The notes under the pieces: generated by a model
Database searches by the model: none
Seen by the model: only the letters and a program-made list of their open reading frames with translations
Told to the model about the DNA's origin: nothing
Shown: piece after piece, positions 1 through 64,000 of the stretch
Numbering within the stretch: the first letter of the stretch is position 1
Layout of the letters: every line of letters begins with the position of its first letter
Translations under genes and position numbers: made by a program
NCBI GenBank assembly: GCA_903859705.1
Contig: CAIONQ010000133.1
Location: 1-64,000, forward strand
Direction: 5' to 3'
Origin: an uncultured Chthonomonas sp.
Lineage (GTDB): Bacteria > Armatimonadota > Chthonomonadetes > Chthonomonadales > Chthonomonadaceae
DNA length: 64,000 nt

Positions 1-2
1 CC

Positions 3-125
3 ATTATCCGCCACTTGACATTGAACATATTGAAGCGTGACGAAAGCAAGAACGTGAGCGTCCGACGGAAGCGCAAGAGGGCAGCCAGGGAGACGCAATA
101 CCGCGAGCTACTCCTGAAAAATTAA
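3..125 (+). pseudogene. 3' end of an ISAs1-like (DDE) transposase, cut by the window edge
   Basis: An open frame enters from the left edge and ends at TAA 123-125. The 40 visible residues start with RHLTLNILKRDESK and continue with a basic stretch (RRKRKRAARE) and YRELLLKN. This resembles the conserved C-terminus of ISAs1/H-repeat transposases, where an arginine-histidine-leucine-asparagine-leucine-leucine motif precedes a K-x-K-R-lysine-rich tail. The catalytic residues lie outside the window, so I cannot say whether the element is intact. It reads in the same direction as the next gene. Confidence 0.6.
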
Positions 126-140
126 GATGCGATTCCCGTG
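126..140. repeat. Possible right terminal inverted repeat of the ISAs1-like element
   Basis: Directly after the transposase stop lies GATGCGATTCCCGTG. ISAs1-family elements commonly end a few bases after the transposase stop with a GATGCG...CCCTG-like inverted repeat. The left end is outside the window, so the match cannot be confirmed. Confidence 0.35.
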
Positions 141-260
141 CCGGCATTCCTTGACAATTGCGGGGTGACTGGGTAGACTTTTGCGAGCCTACGGCCCGAT
201 CTGGGGCCGAGCTATTGCGGCACCCACGCTGGGTTGGCCGCGTATCAGGAGACAGGTGAT

Positions 261-998
261 ATGGCCGGTCGAAGCAACAGTACAAGTGCCCGGCAGTCTG
301 GCGGCAAAGGCCGTGGGCTGGCATTTTTCAGGGCAGCCTTTGGCCTGCTGGTTGCCGTTACAGTAAGTTTTGCCCTCGGTTTTTTTGTGTTTGCGCGCAT
401 GGTACATCAAAATAGCAAAAAGCCGCAGGATGCCCCTGTAGCCGCCGGCACTGATGTAGGTACTAAGAAGCACACCAATGAAACGCAAACCGCAAAGAAT
501 GAAAATGTAACTGGCAATACAGACGATACACCAAAGATTAAGAAGCCACTAAAGGATACAGAGAGGCAAAAAGATGGCCCTAAGCTGTTGCCTGAAGAGG
601 ATGGGCAAACCCCTGGAACTGTAGACCCTGCGCCAGGGCGAGATGCCAATGCAGCAGATAACCCTGTTGGGCGTAGCCGCACTACTCCAGGCGGTAGCGA
701 AATACAGGCACCCGGCTCACCAGATTCTCCTAGCACTGTGCCCGATGCAACTGCCGTGCCCAAATCCGGAGTGTACCGCGTGCAGTTGGGCGTGTATTCT
801 ACACGCGGCAAGGCGGAAGAAGTAGTAGAAGCTGCTTCAGATAAAGGATTTAAAACGACGATTCGGGTGATTACAAGGAGCGATCGTACTCTGTATCGCG
901 TTCAGCACAGCTCCCACAAGGATCGCCAGAAGGCGGAAGATGCCGTACAGAAACTTACCGATGCAGGGTTTGACGCAAGCATCGTAAATCCAAATTAG
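261..998 (+). CDS. SPOR-domain membrane protein
   Basis: A 245-residue protein with a short basic cytoplasmic N-terminus, one transmembrane helix (about residues 20-45, rich in Val/Phe/Leu), a long hydrophilic Pro/Gly/Asp/Lys-rich linker, and a C-terminal SPOR-like domain (about 168-245) starting YRVQLGVYST and ending with an AEDAVQKLTDAGF-type helix. SPOR domains bind denuded septal peptidoglycan, so a cell-division or envelope role is likely. The ATG at 261 is preferred over the upstream in-frame TTG (234) because AGGAG (247-251) sits 9 bases before it. The gene lies just downstream of the IS remnant and is followed by an independent promoter. Confidence 0.8.
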   Translation: MAGRSNSTSARQSGGKGRGLAFFRAAFGLLVAVTVSFALGFFVFARMVHQNSKKPQDAPVAAGTDVGTKKHTNETQTAKNENVTGNTDDTPKIKKPLKDTERQKDGPKLLPEEDGQTPGTVDPAPGRDANAADNPVGRSRTTPGGSEIQAPGSPDSPSTVPDATAVPKSGVYRVQLGVYSTRGKAEEVVEAASDKGFKTTIRVITRSDRTLYRVQHSSHKDRQKAEDAVQKLTDAGFDASIVNPN

Positions 999-1097
999 CA
1001 ACGGCGGGCCGGGCATTGCCCAAAAAACGCTGTATTCTTAACCGTTAACCGCCGAAAATTGAGCGTGCAAGCACATAAAAAAACCGCTGCAGGGTAC

Positions 1098-1126
1098 TTG
1101 CGCGTTGGATGCAGAGTGTGTATAAT
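1098..1126 (+). promoter_or_regulatory. Sigma-70-like promoter for the lipoprotein gene
   Basis: TTGCGC (1098-1103) and a perfect TATAAT (1121-1126) are separated by 17 bases, with TGTG directly before the -10 box. The predicted start near 1133 would give a leader of about 210 nt before the ATG at 1343. The rest of the 1000-1342 gap shows no gene and no RNA family that I recognise. Confidence 0.6.
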
Positions 1127-1342
1127 AGCCACGAATGCCCCCACGTGTTGCGTTCCGGCTACCCCCTCCGGCGTCTGGCGGTGTGAATGTGCATGTCTAT
1201 ACTGCGCGTTCACGTAAATCGTGCGCTGAGTAAGGCTGTCTGTCGGCATCAATCTGTTGGCTGGCGGCCCGGTCAGTGGGTGAAAACTGGAACTATCCCG
1301 TGTCCTGAATAGAGGGCACATTCTGGAAGGTAGGAATATTTC

Positions 1343-1861
1343 ATGAGGAACAGGGTGTTCTCGAACTCCCCCCGGGTACAGCTATCCATCCTTCTTGGTA
1401 TGTTGATGGTCGCTGCCCTGTCGTTGGCAGGGTGCGGTGGAGGCGGTGGCGGCAGCAGTTCCAACAATAACGGCGGTAACAACGGCGGAAATGGCGGAAA
1501 CTCTACGCTGGCCACAATTACCGGTGTGGTTAAAGACACCTCTCCCTCCCACGGGCCGATTGCTGGCGCGCACGTTACTGTAACAGGTACCACACGCACG
1601 GCAGTAACCGATGCTACTGGAACCTTCGTTATTACGAATGTACCGCTGAACTCCACAACGCTTACAGTGGCCAGCCCGGACCCGGTTGCGTACTACAACT
1701 ACGCTAACTACAACACCAAGCTTTACGATCTGGTTGCGTGCACACTTCCCCTGCCCAGCCTCGTCGCAGGAGCCAACTCTCCGTTCACGGAGATCGATAT
1801 GTATATCGGTGGCTCCAATCCTCCACCCCCGCCGCCGGTGGGTGGATGCCCCGCCTCTTAG
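1343..1861 (+). CDS. Lipoprotein with a carboxypeptidase-regulatory-like domain
   Basis: A 172-residue protein with a lipoprotein signal peptide ending in the lipobox LAGC (Cys31 as the lipidated residue). A flexible Gly/Ser/Asn linker follows, then a beta-sandwich resembling CarboxypepD_reg (about 55-105: TITGVVKD, AGAHVTVTG, TDATGTFVITNVP). The C-terminus is proline-rich. The family is structural or adhesive and no enzyme residues are visible. It probably sits on the inner face of the outer membrane or on the surface. GGAAGG precedes the ATG. It appears monocistronic, with its own promoter and a strong terminator. Confidence 0.75.
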   Translation: MRNRVFSNSPRVQLSILLGMLMVAALSLAGCGGGGGGSSSNNNGGNNGGNGGNSTLATITGVVKDTSPSHGPIAGAHVTVTGTTRTAVTDATGTFVITNVPLNSTTLTVASPDPVAYYNYANYNTKLYDLVACTLPLPSLVAGANSPFTEIDMYIGGSNPPPPPPVGGCPAS

Positions 1862-1870
1862 TGCAATCCT

Positions 1871-1911
1871 GAACCGCGAAGCGTAGAGTTGCGCTTCGCG
1901 GTTCTTATTTG
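1871..1911 (+). terminator. Rho-independent terminator after the lipoprotein gene
   Basis: A perfect 13-bp stem (GAACCGCGAAGCG at 1871-1883 paired with 1892-1904) with an 8-base loop is followed by TTATTTG. It lies 9 bases after the lipoprotein stop. Confidence 0.9.
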
Positions 1912-1924
1912 TAGTACCCTCACC

Positions 1925-2902
1925 ATGCCTCCCCCGTTCTTACAATCCGTTGCCGCTACACGGGCCAGGCCGTGGATTGTCTCCGCTGCAGTTGTTTGCA
2001 CGCTGGCTGTGGCATACCACTTTGCAGAACCCATACACAGCCCCGGCAACATGTTTAACACCGCTGGTGTGCATGCTGGCATTCACCTTGAGAATGTGCC
2101 GTTTGTTGCCTACTCCGGGCAACGCAGAGCATGGAGCCTCAAGGCAAAAAGTGTGGATATCACCCACTCGCAGTACAGCTCCGCAGCAACAATTCAGAGC
2201 GCACTCATTACCAGCATTACAGATGGACTTCTGTTTCCTTCCGACCCAAATGGGAACGATGGCCTGCTGCCCATAACCGCACAAACCACCGATACTGCCG
2301 GGCATGCAAAGCCTGGTAAAGACACTCCCCTGTTAACTTTTAAGGCACAAACCGGGCACTACTTTGTTGGCTCCACGCACCCCCTGCCTCCGGATCTCGC
2401 GGCAAACTACACATGCCGCTGGCAACTCCAGCTTGAAGGCGGTGTGGCAATACGCACGCGCGATGGGGATGAGCTGAAGACCGAACGCCTCACCATCCTG
2501 GGGATAACAGGAATAAGCAACCACAAAGAGGAACAGAGACTGGAATGTGATGCAGGCGCACTCCTGTCTCGAAAAGACGTATCAATAAATGCGAACAGGT
2601 TGCGCTACGCCCTGGAAGACCATACGGTGGAGCTTCTGAACGGCGTGCGCCTTGTGTTCAAGAGCGGAACGGTACAATCGGAGCGAACATTCTGGGCACT
2701 GCACGAAAACGTGATACGTATTCCGGATAGGTGCTCCGGAACGCTTAACGGCAGCGCATTTAGTGCGGCGATGCTTACTCTCGACCTTAAGAATGAAACC
2801 AGCAAAGCCACGGGCTTCTGGGTGGAATTGAGCCGAGATTCTGAAGATTTGCCCTCCCTGCCCGGCACGGTAACTCCGGCGGCCATCCCACGCAGGCCAT
2901 AG
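1925..2902 (+). CDS. LptC-like LPS-export periplasmic protein
   Basis: A 325-residue protein with one N-terminal transmembrane helix (about residues 10-28) and a large extracytoplasmic part built of beta-rich segments typical of the LptC/OstA fold: an N-terminal strand block (GIHLENVPFVAYSG, RRAWSLKAKSVDI), a mid block with LQLEGGVAIRTRDGDELKTE, and a late block with HTVELLNGVRLVFKSG. LptC anchors at the inner membrane and passes lipopolysaccharide from LptBFG to LptA. It is longer than enterobacterial LptC (about 190). ATG 1925 is chosen because earlier in-frame codons fall inside the preceding terminator. The LptA-like gene follows after 21 bases. The exact family assignment is by pattern only. 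Confidence 0.6.
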   Translation: MPPPFLQSVAATRARPWIVSAAVVCTLAVAYHFAEPIHSPGNMFNTAGVHAGIHLENVPFVAYSGQRRAWSLKAKSVDITHSQYSSAATIQSALITSITDGLLFPSDPNGNDGLLPITAQTTDTAGHAKPGKDTPLLTFKAQTGHYFVGSTHPLPPDLAANYTCRWQLQLEGGVAIRTRDGDELKTERLTILGITGISNHKEEQRLECDAGALLSRKDVSINANRLRYALEDHTVELLNGVRLVFKSGTVQSERTFWALHENVIRIPDRCSGTLNGSAFSAAMLTLDLKNETSKATGFWVELSRDSEDLPSLPGTVTPAAIPRRP

Positions 2903-2923
2903 CGTAACAGGATTGGATAAGAA

Positions 2924-3865
2924 ATGGCTGAATTAAGAACAGATTTGCATCGTTTGATTGTTGCCGCATTCATCTGCGTCGTCGCCACAGGTGGGCTGGC
3001 AATACGAGCATCTTTTGCGCAGGCTCCAACTGCTGCAGGGCCCTCAAAGCCACCCGTTGCGCCGGTAATCATTACCAAAGAAGAGAAAAAGGACGGGTTG
3101 GCTGTAGAGGATTACACGGGTTCTGAACGTACCGGGATTTACAATATTCGCGATTGGGTATACACACGAGCCGACATGGTGGTGCGTGGTACCGCCGCTG
3201 TGTGGGATAAGAATAAGGATACTGTTACAACAGAAAGCCCTATTGTGCTGGATGATGATCGGTATCACATTACGGCAGATACCGCAATTATTGACCATGT
3301 AGATAAGGGTAAAAAAGAGCGAACTGTTACCCTGGTTGGGCATGTTATTCTGGTGCTGAAACCTGAGAAAGCAAAGCCACAACCTGCAGCGCCGGGTGCT
3401 ACCGTGCCAGCGCCGGTACCGGGTGGTAAAACGCCACCTGTAGCCACGGAGAAACCGCAGAGCCAGGATGTTAGTGAAGACCGCAAGCATGGTGGCACAG
3501 CCGTTTGTGATAAACTTGTGTACCAGTCTGCGGGCAAGATATCTACGCTTACAGTGCATGTGATTTTCAAACAGAATTTTGAAGATAAAGATGGCAAGCC
3601 GGTGGAGCGAACGCTTACCTGCGATCATGCTGAGCATGATGGCAAGAAGGATGTCCTTCGCCTGTTTAAGCCCGTGCATTATACAGATAGCAAGAAGCAA
3701 ACAATGGATACCCCGGACGATGTGATCATCGGCACCAAAGAGGGGGAAGAAACTATCAAGGGTACGCACATTAAATTTGAATTCCCGGCAGACAAAGAGG
3801 ACGACGAAGATACGCCGAAATCGAACTCTGGTGCCCAGAAATCGGGACCAAAACCAGCAAAATAG
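2924..3865 (+). CDS. LptA/OstA-like periplasmic protein
   Basis: A 313-residue protein with a signal peptide (about 1-33, cleavage near SFAQA). Repeated beta-strand units alternate charged and hydrophobic residues as in OstA-like domains: RADMVVRGTAAVWDKNKDTV, RYHITADTAIID, RTVTLVGHVILVLK, then after a Pro-rich insert (about 145-180) CDKLVYQSAGKISTLTVH and RTLTCDHAEHDGKKDVLRL. LptA bridges the periplasm as a polymer carrying LPS to LptD. The lysine- and aspartate-rich tail is low complexity. It forms an apparent operon with the LptC-like gene. No lptB, lptF/G or lptD is visible nearby. Confidence 0.65.
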   Translation: MAELRTDLHRLIVAAFICVVATGGLAIRASFAQAPTAAGPSKPPVAPVIITKEEKKDGLAVEDYTGSERTGIYNIRDWVYTRADMVVRGTAAVWDKNKDTVTTESPIVLDDDRYHITADTAIIDHVDKGKKERTVTLVGHVILVLKPEKAKPQPAAPGATVPAPVPGGKTPPVATEKPQSQDVSEDRKHGGTAVCDKLVYQSAGKISTLTVHVIFKQNFEDKDGKPVERTLTCDHAEHDGKKDVLRLFKPVHYTDSKKQTMDTPDDVIIGTKEGEETIKGTHIKFEFPADKEDDEDTPKSNSGAQKSGPKPAK

Positions 3866-3874
3866 CTGCCACAG

Positions 3875-3890
3875 TGTCACACGTGAAACG
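3875..3890. promoter_or_regulatory. Degenerate parS-like sequence
   Basis: TGTCACACGTGAAACG matches 13 of 16 positions of the parS consensus, including the central CACGTGAAAC core. It lies between the LptA-like gene and the 65-residue protein, about 5 kb from the perfect parS at 8876. It may be a weak ParB site or chance. Confidence 0.3.
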
Positions 3891-3970
3891 AGTCGTGCCT
3901 GTTCATCGTCTGCATAACATCAGTATCGGCAAAGCCAGGAAGCTGGTTAGGTATCTCAGAGGAGGAACGG

Positions 3971-4168
3971 ATGGCGAATCTCACCGAAGAACAAAAGAAG
4001 AAGATCGATGAGAAGATCCGGCGATCTGGGTTGAATGAGTATGGGGATCCGCCCGGCACAATGTATACAGGCGGTACTCCACTGTTTAATGAGATGACTG
4101 GGCGTACTATCGACAGGTACGATTATATCCTTCGCAAGCACCCGGATTGGGCAACAGAACTCGGATAA
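3971..4168 (+). CDS. Small conserved-looking hypothetical protein (65 aa)
   Basis: A 65-residue soluble, charged protein: a lysine/glutamate-rich N-terminal helix (LTEEQKKKIDEKIRRSG), then a Gly/Pro segment (YGDPPGTMYTGGTPLFNE) and DRYDYILRKHPDW. A strong GAGGAGG lies 6 bases before the ATG, so it is very probably translated. I have the impression of having seen similar short proteins with a GTMY-GGTPLF core annotated as hypothetical in other bacteria, but no function is known to me. It lies 22 bases upstream of the subtilase gene and may be co-transcribed with it. Confidence 0.7.
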   Translation: MANLTEEQKKKIDEKIRRSGLNEYGDPPGTMYTGGTPLFNEMTGRTIDRYDYILRKHPDWATELG

Positions 4169-4190
4169 AATACAGGTAGGGCACCAGAGC

Positions 4191-6029
4191 ATGAGCGAGC
4201 AGAACAACCGAAATACCGCAGGTTTGCGCAGGGCCGGAGCCATTGTGCTGCTTCTGGGTGCCCTTCCCATACTCTTTTCTTCGTTTTCCGCTACTGGGCC
4301 AGCATCAAATCCGCTGCCTCAAGGAGTGAACGAGGCAGATTGGGTTATTCCTGGCGAAATTAGCATTCAGCTCAAGGCTGGCTCTGGCGATGCAGAGCTC
4401 TCCGCGCTGAGTCGGCTTACGGGCATTGCATTGCAGTGGAACAGCCCGCTTTCCCGCTCTGGAACGGAAGTAGCCGATGGAGTTGTTACCTCGGGCGCCG
4501 GAGCCAGCATTTCACAGATTTTGGCACGGTTGCGTTCCGACCCACGCGTAGAGGCTGCCGATGTAACCCATATCTACAGGGTTCCACAGGGCGAAATGCA
4601 GCGTGCAGTTGCAGAGGCGCCACCGATGCCGGCACGTAGTGCCACGGGTTCTAAGTGGAAACCTAACGACCCCCGCTATGGCGAACAGTGGAATTTCCAG
4701 CTGATTGATGCCGAAGGTGCCTGGGAGCAAACGCACGGTAAGGGAACTGTTGTTGCTGTAATTGATACCGGTGTTGCTTACAAAGATACCGACCAGGGGA
4801 AACAAAGCCGCGATTTTGGCAGCACTCAGTTTGTACCCGGCTACGATTTTGTACACCGCAATGCTGTGCCATATGACGACAATGGGCACGGCACACATGT
4901 TGCTGGCACAATATCCGAATCTACCGATAATGGCGAAGGGGTGGCAGGCTTAGCATTTGAGTCTAAGATCATGCCCCTGAAGGTGCTTACCGGTTATGGG
5001 TCTGGGTCGTCTAGGGATATTGCTGAGGCCATTCGGTGGGCCGCAGATCATGGCGCAAATGTCATTAATATGAGCCTTGGTTCGCCGTTTCCAGATTCGC
5101 TTATTGGCTCTGCTTGCCGATATGCGTATCAAAAGGGCGTTACCATTGTGTGCGCAGCCGGCAACTCCGGCAAAGAGGGCGTTGGTTACCCGGCAGCGTT
5201 TAAGGAGTGCATCGCGGTTTCATCGGTTGGCCCCGGCGGAGAGCTAAGCTACTTCTCATCCTGGGGTAAGCAGGTGGCCATTTCTGCGCCGGGTGGAGAC
5301 AAAAATGCCGGAGGCGAAAGCGGAGGCATACTGCAGAACACTGTGCTGCCAGATGACAATGGCGCGCTTGTAGACGGGTACTACGCGTTTCAGGGCACTT
5401 CCATGGCCTCACCGCATGTTGCTGCTGCTGCTGCCATGGTGTATTCTCGCGGAATTCATCGCCCCGAAGATGTGCGCGCTGTGCTGCTAAAATCAGCACG
5501 CAGCAAGGGCCCTGTGAAGAAGTATGGTGCGGGAATCCTGAATGTGAGTGATGCAGTGCGGCTGGCTGGCCGCAGCTATGGCGATGCCGTATCTCGCTTC
5601 TGGATGGTTGCGGGCTTGTTTTTATTTGCTGGCCTGCTTGGCCGGGCTACTAAGAAGAGCTCTTATGCTCCAGGTGGCTCCCCATTCTGGTGTGCCGCCT
5701 CGGTGGCATTTGGGCTACTATTTCCGGATTGGGTTGCCGGGTATGCAGGTGCTGGTTCGCTCTGGAATCTGGTTGGTCACAGTGTTTTGGTTCCAGCTGC
5801 CCTGCTTACCATGGGCGCCAACGGCAACGAACGCCGGCTCCTCGGCTGGATGTCTGCTGGCCTGATGGCGCATTTTGGATGGGTGATTATGCGAGGTACT
5901 GCCCCCTTTAGCTCTACAATAGGCATCGCAGAGCTCCTTCCATGGGCGGCCTCCAACTTTATAGTGGGCTTCGGTTTGATAGTTTCGGCACTGGCTGCCC
6001 CACGAGATAGCTTCTCTCGAAGGCATTAG
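4191..6029 (+). CDS. Membrane-anchored subtilisin-like (S8) serine protease
   Basis: A 612-residue protein with an N-terminal signal/anchor helix (about 14-33), a propeptide-like region (about 45-135, GEISIQLKAG...RVEAADVTHIYRVP) and an S8 catalytic domain (about 165-455). The triad is visible: Asp192 (VIDTG), His233 (NGHGTHVAG) and Ser404 (GTSMASPH), with Asn325 (AAGNS) as the oxyanion residue. The C-terminal 140 residues are unusual. They form about four to five hydrophobic helices, so the protease would be tethered at both ends and face outside the cytoplasm. Its stop overlaps the stop of the convergent helicase gene by four bases. Confidence 0.85.
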   Translation: MSEQNNRNTAGLRRAGAIVLLLGALPILFSSFSATGPASNPLPQGVNEADWVIPGEISIQLKAGSGDAELSALSRLTGIALQWNSPLSRSGTEVADGVVTSGAGASISQILARLRSDPRVEAADVTHIYRVPQGEMQRAVAEAPPMPARSATGSKWKPNDPRYGEQWNFQLIDAEGAWEQTHGKGTVVAVIDTGVAYKDTDQGKQSRDFGSTQFVPGYDFVHRNAVPYDDNGHGTHVAGTISESTDNGEGVAGLAFESKIMPLKVLTGYGSGSSRDIAEAIRWAADHGANVINMSLGSPFPDSLIGSACRYAYQKGVTIVCAAGNSGKEGVGYPAAFKECIAVSSVGPGGELSYFSSWGKQVAISAPGGDKNAGGESGGILQNTVLPDDNGALVDGYYAFQGTSMASPHVAAAAAMVYSRGIHRPEDVRAVLLKSARSKGPVKKYGAGILNVSDAVRLAGRSYGDAVSRFWMVAGLFLFAGLLGRATKKSSYAPGGSPFWCAASVAFGLLFPDWVAGYAGAGSLWNLVGHSVLVPAALLTMGANGNERRLLGWMSAGLMAHFGWVIMRGTAPFSSTIGIAELLPWAASNFIVGFGLIVSALAAPRDSFSRRH

Positions 6030-8728
6030 GGAGATGGTGCGCCATGCCGGTGCAGAGCAGCCATCAGGTTGCCATTCAAGAGGCTAACTTGACCATCCGG
6101 AGTGTTCTGGGTGATATCGAGGGCAGAAAATATCATATCTGCCCAGTTAAATCCACGGTTTCTGCCAATATTACCGCAGAGAATCAGGTGCTCGCGTGCA
6201 CGTGTAAGAGCCACATATAGCAGCCTTTTCATCTCCTCAGCATCCCTTTCGAGATGCTGATCAAGCAGGGTTGCGTACGTAGTATCTGGTTTGCCAGTTA
6301 TGCGCGAACCAATTTTTAAGGTGCTCAGGTCTGTGGCAAACAGATCGGCATCACGTGCCAGGAGGCTGCGGGAAAGATCCGCCAGCGCCACCACGGGTGC
6401 CTCCAGCCCCTTTGCCGCATGGATAGTTAGAAAGCGCACTCCGCCTGCCTGCTCACTCTGCGGCTCTCCTATTTCCCTCATCTCCAGCGTCTGAAGTTCG
6501 CGTAACTTCTTCAGTACTTCCGAAATATCGTAATCCTCAGAATACTCTGAAACAACAAACTGCACAAATCTACGAACATTTTCTGCTGCCGCGTCGCCGT
6601 CAGGTTGTGTCCGGAGCTTCTGTTCATATCCCGTAACTCTGAGCACACGCTCAAGAAGCTCTGAAGGTGAGAGAAATGCACAATCATACTGCGCCAGATG
6701 CAGAGCCTCCAGGATGCCCTGAGAGGCCGTGAGATCTGAAGGCGTGAGTGATTTATCATGGAGACAGGAAATGAGCGCTGGATAGATTTCTCCCTGTTTT
6801 CGGTTCGCTCGCCGCAGCAATTCGCACACTGAGGGGAGTGTGATTCCAACAAACGGACTTCTTAAGACGGTTAGCAGTGCAATATCGTCATGCGGGTGTA
6901 GAACTATGGTAAGGAAATCTAGCAGATCACAAATCTCAGTGCAGTGCAGTAATTGGCGATCGGCGCTAGAGGTACTTACCGGGATGCCAGCGCTTTCAAA
7001 GGCCTTTACCCAGGGCTGAATATCTGCATGGCTGCGAAACAGCACCATTACATCGCTCCAGGTAACAGGTTGCCCTTGCCGTACATCATTGCATCCCGAA
7101 ATTGTGATCGCATCTGAATTTACAAGTGCGAGCAGATGCGAGGCAAGCGCTGAAGCTTCAGAGGCAGCATACTGCTGGCGTGCCAGATCGTGCGATACCA
7201 GAAACTCTACACGTGGCCCGCACACCGGAAGATAGGGCTGCCCGGCCGTCATCTCCGCCTTTGCTGGCAATGCATGCGTTGATGTGTTATCAAACACGGC
7301 GCCTACCAGTGTTAGAATCTCTGGCCTTGAACGGAAATTGTGTGTGAGTGATATATGATCGTATTCAGATTTGTTGGGTGCAGCCTGGAAGCGGGAGTGT
7401 AGGTTTTGAAAAATGGCAGGGTCCGCTCCTCGAAAGGAGTAGATGCTCTGGCGTACGTCCCCAACAACAAAGATCGAATTCTGTGATACACATGTATCAC
7501 TGTATTGGTGATTATCAGGCGTTTCCGTTATTTCAGGATGTAGAAGTTGTAGAATGCGCGCCTGGAGTGGATCGGTATCTTGAAACTCATCTACCAGAAT
7601 GTGCCGAAACTGGCTGCGATATCGGGAGCAAACTCCGGGGTTACGATCAAGCATACCTGCGCAGCGGATCTGTAGATCCTCAATATCGAGAGCGCCTGTA
7701 TCTTGTTTAAGTGCGCTATAGTCCTTATCAATCCTGTAGGCAAGCATCAAGATGGCCCGAATTGCCTCAGCTGATTCTCTTTCAATCCTGTAGGTATGTT
7801 CTGCTGAGGCAAGTACTGTACAGGTGTTATGTAATAGGTTTTGGATATTGCGTACGCGATAATTGGCACTTCTATCTGCTTCTGATTTGTTCAACCCGTG
7901 TGGCATGATTCCGGGCTGCTGAAGCAGCCGGAGAGCCTCTGAGAGGCCACTTGTTGGCGCATTTACCACTGGGGGCCGAACTACAGCATCCCTTGCACAG
8001 GTCGCGGCCATGTACAGGCTCTCCAGGCCCTCTGCTGAGGCCGCGTTAACTAGTTGAGTCAGCGCTTGATCAGGGGCGTCTGCAAATATGGGAAGACTGG
8101 CAGGATCTCGATTTTGCGCAAGCCTGCCAATCTCAGTGAGTGAGAGTCCACGCCCCCGCACGTTCCGTAGAATTTTTTCAGCTTCATGGGCCAGCTTCGC
8201 CGGCACAAGGTTGTCTGATTCGGAGGTAAATGGCGTGGTCATTGCCGCACAGATTAGGGCGTGTATTTCGGGGTGTTGAGCCGGTGCAAACAACGCCTCA
8301 TCCAGAGCGGAAAGGGCGCAAGACCGGATTAGCCGTGCAGCCTCAGTGTCGGTAAGAATCTTGAAACCCGGATGCAGGCCGGATTCAAATGGGTTTTCGC
8401 GCAAGATCCGCGCGCAGAAACTATGGATTGTGGATATGTATGCATGTGCAAGGTCGTTACTATGATCTATCAGGTTTTCTTTATGTAGTTCTGCCGCTAT
8501 TCTAAGCTGCATTTCACGCGCAGCGCGGTCTGTAAACGTTATAACGAGAATCCTGGACGCCGCTTCTGAGATTTTCTGCGTTCCGGTAAGACTCTCTGCT
8601 ATAATTTTAGCGTATCGCCGGGCAAGGACCCCCGTTTTGCCGGAGCCTGCGGCTGCTGAAACGCAGATGTTGGGGCTGAGGCTGTTGATAGCTCTGGATT
8701 GTTCCGGCGTAATACCTGCGGCATTCAC
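6026..8728 (-). CDS. UvrD/AddA-type superfamily 1 helicase without a nuclease domain
   Basis: About 900 residues with a complete set of SF1A motifs: Walker A SAAAGSGKTG near the N-terminus, ITFTDRAAREM (Ia), LVDEFQDTDPLQ (II), VVGDVRQSIYSFRGADP (III), LTHNFRSRPEIL (IV), FLTIHAAKGLEAPVV (V) and LLYVALTRAREHL (VI). The order and spacing resemble AddA/RecB rather than UvrD. AddA is normally 1100-1250 residues with a C-terminal PD-(D/E)XK nuclease. Here the protein stops about 50 residues after motif VI, so the nuclease is missing. GTG 8728 is preferred over TTG 8761 because AAAGGA lies 8 bases before it. No addB is adjacent. It probably unwinds DNA in repair. Confidence 0.85.
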   Translation of the reverse strand: MNAAGITPEQSRAINSLSPNICVSAAAGSGKTGVLARRYAKIIAESLTGTQKISEAASRILVITFTDRAAREMQLRIAAELHKENLIDHSNDLAHAYISTIHSFCARILRENPFESGLHPGFKILTDTEAARLIRSCALSALDEALFAPAQHPEIHALICAAMTTPFTSESDNLVPAKLAHEAEKILRNVRGRGLSLTEIGRLAQNRDPASLPIFADAPDQALTQLVNAASAEGLESLYMAATCARDAVVRPPVVNAPTSGLSEALRLLQQPGIMPHGLNKSEADRSANYRVRNIQNLLHNTCTVLASAEHTYRIERESAEAIRAILMLAYRIDKDYSALKQDTGALDIEDLQIRCAGMLDRNPGVCSRYRSQFRHILVDEFQDTDPLQARILQLLHPEITETPDNHQYSDTCVSQNSIFVVGDVRQSIYSFRGADPAIFQNLHSRFQAAPNKSEYDHISLTHNFRSRPEILTLVGAVFDNTSTHALPAKAEMTAGQPYLPVCGPRVEFLVSHDLARQQYAASEASALASHLLALVNSDAITISGCNDVRQGQPVTWSDVMVLFRSHADIQPWVKAFESAGIPVSTSSADRQLLHCTEICDLLDFLTIVLHPHDDIALLTVLRSPFVGITLPSVCELLRRANRKQGEIYPALISCLHDKSLTPSDLTASQGILEALHLAQYDCAFLSPSELLERVLRVTGYEQKLRTQPDGDAAAENVRRFVQFVVSEYSEDYDISEVLKKLRELQTLEMREIGEPQSEQAGGVRFLTIHAAKGLEAPVVALADLSRSLLARDADLFATDLSTLKIGSRITGKPDTTYATLLDQHLERDAEEMKRLLYVALTRAREHLILCGNIGRNRGFNWADMIFSALDITQNTPDGQVSLLNGNLMAALHRHGAPSP

Positions 8729-8875
8729 GAGCGTATCCTTTCCCGTGCTGAACAAACGCAATCGATTTTCCGCTCAGGGCGCAACCCTGGAAGCCATTGT
8801 ACTTAGCCAGTATTCCCATTTCATGGAGTGGTGGCTAGCCGCGATAGTATGATTTGAACGATGCAGAGGGCAATC

Positions 8876-8891
8876 TGTTTCACGTGAAACA
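8876..8891. promoter_or_regulatory. parS: parS centromere site, perfect 16-bp match
   Basis: TGTTTCACGTGAAACA is identical to the canonical bacterial parS palindrome. It lies 62 bases upstream of the parA start and within its leader, so ParB binding here could also repress parAB. Confidence 0.95.
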
Positions 8892-8953
8892 AACGAAACA
8901 TGTGCTCTGCCTTAATTCGGCAACACAAGAAGCCCACAGGAGAGATTGTACCC

Positions 8954-9730
8954 ATGAGTATTGTGTATGCGGTAGTTAACCAGAAGGGAGGGGTAGGGAA
9001 AACTACGACAGTTGTCAACCTTTCTGCCTTTCTGGCTCTTGCCGGGCAGCGTGTTCTGGTTGTAGATCTTGATCCCCAGGGAAATGCCAGTAGCGGGCTC
9101 GGTATCGATCGCTCCGTGCTGAAGGTATCTACCTATGACGTATTGATAGAATCATGCACCGTGGCAGATGCTGTGTTGCCCACTCAAGTCAAAGGTTTGT
9201 TTGTGCTGCCTTCCACTATAGACCTGGCAGGGGCAGAAGTTGAACTAATGCCGCGGATAGCCCGGGAAGGGTATCTAAAACGTCTTCTGCAGCCTGTGGC
9301 TACAGATTATGATGTTATCCTAATCGATGCACCCCCCTCGCTTGGTCTGCTTACTCTCAATGCCCTGGTCGCATCTGACGCCCTCATAATCCCAATTCAA
9401 ACCGAGTATTACGCCCTGGAGGGGATCAGTCAGCTGGTTAAGACCATTGATCTTGTAAAACGGCAGCTCAACCCAACCCTTGAGATCGCTACAGTGATCA
9501 TGACCATGCATGATAACCGTATCCGCCTTGCAAACCAGGTAGTGGAAGAAGTGCGCGGATATTTCGGTAAAACGGTTTCAAAAACAGTTGTGCCTCGAAA
9601 TGTGCGGCTTTCGGAGGCGCCAAGCCATGGACTGCCAATTGCTCTCTACTCAGCGCGCTCTACCGGGGCAAAAGCATACAACGAATTAGCCAGAGAGGTG
9701 ATTGAATATGGAAAAACGCGGACTCGGTAG
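8954..9730 (+). CDS. parA: Chromosome-partitioning ATPase ParA (Soj)
   Basis: A 258-residue ParA/Soj-family ATPase with the deviant Walker A KGGVGKTT at residues 10-17 (signature Lys10 and catalytic Lys15), the switch region VVDLDPQGNASSG, Walker B-like VILIDAPPSLGLLTLNAL, and the family C-terminus with GKTVSKTVVPRNVRLSEAPS. It binds nonspecific DNA as an ATP dimer and is displaced by ParB-parS, which drives origin segregation. ATG 8954 is chosen over the upstream frame because AGGAGA (8938-8943) precedes it and the protein then starts MSIVYAVVNQKGG, as is usual. It overlaps parB by 23 bases, so the two are translationally coupled. Confidence 0.97.
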   Translation: MSIVYAVVNQKGGVGKTTTVVNLSAFLALAGQRVLVVDLDPQGNASSGLGIDRSVLKVSTYDVLIESCTVADAVLPTQVKGLFVLPSTIDLAGAEVELMPRIAREGYLKRLLQPVATDYDVILIDAPPSLGLLTLNALVASDALIIPIQTEYYALEGISQLVKTIDLVKRQLNPTLEIATVIMTMHDNRIRLANQVVEEVRGYFGKTVSKTVVPRNVRLSEAPSHGLPIALYSARSTGAKAYNELAREVIEYGKTRTR

Positions 9731-10607
9731 AGGCCTGGCCTCCCTCATCTCTAACACAATGGCTGATGGAGAACCCGAAGCTCAAGTGCGTGAGCTTCAA
9801 CTTAGCCAGATCGTAGCAAACCCTCTGCAGCCCCGCACACTGTTTGATCCACTCAAGCTAGAGGAGCTTTCTGCTTCCATTAGGGAGCACGGTGTGCTTC
9901 AACCAGTGCTTGTGCGCCGAATTGGCCACGATAGGTACGAACTCCTCGCTGGAGAGCGGCGGTTTCGCGCAGCAACGCAAGCTGGCCTAACTGCCATTCC
10001 CGCCCTGGTAAAGGAGTGCAGCAGCACGCAGCAGCTGGAAATTGCCATTGTAGAGAACCTACAGCGGGAAGATATTGGCCCCATGGAGGCCGCGCGGGCC
10101 TACCAGCGCATGGCCGATGAGTTTGGTATGACGCAGGATGCCATTGCGAAGCGCATAGGCAAAAGCCGTACTGCGGTTACCAATACAATGGGCCTGTTGG
10201 ATTTGCCGGTAGAAGTGCAGGATAGCCTGGAAGTAGGGGAGATTACTGAAGGCCATGCACGCGCGCTGAAGGGATTGCGCGATGCGGCCGTTATTCGGCA
10301 AGCATGGGAGGCAGTGCTTAAGAAGGGGCTCTCAGTTAGAGATACAGAGAAGCTCGCCCGGGAAATACGCGGTGGCATTCCATCCGTTGAAAAGGGAAAA
10401 TCGGCTCCTGTCCATGAGGCTCCCGCGAATGAGTGGTCTGCACCAGGTGGGGATCCTAATGAAAACTATCTTGTGGGCCAGCTTCAGGAGTTCCTAAAGA
10501 CCCGCGTTACTCTAAAACGGTCCACCGGAGATGCGGGTAAGCTGGAGATAGAGTTCTATTCCAGTGAAGATCTGGAGCGAATATTTGAAGTTTTGCTGCC
10601 AGATTAG
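9708..10607 (+). CDS. parB: Chromosome-partitioning protein ParB (Spo0J)
   Basis: A 299-residue ParB/Spo0J family CTPase and parS-binding protein. The start MEKRGLGRGLASLI is the conserved ParA-interacting N-terminus. The ParB/sulfiredoxin domain follows with QIVANPLQPR, LAGERRFRAA (CTP-binding) and IAIVENLQREDIGPMEAARAYQRM. The helix-turn-helix is around IAKRIGKSRTAVTN, and a C-terminal dimerisation region ends the protein. GAGAGGTG lies about 8 bases before ATG 9708. It starts inside parA. A perfect parS in a larger palindrome lies 20 bases after the stop. Confidence 0.97.
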   Translation: MEKRGLGRGLASLISNTMADGEPEAQVRELQLSQIVANPLQPRTLFDPLKLEELSASIREHGVLQPVLVRRIGHDRYELLAGERRFRAATQAGLTAIPALVKECSSTQQLEIAIVENLQREDIGPMEAARAYQRMADEFGMTQDAIAKRIGKSRTAVTNTMGLLDLPVEVQDSLEVGEITEGHARALKGLRDAAVIRQAWEAVLKKGLSVRDTEKLAREIRGGIPSVEKGKSAPVHEAPANEWSAPGGDPNENYLVGQLQEFLKTRVTLKRSTGDAGKLEIEFYSSEDLERIFEVLLPD

Positions 10608-10620
10608 TTCAACCAATTAC

Positions 10621-10648
10621 GCCCTGTGTTTCACGTGAAACACAGGGC
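10621..10648. promoter_or_regulatory. parS: parS inside a 28-bp perfect palindrome between convergent genes
   Basis: The perfect 16-bp parS occupies 10627-10642. Six more bases on each side (GCCCTG on the left and its complement CAGGGC on the right) extend the symmetry to a 28-bp perfect palindrome at 10621-10648. It lies between the stops of parB (10607) and the convergent EEP-family gene (10650). In RNA it would fold into a 14-bp hairpin, so it may also act as a bidirectional transcription stop, although no U-tract follows. The double role is inferred. Confidence 0.93.
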
Positions 10649-10649
10649 A

Positions 10650-11336
10650 TTACTTTGTCTCGATATCGGCAACTATGGGCAGGTGATCGGAGGCGAGGCT
10701 ATACACGGTTTCATACTGCCTGCAGATCAATGCTTCAGAACACAAAATATAATCAATACGAACATTCGGGTTATCGGCAGGATAGGTTGGCTCCGGGGTG
10801 ATGGCACAGTCTTGCAGTTTTGCCAGCGTACGCAGTTTTGTAACTGCAGCCCCCTCTGGTCCTTCATTGAAATCACCGCAAATTATCACCGGATGTGGCC
10901 CAAGCCGTATCTGTTCTGCAAGTGCTTCTGCCTGAAGTCCCCGTTCTTCCTCTGATAGGCCCCAGTGCGTGCAGAATATCGATACTTTACCAATTTCTGC
11001 ACAGTTCCGTAACCGCAGTTCAAGCGCACCTCTGGCCTCTTTTCCACCCGGCAACGGATGGTGGTGAACCTCTTCTACAGGAAGGCGTGTGGCAATGCCT
11101 ATACCATACTGCCCAAAGCCAAACTGCACGCAGTTGTGAAAGTAGAACCTGCGGCCAAGTTGGCGGGAGAGTACATCTGGCTGATCTTCTTTGCCACTCC
11201 ATGGAAGACGACTGTGAATTTCCTGAAAGCAAATTACGTCGGCACACAGCGGCCTCAGGGTTTCTGATACGCGCAGGGTATTTCGCTTATCATCCATGCC
11301 GAGGCTGCCGCGAGTATTGTAAGAGATTATTCTCAT
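10650..11336 (-). CDS. Endonuclease/exonuclease/phosphatase (EEP) family protein
   Basis: A 228-residue protein with the full EEP (DNase I/APE1-like) signature: Asn in SYNTRGS at the start, Glu in CFQEIH (metal ligand), CTHWGL, GDFNEGPEG (catalytic Asp-Asn), RIDYILCSE and the terminal SDHLPIVADI (catalytic Asp-His). There is no signal peptide, so it acts in the cytoplasm on a phosphodiester or phosphomonoester that the sequence does not reveal. It is convergent with parB. It is followed upstream on the same strand, after about 37 bases, by a small lipoprotein gene. Confidence 0.85.
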   Translation of the reverse strand: MRIISYNTRGSLGMDDKRNTLRVSETLRPLCADVICFQEIHSRLPWSGKEDQPDVLSRQLGRRFYFHNCVQFGFGQYGIGIATRLPVEEVHHHPLPGGKEARGALELRLRNCAEIGKVSIFCTHWGLSEEERGLQAEALAEQIRLGPHPVIICGDFNEGPEGAAVTKLRTLAKLQDCAITPEPTYPADNPNVRIDYILCSEALICRQYETVYSLASDHLPIVADIETK

Positions 11337-11373
11337 AATAGTAGACTAATATACACTAAAATATACAGAAGAC

Positions 11374-11961
11374 CTACTTAGATGCCTTGCCAGCTGAAGT
11401 GCCATCTTTAAGGCCGTTTGCAAAGCCCTCTGCCATAGACTGAAGGCCTTTTCCAATCTGTTTAAAGCCTTCGCCAAGCGCCTGCCCAACGGAACGCATT
11501 ACATCGCCCAGAAACGCCTCTGGATGCTCAAAATCGTACTTTACAGACATCCCATTGCCCGGGAACGACATGGCATTTACCTTCCACTCTCCGTTCTCAC
11601 GCTTCATATCAATATCGATGTCGTTTGCTTTTTCACTTCCGGATTGAATGGAGGCCAATGCGGTAGCTATCTGATCTTTAACAATGATCTGTTTGATTGT
11701 AATGACGTCATCTTTTTTGTCGCTCTTCTCGCTATCCTTGGCGATGTCGCCTGTCCACTTGGCCTGGCCCTCCTGCGTTAACAGGGATTTAATTTCGTTA
11801 GCGTCCTTGTGTTCCAGGGCGGTAACAAAACGTGTGGCGGTGCTCGAAGCGTTTTGTTCATCGCTTCGGCATCCGCCACACGCAATAGCGCACACAATGC
11901 CCACGGCAAGCGCCGCGCGCAATTTTACAGCAAAACCGCTCTTCAGGGCTCTCTGGTTCAA
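11374..11961 (-). CDS. Putative lipoprotein with a DUF4878-like domain
   Basis: A 195-residue protein. A hydrophobic signal segment (about 12-30) ends in ACGGC, an imperfect lipobox with Cys31 as the likely lipidated residue. Residues 35-130 (ATRFVTALEHKDANEIKSLL, KIKQIIVKDQIATALASI-like, RENGEWKVNAMSF) resemble the NTF2-like fold of DUF4878 lipoproteins. The last 60 residues form an amphipathic helix with repeated GEGFKQIGKGLQSMAEGF-type spacing. No catalytic motif is visible. It is likely envelope-associated. The neighbouring reverse-strand genes are nucleotide-sugar enzymes. Confidence 0.6.
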   Translation of the reverse strand: MNQRALKSGFAVKLRAALAVGIVCAIACGGCRSDEQNASSTATRFVTALEHKDANEIKSLLTQEGQAKWTGDIAKDSEKSDKKDDVITIKQIIVKDQIATALASIQSGSEKANDIDIDMKRENGEWKVNAMSFPGNGMSVKYDFEHPEAFLGDVMRSVGQALGEGFKQIGKGLQSMAEGFANGLKDGTSAGKASK

Positions 11962-12042
11962 CTATGTGTCTCCCGCATATCGGCGAATTGATTACATTTC
12001 ACCGTCCACGGCAGACGCGAGCCGAAATTCGCGTTTCGTGAC

Positions 12043-13098
12043 CTACGCAGAAACCGGGGTTTCCGGCCGCTGCGGGTTGACGATGATCCCGTCGAAAATA
12101 GCCGCATCCGTGTGAACGCGGCAGTCTTTGCCCACTACACAGCGCTCCAGGTGGGTACCCTGCCTTACAACAGCGCCATCCCACAGAATGCTATCCTGAA
12201 TAACAGCATCCTCTTCCACAGCACAATTGTTGCCAATTACAGAGTGCCCAAGTACCTTTGCGCGCGCACCAATGGTAACATTACTGCCTATAGCGACGGG
12301 TGCAGTTACCTCTGCGGTTTCATCAATTGTAACGTTTTGCCCAACCCACACACCTTTGCTCACCTCTGTAAGGGGCAAATCGGTGTCAACAAGCCCTTCC
12401 AGAACGTCTTTGTGGGTCTGCTGGTAGATCTTAAGATTGCCCACGTCCTTCCAGTACGCCGCGGTAAGGTGGCCGTAAATTGGGCAGTGCTGCTCCAGAA
12501 GTAGCGGAAACACCTGCTTGCCAAAGAGGTAGAACACGCCATGAGGGATAAGCTCAAAGATTTCTGGCTCAAATAAGTAAACGCCAGTGTTGGCAGTGTT
12601 GGAGAAGATAACCTCACCCTTGGGCTTTTCAAGGAACCGGGTGATGCGGCCATCTTCGTTCATAAGCACAATACCATATTCGCTCGGGTCGTCTACCAGC
12701 GACAGCGCAATGGTGGCCAGAGCCTTCTTCTCTTTGTGAGTTTTCAGCAGGTGAGAGAGGTTCATATCGGTGAGGTCATCTCCCCCGATAACAAGGAATG
12801 TCTCGTCCTTAAAGAACTCCTCAACCCGCTTCAGGCTGCCCGCATCGCCCCACAGTTTGTCCTCGTGAGACCAGTGCAGCTTTACGCCCCAGCGAGATCC
12901 ATCTCCAAAGTAATTTTCAATGTGTTCACCCAGGTAGTGCAGGTTCACCATTATCTCATCAAAACCGTGTTTCTTCAGGAGCTCGATTAGATACTCCATA
13001 ACGGGACGGTTGATAATGGGTACCAGAGGTTTAGGCACGTTTCTGGTGAGGGGATCCAGCCGGGAACCAACGCCCGCAGCAAGTATCATGGCTCTCAT
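12043..13098 (-). CDS. NDP-sugar pyrophosphorylase with a left-handed beta-helix (GlmU/ManC-like)
   Basis: A 351-residue nucleotidyltransferase: N-terminal Rossmann domain with the signature ILAAGVGSRLDPLT and VPKPLVPI, GGDDLTDM for the metal site, and FLEKPKGEV for the sugar pocket. A hexapeptide-repeat domain follows (about 255-345, VTIDETAEVTAPVAIGSNVTIG...). The architecture fits mannose-1-phosphate guanylyltransferase or glucose-1-phosphate transferases for polysaccharide precursors. The substrate is not decided by sequence. ATG 13098 follows AAGGAG by 7 bases and removes a spurious 12-residue extension. It lies with a StrS-type aminotransferase and galU, which suggests surface glycan synthesis. 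Confidence 0.85.
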   Translation of the reverse strand: MRAMILAAGVGSRLDPLTRNVPKPLVPIINRPVMEYLIELLKKHGFDEIMVNLHYLGEHIENYFGDGSRWGVKLHWSHEDKLWGDAGSLKRVEEFFKDETFLVIGGDDLTDMNLSHLLKTHKEKKALATIALSLVDDPSEYGIVLMNEDGRITRFLEKPKGEVIFSNTANTGVYLFEPEIFELIPHGVFYLFGKQVFPLLLEQHCPIYGHLTAAYWKDVGNLKIYQQTHKDVLEGLVDTDLPLTEVSKGVWVGQNVTIDETAEVTAPVAIGSNVTIGARAKVLGHSVIGNNCAVEEDAVIQDSILWDGAVVRQGTHLERCVVGKDCRVHTDAAIFDGIIVNPQRPETPVSA

Positions 13099-13277
13099 GG
13101 GTCTGCTCCTTAAACCGGCGGCATCGTGTTCCATACCGGTTTATTCTGCTTCAGGGTACCAGGTGGGCTTCAGGAATTACCTTCACCCAATATTAAGATC
13201 CAGGCAATTTTTGTGCCGGATCTATTTACTGCATGTTGAGATACTGTGTTTTGAAATGCCGTAAAAAACGCAGCCTT

Positions 13278-14396
13278 CTATTGATTGCAAAACTCCCGTA
13301 CTTTTTCCGCCACGTATTCAATCTGCGATTCGGTAAGTTCCGGATGAATAGGGAGGGAGAGCACTTCGTTTGCTACCTGCTCAGCAATTGGGAAATCTCC
13401 GGCATGGTAATTCAGGTAGGCATACGCATTCTGGAGGTGCATGGGGAGCGGGTAGAAGATTTTGGTATCTATGCCGTTATGCTTCAGGAAGGCCTGCATC
13501 TCACTGCGGCGTGGATGCCGAATGGTGTACTGATGGTACACATGGTAGTTTCCGGGCTCTTGCCGTGGCAGTTGAAGCTCTGTTTTGTTACGGGCGGTTT
13601 CAGCAAGCAGGGCATTGTACGCATCTGCATTCTTGCGGCGTTTTTCATTCCAATCTGCAAGGTGATTTAGTTTCACCTTAAGAATGGCGGCCTGCAGAGA
13701 ATCCAATCGGCTGCAATAGCCTATGTATTCGTGGTAGCCATAGGCTGTTTGGCCATGCCCACGTAAGGTGGTAAGCATGCCAGCAACCTCTTCATTGTTG
13801 GTAAGCACCATGCCGCCATCGCCATAAGCGCCCAAATTCTTGGTTGGATAAAACGAAAGTGTGGTGGTATCGCCGGTATGCGCTATCTTCTCGCTATTTT
13901 GCAGCGCACCAATGGCCTGTGCAGAGTCGTTAATCAGGCGCAGGTTATGCCTGGCGGCAATATCGGCAAGTATCTTGCGATCTGTCATCTGCCCAAACAG
14001 ATCCACCGGGAGCAGTGCACGAGTTTTTCCAGTGATCTTGCTCTCAATTTGAGCTGTGTTGAGGTTAAACGTGCATCCGTCAACATCTACATACACAGGT
14101 ACAGCACCCACAAGCGCTATGGCCTCCGTGGTAGCCCCAAATGTGAAGGGAGTGGTAATAACCTCATCGCCCCTGCTAATTCCGCACGCTACAAGCGAGA
14201 GTACAAGGGCATCGGTACCGGAGGCTACCGCAATTCCATGGCTCGCGCCGCATGCAGTTGCTATCTGAACTTCGAGAGAATCCACATTATGGCCATCAAT
14301 GAAGCATGAGCTTTCAATAACGGCAACTGTTGCGGCATCAATCTCGTCTTTCAGGCTGCGATACTGCGCCCGCAAGTCCGCCAATGGAACTATCAA
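13278..14396 (-). CDS. DegT/DnrJ/EryC1/StrS family sugar aminotransferase
   Basis: About 372 residues in a PLP-dependent fold. Family marks are the N-terminal IVPLADLRAQYRSLKDEI, ASGTDALVLSL (phosphate binding), VITTPFTFGATTEAI, INDSAQAIGA (Asp for the PLP pyridine nitrogen) and SFYPTKNLGAYGDGG with Lys186 as the Schiff-base residue. It makes amino sugars on nucleotide carriers for surface polysaccharide or secondary products. TTG 14396 is chosen because AGGAGG lies 5 bases before it and the protein then begins as the family normally does. It is flanked by two NDP-sugar pyrophosphorylase genes on the same strand. Confidence 0.88.
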   Translation of the reverse strand: MIVPLADLRAQYRSLKDEIDAATVAVIESSCFIDGHNVDSLEVQIATACGASHGIAVASGTDALVLSLVACGISRGDEVITTPFTFGATTEAIALVGAVPVYVDVDGCTFNLNTAQIESKITGKTRALLPVDLFGQMTDRKILADIAARHNLRLINDSAQAIGALQNSEKIAHTGDTTTLSFYPTKNLGAYGDGGMVLTNNEEVAGMLTTLRGHGQTAYGYHEYIGYCSRLDSLQAAILKVKLNHLADWNEKRRKNADAYNALLAETARNKTELQLPRQEPGNYHVYHQYTIRHPRRSEMQAFLKHNGIDTKIFYPLPMHLQNAYAYLNYHAGDFPIAEQVANEVLSLPIHPELTESQIEYVAEKVREFCNQ

Positions 14397-14556
14397 CCGA
14401 ACCTCCTGCCCTGAAACAAAGGGCACTTCAACCGGCACGCATTTCTGAGCGAGTCGCACAATGGCGCACCGACTATACTATACCCAAAACGTCTGGTTAA
14501 TATACCCCGTGGAGTAGTCCTCGCGCAGGAGTATATCTATTTGGCGGAACGCCGTT

Positions 14557-15432
14557 TCAGGCCTTTGAGCTTAAAGCTTCACGCGCTGCACTCGCAGCGA
14601 GGTCCCCATATTCCGGGTCTGACACCGCTGCGCGGATAAAGGCACTAAAAAATGAACCGAAATTGCCGATGTCTCTGCGTGCCTCCCCGGCAAGCAGTGG
14701 TGCAGCCCATGCAAGGCCACCATCTCGCATCTGCATGCGCACAGCATCGGTAAGGTTAATCTCACCCCGTTCATCCAGAGCACCCCGGTTGAGATATTCA
14801 AAGATAGAAGCGTTCAAAACCCAGCGTGCCGCCACAGCCATTCGGCTGGGCGCTGCCTCTGGCGAAGGCTTTTCCACGATATCGGCAAGTTTTATAGCAT
14901 CGCCACTCTCCAGATTGGCACCTGGCTCCGGGGCAACTATTCCATACCGAGAAACTCGCTCTAACGGTACTGTTTCTACCAGTGTGGTGGCAGAGCTTTT
15001 GCCGTATACATGTGCCTGCACCATGCGCTGAAGCGGGGTTGTTTCACGTGTGGTATCCACTATACAATCGCCGAAGGCAACCGCAAATGCCTCGTTGCCA
15101 CACCAATGCCGCGCAAGTGCTATCGCGTGCCCCAGCCCCTTTTGCTCTTCTTGAACAATGTAAGAACAGTTCAATTCACTGAGGCTAGCCTCCGGTTGAA
15201 AATGCTCTCCAAAGTAGCCACGGATCTGTGGCTTGGCATCGGATACGATGAATAAAACATCGGTAATTCCTGCGCCTGCAAGCTCCTCCATTACGTAGCC
15301 CAGAACCGGCTTTCTGCCCACAGGCAATAGCTCTTTGGGGAAGGCATAGGTAAGGGGGCGCAGGCGCGTGCCAAGGCCCGCGGCGGGCACCACAGCCCGC
15401 GTTACACGCTGCAAAGAGGATTGTTCAGACAT
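14557..15432 (-). CDS. galU: UTP-glucose-1-phosphate uridylyltransferase
   Basis: A 291-residue protein matching bacterial GalU: VVPAAGLGTRLRPLT, FPKELLPVGRKPVLGYVMEE, YIVQEEQKGLGHAIALA, FAVAFGDCIVD and IVEKPSPEAAPS in the expected order. It makes UDP-glucose for glycans and glycolipids. The length is normal for the family. It begins the reverse-strand nucleotide-sugar block, with the aminotransferase and second pyrophosphorylase downstream. An 11-base TGTTTCACGTG parS half-match inside the gene is probably coincidental. Confidence 0.88.
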   Translation of the reverse strand: MSEQSSLQRVTRAVVPAAGLGTRLRPLTYAFPKELLPVGRKPVLGYVMEELAGAGITDVLFIVSDAKPQIRGYFGEHFQPEASLSELNCSYIVQEEQKGLGHAIALARHWCGNEAFAVAFGDCIVDTTRETTPLQRMVQAHVYGKSSATTLVETVPLERVSRYGIVAPEPGANLESGDAIKLADIVEKPSPEAAPSRMAVAARWVLNASIFEYLNRGALDERGEINLTDAVRMQMRDGGLAWAAPLLAGEARRDIGNFGSFFSAFIRAAVSDPEYGDLAASAAREALSSKA

Positions 15433-15649
15433 AGGGGTTCAACGGCTCCGATGTATTCGGGGGATGCAGAAATTCAGCACCAGGATTCGCCATTTCTACG
15501 CGCGTGATTGTAACACGCACGAGGCCGGGCGTCAATGCAAACCAAAAAGCACATTGCATTTGGGTAGCCTGCCAGCACTGCAGGCGAAGGCGGCCACCAT
15601 TTTGTATTATGAGACCGCTTCGCTGCCGAACTACGTCTGCAGTGCTCGT

Positions 15650-16606
15650 TTACACGGGGGCGCTTGCTGAATTCAGCAGGGCAATGGACTCAGCAGAAAG
15701 TGTGAGGTTTACCGATGCAGTGAGGTCTTTTAACTGCTCCAGCGTGGTTGCTGAGGCAATTGGTGCTGTAATGCTTGGCCGCGCAATAAGCCAGGCGAGG
15801 GCTACCTGGGCCGGAGTAGCGTTCAGATCTGCGGCAACCGTATCCAGTGCTGCCAGTATTCCCAGCCCACGCTCGTTAAGGTACTTTTTGCAGCCGGCCC
15901 CACGTGGGCTCTTGGCCAGATCTTCTTCTGATCGATACTTGCCTGTAAGGAAACCCGCCGCCAGTGAGAAGTATGGAATAACGCCTACACCTGCCTCCAG
16001 CACTACTGGCTCCAGATCGGCCTCATAAGCTGCCCTATCTGCCATATTGTAGTGTGGCTGCAGGCTTTCGTAGCGTGGCCAGCCATTTTTGCCACTTACT
16101 TCCAGAGCCTCTTTCAGGCGCGCACCGCTGTAGTTAGATGCCCCAATTACTCGCACTTTGCCGGCAGAAATCAGCTTAGAGTAGGCTTCCAGGGTTTCTT
16201 CCAGTGGCGTTTCTTCATCATCTCGGTGAGATTGATACAGATCGATGTAATCGGATTGAAGGCGCGTTAAGGATGCCTCTACAGCCTCCACAATATAACG
16301 TGCAGAGAGGCCCTTCTTGTTTTCGCCCATCTCAATACCGAGTTTTGTGGCAATAATTACCTGATCACGGTTGCCCCGGCTCTTCACCCAGTTACCGATA
16401 ATCTGCTCAGATTCGCCACCCTCGTTGCCCGGCTTCCATCGGGAATAAACGTCTGCTGTATCGATAAAGTCAAATCCGGCATCCACATAGGCATCCAGAA
16501 GCTGGAAGGATGTGGCCTCATCCACGGTCCAGCCAAAAATATTACCGCCGAACATGAGCGGGGCCACCTCAATACTTGAGCCGCCGAGTTTGCGCTTTGC
16601 TGCCAT
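15650..16606 (-). CDS. Aldo/keto reductase
   Basis: A 318-residue NADPH-dependent aldo/keto reductase (TIM barrel). Visible are LGGSSIEVAPLMFGGNIFG at the N-terminus, DFIDTADVYSRW (catalytic Asp and Tyr of the tetrad), VIIATKLG (Lys), DLYQSHRDDEETP (His), RVIGASNYSGARLKEAL and the late VALAWLIARPSITAPI-type motif. It resembles YajO/Tas-type reductases. The physiological substrate is unknown. The ATG at 16606 is preferred to an upstream alternative (16663) because the protein then begins at the conserved first strand. GGGAG lies 12 bases before it. It is divergent from the oxidoreductase at 16833. Confidence 0.88.
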   Translation of the reverse strand: MAAKRKLGGSSIEVAPLMFGGNIFGWTVDEATSFQLLDAYVDAGFDFIDTADVYSRWKPGNEGGESEQIIGNWVKSRGNRDQVIIATKLGIEMGENKKGLSARYIVEAVEASLTRLQSDYIDLYQSHRDDEETPLEETLEAYSKLISAGKVRVIGASNYSGARLKEALEVSGKNGWPRYESLQPHYNMADRAAYEADLEPVVLEAGVGVIPYFSLAAGFLTGKYRSEEDLAKSPRGAGCKKYLNERGLGILAALDTVAADLNATPAQVALAWLIARPSITAPIASATTLEQLKDLTASVNLTLSAESIALLNSASAPV

Positions 16607-16775
16607 GCTGTGTAATTCTCCCGAGTAAATTGCTTTGAACTTGCCCGGCAACTGGCTTGCCACAAAACAGCCGAACCAGATGCGCGGGCGTAACGTCTTG
16701 TTATACGATCTGAACGCGCCCCGGGATGCACACGGGGTGCTCTTTTGGAATTGAATAGAATTGCGTGCAAAATAT

Positions 16776-16808
16776 GGTTACAAATAACCAGTTACAATAC
16801 TCAGTTAC
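16776..16808. promoter_or_regulatory. Putative operator with GTTAC repeats upstream of the oxidoreductase
   Basis: An inverted repeat GGTTACAAATAACC (16776-16789) is followed by two more GTTAC units (16791-16795 and 16804-16808). GTAAC/GTTAC half-sites are typical of HxlR-type (QorR/YtfH-like) regulators, which often control quinone-oxidoreductase genes. No such regulator gene is in the window. Confidence 0.4.
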
Positions 16809-16832
16809 CACCCATACCGGAGATGCTCGATA

Positions 16833-17867
16833 ATGACCTCTATACCCCTGATGAGCCGCGAAATTCGCCTGATTGCCTACCCCACCGGAGTGCCGGATGC
16901 CTCCTGCTTTGAACTGGCGCAGTCAGAAATCTGTGCCCTGGAGCACGGGGAGGTGCTGGTAAGCAACCAGTTTATTTCGGTAGATCCCTACATGCGTGGC
17001 CGCATGAGCGGCAAAACCAGCTACGTTGCACCTTTTGAACTTGGCCAGACACTTACTGGCGGCGCAGTAGGCATTGTAATTGAAAGTAGATCCGAAAAAC
17101 TGCAGCCCGGCAACGCAGTTCTCTCGTTTTATGGCTGGCGCGAGATGTTTGTGGCTAAAGATACAGATCTACAGGTGGTGGATAGCACTCTGGAGCCCCT
17201 GTCTCTTGCTCTGGGAGCCCTTGGAATGCCCGGGATGACGGCCTGGATAGGCCTGCAGCTTGCCGAAGCTGCCTCCGGCGATGTGGTTTTTATCTCTGGA
17301 GCCGCCGGGGCGGTAGGCAGCATGGCCGGTCAGCTTGCAAAGCTGAAGGGTTGTACCGTTATTGGGTCTGCCGGTACCGATTCAAAAGTACAATACCTTA
17401 CTAAGGAACTCGGTTTTGATGCGGCATTCAACTACAAATCTGGGCCGGTTGCAAAACAGCTGGCGGCTGCCGCACCGGGTGGCATAGATGTGTATTTTGA
17501 TAATGTGGGTGGCGATCATCTGGAAGCCGCCATAAACTCTATGCGCGTTCATGGGCGCATTGCAGCCTGTGGAGCTATCTCCAGATACAACAGCACAGAG
17601 TCAACACCCGGGCCAGAGAATATGTCTCTTTTTATATCCCGCCGAATAAGGATGCAGGGCTTTCTGGTTAGCGATCATCTGCACCGCACTGCCGAGTTTC
17701 TTGCCCAGGTTGGCGAGCAGGTAAGACATGGGGACATAAAGGTTGCTGAGACAGTTGTATTAGGGATTGAGCGTGCGCCAGATGCATTCATCGGGTTGTT
17801 TGATGGCGATAACCTTGGCAAAATGGTGGTTGATGTGCGGCCAGGCCGTCATGAAAAGAGAAAATAG
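16833..17867 (+). CDS. NADP-dependent medium-chain oxidoreductase (CurA/PTGR-like)
   Basis: A 344-residue zinc-free medium-chain dehydrogenase/reductase. The N-terminal half shows ISVDPYMRGRMSG, typical of the leukotriene B4 dehydrogenase/YncB/CurA group. The Rossmann half has FISGAAGAVGSMAGQLAKLKGC (nucleotide-binding AxxGxxG) and VDVYFDNVGGDHLEAAI. These enzymes reduce activated double bonds of enones and quinone-like compounds. GGAG lies 10 bases before the ATG. It is transcribed alone, divergently from the aldo/keto reductase, behind a probable redox- or xenobiotic-responsive operator. Confidence 0.9.
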   Translation: MTSIPLMSREIRLIAYPTGVPDASCFELAQSEICALEHGEVLVSNQFISVDPYMRGRMSGKTSYVAPFELGQTLTGGAVGIVIESRSEKLQPGNAVLSFYGWREMFVAKDTDLQVVDSTLEPLSLALGALGMPGMTAWIGLQLAEAASGDVVFISGAAGAVGSMAGQLAKLKGCTVIGSAGTDSKVQYLTKELGFDAAFNYKSGPVAKQLAAAAPGGIDVYFDNVGGDHLEAAINSMRVHGRIAACGAISRYNSTESTPGPENMSLFISRRIRMQGFLVSDHLHRTAEFLAQVGEQVRHGDIKVAETVVLGIERAPDAFIGLFDGDNLGKMVVDVRPGRHEKRK

Positions 17868-18008
17868 GATCAAATACGGATACCATATCTCTTTGTAGCT
17901 CTCATATCTCTTCAGCCAGTAGGCACACACGTTATCAGCGGTTTCGGGGCCTGGCATGCAGCACAACGCATGCCGGGCCCTTTCAATTACTCTGCATGCC
18001 AGTGCTAA

Positions 18009-18950
18009 TTAAGGCGTGAGTGCAATGGGCACGGGCCGGTTGCGATCGCAGTTTATCCAGGCGCCATCAAACTCTAATTCGGCAACCTGTATGCTGCTTC
18101 GGCGGGTGTCGTAGCAATCGGCATCGCCTGCATGTGGCACGCGGCCGGGGTGGGTAAAGTAGAACAGGTACGCGCGTTCCCCGCTAACTTGCACCATGGC
18201 ATGGCCACCCTTAACACAATCATCTTCCCCGGTGCCAGGCTCCTCTAATATAGAAAATGGCTGCCTATGCCAGTTCTCTGCATTTGCAGAGCGATAAACA
18301 GCCAGCCCCATCCATATATCTACAATCATCCAGTAGTAGCCATGCCATTCAAACACATAAGGGCCTTCGCCGGGAACATCGCCAGTGGCTTTGCCACAAT
18401 CTTGCCAGGTAAACAGGTCCGGGCTATCCGCATAATTTATGGCCTTATTATCTGGCTCGTTGTTGTACCACATGCGCCACGTGCCACCCGGCAGGCGATA
18501 AACACAGGCATCTATCACCCGGTTGCTGGAGAGTGCAAGCTCTGATTGGTGCTGCCAGTTCTCCAGATCGGTGCTGGTGAGGTGGTGCATTTCTCGGGTG
18601 CCACCCCAGTCTTCATGAATCCCCGGCACAAAGCTCAAGAACATATGGTAAAGGCCATCGTGAAACAGAATTTCCGGTGCCCAGTGGCTATCTTCTGGCC
18701 CGCCAATGGGCAGGTTCATAATGCCATAGTAGCGCCAGGTAACGCCGCCATCGGTAGATTCTGCAATGCCCAGGTGGGTTGCATGAACGTAAGAAACGCC
18801 AACAAGCCCGGGCGCATTGGCCCGGCGATTGGTGTAAACCAGCCACCACGTGCCACGCTTGCGATTGTAGATAACAACGGGATCGGCAGCGCCATCAAAA
18901 ACGGGGTCTCGAAACAGGGGCTTTGCTGCATAGTTATGGAGATTTGTCAC
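18009..18950 (-). CDS. Glycoside hydrolase family 43-like five-bladed beta-propeller protein
   Basis: About 313 residues. Residues near the start (FRDPVFDGAADPVVIYN) carry the GH43/GH32-type opening with the catalytic-base Asp region. Further blade motifs are WWLVYTNRR, PEDSHWAPEILFHDGLYHMFLSF, SSNRVIDACVYRLPGGTWRMWYNN, EGPYVFEWHGYYWMIVD and GGHAMVQVSGERAYLFYFTHPGR. It probably acts on, or once acted on, arabinan- or xylan-type glycans. There is no signal peptide. The start is uncertain: GTG 18950 lies 14 bases after the stop of the upstream gene, but no clear ribosome-binding site is visible. The next ATG upstream (19004) would overlap that gene by 41 bases. Confidence 0.75.
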   Translation of the reverse strand: MTNLHNYAAKPLFRDPVFDGAADPVVIYNRKRGTWWLVYTNRRANAPGLVGVSYVHATHLGIAESTDGGVTWRYYGIMNLPIGGPEDSHWAPEILFHDGLYHMFLSFVPGIHEDWGGTREMHHLTSTDLENWQHQSELALSSNRVIDACVYRLPGGTWRMWYNNEPDNKAINYADSPDLFTWQDCGKATGDVPGEGPYVFEWHGYYWMIVDIWMGLAVYRSANAENWHRQPFSILEEPGTGEDDCVKGGHAMVQVSGERAYLFYFTHPGRVPHAGDADCYDTRRSSIQVAELEFDGAWINCDRNRPVPIALTP

Positions 18951-18963
18951 AACCGTAACGCTT

Positions 18964-20079
18964 TCATTTGCTAAGAGCAGTGGCCGCCGCAATGCCCTGC
19001 GCATCGCCAAGCCGTGTAAAGTAGGAGAGCGCATCCGCAGCGAGGCTCGCAGATTCTGCACGGTTGCCCTCCGCCATCTCCAGGCGGCTCAGTTTCATTT
19101 CTGTGGCGGCAATCCAGTGTGGGTGTTTGTTGGTACGCCAGTAAGTAAGGCTGGATTGCAGCAGGCGGCGTGCCTCGCCCCTATTTCCCATTTTAACCTG
19201 AAGCTCGCCCATCTGCCCATCGATGGCGGCTTCCATATCTGGCTTATACTCCCTGGATGCCCCTGCGCGGGCAGTAACCAGGTACTGTTCTGCCTTCTGC
19301 AGCTCTCCCTGCTTTTCTGCCAGGTCTGCCAGGTCTCGTTGGCACTCTATAATGCCGGGGCCATCGGCATGTTTTGTTCGTGTTGCAAGAGATTGCTGAA
19401 GCTCCTGCTCGGCCTCTTTCAGGTTGCCAAGTTGAACATCCAGGCCGCCCAAAATCTCTTGCGTAAAGGCTGTAGAAAGCTCTATGCCATCCTGCTTGTA
19501 GATATCCAGGCTCAATACATAGGCATCTCGAGCGGCTTGCAGCCGGCCAAGGGAATGCTCGTTCCGGCCCAGAAAAGCGTATGCTGTGGCAATGCCCCGC
19601 CTGTTATTGGCGGTTTTTGCAAGCTGCAGAGCCTGCAAGGCCTGCACCTTTGATTCCTGGTAATTGGCAGATTGGTACAGACTGTCCGACTTGCTGAGGC
19701 AAGAATCCAACGAGGCAGCTGCCGTGCTTGCCACTTCTGTGGGGGCTGTTTCTGTAACTATAGCGGCATGTGGCTGTGCAAGGGGGTGAACTGATTGCGA
19801 AGAGCGCATTGCAAATAGCGCACCGCCAGCTACGAGGGTGGAAACAAACACCACGGGCAGCGCATTGCGCTTACGGCGCATTGGGGAAGCAACCTGAACA
19901 TGCGGAACAGGCCTGAGCTGCCGTTTAGTAATGGCCTCCGAGGCAAGAGCTGCAGTTTCTTCATCTACCTGTTCAATGCTGGAGTGCTCCGCATAACGAT
20001 GAAAGTCTTCAATGGCGAGATCGTACTTCTCATCGGCCATGTGCTGCCGCATCTTGGCCCTAAGTAGTTGCTGATTCAC
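18964..20079 (-). CDS. TPR-repeat protein with one transmembrane helix
   Basis: About 371 residues. A cytoplasmic N-terminal helical region (about 1-60) resembles the anti-sigma or Fe-dependent-sensor style head of membrane TPR proteins. A basic RRKRN segment and one transmembrane helix (about 72-90) follow. Eight to nine TPR-like helices (about 125-370) end the protein. The C-terminal repeat SLTYWRTNKHPHWIAATEMKLSRL has the same layout as the ends of the two SARP-like proteins downstream of it in the sequence (20309-24916). GTG 20079 is selected because AGGAG lies 8 bases before it. Function is unknown. It probably scaffolds protein contacts. Confidence 0.7.
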   Translation of the reverse strand: MNQQLLRAKMRQHMADEKYDLAIEDFHRYAEHSSIEQVDEETAALASEAITKRQLRPVPHVQVASPMRRKRNALPVVFVSTLVAGGALFAMRSSQSVHPLAQPHAAIVTETAPTEVASTAAASLDSCLSKSDSLYQSANYQESKVQALQALQLAKTANNRRGIATAYAFLGRNEHSLGRLQAARDAYVLSLDIYKQDGIELSTAFTQEILGGLDVQLGNLKEAEQELQQSLATRTKHADGPGIIECQRDLADLAEKQGELQKAEQYLVTARAGASREYKPDMEAAIDGQMGELQVKMGNRGEARRLLQSSLTYWRTNKHPHWIAATEMKLSRLEMAEGNRAESASLAADALSYFTRLGDAQGIAAATALSK

Positions 20080-20308
20080 CTCAAATGCTCCTGGAAAATG
20101 CGCAAAAAAGCAGGGTGCAGCCCGGGGTGTGCACGCCCGCAACGTGACAACACTGTAGTGAAGCGGTTTAAGTATTACAGAGCAGAACGCCTCACCAGCG
20201 TGCTGAATATATACGCCACAAAGGGTTGCGATTCATGCTAACCCTGCAGGCCGGTCTGCAGAAGAAGGTATACAAAATGGCAGGTAATGCAGGCAGGCAA
20301 CACAAACG

Positions 20309-22378
20309 TTAGCACGCAGGTAGTAAACGAGCAATTTTGCAGCGGCATATGCTGCACCAGCGTTCATGGTTTTCGGTTTGCCAGAAGTTGAGAGCGCTAT
20401 TGTAGGCAGTGCGTGCAGCTTCTGTTCGCCCTTGATTTGCGTGAATATCACCAAGGATTATTTGTGCCGCCGCTTTGCCAGCATGCCGTGCGCTGTTTTC
20501 ATAAAGCGATATAGCGTGTAGCACGTGTGCCTGTGCTTCGGCGAGGTTCCCTTCCTGGGTCCGTATTTCAGCAAGAACGCAAAGGCATTGGCCAATTCCA
20601 GAAATATCTGCTGCCTGCAACCGAATATCAAGCGAAATCTGAATTGAGCTTAACGCTTCTGCAAAGTGTTCCTTCTTTACAAGGGCCGTGCCCAGCAAAT
20701 AGTGGCACTCGGCCAGGGTAAGATCTGCAGGTTTAGCATTATGGTAAATCCTCATTGCCTGGTTCAGGCACTCTAACATTTCTGAGTAACGTCCCAGTGC
20801 CGATAGTATTTCGCTTCTTATCCGGAGGCAGCTTGCAGCCCAAAGCAGGTCTGAATAGCCGGTAACAAGGTTGTACTCACTGTCGTTATACAAAAGTGCT
20901 CTATCAGCATCGCCGGCATGGTGCCATGCCATACTCGCCTGGCCGTAAAGGTTGGCTGTAGATTGCCAACCACATTTATGAATAGGGTTATGGCATGCAT
21001 CGTACTCCAGGCAACATTCAAGGGCCTGTTCATATAAGCGGGCCGCTTCTTCAAATTTCCGGTTAGCTCTGCTCATTGCGGCAAGCCACTGAAGCGATAA
21101 GCGCCTGAGATTCAGCGGTTGATCAGCAGTTAGGCTGCGAGCGATGAAATCTGTTGCTGCGGCAGCAACACTCACATACTGCTTTGCTCTACATAAGTCC
21201 AGAAGCAGAAAGGTGCGCTCAGATAATGGCCGTGTAAGCATAAAGCTAACCGCGTTAGATAGCGCAATTGTGGCGCTATTGCGAGATGAAAACATTCCTG
21301 TGCCATCTGAAGGGATTGGAGCATCAGCTTCCAGCCATGTTATACAGCTGATAACAAGTGATTGCTGAACTGCCAGCTTTTGCGTCGCGCGCAAACGGTG
21401 GTTTGCGGATTCCCGAATCAAATCTGGCATCAGGAAATCTGTGTGAGAGGGCGTAATTAGATTGAGAGCATAGAAGCGTTCCAGCACGGATCTGGAAGCA
21501 TTGCCAACCGAATAGGCAAGCGCTTGCGAAAATGCGTAAGGCAGCACAGATAGCCGATACAACCGCTTGCGGTCTGCAACAGATAGCCCGGTAATACGTT
21601 CGTCCAGCACGCTATCAAACAATTTGCGCTCTCGGCCAGTTATCTTTATGCCTCTGCGCTGCCTGGAAGCAATGCGTTCCATCACATCTTCTACATCTTC
21701 ATCTGCAGTTAGGATGTCGTTTAAGTGAAGTATCTTGGCCTTTTGCCCCAGTTCCCACACTCTGGTGCGTGCTTCGGGATCGGTTGGAATAAATGCCAAC
21801 ACCCGGCGCGCCGTATAAAACGCAGCAGTAAAATCGTTAGTTTCTATTTGCATAGTGCAAACCTGCTTCAGCAAATCCACTGCAATCTGTTCAACAGCAT
21901 GGCGCACACTGCAGTACCAGGTGTGGCCAGGCTCGCTAATATCTATGCAGCCATCAACAAATGGGCCCGTTATCAGGGCGTCTGCAGTTCCCAGCAGTTC
22001 GGCACGCCTTACTTCATCTACACCATCTATCAGTTCTGAATGAATAGCAACAAGATCGTACACATCCACCTTAAACACGCCAGGTTTTATTGCAAGTGTA
22101 TGCCGCTGTGCAACGATGTTCTCGCTGCCAAAAATTCACTTGAGCAGGTGAATGGTTTGCCGTAAACAGTTCGCAGGGTCTTCAGATAAGCCACCCCAAA
22201 ACCTCTCGGCAATTTCTGAACGCTTCAGGGGTATTGGGTCTGTAATACATTTAGCACTCGGCACCAGTAAGGCGGCAACAACAGCCCATGTATGCCTTGA
22301 GCGCATTACAATGGGCTCCCCCAAACAACTGCCAGATGGGCGCCCCATTAGCCTGATTTCGTACCGATCTGAAGTCAT
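20309..22378 (-). pseudogene. SARP/BTAD-type TPR regulator interrupted by an in-frame TGA
   Basis: Reading from ATG 22378, an OmpR-like winged-helix domain (YEIRLMGRPSG, MRSRHTWAVVAALLV, LKRSEIAERFW, NCLRQTIHLLK) runs to a TGA at 22136-22138. The same frame then continues with IFGSENIVAQRHTLAIKPGVFKVDVYDLV (split here as two segments in the sequence), the normal continuation into a BTAD domain, a central helical region and TPRs up to 20309. The paralogue at 22883-24916 has Asn at the TGA position. All flanking sequence is conserved, so this is a single nonsense change (or a sequencing error), not a frameshift. Translation could restart at GTG 22078, giving a protein without its DNA-binding domain. 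Confidence 0.8.
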
Positions 22379-22882
22379 AATAGCCTGCGTTTCAGCTCTT
22401 TCCCGCATCTGTGTACTTCTGGCGTACGTCCACCGTGCCAGAAAGGTAATCAGGATGTGCAAGGTTAGCCGGGATACCTTGCTGAAGTTCGCACCCCAAT
22501 GATTAGTGTTCTATTGCTGCCACAAGTTTGCCCGGTACGGTATTGCATTGACCCACTTTGCAGCAGGGTCTCCTGTTTCTTTACCGACCCTGGGCGCATC
22601 TTTCCAGTATTTAAACGCATTTCTGTATTTTCCAGTATGATACGTTTTGCCTGCCCTGGTCCATCAATTTCTAACAGTCCAAAGTATTGTTTGTAATCGT
22701 GATATCTATTTGAGGCACCCGTCCGTGGTGTCTGTGAGCGAGTGTGGGGAGGCGTTTGAGAGTTCTTGAAGCGAGCGATGCAGCCTCAGTATCAATTAAA
22801 CACATTCCGGGCCACTCTGCTTTGCCAATATGTAAACGCGCAGTTAACATGCAAGTGCAGCAAGATGCCCGCCGGGAATAAT
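22379..22882. other. 504-base gap between the two SARP-like genes
   Basis: No convincing gene. The only regular structure I see is a direct repeat of TTTCCAGTAT at 22601-22610 and 22629-22638 (28-base period), which could be a binding site upstream of the interrupted regulator. Short open frames on either strand show no recognisable motif. Confidence 0.4.
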
Positions 22883-24916
22883 TTAATGCTGGCCCAGGTT
22901 GTGCAGACGGGCACGGCACTTGCCTATCCAGCGCTGATGTGAAACACTCACCCAGTAATCCAATGCCTGTTGTGCAGCATCAATTGCCTCGGCCTGCAAC
23001 CCCTGTTTTTCAAGGATAGTGCTCTTTATGAGAAGCGCTGCAGCTCTGTTTGCCGGCTTCTTAACAGCATCGCACAATAGCAATGCATGATCTATATGCA
23101 TTAAGGCCTCGGCAAGCAGGTTGAGCTCGGCACGAATCTCTGCAAACACGCGAAGGCATTGCTCAACACCGGTAATATCGTTCAGCTGTGTGCGAGCACC
23201 AAGTGCCTTTTCCGCATAAGAATACGCCTCAGAGTATCGGCCAACACTTTGTAGGGCCACCGCCAGCTGGTAATGGCACTCTGCCATCGTAAGCAGGTTT
23301 GTATCCTGGCATACGTAGATTTGAAGCGCCTGCTGCAGGCAGGAAAACATCTCATCCGTTCGGCCCGCTGCACCAAAAATCTCAGCCCTGAAACGGAGGG
23401 CGGAGGCGATCCCAAGCTGTAAATTCAGTGTTCGACAGAGCGTGATCTGTCGATCGCTAAACGTAAGTGCCCTTTCTGTATCTCCCAATCGATGCCATGC
23501 AATAGTGAGTATGTCTGATATTTGCAGCTCCTTTTCAACAGAGAATGCCGTACATGCAGGCAGCCACTCTTCGCAAATTTCGGCCGCTTCAACAAAGTTG
23601 TCTACGCCTAACTCCAGCAAACCCATACAGCAAACCGCCAGGTAGATCAGTTCCGGTGCCTCTGCAGTGCCTAGCACATTTAACACCCAACTTCGCATCG
23701 GGTACACTGCTTTGCCATAGCCACAAGAGGCAGCAACGGTAATAATATCCAGGGCAACTTTCACGGTGCCTGCATCTCTGGTAAGCTCTTCGGCAACCAT
23801 TACTACGGTGGCTTCGGCTGCACTACTATTCGGGAATAGACTGCCCTGCTCCGCAATATCAGTTGGCATCTTAACATACTCAATGCAAATAGCATGCAGG
23901 CGGAGCAGTGTTCTGCGGCGGTCGGGAAGCGGTAACTTGCGCCGCATCGCACTTCTTACGGGTTCATGAAACGTGCATCCAGAATTTGTGGGGACAACCA
24001 GCTTCAGGTGGAGTAATCTGGACAACTGTTGATGAGTTACACCACAAAGCGCGCGTGCCAGCGCTGGCGTAAACTCATCCGGCAACATAGCCAGCTTATA
24101 AAGTTTGAGTGCCTCTTTTTGCGAAAGGTGCTCCAAGCGCTCTTCCAGAAGGCGGCCAAAGAGTACGCTTTCCCTCGATGTGATCCTCGAACCACGTTTT
24201 AAACGCCGGTTTAACTTTGGTAGCAGGTCCTCAAAATCGTCATCTGGGTTCAATGTATCTGCCTCAACAACTATATGGGCCTTGCTGCCTAACTCCCATA
24301 CGCGGTCTCTGGCACTCTGGCTGGTTGGCTGCAGCTTCAATACGCGCGCGGCACTGTTGAATGCCGCCACCACGTCGCCTCGTTTCTCCAGCTCTGTGCT
24401 GTATCTGGTTAACAGGCTGGCAGAGAGTCCGTCAACGTCGGCCCTGTGTCTCTGGTACCAGTCGTAACCGCCCGTTCCCAGGTCTACAACATCCTCAAGA
24501 AATGAGCCGCGAATAAGCGTGCTGGCACTTTCCAGAAGATCCATAACTGTTTCTGAACTATCATCGCTGTTCAGTTTTCTGTCTATCAGAAACAGTTCAC
24601 TCAGGTCTGACTCCAACGCGTTATTGTTAAGCTGAAGCCTAAGCGATTCAGCTTCAAAAATGAAGGAAGGAAGCAGGTTTTTCAATAGGAAAACTATCTG
24701 TCTGAGCGAGTTTGCTGAGTTTGCGCTATCTCTGAAAAACAGATTGGCAACTTCTGCCCGGCTGCATACCCGCCAATCTGAACCAGCATTTGCCGGCCTC
24801 AGTAGCATATAGGCAAGCACCTTCCATGCATGCCGAGATCGCAGCACTATCGGCTTATCGCCGATCATAAGCTGCGGCTTTCCGATAATTGATAGCCTGG
24901 GTCTGTTTGAATTCAA
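22883..24916 (-). CDS. SARP-like (winged helix-BTAD-TPR) transcriptional regulator
   Basis: A 677-residue regulator. The N-terminal OmpR/PhoB-type winged helix (about 7-95: RLSIIGKPQLMIGDKPIVLR, SRHAWKVLAYMLLRPA, SLRQIVFLLKNLLP) is followed by a bacterial transcriptional activation domain (about 100-245, FLEDVVDLGTGGYDW, LKLQPTSQSARDRVWELG). A helical middle and at least five TPRs (about 400-670) follow. Family members bind direct repeats next to -35 regions and activate transcription. The TTG start at 24916 is the only in-frame option that keeps the first strand, and it lacks a clear ribosome-binding site. It is divergent from the propeller gene at 25090, a likely target. Confidence 0.75.
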   Translation of the reverse strand: MNSNRPRLSIIGKPQLMIGDKPIVLRSRHAWKVLAYMLLRPANAGSDWRVCSRAEVANLFFRDSANSANSLRQIVFLLKNLLPSFIFEAESLRLQLNNNALESDLSELFLIDRKLNSDDSSETVMDLLESASTLIRGSFLEDVVDLGTGGYDWYQRHRADVDGLSASLLTRYSTELEKRGDVVAAFNSAARVLKLQPTSQSARDRVWELGSKAHIVVEADTLNPDDDFEDLLPKLNRRLKRGSRITSRESVLFGRLLEERLEHLSQKEALKLYKLAMLPDEFTPALARALCGVTHQQLSRLLHLKLVVPTNSGCTFHEPVRSAMRRKLPLPDRRRTLLRLHAICIEYVKMPTDIAEQGSLFPNSSAAEATVVMVAEELTRDAGTVKVALDIITVAASCGYGKAVYPMRSWVLNVLGTAEAPELIYLAVCCMGLLELGVDNFVEAAEICEEWLPACTAFSVEKELQISDILTIAWHRLGDTERALTFSDRQITLCRTLNLQLGIASALRFRAEIFGAAGRTDEMFSCLQQALQIYVCQDTNLLTMAECHYQLAVALQSVGRYSEAYSYAEKALGARTQLNDITGVEQCLRVFAEIRAELNLLAEALMHIDHALLLCDAVKKPANRAAALLIKSTILEKQGLQAEAIDAAQQALDYWVSVSHQRWIGKCRARLHNLGQH

Positions 24917-24967
24917 TATAATAAATGTTATAAGGTTGATTGATATAAAAGTACCTTTGATTATGAA

Positions 24968-24989
24968 TCATAACGCATGTCATAACGCA
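24968..24989. promoter_or_regulatory. Direct-repeat operator candidate between the SARP gene and the propeller gene
   Basis: TCATAACGCA occurs twice in tandem (24968-24977 and 24980-24989) with a 12-base period. It is preceded by the small palindrome TTATGAATCATAA. SARP proteins characteristically bind tandem direct repeats spaced about one helical turn apart, and a SARP-like gene starts 52 bases away. Confidence 0.5.
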
Positions 24990-25089
24990 CCTCCGCTTAA
25001 TATTTGTTTGCAACGTATGTTGGCTTCGCAAATACCAAATTCCCTGAATCGTAGCGCGGCTACACTTATTACCTGAAAGGATTCCTCCT

Positions 25090-26001
25090 TTGAAGACAAC
25101 CACATTCCTCTCTCTCACCTCAATTCTGTGCTGCCTTCTGGCGCCCGGAGTTACGAAAGCACAAACGGCCTACGTTACCAGTTTTGGGAGCTTTACGGAT
25201 GGCAGCGGAGGAAAGGTGGTGCAATACAACGCATCTGGCGTGTTTCAACGAAACTTTGCCGCTGTGAATTCTGCTCACGATGTTGTCTTCGATGTTCAAC
25301 GTGACGTCTATGTAGGCAGTTTTTTTGCAGGAACAGTTACCAAATTTGACCCCAATGGCAATGGCGGATCCATCTATGCGGGGCCGGGCACCAATCGGGG
25401 CGCAACAGGGCTGGTGTTTGATTCCAATGGTCGCCTGTATGTTTCGGATCAGGCTACGGGGTTTATCTATCGCTACGATGCCAGCGGCCACAATCAAACA
25501 ATCTTCGCCAGTGGTATCAGCTCGCCAAACCATATGAAAATCCACGGCGGAAATCTCTATGTTACAAGCCAGGCAGCGGGCACGGTACTGGAGTACTCGT
25601 TAGATGGAAGATTCCTTCGGACCGTGGTATCCGGGGTTCCTGGAATTGTGGGGTTGGATTTCGATGCAACCGGCGCGCTCTACGTCAGCAGCAATTTTAA
25701 TGGTTTCATCCGCCGTTATGCGCCAGGCAGCGCCTCCGGGGTAGATATCGTAACTGGCCTGGTTAACCCGCATGGCGTAACCATCGGGCCGGATCAGATG
25801 CTGTACGTTGCTGAAGAGCTCCGAGACCGCGTTCTGGAATTTCACCTGGATGGTTCCGGCCAATCTACCTTCATCTCAGTCAGCCACCCGGTAGAGATTG
25901 AATTCCTGGCCGCCTCCACCCCTGAGCCAGGTACGTGGGCATTGCTTGGCTGCCTTGGTATGAGCGGGGCCAGCCTCTACATGCGCCGCCGCCGTAGATA
26001 A
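25090..26001 (+). CDS. Secreted SMP-30/NHL-like beta-propeller with PEP-CTERM tail
   Basis: A 303-residue protein: signal peptide (about 1-25), then a six-bladed propeller with repeated units of the type GLVFDSNGRLYVSDQATG, NHMKIHGGNLYVTSQAAG, GLDFDATGALYVSSNFNG and GVTIGPDQMLYVAEEL. The C-terminus is TPEPGTWALLGCLGM, a hydrophobic helix, then RRRRR, a PEP-CTERM-type sorting signal for exosortase. TTG 25090 is 8 bases after GAAAGGA. A paralogue with the same design lies at 32930-33853. No exosortase is in the window. The ligand or enzyme activity is unknown. Confidence 0.8.
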   Translation: MKTTTFLSLTSILCCLLAPGVTKAQTAYVTSFGSFTDGSGGKVVQYNASGVFQRNFAAVNSAHDVVFDVQRDVYVGSFFAGTVTKFDPNGNGGSIYAGPGTNRGATGLVFDSNGRLYVSDQATGFIYRYDASGHNQTIFASGISSPNHMKIHGGNLYVTSQAAGTVLEYSLDGRFLRTVVSGVPGIVGLDFDATGALYVSSNFNGFIRRYAPGSASGVDIVTGLVNPHGVTIGPDQMLYVAEELRDRVLEFHLDGSGQSTFISVSHPVEIEFLAASTPEPGTWALLGCLGMSGASLYMRRRRR

Positions 26002-26141
26002 TCTAAGGCGAGTACCTGTAGCCTGGGCCATTAAGGCAAAGCCGGGTAATTAGTGCTGCATATCGCCCTCAGTAGTTAGCGCTGGAGGCTATTTGCTTCG
26101 CTTATTTATTGGCATTGCCTGAATCAAGATATGTCTAATTG

Positions 26142-26176
26142 GTCAACCCATGCGCCTTCATGCCGCATGGGTTGAC
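26142..26176. repeat. 13-bp perfect inverted repeat
   Basis: GTCAACCCATGCG (26142-26154) pairs perfectly with 26164-26176 around a 9-base loop. No T-run follows on either strand, so it is not a classical terminator. It sits between the propeller gene and the membrane-protein gene. The rest of the 26002-26395 gap shows no gene. A TATGAT -10-like box occurs near 26319. Confidence 0.7.
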
Positions 26177-26395
26177 ACCTTAACGGGCAACGGACACCTG
26201 ATGGGCCTTTTTCGTGTTGATCTTGAGTTCCAAACCGCTCCCTCCGCCATTCAGCAGATTGTACCGAAAAGTAGGTAAAAATGCGCTTTCGTAACGCTTT
26301 TTGTAACGGTAGAAGTGCTATGATAGCCTGAGCATCTACCCATTGGTGGCCTTCGCTGAAACATTACAGAGAGTCAAACCCTTAGATTGGTTACT

Positions 26396-26968
26396 ATGAA
26401 CAAACCTGTTGCCTCAATAGATGCTTCTGTTTCAATCTACCGAATAGAGTACGAGCGCCTCAAATACGAACAATCTCAGCGGATCCAGTTTAGAGACAAC
26501 CTATTGCTGGCCCACCTTACAGTTGTTGGCGCAATAGTTGGCTTCGCAATTACCAATTCCCACAACCCACTGATTGCTTATGCATATCTGGTAGTGCCAT
26601 GGACAAGCAGCATCATCGGATGGGCATACCTGAATAATGACATTGTCATCAGTAAAATCCGAAATTACCTGCGTGATGAACTCTCACCAAGGCTGAACAA
26701 GGAGTGTGGGGTCCCACATGCATTCGGCTGGGAAACCACAGTGCGCTCAAGCGCTGGAAGAACAACCCGCAAGCTCGCACAATTGTTTATTGATCTGGCT
26801 GCCTTTACGGTGCCAGCTGTGGCGGCCTTGTGCAGACTGCCCTATATACATTACCCAACTAACCACGATAGCTTTCCCTACCTGGTTGTCGCCGATGTGG
26901 TAATGGCTTCTGTATTCGCATTGTATATGTTCGTCTGGAGTGTCTCAGAGTTACGTAATCTGGGTTAG
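26396..26968 (+). CDS. Four-helix membrane protein, candidate partner of the PNP-STAND gene
   Basis: A 190-residue protein. An N-terminal charged helix (about 12-35, SIYRIEYERLKYEQSQRIQF) precedes two adjacent transmembrane helices (about 37-55 and 60-83), a basic cytoplasmic loop (about 85-125) and two more helices (about 128-147 and 160-180). I recognise no named family. The layout resembles small membrane proteins encoded beside bacterial signalling or immune NTPases. The start is unclear: ATG 26396 has no good ribosome-binding site, and TTG 26387 is possible. It lies 77 bases upstream of the large NTPase gene in the same direction and is probably co-transcribed. Confidence 0.7.
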   Translation: MNKPVASIDASVSIYRIEYERLKYEQSQRIQFRDNLLLAHLTVVGAIVGFAITNSHNPLIAYAYLVVPWTSSIIGWAYLNNDIVISKIRNYLRDELSPRLNKECGVPHAFGWETTVRSSAGRTTRKLAQLFIDLAAFTVPAVAALCRLPYIHYPTNHDSFPYLVVADVVMASVFALYMFVWSVSELRNLG

Positions 26969-27045
26969 TGGTTCACCACATGTCCAGCCTGCTCTAAACC
27001 ACCGCATGGCAGAGTGTTTTCTATCAAATCGTCTGGGAGATGGCC

Positions 27046-30000
27046 GTGAAACCAATATACCAACTACCTGTTGAACCACACCTGAGACATCACTATCGTT
27101 TGGCAATACAGACTCTTGTTATTACTGCCGCCCCCCCGGAACAGGAGGCGGTTTTACGTGCCCTTGGTACTCCGCCAATGTTAGATGAAGTAAAGGACTT
27201 TCACACAATTGGAGTTACAAATGAGGGAGCACACCTCTTTCAGATTGGCAAACTTGGAGACCATATTGTTGCGCATGTTAACCTGCTAAATCAGGGCAAT
27301 GCTGTCCTTCAGCCTACTATTGAAAGCGCGCGCACACTCTTCCCGGAGTTAAAAATCCTGCTGATGCCAGGAATGTGCTTTGGTCTCCACGCAGAGGGTA
27401 ACCCTGATAACGTTCCAGTTCCACATGGTGGACAAAATTTTGGAGATTTGTTAGTAGCCACAGGGATTCTGGATACACACCGCTTCCTATTGAACCAGCA
27501 CAGGGTATGGACAGCAAAGGAACTATGGGCCGCCGAGACCCCAACGAATCCTCACCTCGTAGCCTATTTGTATGATGTAAAAGTTCGAGCTGAGCACACA
27601 ACGAAGTGCAAAATACATATGGGGACGATGCTAACTGTCCCAGAGGTGGTTCGTGAAAGTGAGCCAAGGGCTTTGCTTCATAATACACTTGGCAATTGGC
27701 CCGACGGCTCTATTTACGCAATTGGCGGTGACATGGAAGGCGATGCACTCTATGGTGTGCAACAGTACTTCGTCAACAATCCGGCAGCAAACAATCTATA
27801 TGCCCTCGTCATCAAAGGAATTAGTGATTGGGGCGTTGGTAAGCTGCCACCAGGACACCCTGGCAGACCGGCTCAGGAGATAGCACGTGTACTTGCCAGC
27901 AACCAGTCCGTAAAGTTCCTGCAGTTTCTGCTAACCGATGCCATGTTTGCAGAAACGTGCGGATTGCGGGCATATCGGACCCACCGGGGCTCAGGTGATT
28001 CCATAATCGGGCAACCATCGACCCCCGGAAGAGATATGCCAGGCGCCGCGTATGCTGGGATCGTTCGAAACGCAGGTAATGGGTATCAAAGTACTGACGA
28101 CTGTAAACACTGGGTAAAGCAATTTGTCGTTAAGAACCCGCCGCTCAGGCATCTGGTGATCACTGGGCCGGGTGGGCGTGGCAAAACATACTTTGCTCGA
28201 CAGATTATTGCCGACCTGCAAACAGCTGCCGGACACAGCCGTGTAATCTGGATCAATTGTGGATCCGACGAGTCGTTTGTGACCCAATTGATAAGCCAGC
28301 TTGACCGTGGCAACCTGATACCGGATGATCTTGAAGGTCAGTTTCATCGGATCATTGATGACATTCAGAATAGCGCTGGAGGCACCGCACAACGGGCAAT
28401 GTTCGCAAGTGGGTCAGAGCTAAAGACCTTCCTTCAATCACATATATTTGGCAATGCCAACCTACCTGTATATATGGTGCTGGATGACTTGGACAGGTAC
28501 CAGCAGGACCTGAAAATACCATTCGGTGAAACCGCCAGTCCGGTGGCATCCTTTCTCGGTGCCTTCACTGTTGCCGGTAGTGCATTGCGGACTATATCGA
28601 CTGTTAGAGATGAGGAAATTGCCAGGCTCTTCAGGGGGCTACTCATGGTTTCTGACGAGTACTTTGGGATTACACATGACGGTCTGTCGCCCCTCAAAAC
28701 CCCGGATATCCAGAAGTTCTTTGTAGACAGACACAACGTAAAAACCGCCCTTGCTACGGAACCAGCAATGGTTGAGTTCTGCAAACTGATTCCTGGTGAA
28801 CCATTAATCTTAATGCAGATTGAAAATGCCATTGACGGCAAGACTGCTGACGAATCCGTCTCGTTCTTACAATCTATCGTAAAACTCTGCCAGGAAGCGT
28901 CTGCTCAGGGGAAGGACATCGCACAGGAGTTGAGGGACATGCTCTTTAGCCAGCAAATTCGGTCCATCAGTTTCCCAGCTCAAAAAGTAGCTGAAATAGC
29001 TGCAATATTGGTGGATACTCGGTTTGTCCCGCTCTCGAATTCAGTTCTCCATGGTAGGTTGTCGACTATGGATGCCCTGGTTCGTGAACTGTATGACGCA
29101 GAACTCAATGAGCAGGACCTGCGCGCTATTAAAAATGAGCTGAAAACACGGCACATACTCCGCGCTGATGACCTGGATAGAGGCATCTACCGGTTCTACT
29201 ACGATGCCAACAACGAGTGGCTTGTTACCAAAGGTATGCCAGCCGAACGGCTTGTAGAACTGCATCTCAGGGCAACAAACCTTTTTGAGTCAAATGCAGA
29301 TAGTCTGCATCTTCCAGAGTACCAGGCATGGCATTTGATGGAGGCCGGGCAGCCGGAAGCAGCATTTGATCTATTGATGCGCCATTCTGCAACTCTGAAC
29401 GCACAGTACAAGCGTGGACATCTGCTTCGGCTTCACCAGTTCCTCCGCATCCGGTTGTGGAAACAAGTCGGAAGCGAGTGGAAATATAATCTAATACGGC
29501 AGGAGCCCCGTTGGTACATAAATCAGGGCAAGCTCGCTGAAATACTCTACTATGGATTTAGCCTTTCAAACAAAGCAATTGAATTCGATGCAGACAACAA
29601 GAAGCTTCAGGTACAGACGCAGTGGGAGATGGTGAACAATGTTCTCGATCACCTTGGCCGGTTCGTAAACGACCCACACCTGCTAAGGAACAATAGAGAA
29701 ATGCAAGGATGGATAGCCGACACCTACTCACGTAGTACGCTCCAACGTGCTGTCCTTGTATTTGAGAAGGAAGTTCCTGAAGAAGATCCACTGTACATTC
29801 GTTCAGCAACTCGGGATAACGAATGGCTGGCTGGCGAAGCAGAGCAAGTGCTGACGCTAATGAACGTGTCAACCGCTAACCCTAAGCCAATTGATCCTCC
29901 ATTTGCCGCGATGGCGGCAAACTTCTGGGGGTGTTTCTTGAACGGATGGGATCATCTACCCGAAGCTATATCAGCATATCGGCTGAGCGCAACGATGCTT

Positions 30001-31002
30001 GAGGAGTATGCAAATGATATTGCGTCTCATAACAGACAATTGCCGCCAGACTTCGAAGTTGGATTGATGCGGGATCGCCTGGACATAGCAAACAATTGGT
30101 CAAGATCACGGTTCTTATCATCAGGCCCCACTTTCGCACTGGATGGCTGCGGTACTGGGCAGGCCAATGGTATGCTTACCAAATATGAGAGATTCGCTGA
30201 GCTTCTGGACACTACAAGGGATCTAACAGATTCCTATGTGGAATATACATATGCTCTGATAGATGCAGCGTACTACTACCTTGCATTAGGGCAATTGGCA
30301 CAGATGTCCGCCATCCTTGATAGGGCATATAGGTTGGAAGATGACGGCATACACATATTGCTGTCAGAGGGGCGAACGAAAAATGGCCTGGAGGGAATGG
30401 TAAATCCAACCGTTCGTGCACAGGACAAACCCACCAAACGCGCCTACGATGACTGGATTGAGGGTTATATCGATGCACTTGAAGTTGCACTCTTTTTCTA
30501 CCGTGATGTGCCAGCCGCCGATGTTCAAGTGCATGCCGAAGTCTGCAGTGCTGCATTCCGGAACTGTGAGATAGCTTTTGATGGTGACCATTTTGGGTAC
30601 AAGCGCGATCGCTATTTTATGTATGCAAACGCTGCACTTGTCGAAATCTGGGCAGAGCCATCTGTAGACGTGAAGCGTGAAAAACTTGTGGCCCTCATTG
30701 AAAAATTACAAAAGGAAGACGTCTATAATGAACCTGTATGTCGGGATGTAATGCTCTACCTATCCGTGATTACAGGGCTGGCATCTAAAGATACCGACAG
30801 TTCTGCTAAAGCGGGCTATGAAAAGACCGTGATGCGATTTCCGGGATTGGATCATAATCCCAATCTCGCCGAGCACTCCTGGAGGCCGCCAATCATTCTG
30901 CGAGGTGCGCTCCAAATGGTGCCCGTAGTTCGTACCCCGCAGCCACAGGAGCTCGGATTTAAGGCCTGGCCGCCGCCACCGCCCAGTTCAGAAAGCCAGT
31001 AA
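27046..31002 (+). CDS. PNP/nucleosidase-STAND (NLR-like) NTPase with a helical repeat C-terminus
   Basis: About 1318 residues (numbered here from the in-frame ATG at 27040). Residues 23-300 have a nucleoside-phosphorylase/MTAN fold: LVITAAPPEQEAVL, GDHIVAHV, GMCFGL, GDMEGDAL (Asp231-Met232-Glu233) and VIKGISDWG (Asp263), matching the catalytic Glu and Asp regions of the family. A STAND/NACHT-like NTPase follows: Walker A GPGGRGKT at 376-383, Walker B VYMVLDDLD at 477-485 and sensor-like STVRDEE near 520. Residues 750-1320 are helical, TPR-like, and end in a Pro-rich tail. PNP domains fused to NLR-type NTPases occur in animals, fungi and bacteria, and some cleave ATP in immunity. GTG 27046 is preferred because GGGAG lies 6 bases before it. 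Confidence 0.8.
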   Translation: MKPIYQLPVEPHLRHHYRLAIQTLVITAAPPEQEAVLRALGTPPMLDEVKDFHTIGVTNEGAHLFQIGKLGDHIVAHVNLLNQGNAVLQPTIESARTLFPELKILLMPGMCFGLHAEGNPDNVPVPHGGQNFGDLLVATGILDTHRFLLNQHRVWTAKELWAAETPTNPHLVAYLYDVKVRAEHTTKCKIHMGTMLTVPEVVRESEPRALLHNTLGNWPDGSIYAIGGDMEGDALYGVQQYFVNNPAANNLYALVIKGISDWGVGKLPPGHPGRPAQEIARVLASNQSVKFLQFLLTDAMFAETCGLRAYRTHRGSGDSIIGQPSTPGRDMPGAAYAGIVRNAGNGYQSTDDCKHWVKQFVVKNPPLRHLVITGPGGRGKTYFARQIIADLQTAAGHSRVIWINCGSDESFVTQLISQLDRGNLIPDDLEGQFHRIIDDIQNSAGGTAQRAMFASGSELKTFLQSHIFGNANLPVYMVLDDLDRYQQDLKIPFGETASPVASFLGAFTVAGSALRTISTVRDEEIARLFRGLLMVSDEYFGITHDGLSPLKTPDIQKFFVDRHNVKTALATEPAMVEFCKLIPGEPLILMQIENAIDGKTADESVSFLQSIVKLCQEASAQGKDIAQELRDMLFSQQIRSISFPAQKVAEIAAILVDTRFVPLSNSVLHGRLSTMDALVRELYDAELNEQDLRAIKNELKTRHILRADDLDRGIYRFYYDANNEWLVTKGMPAERLVELHLRATNLFESNADSLHLPEYQAWHLMEAGQPEAAFDLLMRHSATLNAQYKRGHLLRLHQFLRIRLWKQVGSEWKYNLIRQEPRWYINQGKLAEILYYGFSLSNKAIEFDADNKKLQVQTQWEMVNNVLDHLGRFVNDPHLLRNNREMQGWIADTYSRSTLQRAVLVFEKEVPEEDPLYIRSATRDNEWLAGEAEQVLTLMNVSTANPKPIDPPFAAMAANFWGCFLNGWDHLPEAISAYRLSATMLEEYANDIASHNRQLPPDFEVGLMRDRLDIANNWSRSRFLSSGPTFALDGCGTGQANGMLTKYERFAELLDTTRDLTDSYVEYTYALIDAAYYYLALGQLAQMSAILDRAYRLEDDGIHILLSEGRTKNGLEGMVNPTVRAQDKPTKRAYDDWIEGYIDALEVALFFYRDVPAADVQVHAEVCSAAFRNCEIAFDGDHFGYKRDRYFMYANAALVEIWAEPSVDVKREKLVALIEKLQKEDVYNEPVCRDVMLYLSVITGLASKDTDSSAKAGYEKTVMRFPGLDHNPNLAEHSWRPPIILRGALQMVPVVRTPQPQELGFKAWPPPPPSSESQ

Positions 31003-31014
31003 AGGCAACAAACA

Positions 31015-31671
31015 ATGACCACCACACAACTAACCACCGCACCCGCCGGGCCGGGTGAAATCCGAGAAGTAAAATCTCGGCAGGATCCTGCTCTGGGGAA
31101 GGTGTTCGATATCTATCAAAAGAGCTTCCCGCTTACAGAGCAGATGCTTATCTCCTTTTTTCTGGATTTTCTAACTAAAAAGGAAGCCGGGGAGGCAGAA
31201 CAGTTTCGGCTGGAGGTTCTGGAGGTAGAGGGCAAGGTGCTGGCCTTTGCTTTTTATGAGGCCGGCTCTGCCGATGGCGATCTGGGCAACTCCGCATATC
31301 TGTGGTACCTGGCCGTCAACCCGGATATGCGGGGTGGTGGCTACGGCAAGCGCATGTATTTCCATGTGCTGAATACCGCGTTTACGGAGTTTGAAGCACG
31401 CGCCTTGCTCTACGAAATTGAAACGCCGGAGGATGTAGAAGGTGAAGAGGGCAAGGCCTTTGCAGAGTGGCGCACCGGCTGGTACCGTTCCATGGGCGCT
31501 AAAGCTCTCCTCGGCACCCGCTATATGTGCGGTGTGGATTGGCAGCCCCCGGTTCCCATGCAGGTTATGGTGCATGCCAGTGGACCAATTACCGCCGAAG
31601 AAGCCCTGGCTCTGGCACGGGCAACTCAGGATGAAGGCATCGAACAAACAGGGCCGCTATCCCTGGAGTAA
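31015..31671 (+). CDS. GNAT-family N-acetyltransferase
   Basis: A 218-residue protein. The acetyl-CoA binding motif is AVNPDMRGGGYGKRMYFHVL (V-x-P-x-x-R-x-x-G-x-G-x-x, motif A), preceded by beta strands LEVLEVEGKVLAFAFYEA and YLWYLAV. A conserved EIETPED-type acidic segment and WYRSMGAKAL follow, as in small-molecule acetyltransferases. AAAGG lies 9 bases before the ATG. It starts 12 bases after the PNP-STAND gene, so it could share the transcript, but nothing in its sequence ties it to immunity. The acceptor is unknown. Confidence 0.8.
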   Translation: MTTTQLTTAPAGPGEIREVKSRQDPALGKVFDIYQKSFPLTEQMLISFFLDFLTKKEAGEAEQFRLEVLEVEGKVLAFAFYEAGSADGDLGNSAYLWYLAVNPDMRGGGYGKRMYFHVLNTAFTEFEARALLYEIETPEDVEGEEGKAFAEWRTGWYRSMGAKALLGTRYMCGVDWQPPVPMQVMVHASGPITAEEALALARATQDEGIEQTGPLSLE

Positions 31672-31717
31672 CCGTTATATCAGGCCATCGGTATCAATCG
31701 TTACAACAATTCCATTC

Positions 31718-31767
31718 AAAACCAGCGGCCCTGTTCGGCCGTAATAATGCGGTATACCGCTGGTTTT
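31718..31767. other. 11-bp inverted repeat after the acetyltransferase gene
   Basis: AAAACCAGCGG (31718-31728) pairs perfectly with 31757-31767 across a 28-base loop and runs into TTTT inside the right arm. It could be a weak terminator for the acetyltransferase transcript or a structure in the leader of the small gene that starts 12 bases later. Confidence 0.45.
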
Positions 31768-31779
31768 GAGGATTAATAG

Positions 31780-31965
31780 ATGTTCTCAGTAAGTCACAGG
31801 GTCAAAGTTGTAGCGCGTATCATCGCGCTTATAATTGTAATTATCGGTGCCGGTTACATGGTAAAAACCTACCGGGCAACCCTGCTGGGCCACCTCGCTT
31901 CAGAGGCCCCGGGTTCTATTTCTGCAGCCTCTGCCGGTTTGCTGCATCCATTAACAACGCAGTAA
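31780..31965 (+). CDS. Possible small single-pass membrane protein (61 aa)
   Basis: The 61-residue frame has a basic N-terminus and one strong transmembrane helix (about 11-28, VARIIALIIVIIGAGYMV), followed by a short outer tail. GAGG lies 8 bases before the ATG, which supports translation. Its last 50 bases overlap the 3' end of the convergent ankyrin-repeat gene. No family is recognised. It may be a spurious frame. Confidence 0.4.
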   Translation: MFSVSHRVKVVARIIALIIVIIGAGYMVKTYRATLLGHLASEAPGSISAASAGLLHPLTTQ

Positions 31966-32872
31966 TCGCCTTTATTTCGGCTGGCGTACCACGCATGTTT
32001 CCGGCCATATCAAGCGCCGTTTTCCCTTTTACAGTTTTCAAATCTGTTCTCGCATGCCTTGCCAGCAGGGCCTTAATATTTGCAAGGCTGCCATCCTCGG
32101 CCGCCCGCATCAGCGGGGTTTTGCCTTCGCCATCCGCAGTATCAATGTTGGCGCCGTGCGCCAGCAGCATATCGCATAACATTTCAAAGTGCTCTGGCTT
32201 TCTAAATCTTGGCCCACCAGATGTAAGGTACTGCAGTGCGGTGATACCGGCCCTATCTCTGTGGTTAACATCGGCCCCATGCTCTATTAGCAGCTTAATT
32301 GCCGGTTCGTTATGCCACATGGCTGCCACCATCAGGGGTGTCATTCCTGTTTTGTCTGCCCCATTCACGTTTCCGCCATGTTCCAGCATCAGCTGTAAAT
32401 ACACCGGGTCGGGCAGATTGCTTGCTACGGCAACCATTGGCAGGCTGCCACCTACCATTCCGTTTGGGTTGGCACCACGCTTCAATAACTCCCTAAATAG
32501 CTCAAGCGAAGGCACCTGATCTGGTGGATTGTGATACACATCCGTTTGCCGCAGCAGCAGTATCAGTGCCGTGTTTCTATCCGTATCTGCTGGCTGGCCA
32601 TACAGCGTAAATCGCAGCCGCTCTGCCGTGGAACTGGGGGCATCCTCTTCCCTAAAGTTGGCATCCGCGCCAGCCTTCAGCAGGGCCAGGGCGTCGGCAT
32701 CTCTCTTGTAAGTTACTGCGGCTATTAACGCTGCATTTCGCCTGTGCCTGATTATGTTCGGGCCAGCATATATAACAGATGGCAGCGCCAGCACAAGCAG
32801 CAAAGCGGCACTCCAGGAACTGTATTTTCTGGTTCTGGTCTTATCAGTTGAGTTTAAGGGAGTGGATGGCAT
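31916..32872 (-). CDS. Ankyrin-repeat protein with an N-terminal membrane/signal helix
   Basis: A 318-residue protein with a short basic N-terminus, a hydrophobic helix (about 19-36) and about six ankyrin repeats. Examples are ALLKAGADANFRE, ELFRELLKRGANPNG, LMLEHGGNVNGADKTGMTPLMVAA, AIKLLIEHGADVNHRDRAGITAL, DMLLAHGANIDTADGEGKTPLMRAA and IKALLARHARTDL. Ankyrin repeats bind proteins. The helix suggests export or anchoring. No enzymatic domain is present. It lies between the small membrane frame and the second propeller gene. Confidence 0.85.
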   Translation of the reverse strand: MPSTPLNSTDKTRTRKYSSWSAALLLVLALPSVIYAGPNIIRHRRNAALIAAVTYKRDADALALLKAGADANFREEDAPSSTAERLRFTLYGQPADTDRNTALILLLRQTDVYHNPPDQVPSLELFRELLKRGANPNGMVGGSLPMVAVASNLPDPVYLQLMLEHGGNVNGADKTGMTPLMVAAMWHNEPAIKLLIEHGADVNHRDRAGITALQYLTSGGPRFRKPEHFEMLCDMLLAHGANIDTADGEGKTPLMRAAEDGSLANIKALLARHARTDLKTVKGKTALDMAGNMRGTPAEIKAITALLMDAANRQRLQK

Positions 32873-32929
32873 GGTTTAACAATCATACTTCACTCCCTTC
32901 AAAATTGCTATTGTGTTTTAGCCTGAAAA

Positions 32930-33853
32930 TTACTTACCATTTCTTCGGCGCCTGCGGGCTATAACTCCCGCGCTCATCACCACGCAGGATGCAAAAAGCG
33001 CCACACTGCCCGGCTCTGGCGTGGAGGGCTCTGCCGCAAAAAACAGATGAGTGGAGCTGCCCAATCCGCTTACAAACGGAGTTACCACGCCTGTTGGTGT
33101 AATCTCATCAATCACGTTGGAGGTGTAGTTAGCAACAAACAAATTGCCAGCCGCGTTAAAGGCCATGCCGTAGGGCTGCGGCGTGCTCGCAAAGTACGTT
33201 GCCGGTCCGCCACCGGGCGCCATCTTTCCAATCTGGTTGTGAAACGGGTCTCCAAGGTAAAGGTTGCCGCTGGCATCAAAAGCAAGCGTGCCAGGCTCAA
33301 TACTGCCAGTATTTGCGTATAGCGATACGGTGCCTGTGGGCGTAATCTGCTGAATCCTATCGGAGGTGTACTCTCCAACAAGTATGTTGCCGTTAGCAGC
33401 AATCGCCAGGCCAGCTGGCCGGGTAAGTCCGCTTGCCAGCGTGGTTACTGTGCCTGTAGGGGTTATCTTTGTTACCGTTCCGCCATATTCACTGCTAACA
33501 TAAATGTTATCGTGCTTATCTATCGCCACCTCTTCAGGGCCAAAAATTCCGGTGGCAAACTGTGTGGATACACCCGCCGGGGTAATTTTATAAAGTGAGT
33601 TACTGCTGTACACCGATACAAAGATGTTGCCGTGAGAATCCCGAGCCATGCCAGCCAGCCCAAGCGGGGCAGTTGCAAACAGGGTAGAAGTGCCAGCGGG
33701 AGTAACCTTGTATATAGATCCCGCATAGTCGGCCACATAAAGGTCTTGTGCAGTGGCGCGCCTGGCGGCAGATGTGCCGGATAGCAGCATCGCACAGATG
33801 AGAAGCGCACTCTTCCGCTTCTGAAAACGTCCAATCAGGGTGCTTAAATGCAT
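32930..33853 (-). CDS. Secreted NHL/SMP-30-like beta-propeller with PEP-CTERM tail
   Basis: About 307 residues: signal peptide (about 1-35, ending near ATAQ), then six similar blades of roughly 40 residues, each with a DxxGNI(F/Y)V-type strand and a TP-G-type turn (SHGNIFVSVYSSNSLYKIT, KHDNIYVSSEYGGTVTKIT, ASGNLYLGDPFHNQIGKM, AAGNLFVANYTSN). The tail STPEPGSVALF, a hydrophobic helix and RRRRR form a PEP-CTERM-like signal. ATG 33853 follows AAGGAG at 11 bases. It is a distant paralogue of 25090-26001, which lies on the opposite strand at the other side of the PNP-STAND region. Confidence 0.8.
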   Translation of the reverse strand: MHLSTLIGRFQKRKSALLICAMLLSGTSAARRATAQDLYVADYAGSIYKVTPAGTSTLFATAPLGLAGMARDSHGNIFVSVYSSNSLYKITPAGVSTQFATGIFGPEEVAIDKHDNIYVSSEYGGTVTKITPTGTVTTLASGLTRPAGLAIAANGNILVGEYTSDRIQQITPTGTVSLYANTGSIEPGTLAFDASGNLYLGDPFHNQIGKMAPGGGPATYFASTPQPYGMAFNAAGNLFVANYTSNVIDEITPTGVVTPFVSGLGSSTHLFFAAEPSTPEPGSVALFASCVVMSAGVIARRRRRNGK

Positions 33854-34005
33854 CTCAGTCAATTCTCCTTATGTCTATTACAGCTCTACACTCTGTTGTT
33901 CAGCATCCATTGGCGTAGCCACCAATTACTGTAGCGGCCAAGGTGAGACAGATTTGTGACGGAGGCACAGTCCTGAACCCTTTTCTGCCAATTTTGTGAC
34001 CATTT

Positions 34006-34021
34006 TGTTCCACGTGGAACG
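34006..34021. promoter_or_regulatory. parS-like palindrome remote from parAB
   Basis: TGTTCCACGTGGAACG matches 15 of 16 positions of the relaxed parS consensus TGTTNCACGTGNAACA. It is intergenic, about 23 kb from parB. Confidence 0.55.
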
Positions 34022-34079
34022 TAACACGTGTCTTAGCCTGCAATAGGTAAACAATCCTCAATCTTTACCCTCAACCTGC

Positions 34080-34085
34080 TATAAT
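34080..34085 (+). promoter_or_regulatory. -10 box implying a leaderless transcript
   Basis: A perfect TATAAT ends only 8 bases before the ATG at 34094. Initiation about 7 bases after the box would give an mRNA with almost no 5' leader. This agrees with the absence of a ribosome-binding site. No good -35 hexamer is visible. Confidence 0.4.
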
Positions 34086-34093
34086 TCAAATCA

Positions 34094-34579
34094 ATGAAAC
34101 GCTCTTTGCCGCTGATTCTGGAAACCATACATTCCGTTGCAATCGCCCTCTGGCTGGGCAGTTCCGCCTGCGCCATTCTGCTGGCTCTAAGTGGTGGCGC
34201 TCCGGCACTGTACCAGGGTAAAAGCGATGCTGTTATAGAGCTTGCTGGCTTCCTTTGTGTAGGCATTCAGTTTCTTACCCGCAAGCGATATCAGGCAAAC
34301 AGAATGCTATTCGTAGGCGATGGCGTGCGGCATTTGCTTACATTTGCAGCCCTGGTAGTGATGGAGGCAGTAAAACTGAATCTTCATGCAGCTTCCAGAG
34401 CCAGTTTAACTGCGCGGGTTAGCCCTGTCGAAATTCCCGCGCTGGCGCTCGAAATAGTGCTGCTCATCGCCGTAAGCGCCTTCACAATATGGCTGCCTTC
34501 GCCACAGGCATTGGCCTTTGCGGCTTCACTTAACAGGGTTGCTCAGGCCAACCCGGGCAAAGGCAAAACCAGTAAGTAA
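34094..34579 (+). CDS. Small integral membrane protein, function unknown
   Basis: A 161-residue protein with about four hydrophobic segments (about 8-32 with ETIHSVAIALWLGSSACAI, 43-60, 75-92 and 118-138) and a basic tail. The first helix with an IALWLGS motif is reminiscent of DUF4149-type and CopD-like small membrane proteins, but I cannot assign it firmly. It has no ribosome-binding site and a -10 box placed for a leaderless mRNA. It precedes glcD by 41 bases in the same direction. Confidence 0.6.
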   Translation: MKRSLPLILETIHSVAIALWLGSSACAILLALSGGAPALYQGKSDAVIELAGFLCVGIQFLTRKRYQANRMLFVGDGVRHLLTFAALVVMEAVKLNLHAASRASLTARVSPVEIPALALEIVLLIAVSAFTIWLPSPQALAFAASLNRVAQANPGKGKTSK

Positions 34580-34620
34580 CCATCTTTTCCTGTTCCCTCA
34601 AAAGGTGAAAGTGCCAGAAT

Positions 34621-36117
34621 ATGTCCTCACAACACAGCCGCCCACCAAAAACACCCTTTGCCGATACCCTCGAGCGTGAACTGATTGCGCTTCTGGGCAG
34701 AGATTCTGTACTCACTTCTGAAGCAGATCTGCGCGCCTACGATTGCGATGCTTATGCTCCCGAAAAACGTTTTCCAGATGCCGTGGTTCTGCCAACCACC
34801 ACAGGGCAAGTGGCACAAATAGTTAGGCTGTGCAACAAGCTAAATGTGCCGTTTACACCGCGTGGTGCTGGCACCGGCCTCTCTGGCGGCGCCACCGCCA
34901 TAGAAGGCGGTGTCATCCTTTCGCTTATCCGCATGAATCAAATTCTGGAGGCGGATATCCCCAACCGCCGCATGGTTGCTCAGGCGGGCTGCGTTAATGT
35001 GTATCTCACCAAGGCAGTTAAAAACGATAAGCTGCACTACGCTCCCGATCCATCCAGCCAGGGGGCATGCACCGTTGGCGGCAATGTTGCCGAAAACTCC
35101 GGCGGACCCCATACCCTTAAATATGGCGTTACCACCAATCATGTAACGGGCGTTACCATGGTGCTGCCAGATGGCGAAATTATGAAGCTTGGCGGCAAGG
35201 TGGAAGATGTTTGTGGCTACGATCTGGTGGGCATTATTGTTGGTTCAGAAGGCACCATGGGTATCGTAACAGAGGTCACCATTCGCCTAACCCCGCTTCC
35301 GCAATCTGTTAGAACCCTGCTGGCCGTTTTCGAAACCGTGGATCAGGCAACACAAACCGTATCGGATATCATTGCATCCGGTGCAGTACCCGCCGCTCTT
35401 GAGCTAATCGATACCTTTATAATCAAGGCGTGTGAAGATGCATTCCATCTGGGCTTCCCTATGGATGCTGAGGCAGTGCTTATAATTGAAGTAGATGGGT
35501 TGGAGGTTGGCCTGGAGGAAGAGGCCGAAACCGTTCGCGCCATCGCCGAAAAAAACGGCGCGCGGGAAGTGCGCCAGGCCGCTACCGAACTGGAACGTGC
35601 CCTGCTGTGGAAGGCGCGCAAACAGGCATTCGGTGCCCTGGGCCGCCTGGGCAAAAGCATGGTAACGCACGATGGCGTTATCCCCAGAACGCGCCTGCCA
35701 GAGGTTCTGCGAGAGGTGCGCGCCATTGCACAGCGCCATGGGCTGGATGTGGGCAATGTATTTCATGCCGGAGATGGCAATCTGCACCCCAACTTGATGT
35801 TTGATGAGCGGGATGCAGAGCAGATCAAAAATGTGCTACACGCTGGCGAAGAGATCTTAAAGTTATGCGTGGATGTGGGCGGTTCTGTTACCGGCGAGCA
35901 TGGCATCGGCATCGAAAAGCTGGAGGCCCTCACGTGGCAGTTCTCTCCAGAAGATCTGGAGCTCATGCAAAAGCTCAAGTCGGTGTTCAACACCAGCCAG
36001 CTCTGCAACCCGGGTAAAGTGCTTCCCTCAGCAAAACGCTGTTGGGAAACGGAACATGGCCCCAAAATGGTGGCCGCAGCTGGTAGAGGTGTAGCCGGCA
36101 GGGGTGCGGCAGTCTGA
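34621..36117 (+). CDS. glcD: FAD-linked glycolate/D-lactate oxidase subunit GlcD-like
   Basis: A 498-residue FAD-binding PCMH-type oxidase. Visible are VAQIVRLCNKLNVPFTPRGAG and GLSGGATAIEGGVILSL (FAD pyrophosphate binding), YAPDPSSQGACTVGGNVAENSGG, YGVTTNHVTGVTMVLPDGEI, VGSEGTMGIVTEVTIRL, and at the C-terminus NVFHAGDGNLHP and VTGEHGIGIEK. It oxidises 2-hydroxyacids such as glycolate or D-lactate. Usual partners glcE and glcF are absent, so it may act with another electron acceptor. Its TGA overlaps the ATG of the next gene by one base, which implies translational coupling. Confidence 0.9.
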   Translation: MSSQHSRPPKTPFADTLERELIALLGRDSVLTSEADLRAYDCDAYAPEKRFPDAVVLPTTTGQVAQIVRLCNKLNVPFTPRGAGTGLSGGATAIEGGVILSLIRMNQILEADIPNRRMVAQAGCVNVYLTKAVKNDKLHYAPDPSSQGACTVGGNVAENSGGPHTLKYGVTTNHVTGVTMVLPDGEIMKLGGKVEDVCGYDLVGIIVGSEGTMGIVTEVTIRLTPLPQSVRTLLAVFETVDQATQTVSDIIASGAVPAALELIDTFIIKACEDAFHLGFPMDAEAVLIIEVDGLEVGLEEEAETVRAIAEKNGAREVRQAATELERALLWKARKQAFGALGRLGKSMVTHDGVIPRTRLPEVLREVRAIAQRHGLDVGNVFHAGDGNLHPNLMFDERDAEQIKNVLHAGEEILKLCVDVGGSVTGEHGIGIEKLEALTWQFSPEDLELMQKLKSVFNTSQLCNPGKVLPSAKRCWETEHGPKMVAAAGRGVAGRGAAV

Positions 36118-36923
36118 TGGTTGAAAGTGCGTATGGCTGGCGGTTAGCAGGCGCATCTGTTCAAGGGGTGAGCCACAAACGCTTAGAGATGCCCTGTCAG
36201 GATGCCCATGCAGTTGCATTGCTGCAGCCCGATGCGGTCGTGCTTGTTACCGCAGATGGTGCCGGCTCTGCCGAACTCAGCGCCACCGGGGCGCGCATCG
36301 CGGTAGATACTGCGCTCGCTTCCCTTGCGGCGGCTGCCAGTACGGGAATCTGGTGCCCGGATAACAGCCAGCGGTTGCTTACAGAGGCCGCTGCAACGGC
36401 ACTGCTGGCCGTAGAGGCAGAGGCAGCCAGCCTCGAGGTTCCCGCCCGGGCTCTGGCCTGCACCCTTATCCTCTGCGTATTATTGCCTCACTTTGCTGCC
36501 GCGCTTCAAATTGGCGATGGTGCCTGCGTGGTACGCCTGGCAGGCGATGCCAGCACAGAGCCTGTGCTAATGGCGCTCACCACACCAACGCATGGCGAAT
36601 ACCTCAACGAAACCACCTTTCTTGTATCCCCCAATGCTATACAATGCGCTCAGTTTGGCAGCACTTCACAAACTATAACCGGGGCAGCCCTGTTTACGGA
36701 TGGCCTGCAAGAAATCGCCCTTAATGCGCCCGATTACCGGCCGCACGGCCCATTTTTCGCGCCCCTGTTACGCTTTATCGAAGCGCAGGAATGCCCCGCT
36801 GCCGCAGAACAGCAGCTGCGCAGCTTTCTGGAATCGCCTCGACTTTCTAACCGTACGGATGATGATCTCACTCTATTGCTGGCGGCGCGTGCCGCATCGG
36901 AAGAAACTCCCCCTCTGCGCTGA
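36117..36923 (+). CDS. PP2C-like serine/threonine phosphatase
   Basis: A 268-residue protein in the PP2C_2 group: GVSHKRLEMPCQDAHAV near the start, VLVTADGAGSAELSATGARI (metal-binding Asp-Gly), LQIGDGACVVRLAG, GAALFTDGLQEIAL (second Asp-Gly) and NRTDDDLTLLLA at the end. It lacks a transmembrane helix. PP2C_2 proteins commonly pair with kinases and VWA-domain proteins, which are not found here. Overlap with glcD suggests a shared transcript rather than shared function. The start codon is fixed by that TGATG overlap. Confidence 0.82.
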   Translation: MVESAYGWRLAGASVQGVSHKRLEMPCQDAHAVALLQPDAVVLVTADGAGSAELSATGARIAVDTALASLAAAASTGIWCPDNSQRLLTEAAATALLAVEAEAASLEVPARALACTLILCVLLPHFAAALQIGDGACVVRLAGDASTEPVLMALTTPTHGEYLNETTFLVSPNAIQCAQFGSTSQTITGAALFTDGLQEIALNAPDYRPHGPFFAPLLRFIEAQECPAAAEQQLRSFLESPRLSNRTDDDLTLLLAARAASEETPPLR

Positions 36924-36939
36924 GAAGGATAACTGCCCT

Positions 36940-38109
36940 ATGAAACCGCTCTCACTTGCCGTTGCCACCGCACTGCTCGCCATGGCTGCTTCGTTACCCC
37001 TGCAGGCACAATCCGCCGCTCCCGATGCCGCCATGGAACAGCGGATAACCGCACACTCTGTGGTAAATGCCGGCAACCCCGCGCGCATTCAAAAGGTTCT
37101 GGCAAAAGCAAAAAAGGGCGAAAAAGTTACGGTTGCCGTAATTGGTGGCTCCATCACAGCCGGGGCATCTGCAACCAAACCAGAGCTGAGATATGCCGAT
37201 AGAATCGCTACCTGGTTTAAAACCCGGTTTCCTAAAGCCCAGATAGAGCTGGTAAATGCCGGCATCGGTGCAACCGGCTCAAACTACGGTGCGCTGCGTG
37301 CCGAGCGTGATCTTCTGGGCCATCATCCCGATCTGGTAGTGGTGGAGTACGCCGTTAACGATCCCAACTTCAAAGAGTTCGCCATTACTCTGGAGGGGTT
37401 ACTTCGCCAGATTCTAAAACGACCACAGCAGCCCGGCGTTGTATTGATGTTTATGATGAACAATGCGGGCGGCAATGCGCAGGAGTGGCACAGCAAAGTA
37501 GGAGAGCACTACGGCATCCCCATGCTGAGCTACCGCGATGCCCTATGGCCAGAGATTTCAGACCATCACCTGGCATTAAATGATGTATTTGCCGATCAGG
37601 TTCACCCCAACGATAGGGGGCATGGCTATGTGGCTTCTTTCGTAACCAGTTATCTGGAATCGGTTCTCAAATCCCGCGCAAAGGCACGCATCGCGCCGCT
37701 TCCTGCCCCGCTATTTACCGATCTGTATGAGCACCCACATCTGTACTACGGCAAAAACATTCAGCCCACCGCTAACCAGGGTTGGCGTTACGATTCTGCC
37801 GGGGATTTCTGGGCAGCTACAACCCCGGGCAGTGTGCTGGAGGCAGATGTTGAGGGCAAAGAGGTGAGTGTGCTGGCGTTCCGAATTAAAGGTCCCATGG
37901 GCAGAGCCCGTGTTCAGGTAGATAGTGCGCCAGCGGTAACTCTGGAGGGCTGGTTCGATCAAACGTGGGGTGGTTACACCTTTACAGAGCCAGTAGCAAA
38001 AGATCTCCCTGCAGGCAAACACCATATTAAGATTGAGGTGCTTGCAGAAAAAGCTGCTGGCAGCACCGGAACCGAGTTCCGAGTATTCGGCATTGGCTCG
38101 GCTGGTTAA
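36940..38109 (+). CDS. Secreted SGNH/GDSL-type hydrolase
   Basis: A 389-residue protein: signal peptide (about 1-23, LPLQAQ), SGNH domain with block I VAVIGGSITAG (Ser71 nucleophile), LVNAGIGATGSNYGALR (block II Gly), VVEYAVND (block III Asn) and DQVHPNDRGHGY (catalytic Asp and His). A C-terminal beta-sandwich (about 245-389, VSVLAFRIKGPMGRARVQVD) resembles carbohydrate-esterase accessory domains. It probably removes acyl groups from polysaccharides outside the cell. GAAGGATA precedes the ATG. It follows the PP2C gene by 16 bases and ends in a 4-base overlap with the convergent gene. Confidence 0.85.
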   Translation: MKPLSLAVATALLAMAASLPLQAQSAAPDAAMEQRITAHSVVNAGNPARIQKVLAKAKKGEKVTVAVIGGSITAGASATKPELRYADRIATWFKTRFPKAQIELVNAGIGATGSNYGALRAERDLLGHHPDLVVVEYAVNDPNFKEFAITLEGLLRQILKRPQQPGVVLMFMMNNAGGNAQEWHSKVGEHYGIPMLSYRDALWPEISDHHLALNDVFADQVHPNDRGHGYVASFVTSYLESVLKSRAKARIAPLPAPLFTDLYEHPHLYYGKNIQPTANQGWRYDSAGDFWAATTPGSVLEADVEGKEVSVLAFRIKGPMGRARVQVDSAPAVTLEGWFDQTWGGYTFTEPVAKDLPAGKHHIKIEVLAEKAAGSTGTEFRVFGIGSAG

Positions 38110-39644
38110 CCTTCAGTTTCTGAACTGCCGGCGCGCAGCAGCTCCCGCTGGTCTTCTGTGGCAACACCTTCGGTGGGGCGCAGCAGGGAGTTGCTGCCAC
38201 CTGCATTCGGGCTGGATGCCCGCAGCAGTGTCTGACTCTGTTTATGCTCTTCTGCCCGCAGGCTCAGCGCTGCCAGGCAAGTTTCTGCAGCCTCGCGCAA
38301 AGCCTCGCCACGCGGTCTGCCGCCAGCACGGTCGGCAGCCTTACGCACTGCCTCCAGGCTGGCCTCATCGCCTACCTTTTCCAGGGCAGAAAAGGCGGCT
38401 AGCACAAACTCCTGGTTGGCATAGTGATTATAAAGTGCCGTATTCAACTGGTTACGGGTGGCTGGCGGAAGCAGCGCGGCATCAGCAGTACCTATTTTCT
38501 TAAGCAGGGGTGTCAGCACTATTGCCGCCGTGCTGCCGCTGTTAAGTGCGGTGGCAGCAATATCCATCAGTGGGGCAATTAACCGCAAATCCTGGTAACG
38601 AGTAAGGCTGTGCAGCAGTTTCTGGGAGGCATAGGCACCCCGGAAGGCGGAGGCCACCATGGTGCCGAGTATGCCCACCAATAACAGCACAAGCAGTGGC
38701 GAAGCACCTGCACCGCTCTTTACCATCCCAAGGTGAATGCCAGCCACACCCAGCCCCGCCACCGCAAGCACAATCGTCCGCAATAGATATCTTCGGGTGC
38801 TGCTGTTAGTGCCCTGGATACTATTTACATACTTTTGGAGCTCAGCATCAGTTAATATGGCGGCATTCGCAGCCGGCACAGCTGGCGTTTCATTAACCCT
38901 TCCAGCCAGCTTGCTGCCCGTTCTAAGGCACTCCACATTGGTCTGCACCGCCTCCATTATCGCAGCCTTGTGCTCGGGCAACGCATTATCCAATTTAGAA
39001 ACGAAATTTGCGAGCTGCTGTATCTGTGCTGCAGTACCAATCCTGCCAACAGCGTTTAACAACTCAACCGCAAGGTCTGGGCTGTAACTGCCAATACGCT
39101 GCCGGGTGCATGCTCGTTCTATGCAATCAAACAACCGTTTCCACTGCTCAGGGGTAAGGCTAATGTTCTCAGCGGTAACCTCTGGCAGTAGGCGCATCAG
39201 GCCAACACTGGCTATTCCAGATATTCCGCTCTCTTCCCGCATCGCATCCAGCAGCACGGGCAGGTCTTCAGGCAGCGGGGCATCCGTAAGCGTGCGTAGC
39301 TCCCGCTGTACTCCAATTCTTCCGCCCGTAAGGGCAGCTATTGTGCCGCCATAGCCGCTAATAAGCAGGGTCATCAGGGCTTTCATAGGTAGACTGGAAC
39401 TGAAACTGGGGATGGAAACACTGCCATAGGCCAACCCGGCAAGGCTGGCCGCAATTACACCGATGGAAGGGTAAAGAAGCTTCTGGTACCTGCGGCGTAA
39501 CTTTATCGCGCCGTTAAGCGCCTTCAATACGGTGCTGTGCAGCGCACCATTTTCAGAAACTTCGGCCTCCAAAGGCTCAACCACAACAGAAATAGTCTGC
39601 TGTGCTGGCCCGGCCGCCTCTATTTCCGATTTCTGCGTTTGCAT
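38106..39644 (-). CDS. Membrane protein with HEAT-like helical repeats, function unknown
   Basis: About 512 residues. Two hydrophobic hairpins (about 60-80 with IGVIAASLAGLAYG plus 92-112, and about 290-310 plus 318-340 with LLVLLLVGILGTMVASAF) flank long alpha-helical stretches. Those around 125-230 and 355-450 (LLDAMREESGISGIASVGLMRLL, LIAPLMDIAATALNSGSTAAIVLTP split in two helices, AFSALEKVGDEASLEAVRKAA) look like HEAT/ARM repeats. The C-terminus is disordered. I recognise no family. ATG 39644 is chosen over TTG 39680, with no strong ribosome-binding site for either. Confidence 0.6.
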   Translation of the reverse strand: MQTQKSEIEAAGPAQQTISVVVEPLEAEVSENGALHSTVLKALNGAIKLRRRYQKLLYPSIGVIAASLAGLAYGSVSIPSFSSSLPMKALMTLLISGYGGTIAALTGGRIGVQRELRTLTDAPLPEDLPVLLDAMREESGISGIASVGLMRLLPEVTAENISLTPEQWKRLFDCIERACTRQRIGSYSPDLAVELLNAVGRIGTAAQIQQLANFVSKLDNALPEHKAAIMEAVQTNVECLRTGSKLAGRVNETPAVPAANAAILTDAELQKYVNSIQGTNSSTRRYLLRTIVLAVAGLGVAGIHLGMVKSGAGASPLLVLLLVGILGTMVASAFRGAYASQKLLHSLTRYQDLRLIAPLMDIAATALNSGSTAAIVLTPLLKKIGTADAALLPPATRNQLNTALYNHYANQEFVLAAFSALEKVGDEASLEAVRKAADRAGGRPRGEALREAAETCLAALSLRAEEHKQSQTLLRASSPNAGGSNSLLRPTEGVATEDQRELLRAGSSETEG

Positions 39645-39854
39645 AGGGCCCAACTTCTTCGCCTCAAAGGATAATCCCAATTGCTATACTGGCCGCAGCA
39701 ACCGTGCGTTTCACCGTTGTTTCGGTGCCGGCCATCTCTGGTTAGGGTACACTACCTCTGACTTTTTGTATAGAAACCGATGCTGATATTCGGTTGTTGA
39801 GGGTTTTCGGTAGGCGTGGAGAGTACGCTCGAAATCGAACAGGAGATAAGTACA

Positions 39855-40718
39855 ATGCGAAGATTGATTTCCCGACGTACACTGCTCTGCGGTGCAGCAG
39901 CAGTTGCAGCCGCAGCAGCGGGCGCCCACACAATGGCTGTTGGCAAGCCGGATAGCGGGCTGAAGTTCGCCGTTTATGGCGATTGCCGAGATGGCCATGA
40001 GGTACACCGTAAACTGGTGGCCGCTATGCTGGCTCAAAAGCCAACTCTCATTCTTCAAACGGGAGACCTGGTGCATCGCGGCAACGATGATGCCGCCTGG
40101 AAAACCTACGATGATATAACCGGGGATATGCGCAAAAAGGTGCTACTGTACCCATCTCGCGGCAATCATGATTTTGGCGGCACTGGTTATGCCGAGCGTT
40201 TTACCGCCCCCTTTACCTCCGGCAATAAAGATTACTACTCTTTCACAAAGGGCAACTGCCATTTCATCGCAGTGGATGTGGATGAGCATGCCGAATTTGG
40301 GCCGGAAACTGAGCAGTACAAATGGCTGATTAAGGACCTCGAAGCCGCTAAAAAAAGCAGTGCACACACCTTTGTGTACTTCCATCTCGCTCCCTACTCC
40401 ATCGGCTCACACGGTATGAACCCGGAAGTGCAGAAAACACTCTGCCCCGTGTTCGCTAAGTATGGTGTTCGCATTGTATTTACCGGCCACGATCATAACT
40501 ACTATCACACCACCCGAGATGGCGTTCCGTACATCGTTACCGGCGGCGGTGGCGCACCTCTGTACGATACACATCCAGATAAAGGTGCGATTGATGGCGA
40601 TAAGTATGAAAAGGTGAACCACTACCTGGTAGTGGATGTTAAGGGTAAAGATGTGCACGTTCAAGCCATCCGCATTGATGGAACTGTAATCGAAAAGTTC
40701 ACCGTCTCCGCCAAATAA
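39855..40718 (+). CDS. Tat-exported calcineurin-like metallophosphoesterase
   Basis: A 287-residue protein. The twin-arginine signal (SRRTLLCGAAAVAAAA) lies near residue 6. The metallophosphoesterase motifs are in order: YGDCRDGH (D-x-H variant with Cys-Arg between), LQTGDLVHRG (GD), SRGNHDFGG (GNH), YFHLAPYS and FTGHDHNYYH (GHxH). It would act folded in the periplasm on a phospho-mono- or diester. ATG 39855 has AGGAG 9 bases before it and starts right at the Tat signal. gpsA follows after 3 bases. Confidence 0.85.
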   Translation: MRRLISRRTLLCGAAAVAAAAAGAHTMAVGKPDSGLKFAVYGDCRDGHEVHRKLVAAMLAQKPTLILQTGDLVHRGNDDAAWKTYDDITGDMRKKVLLYPSRGNHDFGGTGYAERFTAPFTSGNKDYYSFTKGNCHFIAVDVDEHAEFGPETEQYKWLIKDLEAAKKSSAHTFVYFHLAPYSIGSHGMNPEVQKTLCPVFAKYGVRIVFTGHDHNYYHTTRDGVPYIVTGGGGAPLYDTHPDKGAIDGDKYEKVNHYLVVDVKGKDVHVQAIRIDGTVIEKFTVSAK

Positions 40719-40721
40719 CGA

Positions 40722-41810
40722 ATGAATCGTCTCGCTTCGATACCCTCTGAACAGGATCTGGAAATCGGCAATAATCTATTCTCAGATTTCGGGCCCGAAG
40801 TTCCTGTAGCAATCGCAGGTGCCGGGAGCTGGGGCACTGCCCTGGCCTCGGTACTTGCATCCAATGGCCACACCGTTCGCCTCTGGGCTCGAGATGCCGA
40901 TCTCATCTCCCGGCTTTGCTCAGATGCCGAAAATCGCCAATACCTGCCCGGTATTCCCCTGCCTGCATCCATCCTACCCACCAGTAGCCTTCCACAGGCG
41001 CTGGATGGTGCCCGCGTGGTGGTATTTGCGGTGCCATGCGGTGCCGTGCGTGAAACAGCACGCCTTGCAGCCGAATTCGCCGCACCACATACCCTGATTA
41101 TCTCTGCAGCCAAAGGGCTGGAAGAACATACCGCCCTGCGCATGAGCCAGGTTCTGGAAGAGGTTATGCCGGGCTGTACCCCGCGCGTTGCCGCACTCTC
41201 TGGCCCCAACCTTGCCGTAGAAATGGCGCGCCGGGCACCCACCGCCAGTGTGGCCGCCTCTACCAACCCCGCTGCAGCCCGGGCTGTACAGCAGCTATTT
41301 GTTAGCGATCCGTCTCCGGCCTTTCGTGTGTATACCGGCTCCGATGTGGTGGGAGTTGAGCTTGGTGGTGCCATTAAAAACAGCATAGCAATAGGGGCGG
41401 GCATTCTGGAGGGGATGGGCTACGGGGATAACTCGCGTGCCGCCTTCATGACCCGCGGCCTGGCCGAGGCCATTCGCCTTGGGGCAGCGCAGGGGGCGCA
41501 GGTAAGCACATTTCTTGGCCTATCTGGCGTGGGAGATCTCATTGCCACCGGCGGCAGCCGGCTTTCTCGCAACTATCGAGTTGGTTTCGCACTGGGCCAG
41601 GGCAGAACCCTGCCAGAGGTGTTAGAAGAGCTTGGCCAGGTTGCCGAAGGGGTTCCAACCACCAGGGTTTTGTGTGATCTTGCTGCCCGCTGTGGTGTTG
41701 AAATTCCGCTGTGTGCCGCACTGCACGCTATCCTGTTTGAGCACAAATCCATCCCAGAGGTTATCCAGCAGCTAATGCAGCGCCCCCCGAGAGATGAGCA
41801 CGATTTTTAA
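40722..41810 (+). CDS. gpsA: Glycerol-3-phosphate dehydrogenase [NAD(P)+]
   Basis: A 362-residue GpsA: after a roughly 26-residue extension comes VAIAGAGSWGTALASVLASNG (Rossmann GxGxxG), LWARDADLI, VVVFAVPCGAVRET, ISAAKGLEE, LSGPNLAVEMARRAPTA, VGVELGGAIKNSIAIGAGI (catalytic Lys), YGDNSRAAFMTRGLAE and GLSGVGDLIATGGSRLSRNYRVG. It makes sn-glycerol-3-phosphate for phospholipids from DHAP. The N-terminal extension is longer than usual. It starts 3 bases after the metallophosphoesterase stop, and its stop overlaps the convergent kinase gene. Confidence 0.95.
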   Translation: MNRLASIPSEQDLEIGNNLFSDFGPEVPVAIAGAGSWGTALASVLASNGHTVRLWARDADLISRLCSDAENRQYLPGIPLPASILPTSSLPQALDGARVVVFAVPCGAVRETARLAAEFAAPHTLIISAAKGLEEHTALRMSQVLEEVMPGCTPRVAALSGPNLAVEMARRAPTASVAASTNPAAARAVQQLFVSDPSPAFRVYTGSDVVGVELGGAIKNSIAIGAGILEGMGYGDNSRAAFMTRGLAEAIRLGAAQGAQVSTFLGLSGVGDLIATGGSRLSRNYRVGFALGQGRTLPEVLEELGQVAEGVPTTRVLCDLAARCGVEIPLCAALHAILFEHKSIPEVIQQLMQRPPRDEHDF

Positions 41811-42754
41811 TCCGCACTGCCCGCTCTCAACGCCCATTCTCCGGCAGCAACCAGCGCGTCATCCCCAATATCTTCCCCATACACCACCAGTATCGCGCCG
41901 TAGTGCAGGGCCCTGAATCGTGCCCGGGCATGCTCAACCGCATCCACAGCCCCGTACGCTTCAAAAAACGCCCGCCGCGCCTCGCCGCTCAATAGGCTAT
42001 AGGCAATAGAGATATCCAGTGAGCGGTCTCCACAGTGCACATCTCCCCAGTCGATAATGCCCGTTAGCCTTACGGAAGCCTCTGAGGTTGTGTCTACAAG
42101 CAGGTGTCGCAGATACAGGTCTCCATGCACCACACAGCGCTTGCGGCCGCTGTCTGGCGTGTCCACAAGCTTCTTTGCAATGGCAGCAATGTGTGAAGCA
42201 TTCAAACCGCGCGCTTCCAGCGTTGGTGCCGCCTTAATCAGCCGCTCTTCCAGCTGAACAATCCTCAAGTGCAGATCGGTGCGGCGCAGGGTATCTCCCG
42301 GCAGCTGCCAATCCGGGTTAACGGGAATGCTGTGGAGCGTCTTTAGAAACCGAGCCAGTGCAGGAGCAATCTCGAGGCAGCGCCCCGCATCCCAACCAAT
42401 CTGGCACGCCGTAACGCCCGGTATAAAGGGGTATCCAGCAAAAGGGTACGGGTAGCCTGCTGCCGGGGTACCGCAGCACACCGGGGATGGGATCGCAAGC
42501 GGCAAAAAAGGTGCAATATTGCCCAGCACCCTCATCTCAGTACCAATCAGTGCGGCACCCAGCTGCCGTATCGGGAAACGCCATAACATCTGGCCATCAG
42601 CAAGATAAGCGCTGTTATCCCAGCCAGTGCCCAGCAAATGAATTTCACCGGGAGCATGCGCCGCAAACTGCTTTGCTATCAGCCTGGCAGCAATCTCTGA
42701 TGTCATCTCTACATCCGGCACCCACGGGCGATTATCCGGCACGCTGCTGCTCAC
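41807..42754 (-). CDS. Aminoglycoside phosphotransferase-fold kinase
   Basis: A 315-residue APH-family protein: WRFPIRQL (ATP-site strand), FIPGVTACQIGWD, VVHGDLYLRHLLVD (catalytic Asp, normally HGDLHxxN; here the position after Leu is Tyr and the usual Asn is His) and GIIDWGDVHCGDRSLDISIAY (metal-binding Asp). Such kinases phosphorylate small molecules such as aminoglycosides, macrolides, homoserine or choline. The substrate cannot be told. The catalytic loop variant is mild. The start at 42754 overlaps the downstream end of the glycosyltransferase gene by 23 bases. Confidence 0.8.
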   Translation of the reverse strand: MSSSVPDNRPWVPDVEMTSEIAARLIAKQFAAHAPGEIHLLGTGWDNSAYLADGQMLWRFPIRQLGAALIGTEMRVLGNIAPFLPLAIPSPVCCGTPAAGYPYPFAGYPFIPGVTACQIGWDAGRCLEIAPALARFLKTLHSIPVNPDWQLPGDTLRRTDLHLRIVQLEERLIKAAPTLEARGLNASHIAAIAKKLVDTPDSGRKRCVVHGDLYLRHLLVDTTSEASVRLTGIIDWGDVHCGDRSLDISIAYSLLSGEARRAFFEAYGAVDAVEHARARFRALHYGAILVVYGEDIGDDALVAAGEWALRAGSAD

Positions 42755-43931
42755 TTTCTAGCTCAGCATACAGGGCCGCATATCGATCAACCATAATAGA
42801 AACATTATATTCGTGCGACGTTTGTATCCCATTATAAGCAATAAAAGCGCGATACTCTACAGATTTAAGCAGCATTTGTAGTTTTTGTATAAGCTGCGGC
42901 ACATTGCCCACGGTATGCAGTTCAGCGTTTGTTCCGCTAACAAGCACCTCATCATTGCCCCGGCAGCGGGTACTCAATATCGGGCTGCCAGCCGCAAGCG
43001 CTTCCAGCACGGCCAGGCTAAAGTTTTCGGCCTCGGTTGGCAGCATCCAAACCGTTGCCGCCGCAAGCCAGTTCGGCACATCGCTCCGGTGCCCCATCAG
43101 GTGCACCCTCTCTGCAAAACCTGCCGCACTGGCTGCCTCCAAAATGCGCGATTCCAGCTCACCTTTGCCAACAAAAGCTATGTGCAGCAGCCGAAACTCT
43201 GGCTCTCCGGCCAGAGCTATAAAGGCGTTGAGGGCATCCAGAGGGCGCTTTTGGGGGTCGAGCCGAGAAGTGAACACCAACAAGGCAGCTTTGGCTGGCA
43301 GGTTCAGCTCACTCCGGATTTGTGCACCATCCCCATTCCGGAATCGGGCTACGTCCACTCCATTGGGTATGTGGCACACATGTTCCTCTGCCACGCCATA
43401 CTTCAGCTGGGTACGCACCGCCTGGTTAGATGGGCAAATAATCTTATGAATCCGGGTGCCAGCTGCTGCCGCCCAGGCTTTTGCGCGTTCTTCCCCGGGT
43501 GCCAGAGTATCGTATGGGCTATGTACCGTTACCACCACACGCTCTGGCGGTATGCCAATTTCACCAAGCACCTTCGGAACGGTGCGAGAAAGGCAAAAAT
43601 CACCGGTGTGAAAGTGCAGAACGGGTGCACTGTGCTGCCCAAACAACGCAATCAGATCTTCTGGAACCTGTTTTGGGGCAACCGGGTCTGCCCGCATTAG
43701 AGGCGTTCTAATAAGCTCAACGCCGCGCGCTGCAGCATCCGCCGCCAGCCCTTCAGTGGTGGGAATCCGCGGCACAACAATGCGCACCCGGCGGCCACGC
43801 TGCTGCATGCCGTGTGCAAGCTCGAGCATCTGGATTGCATCTCCCCCATGCCCGAGCACAAACCCAAAATAGACTATAGCAACGCCCGATTCCCCGGCAC
43901 TCCCGGAGTTATCTGCATATTGGTCGTTCAA
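42732..43931 (-). CDS. GT4-type glycosyltransferase
   Basis: About 399 residues in the GT-B fold. The N-terminal domain has FVLGHGGDAIQMLELAHGM. The C-terminal domain has CHIPNGVDVARF, LLVFTSRLDPQKRPLDALNAF, VHLMGHRSDVPNWLAAATVW and the EX7E motif in ENFSLAVLEALAAGSPIL. It transfers a sugar from a nucleotide donor to an unknown acceptor, probably for surface glycan. TTG 43931 lies 20 bases after the upstream stop. AAGGGG and GGCGG precede it, so the start is plausible rather than certain. Confidence 0.85.
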   Translation of the reverse strand: MNDQYADNSGSAGESGVAIVYFGFVLGHGGDAIQMLELAHGMQQRGRRVRIVVPRIPTTEGLAADAAARGVELIRTPLMRADPVAPKQVPEDLIALFGQHSAPVLHFHTGDFCLSRTVPKVLGEIGIPPERVVVTVHSPYDTLAPGEERAKAWAAAAGTRIHKIICPSNQAVRTQLKYGVAEEHVCHIPNGVDVARFRNGDGAQIRSELNLPAKAALLVFTSRLDPQKRPLDALNAFIALAGEPEFRLLHIAFVGKGELESRILEAASAAGFAERVHLMGHRSDVPNWLAAATVWMLPTEAENFSLAVLEALAAGSPILSTRCRGNDEVLVSGTNAELHTVGNVPQLIQKLQMLLKSVEYRAFIAYNGIQTSHEYNVSIMVDRYAALYAELESEQQRAG

Positions 43932-43951
43932 CCGCCAGATCCGCCCCTTAT

Positions 43952-44821
43952 CTAAACATCGCACAGCTGCGCCGCTTTTGTAAGCGAGGCAACAACGTCC
44001 TTACTGCGCGGTATAAACTCATGTGCATAGTAGCCTGTAAACCCAGTATCCACTACCGCCTGCGCAATACGCCTGTAGTTTAGCTCCTGCGTGTCATCAA
44101 TCTCGGCACGGCCGGGCACGCCTCCGGTATGGAAGTGCCCTATATACTGAATATTCTCCCGGATGGTATCTACCACATCCCCTTCCATTATCTGCATGTG
44201 GAAGATATCGTACAGTAGTTTAAACCGGTTAGATCCCACCCTCTTACACAGCTCCGCTCCCCAGGCGGTATGATCGCACTGGTAGTCTTTGTGGCTGCGT
44301 TTGGAGTTCAGCAGTTCCATGCAAACCGTTACGCCAAGCTGCTCTGCCAGCGGCATAATCCGCTTAAGGCCCTTTGCGCAGGTCTCTATTCCCTCTGCAT
44401 CCGCCATGCCCCTGCGGTTTCCGCTAAATACTATCATATTCGGCAGCCCGGCCGCTTTCACCAGTGGCAGCAAACGCTCGCTCTCTTTCACCAATTTATC
44501 GTGGTTGGCCACCGTGTTCCAGCCATCGCCAATTGGCCCCGGGCCATTGGCCATGGCGCACGTTAGCCCATACTTCTTTACCGTATCCCACTCGTTTTCG
44601 CTCAGCAGCTCCACACTCTGCAGGCCAATTGCCTTCGCAGCTTCGCATAATTGATCCAGCGTCAGATTAGGGTAGCACCACTTGCATACCGATTGTTTTA
44701 GCTTGCCTTTAAGCGGTGCCGTGGCCGCCATAACGGTGGTTGAAGGGGTTAACCCGGCTGCGGCAAGGCCTGCTGTGGCCACGCCTGCAAGGGCAGATCT
44801 GCGGGAGATTTCTATGCTCAT
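43952..44821 (-). CDS. Tat-exported hydroxypyruvate isomerase-like sugar isomerase
   Basis: A 289-residue AP-endonuclease-2-type TIM barrel. The Tat signal is SRRSALAGVATAGL with cleavage near VMAATA. Barrel motifs include KWCYPNLTLDQLCEAAKAIG, VTVCMELLNS (Glu metal ligand), LLYDIFHMQIMEGDVV (Asp and His ligands), IGHFHTGGVPGR and GYYAHEFIP (final Glu). It most resembles hydroxypyruvate isomerase (Hyi) but is exported. AAAGGA precedes the ATG. It is the first gene of a short operon with the glycosyltransferase and kinase. Confidence 0.85.
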   Translation of the reverse strand: MSIEISRRSALAGVATAGLAAAGLTPSTTVMAATAPLKGKLKQSVCKWCYPNLTLDQLCEAAKAIGLQSVELLSENEWDTVKKYGLTCAMANGPGPIGDGWNTVANHDKLVKESERLLPLVKAAGLPNMIVFSGNRRGMADAEGIETCAKGLKRIMPLAEQLGVTVCMELLNSKRSHKDYQCDHTAWGAELCKRVGSNRFKLLYDIFHMQIMEGDVVDTIRENIQYIGHFHTGGVPGRAEIDDTQELNYRRIAQAVVDTGFTGYYAHEFIPRSKDVVASLTKAAQLCDV

Positions 44822-45159
44822 AATTGAACTTCATCCTTTCGTACCCGTGCGAAATTTACGGCCGCGCTGCAAAATATCCGCGGTGTAGTTCCTTCTGGGT
44901 ATTGTAACACGCCCTGCACAAACCGAGTAAAGTGTGCAGAAAATTGCATTTTCTGTGGCAGAGCAATAAATAAAGGGTTGACAGCGGATGCATATCGCAT
45001 CTGCCATAAAACAACACAAATATAATTACAGAACGTAAAATAGGCCACATTAGCGTCATTTTCAGTGGCCACTCCCTGCGCAATCACAGACTAAAGTAAC
45101 ATCAAAGTCAACTTTTCTGCACTTACAATGCGGTTTGCACAGGAAAGGCACTCAAGCCA
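44822..45159. other. 338-base divergent intergenic region
   Basis: It lies between the exported isomerase (reverse) and the orphan secreted protein (forward). It is AT-rich and carries an isolated TTGACA near 44977 and a TATAAT near 45020, not spaced as one promoter. It also has an imperfect inverted repeat around GATGCATATCGCATC. I see no gene or RNA family. Confidence 0.4.
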
Positions 45160-46395
45160 ATGTTAAGTTCATGTCGTTACAAAAAGAAAATCAACAGCAC
45201 TTTATTGCTTCTTCTGGGTTTTGTCTCCCTCGCAATTACGGGAAAGGCAGCACCACCAACCACGCCGCTTGCTTTAACTGTGAAGCCCCCACTGCCAGTT
45301 ACGGCAAGCACCAACCCATCGGATGTTCGGAGTTTCGCAGTGGGTGCGCGTTGCCAAAGTTTATTGATGGAACCGAACAACCCTTCGATAGTTATTATGC
45401 AGGTGGTTCACCTTACCCATTTTAGGCCCAACTCTCCAGGTGCAGTAAAAATGGTAGACAGCGGAGTGTTTCAGGCCCTCGAAACACTCGAAGGCAAGCC
45501 TGTTACAGGAAGGTTTGAATTTCACAACCCGAAAGAGATGTATCTTACTTCAGCAATGTTTAGAGTGGGACACAGACTTGAAGACAATCCTCCACCAACA
45601 TTCAAAGCCGAGGTAGGAGAGCTGTGGATGGTAGAAATGAGAGATTCTATGGTGGATAAGTGGCGTTGCCTACGGCTGGGTGGATTATCAGATCCTGCCA
45701 TCGCCTATTACCGCCATGGATTGGAGTGGAAACACGCCACAAACCCGGCAGAGGTAATAGCAGATATCAAAGGTATGGTCAAGAAATCATTAACTGCTCC
45801 AAATAGTGATATTAGCGCATTACTATTCTTCCTGGGCAACCAATTCCCGCGCAATCCCAACCTAAACGACCGCACCAAAGCAATAGCCCGGCAATATCAT
45901 CAGGCTATCCTGGATCTGCTCACCACGCCCGGTGCCAGCAATGCCTCTAAGATCGAGTTAATTAATGCGGGTAGCTTTCAGGGCGTTGAAGATCTTAAAC
46001 CGGGCTCACTGGAAGCAATATGGCTGCGAGGAATGATGAATATCGTTCTGAACAGCTCAGATAACCTTTTAGTGAGTGCTGCTGGAGACGCCCTCAGTGG
46101 ATTTATGGCTTCCAGCAGAACAATGGTACCTTCCGAACACCCGGTTCAATACTACTATCCAGAGATAATTGCAACACTGGATGCACGGGTGGAGATAGAT
46201 AAACAGGCAGGGCATAATGGCCCGGCAAGTGGCGTTATAGGCAACATGAAACTCATGGGCATCTATGATCCGCCTTCAAAACCGGGCTCCAATCTATCCA
46301 CTCCAGGGCTCCGTGTGTTCATAAAGTCCATTCCACCGCAGGGCAACACCCTGCTGGAGCAGCGTATTGCAGCCGTTACAAAAGTAAGGAATTAA
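45160..46395 (+). CDS. Secreted protein of unknown function (411 aa)
   Basis: A hydrophobic signal peptide (about 12-30, STLLLLLGFVSLAITGKAA) precedes a soluble region. Residues 60-170 look like a beta-rich domain (RCQSLLMEPNNPSIVIMQVVH, GELWMVEMRDSMVDKWRCLR). Residues 195-345 are helical. I recognise no family and no catalytic motif. Codon usage is more AT-rich than its neighbours, with few of the G/C-ending codons that dominate next door. GGAAAGG lies about 11 bases before the ATG. A strong terminator follows directly, so it is transcribed alone. Confidence 0.65.
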   Translation: MLSSCRYKKKINSTLLLLLGFVSLAITGKAAPPTTPLALTVKPPLPVTASTNPSDVRSFAVGARCQSLLMEPNNPSIVIMQVVHLTHFRPNSPGAVKMVDSGVFQALETLEGKPVTGRFEFHNPKEMYLTSAMFRVGHRLEDNPPPTFKAEVGELWMVEMRDSMVDKWRCLRLGGLSDPAIAYYRHGLEWKHATNPAEVIADIKGMVKKSLTAPNSDISALLFFLGNQFPRNPNLNDRTKAIARQYHQAILDLLTTPGASNASKIELINAGSFQGVEDLKPGSLEAIWLRGMMNIVLNSSDNLLVSAAGDALSGFMASSRTMVPSEHPVQYYYPEIIATLDARVEIDKQAGHNGPASGVIGNMKLMGIYDPPSKPGSNLSTPGLRVFIKSIPPQGNTLLEQRIAAVTKVRN

Positions 46396-46414
46396 CGCAG
46401 GGTATGGTAGTGAG

Positions 46415-46459
46415 AATAGAGGGTGCTGGCAGCGTATTGCCAGCACCCTCTATTTGTTT
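46415..46459 (+). terminator. Strong terminator after the orphan secreted protein
   Basis: A perfect 17-bp stem (46415-46431 with 46438-46454) with a 6-base loop GCGTAT is followed by TGTTTG. It lies 19 bases after the stop codon. Confidence 0.92.
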
Positions 46460-46659
46460 GCGAATTGATGTTTGGCCGTGTGGAATAGTTGCATCAGTAC
46501 CCCGCAGGAACAGCATGCGGGAATACAGAAGGTGATCTCGTACAGCGCAGGCATGAACGGAAGTCGCGAATTATTGAGTTGCGCCCGCACACGCCTGCCC
46601 CAACTGCAGCACCGTACGCAGCCAGGCTGCGGCCCGGCACGCCAGGAGAGAGAGCCACT

Positions 46660-47946
46660 ATGAGCACAGAATTCGAAGCAAATAAAGGGGCAGATCCCGT
46701 TACCCGTCGACAGTTTATCACCGGCACTGCCGCCGGCGCTTCCGCCGTTTTACTTTCTACCGGCAATTATGCTTTTGCCAACGCCGATACCAAAATTCGC
46801 GTGGGTGTTATTGGCTGTGGAGGCCGCGGCAGCGGCGCAGCGGAAAACTGCATCACCTCTTCCGATAATGTTGAACTATACGCCATGGCCGATGCATTTA
46901 AAGATAGGCTGGATGGCAGCCGCAATAACCTGAAAAATGCGCTTGGCGCTAAAATGAACGTTACGGACGACCGCTGTTTTGTGGGGCTGGATGCCTACAA
47001 ACAGGTGCTTGCAAGCGGCGTGGATATGGTTATTCTGGCTACCCCGCCGGGCTTCCGCCCCATTCACTTCCGGGCAGCAGTTGAGGCTGGCAAGCATGTG
47101 TTTATGGAGAAGCCGGTTGCTACCGATGCACCCGGCATTCGGGAAGTGCTCGCCGGCGCAGAAATAGCCGCAAGCAAGCGCCTCTGCGTGGTTGCAGGCA
47201 CGCAGCGCAGGCATCAGCTTTCTTATCTGGAAACCATGAAACGCATTCACGATGGTGCCATTGGCGATGTGCTGGGTGGGCAAATTTACTGGAATGGGGG
47301 CGGCGTTGGCAGCGGTACCGGGCCAATTCCCGCCGCGCCAGATGTAGAATGGCAGATTCGCCACTGGTACTTCTTTACCTGGCTATCCGGCGATCATGTT
47401 GTAGAACAGCATGTGCATAACATAGATGTTGCCAACTGGGTTATGGGCGGCCATCCAGAATCTGTAATGGGAGTCGGCGGTCGCTCCCAGCGCACCGCAC
47501 CCATCTTCGGTCAGATCTTTGATCACTTTGCCCTGGATTTAACCTATGCCAACGGAGTACACATCTCCGCCATGTGCCGCCACTGGGATAACACCCCGGG
47601 CAACGTTTCGGAGCGCTTTGTTGGCACCAAAGGCCTAACCGATGCCAACACATACATCTCTGGCAGCACCAACTGGAAGTTCCCGGGCGGCGGACGCAAC
47701 CCATATGTTCAGGAGCATGCCGATCTTATCTCCTGCATTCGCTCTGGCACACCCATTAACGAGGCTAAGCGCATTGCGGAAAGCACACTAACCGCCATTA
47801 TGAGCCGTATGGCTGCCTACACAGGCCAGGTAATTACCTGGGATCAGGCGCTGAACTCTAACGAAAGCCTCCGACCGTCGCCGCTGGCTTTCGGTACACC
47901 CGCACCTGTTCCCGCTGTGGCTATCCCCGGCAAAGTCATCGCCTGA
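46660..47946 (+). CDS. Tat-exported Gfo/Idh/MocA family oxidoreductase
   Basis: A 428-residue protein with a Tat signal (TRRQFITGTAAGASAV), then a Rossmann domain (IRVGVIGCGGRGSGAAENC, nucleotide-binding GxGGRG), MVILATPPGFRPIHFRAAVEAGKHVFMEKPVATD (split; the EKP motif is the family signature) and a C-terminal alpha/beta domain with HWYFFTWLSGDHVVEQHVHNIDVANW. It oxidises or reduces a sugar or inositol-type substrate with a bound NAD(P). ATG 46660 follows AGGAGAGAGAG. The TIM-barrel isomerase gene begins 24 bases after it, so the two form an operon. Confidence 0.9.
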   Translation: MSTEFEANKGADPVTRRQFITGTAAGASAVLLSTGNYAFANADTKIRVGVIGCGGRGSGAAENCITSSDNVELYAMADAFKDRLDGSRNNLKNALGAKMNVTDDRCFVGLDAYKQVLASGVDMVILATPPGFRPIHFRAAVEAGKHVFMEKPVATDAPGIREVLAGAEIAASKRLCVVAGTQRRHQLSYLETMKRIHDGAIGDVLGGQIYWNGGGVGSGTGPIPAAPDVEWQIRHWYFFTWLSGDHVVEQHVHNIDVANWVMGGHPESVMGVGGRSQRTAPIFGQIFDHFALDLTYANGVHISAMCRHWDNTPGNVSERFVGTKGLTDANTYISGSTNWKFPGGGRNPYVQEHADLISCIRSGTPINEAKRIAESTLTAIMSRMAAYTGQVITWDQALNSNESLRPSPLAFGTPAPVPAVAIPGKVIA

Positions 47947-47970
47947 TATAGCTCACAAGGAGGCAACACA

Positions 47971-48852
47971 TTGAAGATCGATCGACGCAGTCTCCTTACA
48001 GCCACCGCAGCTGCGGCAGCAGGCACCACTATGGGCGCGGCTCCTGCCCCCGCCACGGCAGCACAAAAAAAAGCGGCTCTCAAGCTCACCAGCCAGGAAG
48101 GCATTATTCCTGGCAAAACCCTTGCCGAAAAGCTGGATAACCTCGAAAAATGGGGGTTTGATGGCATAGAGTTCTGGGGTGGTGGGCTGAGAGAGCGCGT
48201 TTCGGCAATCAAGGCGGAAATGAAGGGCAGGCCGCTTGCAATCTCTGCCACCTGCGCAGGGTTTGAAGGTGCACTGATGTCTGATCAGGCATCGGAACGC
48301 GAAAAGGCGATGCGCACCATTAAAGACATTCTGGAAGTTGCCGGAGATTTGGGCAGCACCGGCATGATCATAGTGCCCGCATTTAGCCACCAAACCAAAC
48401 TGAACCACATAGAGGGCCGCAAAATCCTGATGGATCTTCTGCCGGAAGTGGGCGCACACGGGGTGAAGGTGGGCTCCCGCGTTCTGCTGGAACCACTTAA
48501 CCGTGGGGAGGCATGGTTCTTAAGGCAGGTTGCCGATGCAGGCGCCATCTGCAAGGAAATTAACAGCCCGGGCGTTTGCCTTATGGGAGACATGTACCAC
48601 ATGTATCTCGAAGAACCAAGCGATATGGGGGCCTTTATCTCCGGCGCAAAGTGGCTGCACCATGTGCACCTTGCCTCCATCAAACGAAACCTGCCCGGGC
48701 AGGATGAACGCGATTTCCGCAATGGCTTCAAAGGCCTGAAAATGATAGGCTATCAGGATTTCTGCAGCCTGGAGTGCGGCGTTATTGGTGATCGTATGGT
48801 GGAGATACCGAAGGCTGTTAAGTTCCTGCGCAAGCAGTGGGCAGAGGCCTGA
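47971..48852 (+). CDS. Tat-exported TIM-barrel sugar phosphate isomerase/epimerase
   Basis: A 293-residue AP-endonuclease-2-type TIM barrel with a Tat signal (DRRSLLTATAAAAAG). Motifs are EKWGFDGIEFWGGGLRERV, MIIVPAFSHQTK, VLLEPLNRGEAWFLRQVADA (Glu ligand), GVCLMGDMYHMYLEE (Asp/His ligands), HHVHLASIKRNLPG and FCSLECGV (final Glu). TTG 47971 is 7 bases after a perfect AAGGAGG. It pairs with the preceding Gfo/Idh/MocA gene, an arrangement common in carbohydrate-degrading bacteria. Confidence 0.88.
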   Translation: MKIDRRSLLTATAAAAAGTTMGAAPAPATAAQKKAALKLTSQEGIIPGKTLAEKLDNLEKWGFDGIEFWGGGLRERVSAIKAEMKGRPLAISATCAGFEGALMSDQASEREKAMRTIKDILEVAGDLGSTGMIIVPAFSHQTKLNHIEGRKILMDLLPEVGAHGVKVGSRVLLEPLNRGEAWFLRQVADAGAICKEINSPGVCLMGDMYHMYLEEPSDMGAFISGAKWLHHVHLASIKRNLPGQDERDFRNGFKGLKMIGYQDFCSLECGVIGDRMVEIPKAVKFLRKQWAEA

Positions 48853-48876
48853 GATTACTTACGAAAGAATAAAGCG

Positions 48877-48912
48877 GCCCGGAAAATCTCATCGATTTTC
48901 CGGGCTTCTTTG
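48877..48912. terminator. Bidirectional terminator between convergent genes
   Basis: A perfect 12-bp stem (GCCCGGAAAATC at 48877-48888 with 48894-48905) with a 5-base loop is followed by TTCTTT on the + strand and a T-rich CTTTATT-type run on the other side. It serves both the isomerase and the next reverse gene. Confidence 0.85.
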
Positions 48913-48935
48913 TCTATTACATCGCCGGATCTGGC

Positions 48936-50258
48936 CTACAGCTTCCAGCCTTTACGAATGGCCGGATAGAGCAGGGCATTTGCTTCCGGATCATCGATTA
49001 CCTTCATGTTCTTTGCATCGTAGTTAATCTTGTGGCCAACGCGGATGGCAACATTTCCAAGCAAAATAGATTCAGTCATCGGGCCAGCATAGCCAAAATG
49101 GCTGCCGGTTGGGCTGCCCGTTTTGCATGCCTCAATCCACTCTATATGGTGGCCGGGAGAGCGCTTCAGGTAGGGCTCCGGGCCTTTGTAGTTTGCAAAC
49201 TTCGCCCTCGGCAGCAAAATGGGGGCAGAACCATGGTTCACAATCAGTTTGCCCTTATCGCCAATAAACAGAGAACCGTTATCAATCTGTGGTATCTGTT
49301 CGCCCTCCAACAGCTCAGCAGGGAAGCGCCGGTTGGCATCGGTCCAGGTAACGCGCACCGCAGGCAGATCGCCACGTGCAGGGAAGTCATAATGAATGGT
49401 GGCGGCTTTGGGTGGGCTATCTTTTGTGGCGCCCTCGGCATCCGCCTCTACAGAGGTGGGGAAGCCCAGTTTGAGCGCCCAGAATACAGGGTCCATCAGA
49501 TGGCAGGCCATATCTCCCAGAGATCCAGTTCCGAAATCCCACCAGCCACGCCACACAAACGGCAGATACGCCTTATTGTAGGGCCTATCCAGGGCAGGGC
49601 CAAGCCACTGATCCCAGTTTAATGTGCTGGGAATATCCATGCCACTGGCCGGTTTTGTTACACCCTGCGGCCACCAGCCGGTAGGCCTGTCGGTCCACAC
49701 ATACACCTGTGTAACCTTGCCAATCGCCCCGGATTGAATCAGTTCTACCAGGCGGGAGTACTCCGGAAAAGCGTGGCCCTGGGTGCCCATCTGAGTGGCC
49801 ACCTTCGTTTTTGCCGCCAGGCGCGTAATATAACGCGCCTCATAAACCGTGTGTGTAAGCGGCTTCTGGCAATACACATGCTTGCCCAGGTGCAGGGCTG
49901 CGGCGGTGGCAAACGCATGGTGATGATCCGGAATGCTAACGGTAACCGCATCCACAGATTTATGCTCAATCAGGCTTCTGTAATCCTGAAACTTCAGCGC
50001 CTTACTGTAACGCTCAAAGTTGGCCGCTGCCCGTGCAGAATCCACATCGCATATGGCAACAATATTCTCGCTGCTTACATTGCCAACATCGCTCGCACCC
50101 TGGCCACCAACGCCGATACAGCCGATGTTCAGCTTCTCGTTGGGAGATTTTGATTGCGCCACCGCTTTGCTGGACCATACGCCCCCACCCATAGCAGAAA
50201 GCCCGGCAGTGAGAGACGCGTTACGAATGAGCTCGCGGCGTGATATTTGATCAGACAT
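48936..50258 (-). CDS. Tat-exported Gfo/Idh/MocA family oxidoreductase
   Basis: A 440-residue protein: Tat signal SRRELIRNASLTAGLSAM, Rossmann motif IGCIGVGGQGASDVG, VSIPDHHHAFATAAAL, HLGKHVYCQKPLTHTV (a QKP variant of the EKP motif), GTGSLGDMACHLMDPVFWAL and GHHIEWIEACKTGSPTG. The long tryptophan-rich middle (WTDRPTGWWPQG, WRGWWDFG) is typical of the secreted Planctomycetes/Verrucomicrobia-like subgroup. It is convergent with the preceding operon and faces the YjbR gene upstream. The substrate is unknown, probably an oxidised sugar. Confidence 0.9.
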   Translation of the reverse strand: MSDQISRRELIRNASLTAGLSAMGGGVWSSKAVAQSKSPNEKLNIGCIGVGGQGASDVGNVSSENIVAICDVDSARAAANFERYSKALKFQDYRSLIEHKSVDAVTVSIPDHHHAFATAAALHLGKHVYCQKPLTHTVYEARYITRLAAKTKVATQMGTQGHAFPEYSRLVELIQSGAIGKVTQVYVWTDRPTGWWPQGVTKPASGMDIPSTLNWDQWLGPALDRPYNKAYLPFVWRGWWDFGTGSLGDMACHLMDPVFWALKLGFPTSVEADAEGATKDSPPKAATIHYDFPARGDLPAVRVTWTDANRRFPAELLEGEQIPQIDNGSLFIGDKGKLIVNHGSAPILLPRAKFANYKGPEPYLKRSPGHHIEWIEACKTGSPTGSHFGYAGPMTESILLGNVAIRVGHKINYDAKNMKVIDDPEANALLYPAIRKGWKL

Positions 50259-50351
50259 AGTACAACAACCCCCGATTTCCCGATAAAAGGTTGAGCCTAT
50301 ATTGGCATTAAAGGGGCAAGAATCATTCTTGTGCAGCTCTGCAGCAACGTT

Positions 50352-50747
50352 TTAACCGCCTGCAGTATCTGCTTTCCGCTTGCGAGGTTGCTTAGGGGGC
50401 GGGTTAACCGTTAGGTAGGCGTCCTTAATCAGCTCCTCAAGCTCGTCAACGGCAATCTCCACCAGCCTAATCAGCACCGCAGGGTAACCATTGTAATGCG
50501 GCTCGGTAAAGAAAACACGCGTGTTAGAGGCAAGCAGCAACTGCTTCTCCTCCTCACCAGAAACACGCACGGCTATCACAGAAGAGCTGGGCACACGCGC
50601 CTTTTTGGGGTCAATACGCTCCAGCCAGGCCCACACATACCCCTTAACTTTGCCCTTAACCAGCACACCAAAAGAGAATCTATCCTCGCCCTCCACCGAG
50701 TCTGGCAGAGCCATCGCAATCCTGCGCACATCTTCCTGAGTCGCCAT
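50352..50747 (-). CDS. MmcQ/YjbR family protein
   Basis: A 131-residue protein in the MmcQ/YjbR fold: ATQEDVRRIAMALPDSVEGE at the start, FSFGVLVKGKVKGYVWAW, VIAVRVSGEEEKQLLLA, FTEPHYNGYPAVLIRLVEI (conserved HYxGYP-type motif) and VDELEELIKDAYL. Family members have a CyaY-like fold and no known function beyond possible DNA binding. The basic tail (KQPRKRK) is suggestive. The start at ATG 50747 is preferred over 50822 because the longer version would run through a dispersed repeat. Confidence 0.8.
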   Translation of the reverse strand: MATQEDVRRIAMALPDSVEGEDRFSFGVLVKGKVKGYVWAWLERIDPKKARVPSSSVIAVRVSGEEEKQLLLASNTRVFFTEPHYNGYPAVLIRLVEIAVDELEELIKDAYLTVNPPPKQPRKRKADTAGG

Positions 50748-50776
50748 TAGTGTTGAAGTCTCCCTGTGTGCAGACT

Positions 50777-50820
50777 TATTAGATAATATCGCCGATCGTA
50801 CGGGCACCGCTTGCCGTGCC
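50777..50820. repeat. Dispersed repeat copy 1 (44 bases)
   Basis: The sequence beginning TATTAGATAATATCGCCGAT recurs at 55058-55100 and, without its first third, at 55024-55056. It contains the palindrome CGATCG and a GGCAC...GTGCC stem. Confidence 0.75.
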
Positions 50821-50851
50821 ATTCGCTGCTCCCCGTTCCCTACTTCTCCCC

Positions 50852-51970
50852 CTATGCATGAATACTTCCGATCCGATTTCGCAGGCTACCGCCAGAAGCA
50901 CCACAAATCACCGCCTGTATCTCTGCTAAAATTGCCAGGGCTATTTCAACCGGGGTTTCCGCGGCAATGTCTAAACCTGCCGGGCTGAATACCCGCTGGT
51001 TTTCACTCAAACGTGTCAGCTGCCCCGTCTTTCCCAGGTCTGCAACCATCTGTTCATATCTCTTACGTGGCCCCAGAATCCCAATGTATCCCGGCGAGTG
51101 AGGCAGCAGCGCATTTAGCCAATCCAGGTCTCGCTGATAGTTGTGATTCATTAGCACACAGGCCGTGCGCGCATCCATGGGATTATGCTGGATAAACGCC
51201 GCAATCTCGCTTGCGCTGTGCAATAGGGTAGTAGGCAGGTTGGTGCATGCAAGGGGATGAGGCGATTGCCACGCTGCGCGCACTACATCCCATCCTGTTT
51301 CTTCAGCAATGCGCACTAAAGGGTTTGCATCGTCGCCAGCCCCGGCCACAATAAGCCGGATTGGAGGAACGATCGGCTCTGCCAGGGCTTCCAGTGCAAA
51401 CCCACCATGCTGCACGCTAACGGTGTGCGGCCTGCCACTCCTAAAGGCCTCCCGGGCAGCCTCTAATAGCAAGCTCTGGATTGCCGCGGGGTATCCAGCG
51501 CTTATCGCATTCCCCTCACAAAATAGCAGCCTGCTCCCTACCGGAAATCTGCCCGGGGCTTCTGAACGATATACGGTTACCATCGAAGCGCTCTGCCTGC
51601 TTTCAGAACACTTAGATAGATACTGTAGTCCCTCCATCGCCGGCGAGTGTGGGAGGCATTCAATCAACACCCCCACAACACCTTTGCACCCAAGCTCGGC
51701 AACAACATCTCCATTTGTGCTGGATGGGTCATACACAACGTAGTCAGAGCGTCCAGTTCGCATTACTTCTGCCGCTCTGGATTTTACGTCTGCCTCCAGG
51801 CACCCGCCACTTATCGAACCAATGGATTTACCATCAGGCAGAATTAGCATGCGGGTGCCTGGTCGCCTGTACGCAGAGCCCTGCACCCTTACTACGGTGG
51901 CGAGTGCGGCACAACCATCTGCCTGGTTGATGCTGTGGCAGGTTTGCATGATTGTGTTCAGGTTGTTCAT
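50852..51970 (-). CDS. XdhC-family molybdenum cofactor insertion protein
   Basis: A 372-residue protein with the two domains of XdhC/CoxF. The N-terminal XdhC_CoxI domain has AALATVVRVQGSAYRRPGTRML, GKSIGSISGGCLEADVKSRA and LGCKGVVGVLIE. The C-terminal Rossmann-like domain has LIVAGAGDDANPLVRIAEETG, ACVLMNHNYQRDLDWL, YIGILGPRKRYEQM and GLDIAAETPVEIALAILAEI. It protects and inserts the molybdenum cofactor into the hydroxylase encoded by the two upstream genes of the same operon. It follows the large subunit by 19 bases. Confidence 0.9.
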   Translation of the reverse strand: MNNLNTIMQTCHSINQADGCAALATVVRVQGSAYRRPGTRMLILPDGKSIGSISGGCLEADVKSRAAEVMRTGRSDYVVYDPSSTNGDVVAELGCKGVVGVLIECLPHSPAMEGLQYLSKCSESRQSASMVTVYRSEAPGRFPVGSRLLFCEGNAISAGYPAAIQSLLLEAAREAFRSGRPHTVSVQHGGFALEALAEPIVPPIRLIVAGAGDDANPLVRIAEETGWDVVRAAWQSPHPLACTNLPTTLLHSASEIAAFIQHNPMDARTACVLMNHNYQRDLDWLNALLPHSPGYIGILGPRKRYEQMVADLGKTGQLTRLSENQRVFSPAGLDIAAETPVEIALAILAEIQAVICGASGGSLRNRIGSIHA

Positions 51971-51989
51971 ACAATAGATTCCCCTTACA

Positions 51990-54179
51990 CTAATCGTCGC
52001 TCATGGTTGCATTAGGGTAGAACGGCAGCGATCTCAAGCGGGTGCCAGTTAGCTTCGCATAGGCATTTGCTACGGCAGGGGCAATGGGTGGCACACCGGG
52101 CTCACCAGTACCCGTTATAGGGAATCCGCTGTTGATAATACTCACCGTAATCACTGGCGCTTCACGCATCCTCAATACACGGCTATTGCTAAAATTGCGC
52201 ACACTGGGCACCCCTGCCGCAAATTTCACCTGGCCAAACATAGCCGCGCTCAGGCCATGAAGGATGCCTCCCTGCATCTGCGCTTCTACAGAATTGGGGT
52301 TAACCGCGTTTCCACAATCAACAGCACAGGCAACCTTGTACACCCGTATGTTTGTTGGTGATGTGGCAGATATCTCTGCAACCTGCGCAACTATGGTTCC
52401 AAATGCCTGGCATATGGCAATGCCTCTGGCCCGCCCTGCCGGCGGTTTTGTGCTCCAATTACCAAGTGCTGCCGCTGCATTAAGTACATTTAGCCAGCGA
52501 GTATTGCCGGCAAGTAAGCGCTGCCGGTAAACAAGCGGGTCTACGCCTGCCGCAAGGGCCGCTTCATCAATCGCGCTCTCTACGGCAAACGTGTTCAGCC
52601 CAAATCCCACCGATCGCCAGAACCCAACAGGTGCCGCAGCCGGATCGCGCACATACTCTATTAGCCTGCTGCCAAAGCCGTAAGGCAAATCGGTGCTGCC
52701 TTCTGTTGCCTGGCTGTCGCTTGAAGTGCCAGGCGCGCCCCGCTGAAACAGAATGGATGGCGATACGATGCGGTTTTTCCAGCCTATAAGATTGCCTGTA
52801 GAATCAAGTGCGCACTGAATTCGGATAAGAGCAGAAGGCCTGTACCGGTCATTACCCATGTCCTGCTCACGGCTCCAGGTAAGTTTCACTGGCCTCTTAA
52901 CAGCCTGTGCCACCTTAATCGCCTGGGTAACATAATCCAGCTCAAACTTCCGGCCAAGCCCACCGCCCATCATCGTTGGATATATCCGAATATTTGCAGC
53001 GGTTAGCCCGGTAAGAGAAATTGCCTGAGCCAACACAAGGTTCGGTGCCTGTGTAGGGGCATAGATATCGCAGGTTGTGGATGTGAGATTTACCGTGCAG
53101 TTCAACACTTCCATGCAGGCATGGGGCAAGTAAGGGAGGGAGTAGGTTGCATCAACCACCTTTTTGGGGGCGGTAAACGCAGCAGCCACGTTTCCAAGCT
53201 CCTGCACTGTAAATGGGTTGCCATTGGCAAGCAAACTCTTCTGCTGGGTGGCATACAATGAGCTATCTATAAGCTTTGATGAAGCCGGGATCGACCAGTT
53301 TACCTTCACCGAGTTTACAAGTTGGAACGCCTGCTGCGTATTGGTACCCACTGCCGCTACAGCGTTGCCCAGGTTAACTACTGCAATTGCTCCCGATGGT
53401 TTGGTAATTGTGCCGCTCACCGTTCCGCCAAGCGTAGGGCAGTGCTTTACCGCAGCAAAAACCATATTCGGCAACACAACATCTATCCCGTAAATTGCAG
53501 AGCCATCGGTTTTAGATGGAATATCTGGCCGGGCAACAGCTTTCCCAATTATTCTAAGTTGTGAATCTGGCGTAAGTGTAGGCCCAGAGGCGCCGTAAGC
53601 AGGCACAGGCAACACGGCTGCCGCGGCCGCAAGTTTGCCATAGCTTAAAGTTGCGCCGCTAACCTGGTTAACTACCGATCCGTTAACGGGTTTGCATAAC
53701 GAAGTTGAGATGCCCCATGTGTTGGCAGCAGCCTGTACAAGCATATCTCGTGCAACTGCGCCCGCCTGCCGCATGGCAATTAAGTGCCGTGAAATACCGC
53801 TGCTTCCGCCAGTTAGCCACGAATGCGATGCGTCAACGGGCTTTACGCTAACCTTTGTCCAATCCACCATCAGCTCTTCTGCAACGCCCTGCCCAAGCCC
53901 GGAGTAAATACCCTGGCCCATCTCTCCGCCGCCAATATAAATTGTAATGGATTCGTCCGTTCCAATCCCTACAAAGGCATTCACAGCAACAACACCCGGC
54001 CCGCCTGCGGCAAGTGCGGCCCGCCCAGAGTCTTTAATTGTAAACGCCAGCAAAAGGCCAGCTGTCAAACCCATGAGCTGGCGCCTGTTCAACTCGCTCG
54101 CAGTGGTAATCTCAATGGACTGTGAGTAGGCAGGTGATTGCCTGCCAGAAGGCGTGCCAGTATCGGCTGCATTCTTCAT
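51990..54179 (-). CDS. Tat-exported molybdopterin-binding subunit, IorB/CoxL type
   Basis: A 729-residue large subunit of the xanthine oxidase family, closest in layout to isoquinoline 1-oxidoreductase beta. The Tat signal is NRRQLMGLTAGLLLAFT near residue 33. Molybdopterin motifs include GGEMGQGIYSGLGQGVAEEL, GGSSGISRHL, GGGLGRKFELDYV and at the end GTGEPGVPPIAPAVANAYAKL with the catalytic Glu in GEPG. It hydroxylates an N-heterocycle or oxidises an aldehyde in the periplasm. The small 2Fe-2S subunit is encoded just upstream. Confidence 0.9.
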   Translation of the reverse strand: MKNAADTGTPSGRQSPAYSQSIEITTASELNRRQLMGLTAGLLLAFTIKDSGRAALAAGGPGVVAVNAFVGIGTDESITIYIGGGEMGQGIYSGLGQGVAEELMVDWTKVSVKPVDASHSWLTGGSSGISRHLIAMRQAGAVARDMLVQAAANTWGISTSLCKPVNGSVVNQVSGATLSYGKLAAAAAVLPVPAYGASGPTLTPDSQLRIIGKAVARPDIPSKTDGSAIYGIDVVLPNMVFAAVKHCPTLGGTVSGTITKPSGAIAVVNLGNAVAAVGTNTQQAFQLVNSVKVNWSIPASSKLIDSSLYATQQKSLLANGNPFTVQELGNVAAAFTAPKKVVDATYSLPYLPHACMEVLNCTVNLTSTTCDIYAPTQAPNLVLAQAISLTGLTAANIRIYPTMMGGGLGRKFELDYVTQAIKVAQAVKRPVKLTWSREQDMGNDRYRPSALIRIQCALDSTGNLIGWKNRIVSPSILFQRGAPGTSSDSQATEGSTDLPYGFGSRLIEYVRDPAAAPVGFWRSVGFGLNTFAVESAIDEAALAAGVDPLVYRQRLLAGNTRWLNVLNAAAALGNWSTKPPAGRARGIAICQAFGTIVAQVAEISATSPTNIRVYKVACAVDCGNAVNPNSVEAQMQGGILHGLSAAMFGQVKFAAGVPSVRNFSNSRVLRMREAPVITVSIINSGFPITGTGEPGVPPIAPAVANAYAKLTGTRLRSLPFYPNATMSDD

Positions 54180-54250
54180 TGTGCCCCTCCGTGGTTGTCA
54201 TAAAAACGGATAACAGATAAAAACGTTGGATATGGAAATGGGATGGTGGA

Positions 54251-54697
54251 TCAGCTATTTGCTGCGCGGTGGATGGCCGCTCGAATACGCTGATAGGTGC
54301 CACAAACACAGATGTTGTCCATCTCGCTATCTATATCAGCATCCGTAGGGTGGGGATTTCTTGAAAGAAGTGCGGCGGCTTTCATAAGCATGCCAGATTG
54401 GCAATAACCGCACTGCGGCACCTGCTCGGCAATCCAGGCCTGCTGCAGCTTGCTGCTATGAGCGGGCGCAAGGCCCTCAATAGTTGTAATATGCCTGCCA
54501 ACACCCTCCGTAACATCCATATCGCACGATTTCACAGGTTCGCCATCCAGCAGAATGGTGCAAGCGCCGCATATCTCAATGCCGCAGCCATACTTTGTAC
54601 CCGTAAGGTGCAGAATGTCTCGAAGAACCCAGAGCATTTTAGTGTTGGAATCCGCATTAACCTGATAGGTTTTGCCGTTAACGTTCAAAGTAATCAT
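54251..54697 (-). CDS. 2Fe-2S small subunit of the molybdo-hydroxylase, IorA type
   Basis: A 148-residue protein with two [2Fe-2S] domains. The plant-type ferredoxin part has YGCGIEICGACTILLDG with the last Cys in SCD. The helical part has QCGYCQSGMLMKAAALL and NICVCGTYQRIRAAI. It passes electrons from the molybdenum centre to an acceptor. There is no FAD subunit, as in IorAB. ATG 54697 is preceded by AGGA, and the protein starts MITLNVNGKTYQVNAD as usual. It is the first gene of the iorA-iorB-xdhC operon. Confidence 0.92.
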   Translation of the reverse strand: MITLNVNGKTYQVNADSNTKMLWVLRDILHLTGTKYGCGIEICGACTILLDGEPVKSCDMDVTEGVGRHITTIEGLAPAHSSKLQQAWIAEQVPQCGYCQSGMLMKAAALLSRNPHPTDADIDSEMDNICVCGTYQRIRAAIHRAANS

Positions 54698-54840
54698 GTG
54701 TGCATCCTGTTGGGAGGTTTGCACCAGCCACAGCGCAATAACTTGCACCCGTTGGCCGGTGTTCAGGGTTTGTAGCAGGGTTGAACGTGATGATGTTGTT
54801 GGCCGCTGTTGAGAAGGGCGCAAACATCACCTGGAGAATA

Positions 54841-54867
54841 TGATAGTATGTTAAAAACATACTATCA
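54841..54867. promoter_or_regulatory. Perfect 12-bp-arm palindrome upstream of the molybdo-hydroxylase operon
   Basis: TGATAGTATGTT (54841-54852) and AACATACTATCA (54856-54867) are perfect inverted arms around AAA, 144 bases before the IorA-like start. This size and symmetry are typical of TetR- or GntR-like operators. Next to it (54877-54898) are two TATACTAAA direct repeats. No regulator gene is nearby. Confidence 0.7.
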
Positions 54868-55337
54868 CTTGCTCGAGTATACTAAAACTATACTAAAGTG
54901 TCAACAAGTATTTCGGAGCGCCATTGGGGCAGGGATCAGGTTCAGACATGTAAACCCATCGTGCAGGCTACAATGAGATGTGAGTTGATAGATAATAATA
55001 GATATAGAAATTTAGTGCCATTTATCAGCGATCGTAGGGACACTGCTTGCCGTGCCCTATTAGATAATATCAGCGATCGTACGGGCACTGCTTGCAGGCT
55101 TGGGGTAAGTTTGCCGAAACAGAGCAAGGATCTGGCTCCCAGGCATAATTTCGTTTTACTTAAGGCCCCGGGTGCCAAATTAGTGTGGGCACACAAACTG
55201 CAGTAATTTCCTTCTCCAACCCCCAACCCCCGCGCCCAGGGCGCTACCCCGCGCAAAGCAGGTTAACCCATCCCCTTTGTGGAATTGAGTTCGCGCGTGT
55301 TCCATAGAATTCAAGCCTTTAAGGAGTGCAATTAGAT
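54868..55337. other. Gap of about 470 bases with repeats and no convincing gene
   Basis: It lies between the operator palindrome and the FAH-family gene. It holds the two-copy repeat at 55024-55100. A 102-residue frame at 54898-55206 runs through the repeats, has no ribosome-binding site and shows no family motif, so I do not call it a gene. Confidence 0.5.
55024..55100. repeat. Dispersed repeat copies 2 and 3 in tandem
   Basis: Two units with a 45-base period (55024-55056 without the leading third, and 55058-55100 complete) are near-identical to 50777-50820. Both carry ATCAGCGATCGTA followed by a GGCAC/GGACAC...GCTTGC segment. Confidence 0.75.
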
Positions 55338-56225
55338 ATGAAACTGGTTCGATTTGTTGCCGGCGGCAAGGCAGTGATTGGCGCTGTTTCTGCAGATGGT
55401 GCAAGCGTTGTAGATCTGGCTGCGGCAAGCGGCGATGCAGGCCACTTCCCGGCATCCATGAGCGCGTTTCTGGCGCGTGGCGCCGAAGGACTGGCGGATG
55501 CCACGGCTGTTGTGGCCACCGCATCCGGAGATTCCGTACACGGCCTGGCCAATGTAACACTGCTGGCGCCCGTGGGCGATCCTGGCAAAATTATGTGCAT
55601 CGGGCAGAACTACCGCGATCACTGCGAAGAGCAGAACCAGCCCATTCCAGAAAAGGCCATCCTGTTCTCCAAATACGCAACCGCGCTAAACGATCCCAAT
55701 GCAGAAATTCCGCTGCTGGCCATCTCAACCCACATCGATTACGAGGCAGAGCTTGCCGTAGTAATCGGTGGACCGGGGGGTGGCGGGCGCAATATTTCCG
55801 AGGCAGACGCCCTCAACCACGTAGCTGGCTATCTGTGCGCCAACGATGTAACCGCGCGCGATATTCAGAAGGGCGATGGCCAGTGGGTGCGCGGAAAATC
55901 GCCAGACAAATTCTTCCCAATTGGGCCGTTCCTCGTAACTGCCGATGAGATTGAAGATCCGCACAACCTGGATATTTCGCTAACCCTTAATGGCGAAACC
56001 ATGCAGAAGTCCAACACCCTCAATCTCATCTTCCGCATACCGTATCTTATTGCTTATCTGTCTCAGTCTATGACCCTGCTGCCAGGCGATATCCTCTCCA
56101 CCGGCACCCCCGGCGGCGTAGGCGTATTCCGCAACCCACCCATCTTCCTGAAAGCAGGCGATGAGGTTGCCGTAACCATCGCCGGCCTCGGCACGCTGGT
56201 AAACACCGTAACCCCGGCACCTTAG
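55338..56225 (+). CDS. Fumarylacetoacetate hydrolase family enzyme
   Basis: A 295-residue FAH-family protein: KIMCIGQNYRDHCEEQN (start of the catalytic domain), ILFSKYATAL, DYEAELAVVIGGPG (metal-binding Glu-x-Glu), VAGYLCANDVTARDIQKGDGQWVRGKSPDKFFPIGPFLVT (split; Asp and Lys of the active site) and GDILSTGTPGGVGVFRNPPIFLKAGDEV. Members hydrolyse C-C bonds of acylpyruvates or decarboxylate oxaloacetate. AAGGAG lies 11 bases before ATG 55338. It may act downstream of the molybdo-hydroxylase in aromatic catabolism, but that link rests on proximity only. Confidence 0.9.
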   Translation: MKLVRFVAGGKAVIGAVSADGASVVDLAAASGDAGHFPASMSAFLARGAEGLADATAVVATASGDSVHGLANVTLLAPVGDPGKIMCIGQNYRDHCEEQNQPIPEKAILFSKYATALNDPNAEIPLLAISTHIDYEAELAVVIGGPGGGGRNISEADALNHVAGYLCANDVTARDIQKGDGQWVRGKSPDKFFPIGPFLVTADEIEDPHNLDISLTLNGETMQKSNTLNLIFRIPYLIAYLSQSMTLLPGDILSTGTPGGVGVFRNPPIFLKAGDEVAVTIAGLGTLVNTVTPAP

Positions 56226-56248
56226 GGCAGAAGCAAACGAAACTTGCA

Positions 56249-56281
56249 AAAGGCGCACCTTCCATCCGGAGGCGCGCCTTT
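56249..56281 (+). terminator. Probable terminator after the FAH-family gene, overlapping a repeat
   Basis: AAAGGCGC (56249-56256) pairs with GCGCCTTT (56274-56281) over a 17-base loop and is followed by TCTCTCC. The core (ACCTTCCATCCGGAGGCGCG) also belongs to a short repeat seen three more times to the right. Confidence 0.55.
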
Positions 56282-56675
56282 CTCTCCTCTCCAGGTCCCA
56301 TACCCGTTGCGATAGCAACTAAGTGGTAGGGCGGCGAGCGAAGCCATCGGCGACCTGCCGATAAAGCACAAGCAAAGTGGAAAAATACTACCTGCGCTGT
56401 AACCCCAAGCCTGCGCGGGGTGTATAACAGCGCCAGTAATCACAAAGTTAATTAGGAGAGGAGCCGGAGGTGAGGAGGGAAATATCTATCCTCACGATCG
56501 TGTCAAACATACCTTTATTGAGTATATCCGGCACACTCAGGGTTATGACTCACAATTGGGGCGCACTTTCCACCCGGTAGATGCGCCTTTTTAGGTCTGG
56601 AACATCCATGGATACAAAAGCCATGTACCACTATACTCAAAGAAGCCAGGTGCAGGAAGCAGGAGACGGCCGAAA
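56282..56675. other. Intergenic stretch with short repeats, no gene seen
   Basis: It contains a second copy of the CCACCCGG...GCGC repeat (56561-56590) and the first copy of a 40-base repeat (56611-56650). No open frame with a ribosome-binding site is visible. Confidence 0.5.
56611..56650. repeat. 40-base dispersed repeat, copy 1
   Basis: It matches 58346-58385 at 31 of 40 positions, including the shared end ACTCAAAGAAGCC. It stands 26 bases before the start of the DUF559 pseudogene. Confidence 0.6.
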
Positions 56676-57034
56676 GTGGAACATCTGGAATTAAGACGCC
56701 AGCAACGATCTCAGCCAAATGTTGTTGAAGCAAAGGTTTGGGATATAGGCGTTCCAGGCGTTGTGCTGGGTTCAAATTTAGGCGACAGGTATCCATTGGC
56801 AAGTACATTGCTGACTTCGTTTGCTATGAAACGATGTTAGTAGTTGAAATAGACGGGGAAGTACACAACGGTCAATATGAGCAGGATGCAGCGAGAACTC
56901 TGTATTTAAATGGGTGTGGATTCCAGGTAATCAGGTTTTCAGCCGCCGATGTGTGGAGCAATATTGAAGGAGTTAACGCCGCAATAGAGAGTGCATGCAA
57001 GTCGCTTCAAAGAAATCATGCATCTGTAAGTTAA
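56676..57034 (+). pseudogene. Frameshifted DUF559 (Vsr-like) endonuclease
   Basis: From GTG 56676 (AGGAG 10 bases before) the frame reads LELRRQQRSQPNVVEAKVW, the usual N-terminal helix of DUF559 proteins (R-x-x-P-x-E-x-x-x-W). The next frame then takes over near 56747 with RRSRRCAGFKFRRQVSIGKY, IADFVCYETMLVVEIDGEVHN, EQDAARTLYLNGCGFQVIRF and VWSNIEGVNAAI. That is the expected remainder, with the active-site Asp and Glu-x-Asp-Gly. A single indel between Trp and RRS joins the two. It is either a decayed gene or a sequencing error. Confidence 0.75.
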
Positions 57035-57632
57035 CGGATACTCCCAGAGGCACCACATTTCCCCTCTCCCACCACTATTTATGTATCATATCTCCGTTTG
57101 CGGAGGGTAATAGGAAAACCTGCCAACACGCCCCACCCATCCGGAGGCGCGCATTTCAGCGCTGAAAGCGCGGCATAGGATAGCGAACGCCAGCAAGCGA
57201 AGCGCGGTAGAAATTGTCTTTTATAAGCTTCCTCATTTGCATGGCTGGAAACCCACCCAACCGGTAGGCGCGCATTGCCCCTGACCCCAGCAAGCGAAGC
57301 GTGGTAGAAATTGCCTTTAATAAACAATCCTTGCCATCCCCGGCTCCTGGCCCCGCCCAGTTCTCTCCTGCATAGCGCGGTAGTAATTGTAGCCGAAGGC
57401 GGCACCGGCCTCGGCCTGGCCATTGTAAAAACCATCCTCACCGCCCACAGTGGCTAAATCCAGTTTGAAAGCACCACCGGCACAGGCACCACCGCAACGG
57501 TAACCCTGCCCGCCGCCGCGCCACTAAACAACCCGTCAACACACCAACGCAGGCATAACCTACCCCGCCGCCTGTCAAAACCACTTAAACCGCAATTAGT
57601 ACGCTTCGCTGGCAACAGGAGGGCCAGTAAAT
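57035..57632. other. Decayed region with two repeat copies and a kinase remnant
   Basis: It contains two copies of a composite repeat: CACCCATCCGGAGGCGCGC-type (57134-57155 and 57254-57276), each followed by CAGCAAGCGAAGCG and GGTAGAAATTG (57191-57220 and 57288-57317). A histidine-kinase fragment follows. No intact gene is present. Confidence 0.55.
57392..57537 (+). pseudogene. Remnant of a histidine-kinase ATPase domain
   Basis: In one frame the sequence reads EGGTGLGLAIVKTILTAHSG, a TAA stop (57455-57457), then IQFESTTGTGTTATVTLPAA. This is the G2 box and C-terminal strands of a HATPase_c domain, interrupted by a stop exactly where Gly/Glu is expected. Nothing of the rest of a kinase is recognisable upstream. 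Confidence 0.8.
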
Positions 57633-58154
57633 ATGGCTAATTTTACGCATAACATGGTTGAAATATCGCGGGATAGCGATATGTGGAACAACGCAGTAAA
57701 ACTAAAGGTAGAGAGGGCTGTACTTCAGGCTTACGAATCTTTTGGTTGGTCAGCCGATCAGGTGCATACTCGCATGGATACGCTAAATGCGAAGCGTGCA
57801 ACCCCTTTTCATGATGCCGCACTGAGAAGCCAGGTTGGAGATGGACAGTTGATAGGCTGGCAAGATGCCAACGGCACACTTATTGCCTATGCTGTACTGA
57901 GAATAGCTGGCATTTTGGGGCAACAGCCGCTAATTGCACATGTTTCTGATGTTGTGGTTGCGAGCAGCCAGCCACTTAATGTTGCCGCAATGGTACTAAC
58001 AGATTTGCAGAAAACAGCAGCGGAGCAAGGCGCTATTCGCATGCAGATTGAAGCGCTGCCGCACCGGCTATATGATGTATCAGTGTCACTTGGCGCCGAA
58101 CTCGTTAGCCACACCTGTGAGTTTAAACTCACCAGTGCAGATGTACTGCACTAA
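57633..58154 (+). CDS. Hypothetical protein, possibly GNAT-like fold
   Basis: A 173-residue soluble protein. A helical N-terminal half (MWNNAVKLKVERAVLQAYESF) is followed by a strand-rich part: LIGWQDANGTLIAYAVLRIAG, IAHVSDVVVA, then a helix LNVAAMVLTDLQKTAAEQGA and strands IRMQIEAL, LGAELVSHTCEFKL. The order resembles the GNAT acetyltransferase fold but the acetyl-CoA loop (Q/R-x-x-G-x-G/A) is absent, so activity is doubtful. AGGAGG lies 9 bases before the ATG. It sits isolated among repeats and remnants. Confidence 0.6.
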   Translation: MANFTHNMVEISRDSDMWNNAVKLKVERAVLQAYESFGWSADQVHTRMDTLNAKRATPFHDAALRSQVGDGQLIGWQDANGTLIAYAVLRIAGILGQQPLIAHVSDVVVASSQPLNVAAMVLTDLQKTAAEQGAIRMQIEALPHRLYDVSVSLGAELVSHTCEFKLTSADVLH

Positions 58155-58233
58155 GTTAGGCTATTAGCCGGTGCACATAGCCCCAGGCAGCGCAGATATA
58201 AGCCAGCCCAATGGCAGTGCAGCCCGGCAAAAA

Positions 58234-58283
58234 AACCCAACACCGCCCTCCATCTCAAGCAGGATGGAGGGCGGTGTTGGGTT
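58234..58283 (-). terminator. 21-bp perfect hairpin, terminator for reverse-strand transcription
   Basis: Left arm 58234-58254 and right arm 58263-58283 are perfect complements with an 8-base loop. The A-run at 58229-58235 gives a U-tract only on the reverse strand, so it is a textbook terminator for leftward transcripts. No reverse gene lies directly to its right. In the forward direction it also follows the gene ending at 58154. Confidence 0.85.
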
Positions 58284-58345
58284 ATCGGCATTTGTGCAGC
58301 TGGCCTCTGTTGCCGGGCCCTATAGTTACAGCAGCAAAATCCATT

Positions 58346-58385
58346 GACACAAAAGCTAACTACGGTTAAACTCAAAGAAGCCGGG
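58346..58385. repeat. 40-base dispersed repeat, copy 2
   Basis: It is a copy of 56611-56650 (31 of 40 identical) and ends ACTCAAAGAAGCCGGG. It lies about 110 bases before the TPR gene. The remainder of the 58284-58497 gap shows no gene. Confidence 0.6.
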
Positions 58386-58497
58386 GAGAGGCTGTTTGCT
58401 GTTTGAGTATCCACCGCACAACTTGCACCCAAACGCAGTGCGGTACGGTTATCGCTTATGTAGTTGGCACTGGCAGCAGCCTGGCAATGCGGAAATC

Positions 58498-59052
58498 ATG
58501 AAGCAAGAATCTGCCCGTCCCCTTATGCTTAAAGCCACAGCTGCCATAAGCAAAGGAAAGTATGCAGGGGCAGAGGATCTGCTAAAGCAGGCCGTGCAGA
58601 TTGCGCCGCATTATGCGGAAGCGTTACTGCTGCTTGCGGAAGACTACGAGCATCAGGGAAAAACGCAGGATGCCATGGATGTTTACCACAGCCTTGTATA
58701 TTCGCAAGGCTGGGGCAGCAGCATCAACTCCAGCCCCAACACCAGCTTCCGATACATGCTTCTGCTGGTAAAAGCCAACCGACTTAAAGAGGCTGGCGAT
58801 ATGCTTGCAAGGGCAAACCGCAGCTTTACCATCACTACCGGTCACCCAATAATTGCGGATATCGCCCCTCATTCACAAGATCCCATTGCACTGGAAGCGG
58901 CAGCCCACCTCGGGCTGGGCATATCTACTCAGTCTCATATGTCCAGCAACACTGAGGAGCAGCTGCACCACATCAAAAAAGCGCTCGCCCTCAAACCCGA
59001 TTCGAAAGAGGCGCAGGCTGCATACCAAAAAGCACTGCAGATGCCGGCGTAG
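58498..59052 (+). CDS. Small TPR-repeat protein
   Basis: A 184-residue protein without a signal peptide, made of tetratricopeptide-type helix pairs: LMLKATAAISKGKYAGAEDLLKQAVQ (split), APHYAEALLLLAEDYEHQGKTQDAMDVYHSLV, FRYMLLLVKANRLKEAGDMLARAN and HHIKKALALKPDSKEAQAAYQKAL. TPRs mediate protein binding. The ATG at 58498 is favoured over an earlier start (58396) that would run through the repeat. No strong ribosome-binding site is present. It is convergent with the YHYH-PEBP gene. Confidence 0.7.
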   Translation: MKQESARPLMLKATAAISKGKYAGAEDLLKQAVQIAPHYAEALLLLAEDYEHQGKTQDAMDVYHSLVYSQGWGSSINSSPNTSFRYMLLLVKANRLKEAGDMLARANRSFTITTGHPIIADIAPHSQDPIALEAAAHLGLGISTQSHMSSNTEEQLHHIKKALALKPDSKEAQAAYQKALQMPA

Positions 59053-59061
59053 TAGAGCGCT

Positions 59062-60678
59062 CTATTCCCTATTCCCATTTCCCTCACTCCCTGTACTCCG
59101 CGTGCAGTTCACCTTCAACTCCGCAGTGCCAAGCACTCTGGTTTTAATGGCCGCAAGCAGGCTGCTGCGGGTAACGCTGCTATTATCTACCACGGTAATG
59201 GGGGCAGATAACCCATAAACGGTTATGACATAGGTTTTTAGGCCCGGACCTTTGGAGTGCGGCGGCGCGTAGCCGTTTCTGTTGTTCATAGTGTTGTGCC
59301 CAAAACTGCCAGGGCCTTTGTAATCGGCGGCAAGGCTTGTTATGCTGGATGGCACGTTATAGAGGGCCCAGTACACCTTCACCAAATTCTGCGGATCTAT
59401 ATGGTGCATAATCACCACAAACCCACGGGTGCCCGCGGGCGCACCCGCCCACTGTAAGGGCGGGCTGATGCCAGCGCCATCCCCGGTGTACTGTGTTGGC
59501 AGCACACCATCTTTGCCCACCGCCGGGCTGGTGAGCACAAAGCCCTTTACCGGCTTTGATATCTCCTCGGCAGGGTTGAATGCAGATTCCCGCGGTCCGC
59601 CCCCACCTCCACGCTGAAAACCACCCTCCGGCCCGCCGGGCCGTGGTGGAGGCGCGCCCTGATTATCACCGCCACGGCCCTGCTGGCCCCGCCTTCTTCC
59701 CTGATAATCCCTTGGGGTAACCTCGCCGTTGGAATCTATATAATTAAAGTGATAGCCCCCACCGGCATTGGCCGTATAGTTAACCACATGCTCCTTGCCG
59801 TTTAGCACATAGGTTAATGAGTAAGAACCCGGCTCAGGCTGGCTAAACTTACTGATAGATGCGCCAGGCAGAGGCGGTGTGGCTGGCCGAGGTGAAGATG
59901 CGGATGGCTGCGGATCTGCCTGTCCATCAATCTCCTTCACTTCTCCATGAAAACCGCCATTAAGGTAGGGATAACCACGCGTGGCGTGATAATGGTAGCC
60001 AAGTGCCGCAGTGGTGTGCCCATTAAAGGCATCTAGTTTGCCTGGTGCCGATCCATCTGGCTCCTTAAACCCGTACAGCGCATATCCATCCAGGGCATAG
60101 GCAATGGGGTGCCCATTGCCAACGGTTTCGTTTAGCACGGTGGGCGCAATATGGTAGTGATAATCATCTGCCCGGCCGCAATGCCCGCCCCAGTTGTCCA
60201 GCTCGCCAATTAGGTTAGAATCTTCGCCCCGATTATTCAGTGCATTAAATATAGGTATGCCATCCACGGCAAGCGCCATGGCACCCCGAAAGAAGTGCTG
60301 TTTGCCAGAAAGGGGCTCTTTCGCAGGCACGGGATGCAGCGGTATCTGCCATGCGTTTTGGCCCGTGTAGTTTTGAGGAAGCGGAACCTGCTGCTGCCAG
60401 TTTTTGATGCCCTCCATCATGGAGTGCCGGGGCAGCCCATTGGATTCCACATAAAATGTGCTGGCATCGGCATGGGTTTTTACGGCCGGGGCAAAGGGGG
60501 CAAACGCCTCCGCCATCTCGGCGGCATGCGTGCCGGCGGTCGGTTTTTGCAGCCAGCCCAGCGCTCTGCCGCTCACTACAGCATCTGCCAAAAAGCCAGC
60601 TGCCAAAAACGCCGTTAGCGCCATGCATGGGCGCGCCGCGTGCGTTGCCCGGTGCCAAAAAACTCTGTTGCTGCGCAT
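59062..60678 (-). CDS. YHYH-domain and PEBP-domain fusion, secreted
   Basis: A 538-residue protein. A signal-like helix (about 18-38) is followed by a YHYH domain (about 85-265): DDYHYHIAPTVL, AYALDGYALYGF and LGYHYHATRGYPYLNGGFHG. A short beta domain and a Gly/Arg/Pro-rich stretch (about 325-370) follow. The C-terminal PEBP/Raf-kinase-inhibitor-like domain (about 380-530) has PTQYTGDGAGISPPLQW, GAPAGTRGFVVIMHHIDPQ and VYWALYNVPSSITSLA. YHYH domains are of unknown function. PEBP domains bind anionic ligands. ATG 60678 has AAAGG 8 bases before it and begins 22 bases after the HupE-like gene ends. Confidence 0.8.
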   Translation of the reverse strand: MRSNRVFWHRATHAARPCMALTAFLAAGFLADAVVSGRALGWLQKPTAGTHAAEMAEAFAPFAPAVKTHADASTFYVESNGLPRHSMMEGIKNWQQQVPLPQNYTGQNAWQIPLHPVPAKEPLSGKQHFFRGAMALAVDGIPIFNALNNRGEDSNLIGELDNWGGHCGRADDYHYHIAPTVLNETVGNGHPIAYALDGYALYGFKEPDGSAPGKLDAFNGHTTAALGYHYHATRGYPYLNGGFHGEVKEIDGQADPQPSASSPRPATPPLPGASISKFSQPEPGSYSLTYVLNGKEHVVNYTANAGGGYHFNYIDSNGEVTPRDYQGRRRGQQGRGGDNQGAPPPRPGGPEGGFQRGGGGGPRESAFNPAEEISKPVKGFVLTSPAVGKDGVLPTQYTGDGAGISPPLQWAGAPAGTRGFVVIMHHIDPQNLVKVYWALYNVPSSITSLAADYKGPGSFGHNTMNNRNGYAPPHSKGPGLKTYVITVYGLSAPITVVDNSSVTRSSLLAAIKTRVLGTAELKVNCTRSTGSEGNGNRE

Positions 60679-60700
60679 CTTCTTTGCCTTTAGTCCCTTC

Positions 60701-61855
60701 TTAGCTTCCGCCATGCATTCTGGAAAAACACCAGTAAGCCCCAATCACACCCACCGCGCAGCTGCACACCGCCGCCAGCCGGGCATGTGCTGCGGCATCT
60801 TTTTTGGCAGCCCACAGCAGGGGCGGCAGCACTGCCAACACCACAGCGCACTGCCCAAGCTCCACACCGGCATTAAAGCTGGCAAGCGGCAGGGCAAGCA
60901 TGCCCCGTGGCATGCCTGCTTCCCGTATGCCGCCCGCAAAACCAAAACCATGTATCAGCCCAAAACAAAAGGCGCAACCCAGCCGCCAATCTGGCTTAAA
61001 TCCCTTTGCTGCCTGTGCCGGGTTATCTTGGGTGGCCCCTAATCGGCGCATATTCTCTGCGGCCGCAATGCATATAGAGAGCGCAATAAGGGGCTCTATA
61101 ACGCGAGAGGGCGGCGTAACCGCAGAGAGTGCCGCCACCGAGAGCGTGATGCTATGTGCCACCGTAAAGGCGGTTACTGTTTTGAGAACCGTGCGCAGGC
61201 AGGAGGCAGTTAGCAGCAGTGCAATAACAAACAGAATATGATCGGCACCTGTGAAGATGTGCTGCATACCCATGGCGCAGTATCGGCGTGCAGTGCTCCA
61301 GCCACTTTCAGTATTGATTGTATTGGCAGTCCTGCTATCGGTGAAAAGCGGGTGGGCGTCATCCAGCATCTCGCGGAAAGTGGGGCATCCATCCCGCTTT
61401 ACAATAAGCAGCGTTCTTGCAAGAGGGTCTTCCGGAAAGATGCGGCTCTGCACGCTTACCCTGCCGTTTGTAACGGGCATGCTGGCGTGCCAGGTGAGCA
61501 TATCGGAGCCAGCCTCCGTGTTTTCTAAAGCGTGAGCCGGGGAAAATGGCTCCCCATCCAGCAGTATATGCAGCCGTTTTCTTATGACCAAATCGCAGGC
61601 TACGGGGGTAATGCCCGCGCCACTCAGGCCCTCCATCTGCATTAATCGACTTATTGGCACTGCTGCGGTAACCTCTGCGGTTTGGCGCTTTACCTCAATG
61701 GTAATGCCAGAAAGCCCCAGATCATGCGCGATGCTGCGCGTGGAACACAGCAGCAGAAACGCGCAAAGCAGCAGAGAGCACCGAAGGCAAGCAGGGGCTC
61801 TTCCATACGCCCCGCATGCGCTGCTCTTATTGGGTGTCCCCCATTGGTTAATCAT
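60701..61855 (-). CDS. HupE/UreJ-like membrane protein
   Basis: A 384-residue protein. A signal peptide (about 22-43, ending STRSIAHD with His after cleavage) precedes a periplasmic domain (about 44-190). Six to seven transmembrane helices follow, with HupE/UreJ motifs GMQHIFTGADHILFVIALLL, TAFTVAHSITLSVAAL, PLIALSICIAAAENM, GFGFAGGI and FNAGVELGQCAVVLAV. The conserved His and Asp (HIFTGADH) may bind Ni, Co or Cu. The ATG overlaps the upstream TGA by four bases (ATGA). The family is linked to metal uptake, but the metal is unknown here. Confidence 0.88.
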   Translation of the reverse strand: MINQWGTPNKSSACGAYGRAPACLRCSLLLCAFLLLCSTRSIAHDLGLSGITIEVKRQTAEVTAAVPISRLMQMEGLSGAGITPVACDLVIRKRLHILLDGEPFSPAHALENTEAGSDMLTWHASMPVTNGRVSVQSRIFPEDPLARTLLIVKRDGCPTFREMLDDAHPLFTDSRTANTINTESGWSTARRYCAMGMQHIFTGADHILFVIALLLTASCLRTVLKTVTAFTVAHSITLSVAALSAVTPPSRVIEPLIALSICIAAAENMRRLGATQDNPAQAAKGFKPDWRLGCAFCFGLIHGFGFAGGIREAGMPRGMLALPLASFNAGVELGQCAVVLAVLPPLLWAAKKDAAAHARLAAVCSCAVGVIGAYWCFSRMHGGS

Positions 61856-63555
61856 TTCACCGGCTTTTGTGCGCTGCCCGGCTTTATGGTGTACGTGTCG
61901 GCAGTCATTCCATTCTTCTGCGTTCCGTTCTCATCTTTGGGAAAAAATGCCCGAATGTAGGATACGGTTACACCTTCTGGTGCAACCTTCACGCGCAGAT
62001 GCCCGCTATTGGGCAGTTGCTTTCCGCTCTGGTAAGCCTCGCTATTAAAGGCGGTGTAGGTGTCATCTGCCGGGTTGGGCGTGGATTGATACACCACACC
62101 ATCCAGCTCCTGATGGCAGTAGATGTGATCATGCCCCTGGAAGAATGCGGTTACTCCGCTCTTAACAAACAGCTGATGAATGGGCAGGCTCCAGGTGGGG
62201 CGCATCTGTTTGAACACATCGTTGCCCCGCCGATCCTGTCCGCCCCATTCATACAGCTTGGCCACCTCTACACCACCCCTGCCGGTGCCAAGCACATGGT
62301 GGGCAAACACAAACTTGTACTTCGCGTGGCTGCCGGTAAGCGTTTTCTCAAGCCAGTGGTACTGATCATCCCCTAAAGTTATCTGCCACATGTCCCGGGC
62401 GCCCTTACCGCCACCCCCGCCCTTCTGGCCCTTCTTACGGCCTCGTCCGCCACTACCGGGAAGGCCATTGCCCTGGCCCGGCTCCTGGGCGTTATCTTCC
62501 TTATTTTCTTCGCCGGCACCATTCACGTTACCACCGTTGGTGCCCTTGCCGCCACTCTGGTTATTGCCCCCTTTGCCACCAGCGCCGCCACGTATCTCCT
62601 GTACGGTTGCGGGATCATACTTGCCGGTGCGGCCATCATCCACGCCAATAGGAGAGTGCCAGTAGGGGTCTATAACCACAAACAGGGCATCTCCCCAGGT
62701 AAAGGCATAGTAATCGCGCAGCAGCCCTATGTGTTTCACCTGCTCCTTATCGCCGCTGTAAAAGCCTCCCGGCGCTGGAAGTGGGTAAAAATGTGTGCGC
62801 GCCAGGCCTGCCATTACAGCAGGGTTGTTGGGCGTATCATCCAGCCAGTGCCGCCCGGCCTGCTCATGGTTGCCATTAACAAGGAAGAGCGCCGCACTGT
62901 TGGCGGCCTGCCCCACAAAGGATCTCTGCCCCGCATACACGGCATCCACAGCAGATTGTGAGAGGTGGCCAAGCAGATTCTCTATGCTGAAGTCATCGCC
63001 CAGCATAATGTAAAAATCGGGATGCTCTGCTGCCACCGATTTCAGGTTGCTCATGTACAGCTCCGGGTTGTACATTTTGTCTTCGCGCTCCGGGTGAGAA
63101 TCTCCCTGAACATCAAATACAAATGCGCTGCCCGGCTTTCGGGCGGTATGAAAACGGCACTCGCTGCCTTTTGTGGCGGCGGCATCGCCGGTGCTGTGCG
63201 TTACCAGCCGGTAGTAGTACTGGGTATCGGCGGCAAGGCCCGTTACTTCTACCTCACGAGGTTCGTTTGCCTTAACGGTAGCCGCAGGCGTTTTACGCGT
63301 GTAGATCCCCGGCGATGTACCGATCTCTAAGTAGGCCTCAAAATCTGTGCTTGAGAGTACGCTTGCTGTAATACTAACATCGGTAGGGCGGCCCAGCACC
63401 ACCGATAGCCGCGCCAGCGGGCCAGGTGTTCTTCGTTTGCCGCCGCCGCCCTGCAGGGCATAGCCCCCCGTTACGGCCAGTGCCACCAGTGCGCCCGCAA
63501 CAATCATACGTTGTGGCCTTACTTTTCTGGTGTCTTTTCTCACACGGCTATTCAT
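61852..63555 (-). CDS. Purple-acid-phosphatase-like metallophosphoesterase with low-complexity insert
   Basis: A 567-residue protein: N-terminal transmembrane or signal helix (about 17-34), a fibronectin-like domain (about 50-135, TGLAADTQYYYRLVTHS), then a calcineurin-like catalytic domain with FDVQGDSHPE, IMLGDDFS, FLVNGNHEQAG, FVFAHHVLG and AFFQGHDHIYCHQ. Between the second and third block groups sits a Gly/Asn/Lys-rich insert of about 65 residues (about 322-390), unusual for the family. ATG 63555 is chosen (GGAG upstream), 20 bases after the stop of a paralogous gene. Confidence 0.82.
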   Translation of the reverse strand: MNSRVRKDTRKVRPQRMIVAGALVALAVTGGYALQGGGGKRRTPGPLARLSVVLGRPTDVSITASVLSSTDFEAYLEIGTSPGIYTRKTPAATVKANEPREVEVTGLAADTQYYYRLVTHSTGDAAATKGSECRFHTARKPGSAFVFDVQGDSHPEREDKMYNPELYMSNLKSVAAEHPDFYIMLGDDFSIENLLGHLSQSAVDAVYAGQRSFVGQAANSAALFLVNGNHEQAGRHWLDDTPNNPAVMAGLARTHFYPLPAPGGFYSGDKEQVKHIGLLRDYYAFTWGDALFVVIDPYWHSPIGVDDGRTGKYDPATVQEIRGGAGGKGGNNQSGGKGTNGGNVNGAGEENKEDNAQEPGQGNGLPGSGGRGRKKGQKGGGGGKGARDMWQITLGDDQYHWLEKTLTGSHAKYKFVFAHHVLGTGRGGVEVAKLYEWGGQDRRGNDVFKQMRPTWSLPIHQLFVKSGVTAFFQGHDHIYCHQELDGVVYQSTPNPADDTYTAFNSEAYQSGKQLPNSGHLRVKVAPEGVTVSYIRAFFPKDENGTQKNGMTADTYTIKPGSAQKPVK

Positions 63556-63575
63556 AACTTTTGCTCTTCTCCGGC

Positions 63576-64000
63576 TCACTGTGCTGCCCGAGCCAGTTTG
63601 GCGGCTGGCTTAATATGGTATTCGGCCGCAATTGCGGCATTCTTTAGCTGTGGACCTCTCATATCCTGCCCACTTGCCCGCACATACTGCACGGTAACTT
63701 CGGCAGGGGTAACGTGCACACGCAGATGCCCGCTGCTGGGCAAAAAATCGCCTTTAAGATAGCCGTACTCTTCGGCATGGTCGTTGCGGGTATTGGCTGC
63801 AGAAGGCTGCGGCACCAGCTGGTACACTATTCCATCTTTCTCCTGATGCGCATAAAAGTGGTCGTGGCCATGAAACACCGCCGAAACACCCGTCTCTTTT
63901 AGCACGGCGTGTATTGGCCTTTCCCAGCCGGGACGGTTGGCTGCAAAGGTATCGGCACCCGCGTAATCTTTGCCGCCCCATTCAAACAGGCCAGCAACGT
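63576..64000 (-). CDS. Paralogous metallophosphoesterase, 5' end beyond the window
   Basis: The C-terminal 141 residues are visible in one open frame to the right edge: LFEWGGKDYAGADTFAANR, RPIHAVLKETGVSAVFHGHDHFYAHQEKDGIVYQ (split), HLRVHVTPAEVTVQYVRA. It matches the end of the neighbouring enzyme (LYEWGGQD...PIHQLFVKSGVTAFFQGHDH), so the two are tandem duplicates. The GHDH motif supplies two metal ligands. Its stop lies 20 bases before the next start, which makes this one operon of at least four genes. Confidence 0.85.
   Translation of the reverse strand, partial: VAGLFEWGGKDYAGADTFAANRPGWERPIHAVLKETGVSAVFHGHDHFYAHQEKDGIVYQLVPQPSAANTRNDHAEEYGYLKGDFLPSSGHLRVHVTPAEVTVQYVRASGQDMRGPQLKNAAIAAEYHIKPAAKLARAAQ

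Follow-up and report, generated by a model that had tools for sequence, protein, structure and literature searches.

A nucleosidase-STAND protein and its four-helix membrane partner: a candidate two-gene NLR-like immune module in an uncultured Chthonomonas sp.

What is the function of two adjacent genes that encode a small membrane protein and a long protein joining a nucleosidase-like domain to a STAND NTPase? The first-pass annotation proposed that they are the two components of an immune module. The window, which is the whole stretch of 64,000 nucleotides analysed here, is part of a 6.24-Mb genome, and the genes of the locus are as follows.

26396–26968, + strand: gene A, 190 aa, ATG start, four-helix membrane protein (4TM); N-terminal helix, TM1/TM2, basic loop, TM3/TM4
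27040–31002, + strand: gene B, 1320 aa, ATG start, nucleosidase-STAND protein
31015–31671, + strand: GNAT acetyltransferase gene, 12 bp downstream of gene B

Gene A and gene B are on the same (+) strand with a gap of 71 bp. The GNAT gene may be on the same transcript as gene B, and there is no evidence that it is part of the two-gene system. The neighbours of genes A and B are ordinary chromosomal genes. No recognisable defence gene was found among the window ORFs by inspection, and the PADLOC scan covered genes A and B and the GNAT gene. The first-pass annotation suggested checking whether the genes lie in defence islands; here the locus lies outside any obvious island. Two paralogous TPR regulators are located side by side upstream (20309–22078 and 22883–24916, − strand), and one of them has a weak BTAD match. 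On either side of the locus is a gene for an NHL/beta-propeller-like protein with a PEP-CTERM-like end (25090–26001, + strand; 32930–33862, − strand). Over its full length, the gene B protein occurs in one genome among the 291 searched in the phylum, and the locus is missing from the sequenced congener, including the position beside the conserved glcD block. The distribution in the phylum is sporadic. Thus, gene B is not the conserved housekeeping locus that the first-pass annotation had set against its own proposal, and lack of co-occurrence, the other such outcome, was not found either, as described below.

The N-terminal part of gene B contains the following features.

27103–27954, + strand: PNP/MTAN-type nucleosidase domain, about residues 22–305
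27139–27141, + strand: Glu34, in register with the family's first catalytic Glu
27736–27738, + strand: Glu233 of the ME motif (DMEGDAL, residues 231–237)
27826–27828, + strand: Asp263 of the ISD motif (GISDW, residues 260–264)

The domain has no direct match in Pfam (PF01048 included), PADLOC or NCBIfam, and the PADLOC PN-superfamily effector model does not match it. Its best relative is a stand-alone protein of 337 aa from another genome of the phylum, with 33% identity over the aligned domain, and this relative matches PNP_UDP_1 with E = 0.0048. A profile built from the window and four distant relatives was compared with the PDB, and MTA/SAH nucleosidases were matched with a best E of 1.7e-17; DeoD-type phosphorylases were matched too, ranked much lower. 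When a profile built from only the window and the 33%-identical homologue was compared by hhalign with PNP domains of conflict systems, the alignment spanned 220 columns (probability 94.9, E = 4.7e-8) and the catalytic positions were in register. According to the profile alignments, the aligned catalytic motifs are E34, M232-E233 and S262-D263. The AlphaFold model calculated from five sequences is of low confidence (pLDDT 52), and the best 50 Foldseek matches of this model are all of the phosphorylase superfamily, with a top E of about 1e-8. As predicted from profiles and model together, the assignment of the N-terminus to the phosphorylase-superfamily fold is sound. The phosphorylase-like domain and the numbering of the DME (E233) and GISD (D263) motifs in the first-pass annotation are thus upheld, and the absence of a PNP_UDP fold, which would have counted against it, is not what the profile and structure searches gave. 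As MTA/SAH nucleosidases are, by sequence, the closest relatives of solved structure, the substrate could differ from ATP.

Relatives of this domain are few. No match to gene B or its nucleosidase domain was found in plasmids by tblastn, no relative of the nucleosidase alignment was found in viral contigs, and the genome contigs gave five distant loci only. In the nearest PNP relatives the domain is either joined to TM segments (L007, L008) or encoded next to another TM gene (L003). The two fusions are Phytohabitans proteins (L007 8873–10783, L008 8876–10783) with multiple TM segments and a C-terminal KGISDWG-type PNP domain, and from their sequences they may represent a one-gene version of the membrane–nucleosidase link. 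A PNP-fusion protein of Catenibacillus (L009 6308–11394) is located among small kinase, phosphoribosyltransferase-like, deoxyribosyltransferase-like and transporter-like genes, possibly a nucleotide-modification cluster.

The remainder of gene B consists of an NTPase and a long C-terminal region.

28096–28719, + strand: STAND-type NTPase region, about residues 353–560 (AAA_16, nSTAND_NTPase5, NB-ARC, NPHP3_N, NACHT)
28165–28188, + strand: Walker A, GPGGRGKT, residues 376–383, containing K382
28477–28494, + strand: Walker B, VLDDLD, residues 480–485
28720–30999, + strand: C-terminal region, residues 561–1320, about 760 residues, helical-looking

Residues 338–653 scanned alone against Pfam gave AAA_16 (E = 2.8e-7), nSTAND_NTPase5 (4.4e-6) and NB-ARC (2.3e-5), and of these three only NB-ARC exceeds the Pfam cut-off in the domain scan; NPHP3_N and NACHT were matched as well. 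A P-loop NTPase of the STAND or AP-ATPase type is therefore located between the N-terminal effector and the C-terminal region, and the Walker motifs, their residue numbers and the STAND call proposed earlier are right. The C-terminal region, described earlier as helical repeats, does look helical, so that the description is plausible, but the sole repeat match is a weak, sub-threshold TPR_14 (E = 0.13). Judged from its sequence, the region is probably a helical sensor. It has no relatives outside this genome in the data searched, which fits a fast-evolving sensor without proving one.

Gene A encodes a protein with about four hydrophobic helices. The N-terminal helix of the family carries the motif EYxxLKxEQxxRIxFRDN, and the basic loop after TM2, which is presumably cytosolic, carries NDxxIS, YxR, GWE and R..RK..Q. 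An alignment of 23 homologues contains 24 invariant columns. Gene A of the window had no match among the families of Pfam, NCBIfam, PADLOC and PHROGs, and some homologues show weak and mutually inconsistent matches to unrelated family models. S_4TM (PF18159) was considered and rejected as the identity of this family (best Pfam E of 6.6 in one member, hhalign probability of 0.2%); in a genome carrying both, S_4TM and the gene A-type protein are encoded at separate loci. The SLATT Pfam models matched none of six family members at E ≤ 10. A structure search with the 4TM model was uninformative and matched no known channel. No homologue of gene A was found in annotated phages.

The distribution of gene A homologues connects the two genes. 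A search of plasmids with gene A gave six records corresponding to five distinct neighbourhoods (Nostoc, Calothrix, Leptolyngbya and Streptomyces), and in all five a PNP-domain gene is located within 2.6 kb of the 4TM gene. The Leptolyngbya partner is PNP-PNP-AAA_16 (STAND), and the Calothrix partner is PNP-SAVED with a second PNP. The gene A HMM matched in 41 of 249 Streptomycetaceae genomes and in 4 of 296 sampled genomes of the phylum of that family, and the protein search in the window's phylum gave 2 of 291 genomes, the window itself and one weak match. Neighbourhoods, mostly of 14 kb, were inspected in cyanobacteria and Streptomycetaceae. A PNP domain is present within 3.4 kb of the 4TM gene in 37 of 43 clear homologues, "clear" meaning E < 1e-38, a cut-off set after the scores were seen, and in 37 of 50 when weak matches are counted. 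A weak match in genome G260 (L013/L029), beside sugar-isomerase-like genes, was left out of the clear homologues. Streptomyces genomes of 7.6–11.3 Mb contain 5–10 PF01048 matches each, and the frequency of a PNP within 3.4 kb expected by chance is about 0.6%. Many of the Streptomyces loci are orthologous, so that the 37 pairings represent fewer independent events.

The paired PNP proteins differ in architecture: PNP alone, PNP-SAVED, PNP-EAD2, PNP-TPR-PIN(-GreABC), PNP-PNP-STAND (AAA_16) and NACHT-HEAT-PNP, the last with 1204 and 1317 aa. Gene orders vary as well (divergent; 4TM then PNP, as in the window; PNP – 2TM gene – 4TM), and the partner and gene-order classes interleave on the 4TM tree. 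The distances of 4TM and PNP proteins are correlated (r = 0.82 overall, 0.63–0.65 without the common operon class), and none of 2000 permutations gave a value as high; shared vertical descent can contribute part of this correlation. The catalytic E/E/D residues are intact in 41 of 42 PNP domains. The degenerate domain is that of Nostoc NIES-3756, fused to TPR-PIN-GreABC (L016 1632–5789), and an intact PNP gene is located 4.7 kb from it (L016 3–1301). PNP partners elsewhere, as distinct from the window domain, match the CBASS PN-superfamily effector model of PADLOC, and several pairs are plasmid-borne. These results strongly support the two-component idea of the first-pass annotation: 4TM and PNP genes recur together in cyanobacteria and actinobacteria, including two other STAND-PNP architectures. 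What the partners have in common is a PNP domain with intact catalytic residues, and their sensors differ; most likely, therefore, it is this domain or its product on which gene A depends.

An operon of PNP, a large 2TM protein and 4TM recurs in Streptomyces (L060–L065, L067, L068, L073, L074 and L018), accompanied in L018 by a NUDIX gene. This operon is apparently a variant form of the system.

Among the clear 4TM homologues, six are without a PNP gene nearby. Three of these six (L066, L081 and L075) have as neighbours either vWA proteins together with a P450 gene or a TIR-repeat protein, which suggests use of the 4TM protein in other conflict systems. Intact 4TM proteins with complete key motifs are also encoded on two viral contigs of actinophage type, 153 and 128 kb long (L019 8285–8854, L020 about 1905–2462), and no PF01048 match was found anywhere in these two records. 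The phage-borne protein is possibly a decoy or inhibitor of PNP systems, or is used independently. Because of the six PNP-less homologues and the two phage contigs, 4TM can serve otherwise than with a PNP partner.

The antiphage STAND proteins Avs and bNACHT contain an N-terminal effector, a STAND NTPase and a long C-terminal sensor region. Compared by layout, gene B is similar to these proteins, but its effector is another one and the system has two genes. Cap17 PNP effectors occur in CBASS, Detocs, pAgo, DRT8 and NLR-like systems and degrade (d)ATP, according to the account of Rousset et al. (2023) given in PMC10952713, and the PNP of Detocs converts ATP to adenine and ribose-5'-triphosphate (PMC11249213). 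As in gene B, these systems, NLR-like proteins included, combine an invader sensor with a phosphorylase-superfamily nucleosidase, by fusion or by coupling, whereas the window domain is too divergent for the PF01048 and PADLOC PN models and is paired with a 4TM gene. A PNPase together with the 2TM protein SLATT is a predicted theme of GTPase-centric conflict systems, in which SLATT is expected to form a pore that responds to nucleotides (Kaur et al., 2020, PMC7159879). These systems also place a small membrane protein next to a nucleotide-cleaving effector; the window differs in having four TM segments rather than two, a STAND sensor and no adjacent GTPase gene. S_4TM, the SMODS-associating 4TM effector, resembles gene A in its four TM segments and its partnership with nucleotide-signalling conflict systems, but has no sequence relation to it. 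The MTA/SAH nucleosidases share the fold and the catalytic Glu/Glu/Asp with the gene B domain; they are stand-alone metabolic enzymes, whereas the domain of gene B is fused to STAND and paired with a membrane protein. PNPase, EAD, STAND and TPR-GreAB-C-PIN modules are described conflict-system parts (PMC7159879, PMC8195603). The Caulobacter CARD-NLR paper was dismissed as a PNP precedent, since "PNP" occurs there only in a plasmid name. STAND proteins with PNP effectors are thus a kind already described, and PNP with a small TM protein has been predicted, so that the absence of a described two-gene precedent, as noted in the first-pass annotation, narrows to the 4TM partner. No description of the 4TM family as a PNP partner was found in the literature searched, and the novelty of the pairing is provisional.

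How could the two proteins act together? The C-terminal region of gene B would sense an invader product, and the STAND NTPase, as in its family, would switch and oligomerise the protein. Oligomerisation would cluster and activate the N-terminal MTAN/PNP-type nucleosidase, which would split (d)ATP, the most likely substrate, or another purine nucleotide into base and ribose phosphate. Gene A, whose association with the PNP effector class is observed, would be a dedicated membrane partner, and its most likely place of action is downstream, at the cytoplasmic membrane. The PNP domain or its product may trigger a response of the conserved loop and N-terminal helix of gene A, upon which the protein with its four helices may perturb the membrane. 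Both ATP as the substrate and the antiphage function of the window locus are what we infer. The locus would then be a two-component NLR-like abortive-infection module, composed of a purine-nucleotide-destroying receptor and a membrane effector, and we give this reading an even chance. Counting against it are the ordinary neighbours, the MTA/SAH-like domain, the lack of a channel match for the 4TM model and the PNP-less 4TM genes.

Alternatively, the immune nucleosidase may be as described, with gene A not a killing effector but a protein that restrains, anchors or localises the PNP protein. It would hold the enzyme at the membrane, or keep it inactive, until an event at the membrane, such as phage entry or the action of lysis proteins, sets it free. 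The pairing tracks the PNP domain rather than the sensor type, the correlated 4TM–PNP distances are expected of direct binding partners, TM segments or a TM gene accompany the PNP domain in its nearest relatives, and 4TM without PNP on phage contigs would suit a decoy or inhibitor. However, six clear homologues lack a PNP neighbour, and the three of them near other conflict-type genes (vWA, TIR) fit a membrane effector shared between systems better than an inhibitor specific to PNP. We regard this explanation as a real contender of lower probability, and place it after the membrane effector that works together with the nucleosidase.

Housekeeping or developmental signalling, such as nucleoside salvage or a stress signal, would agree with the metabolic nature of the nearest solved relatives, the absence of a defence island and the often multicellular or developmentally complex carriers. 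This function is unlikely, given that gene B is confined to a single genome of the 291 and missing from the congener, that the partners elsewhere carry the conflict domains SAVED, EAD2, NACHT and PIN-TPR-GreABC and match CBASS effector models, and that several pairs are on plasmids. Chance adjacency, for which the non-overlapping genes 71 bp apart and the occasional gene A homologues without a PNP gene could be cited, is excluded by the conserved pairing and in effect refuted by 37 of 43 against about 0.6%, in several gene orders and architectures.

Thus, the abortive-infection module with a membrane effector is the reading that we prefer. PNP-type immune effectors are generally regarded as working via ATP destruction. 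Somewhat doubtfully, gene A may found a family of 4TM membrane effectors gated by the PNP product (e.g. ribose-5'-triphosphate or free base). If so, nucleotide cleavage would be a second-messenger step that feeds a membrane pore, beyond ATP depletion. The results suggest that the 4TM protein is an unnamed standard partner of a known immune-effector class. It accompanies PNP effectors in several phyla and with at least six sensor architectures, which implies a second, unrecognised step in this immunity. The phage-borne copies may be counter-defence, and the 4TM family provides a sequence handle for finding further such systems.
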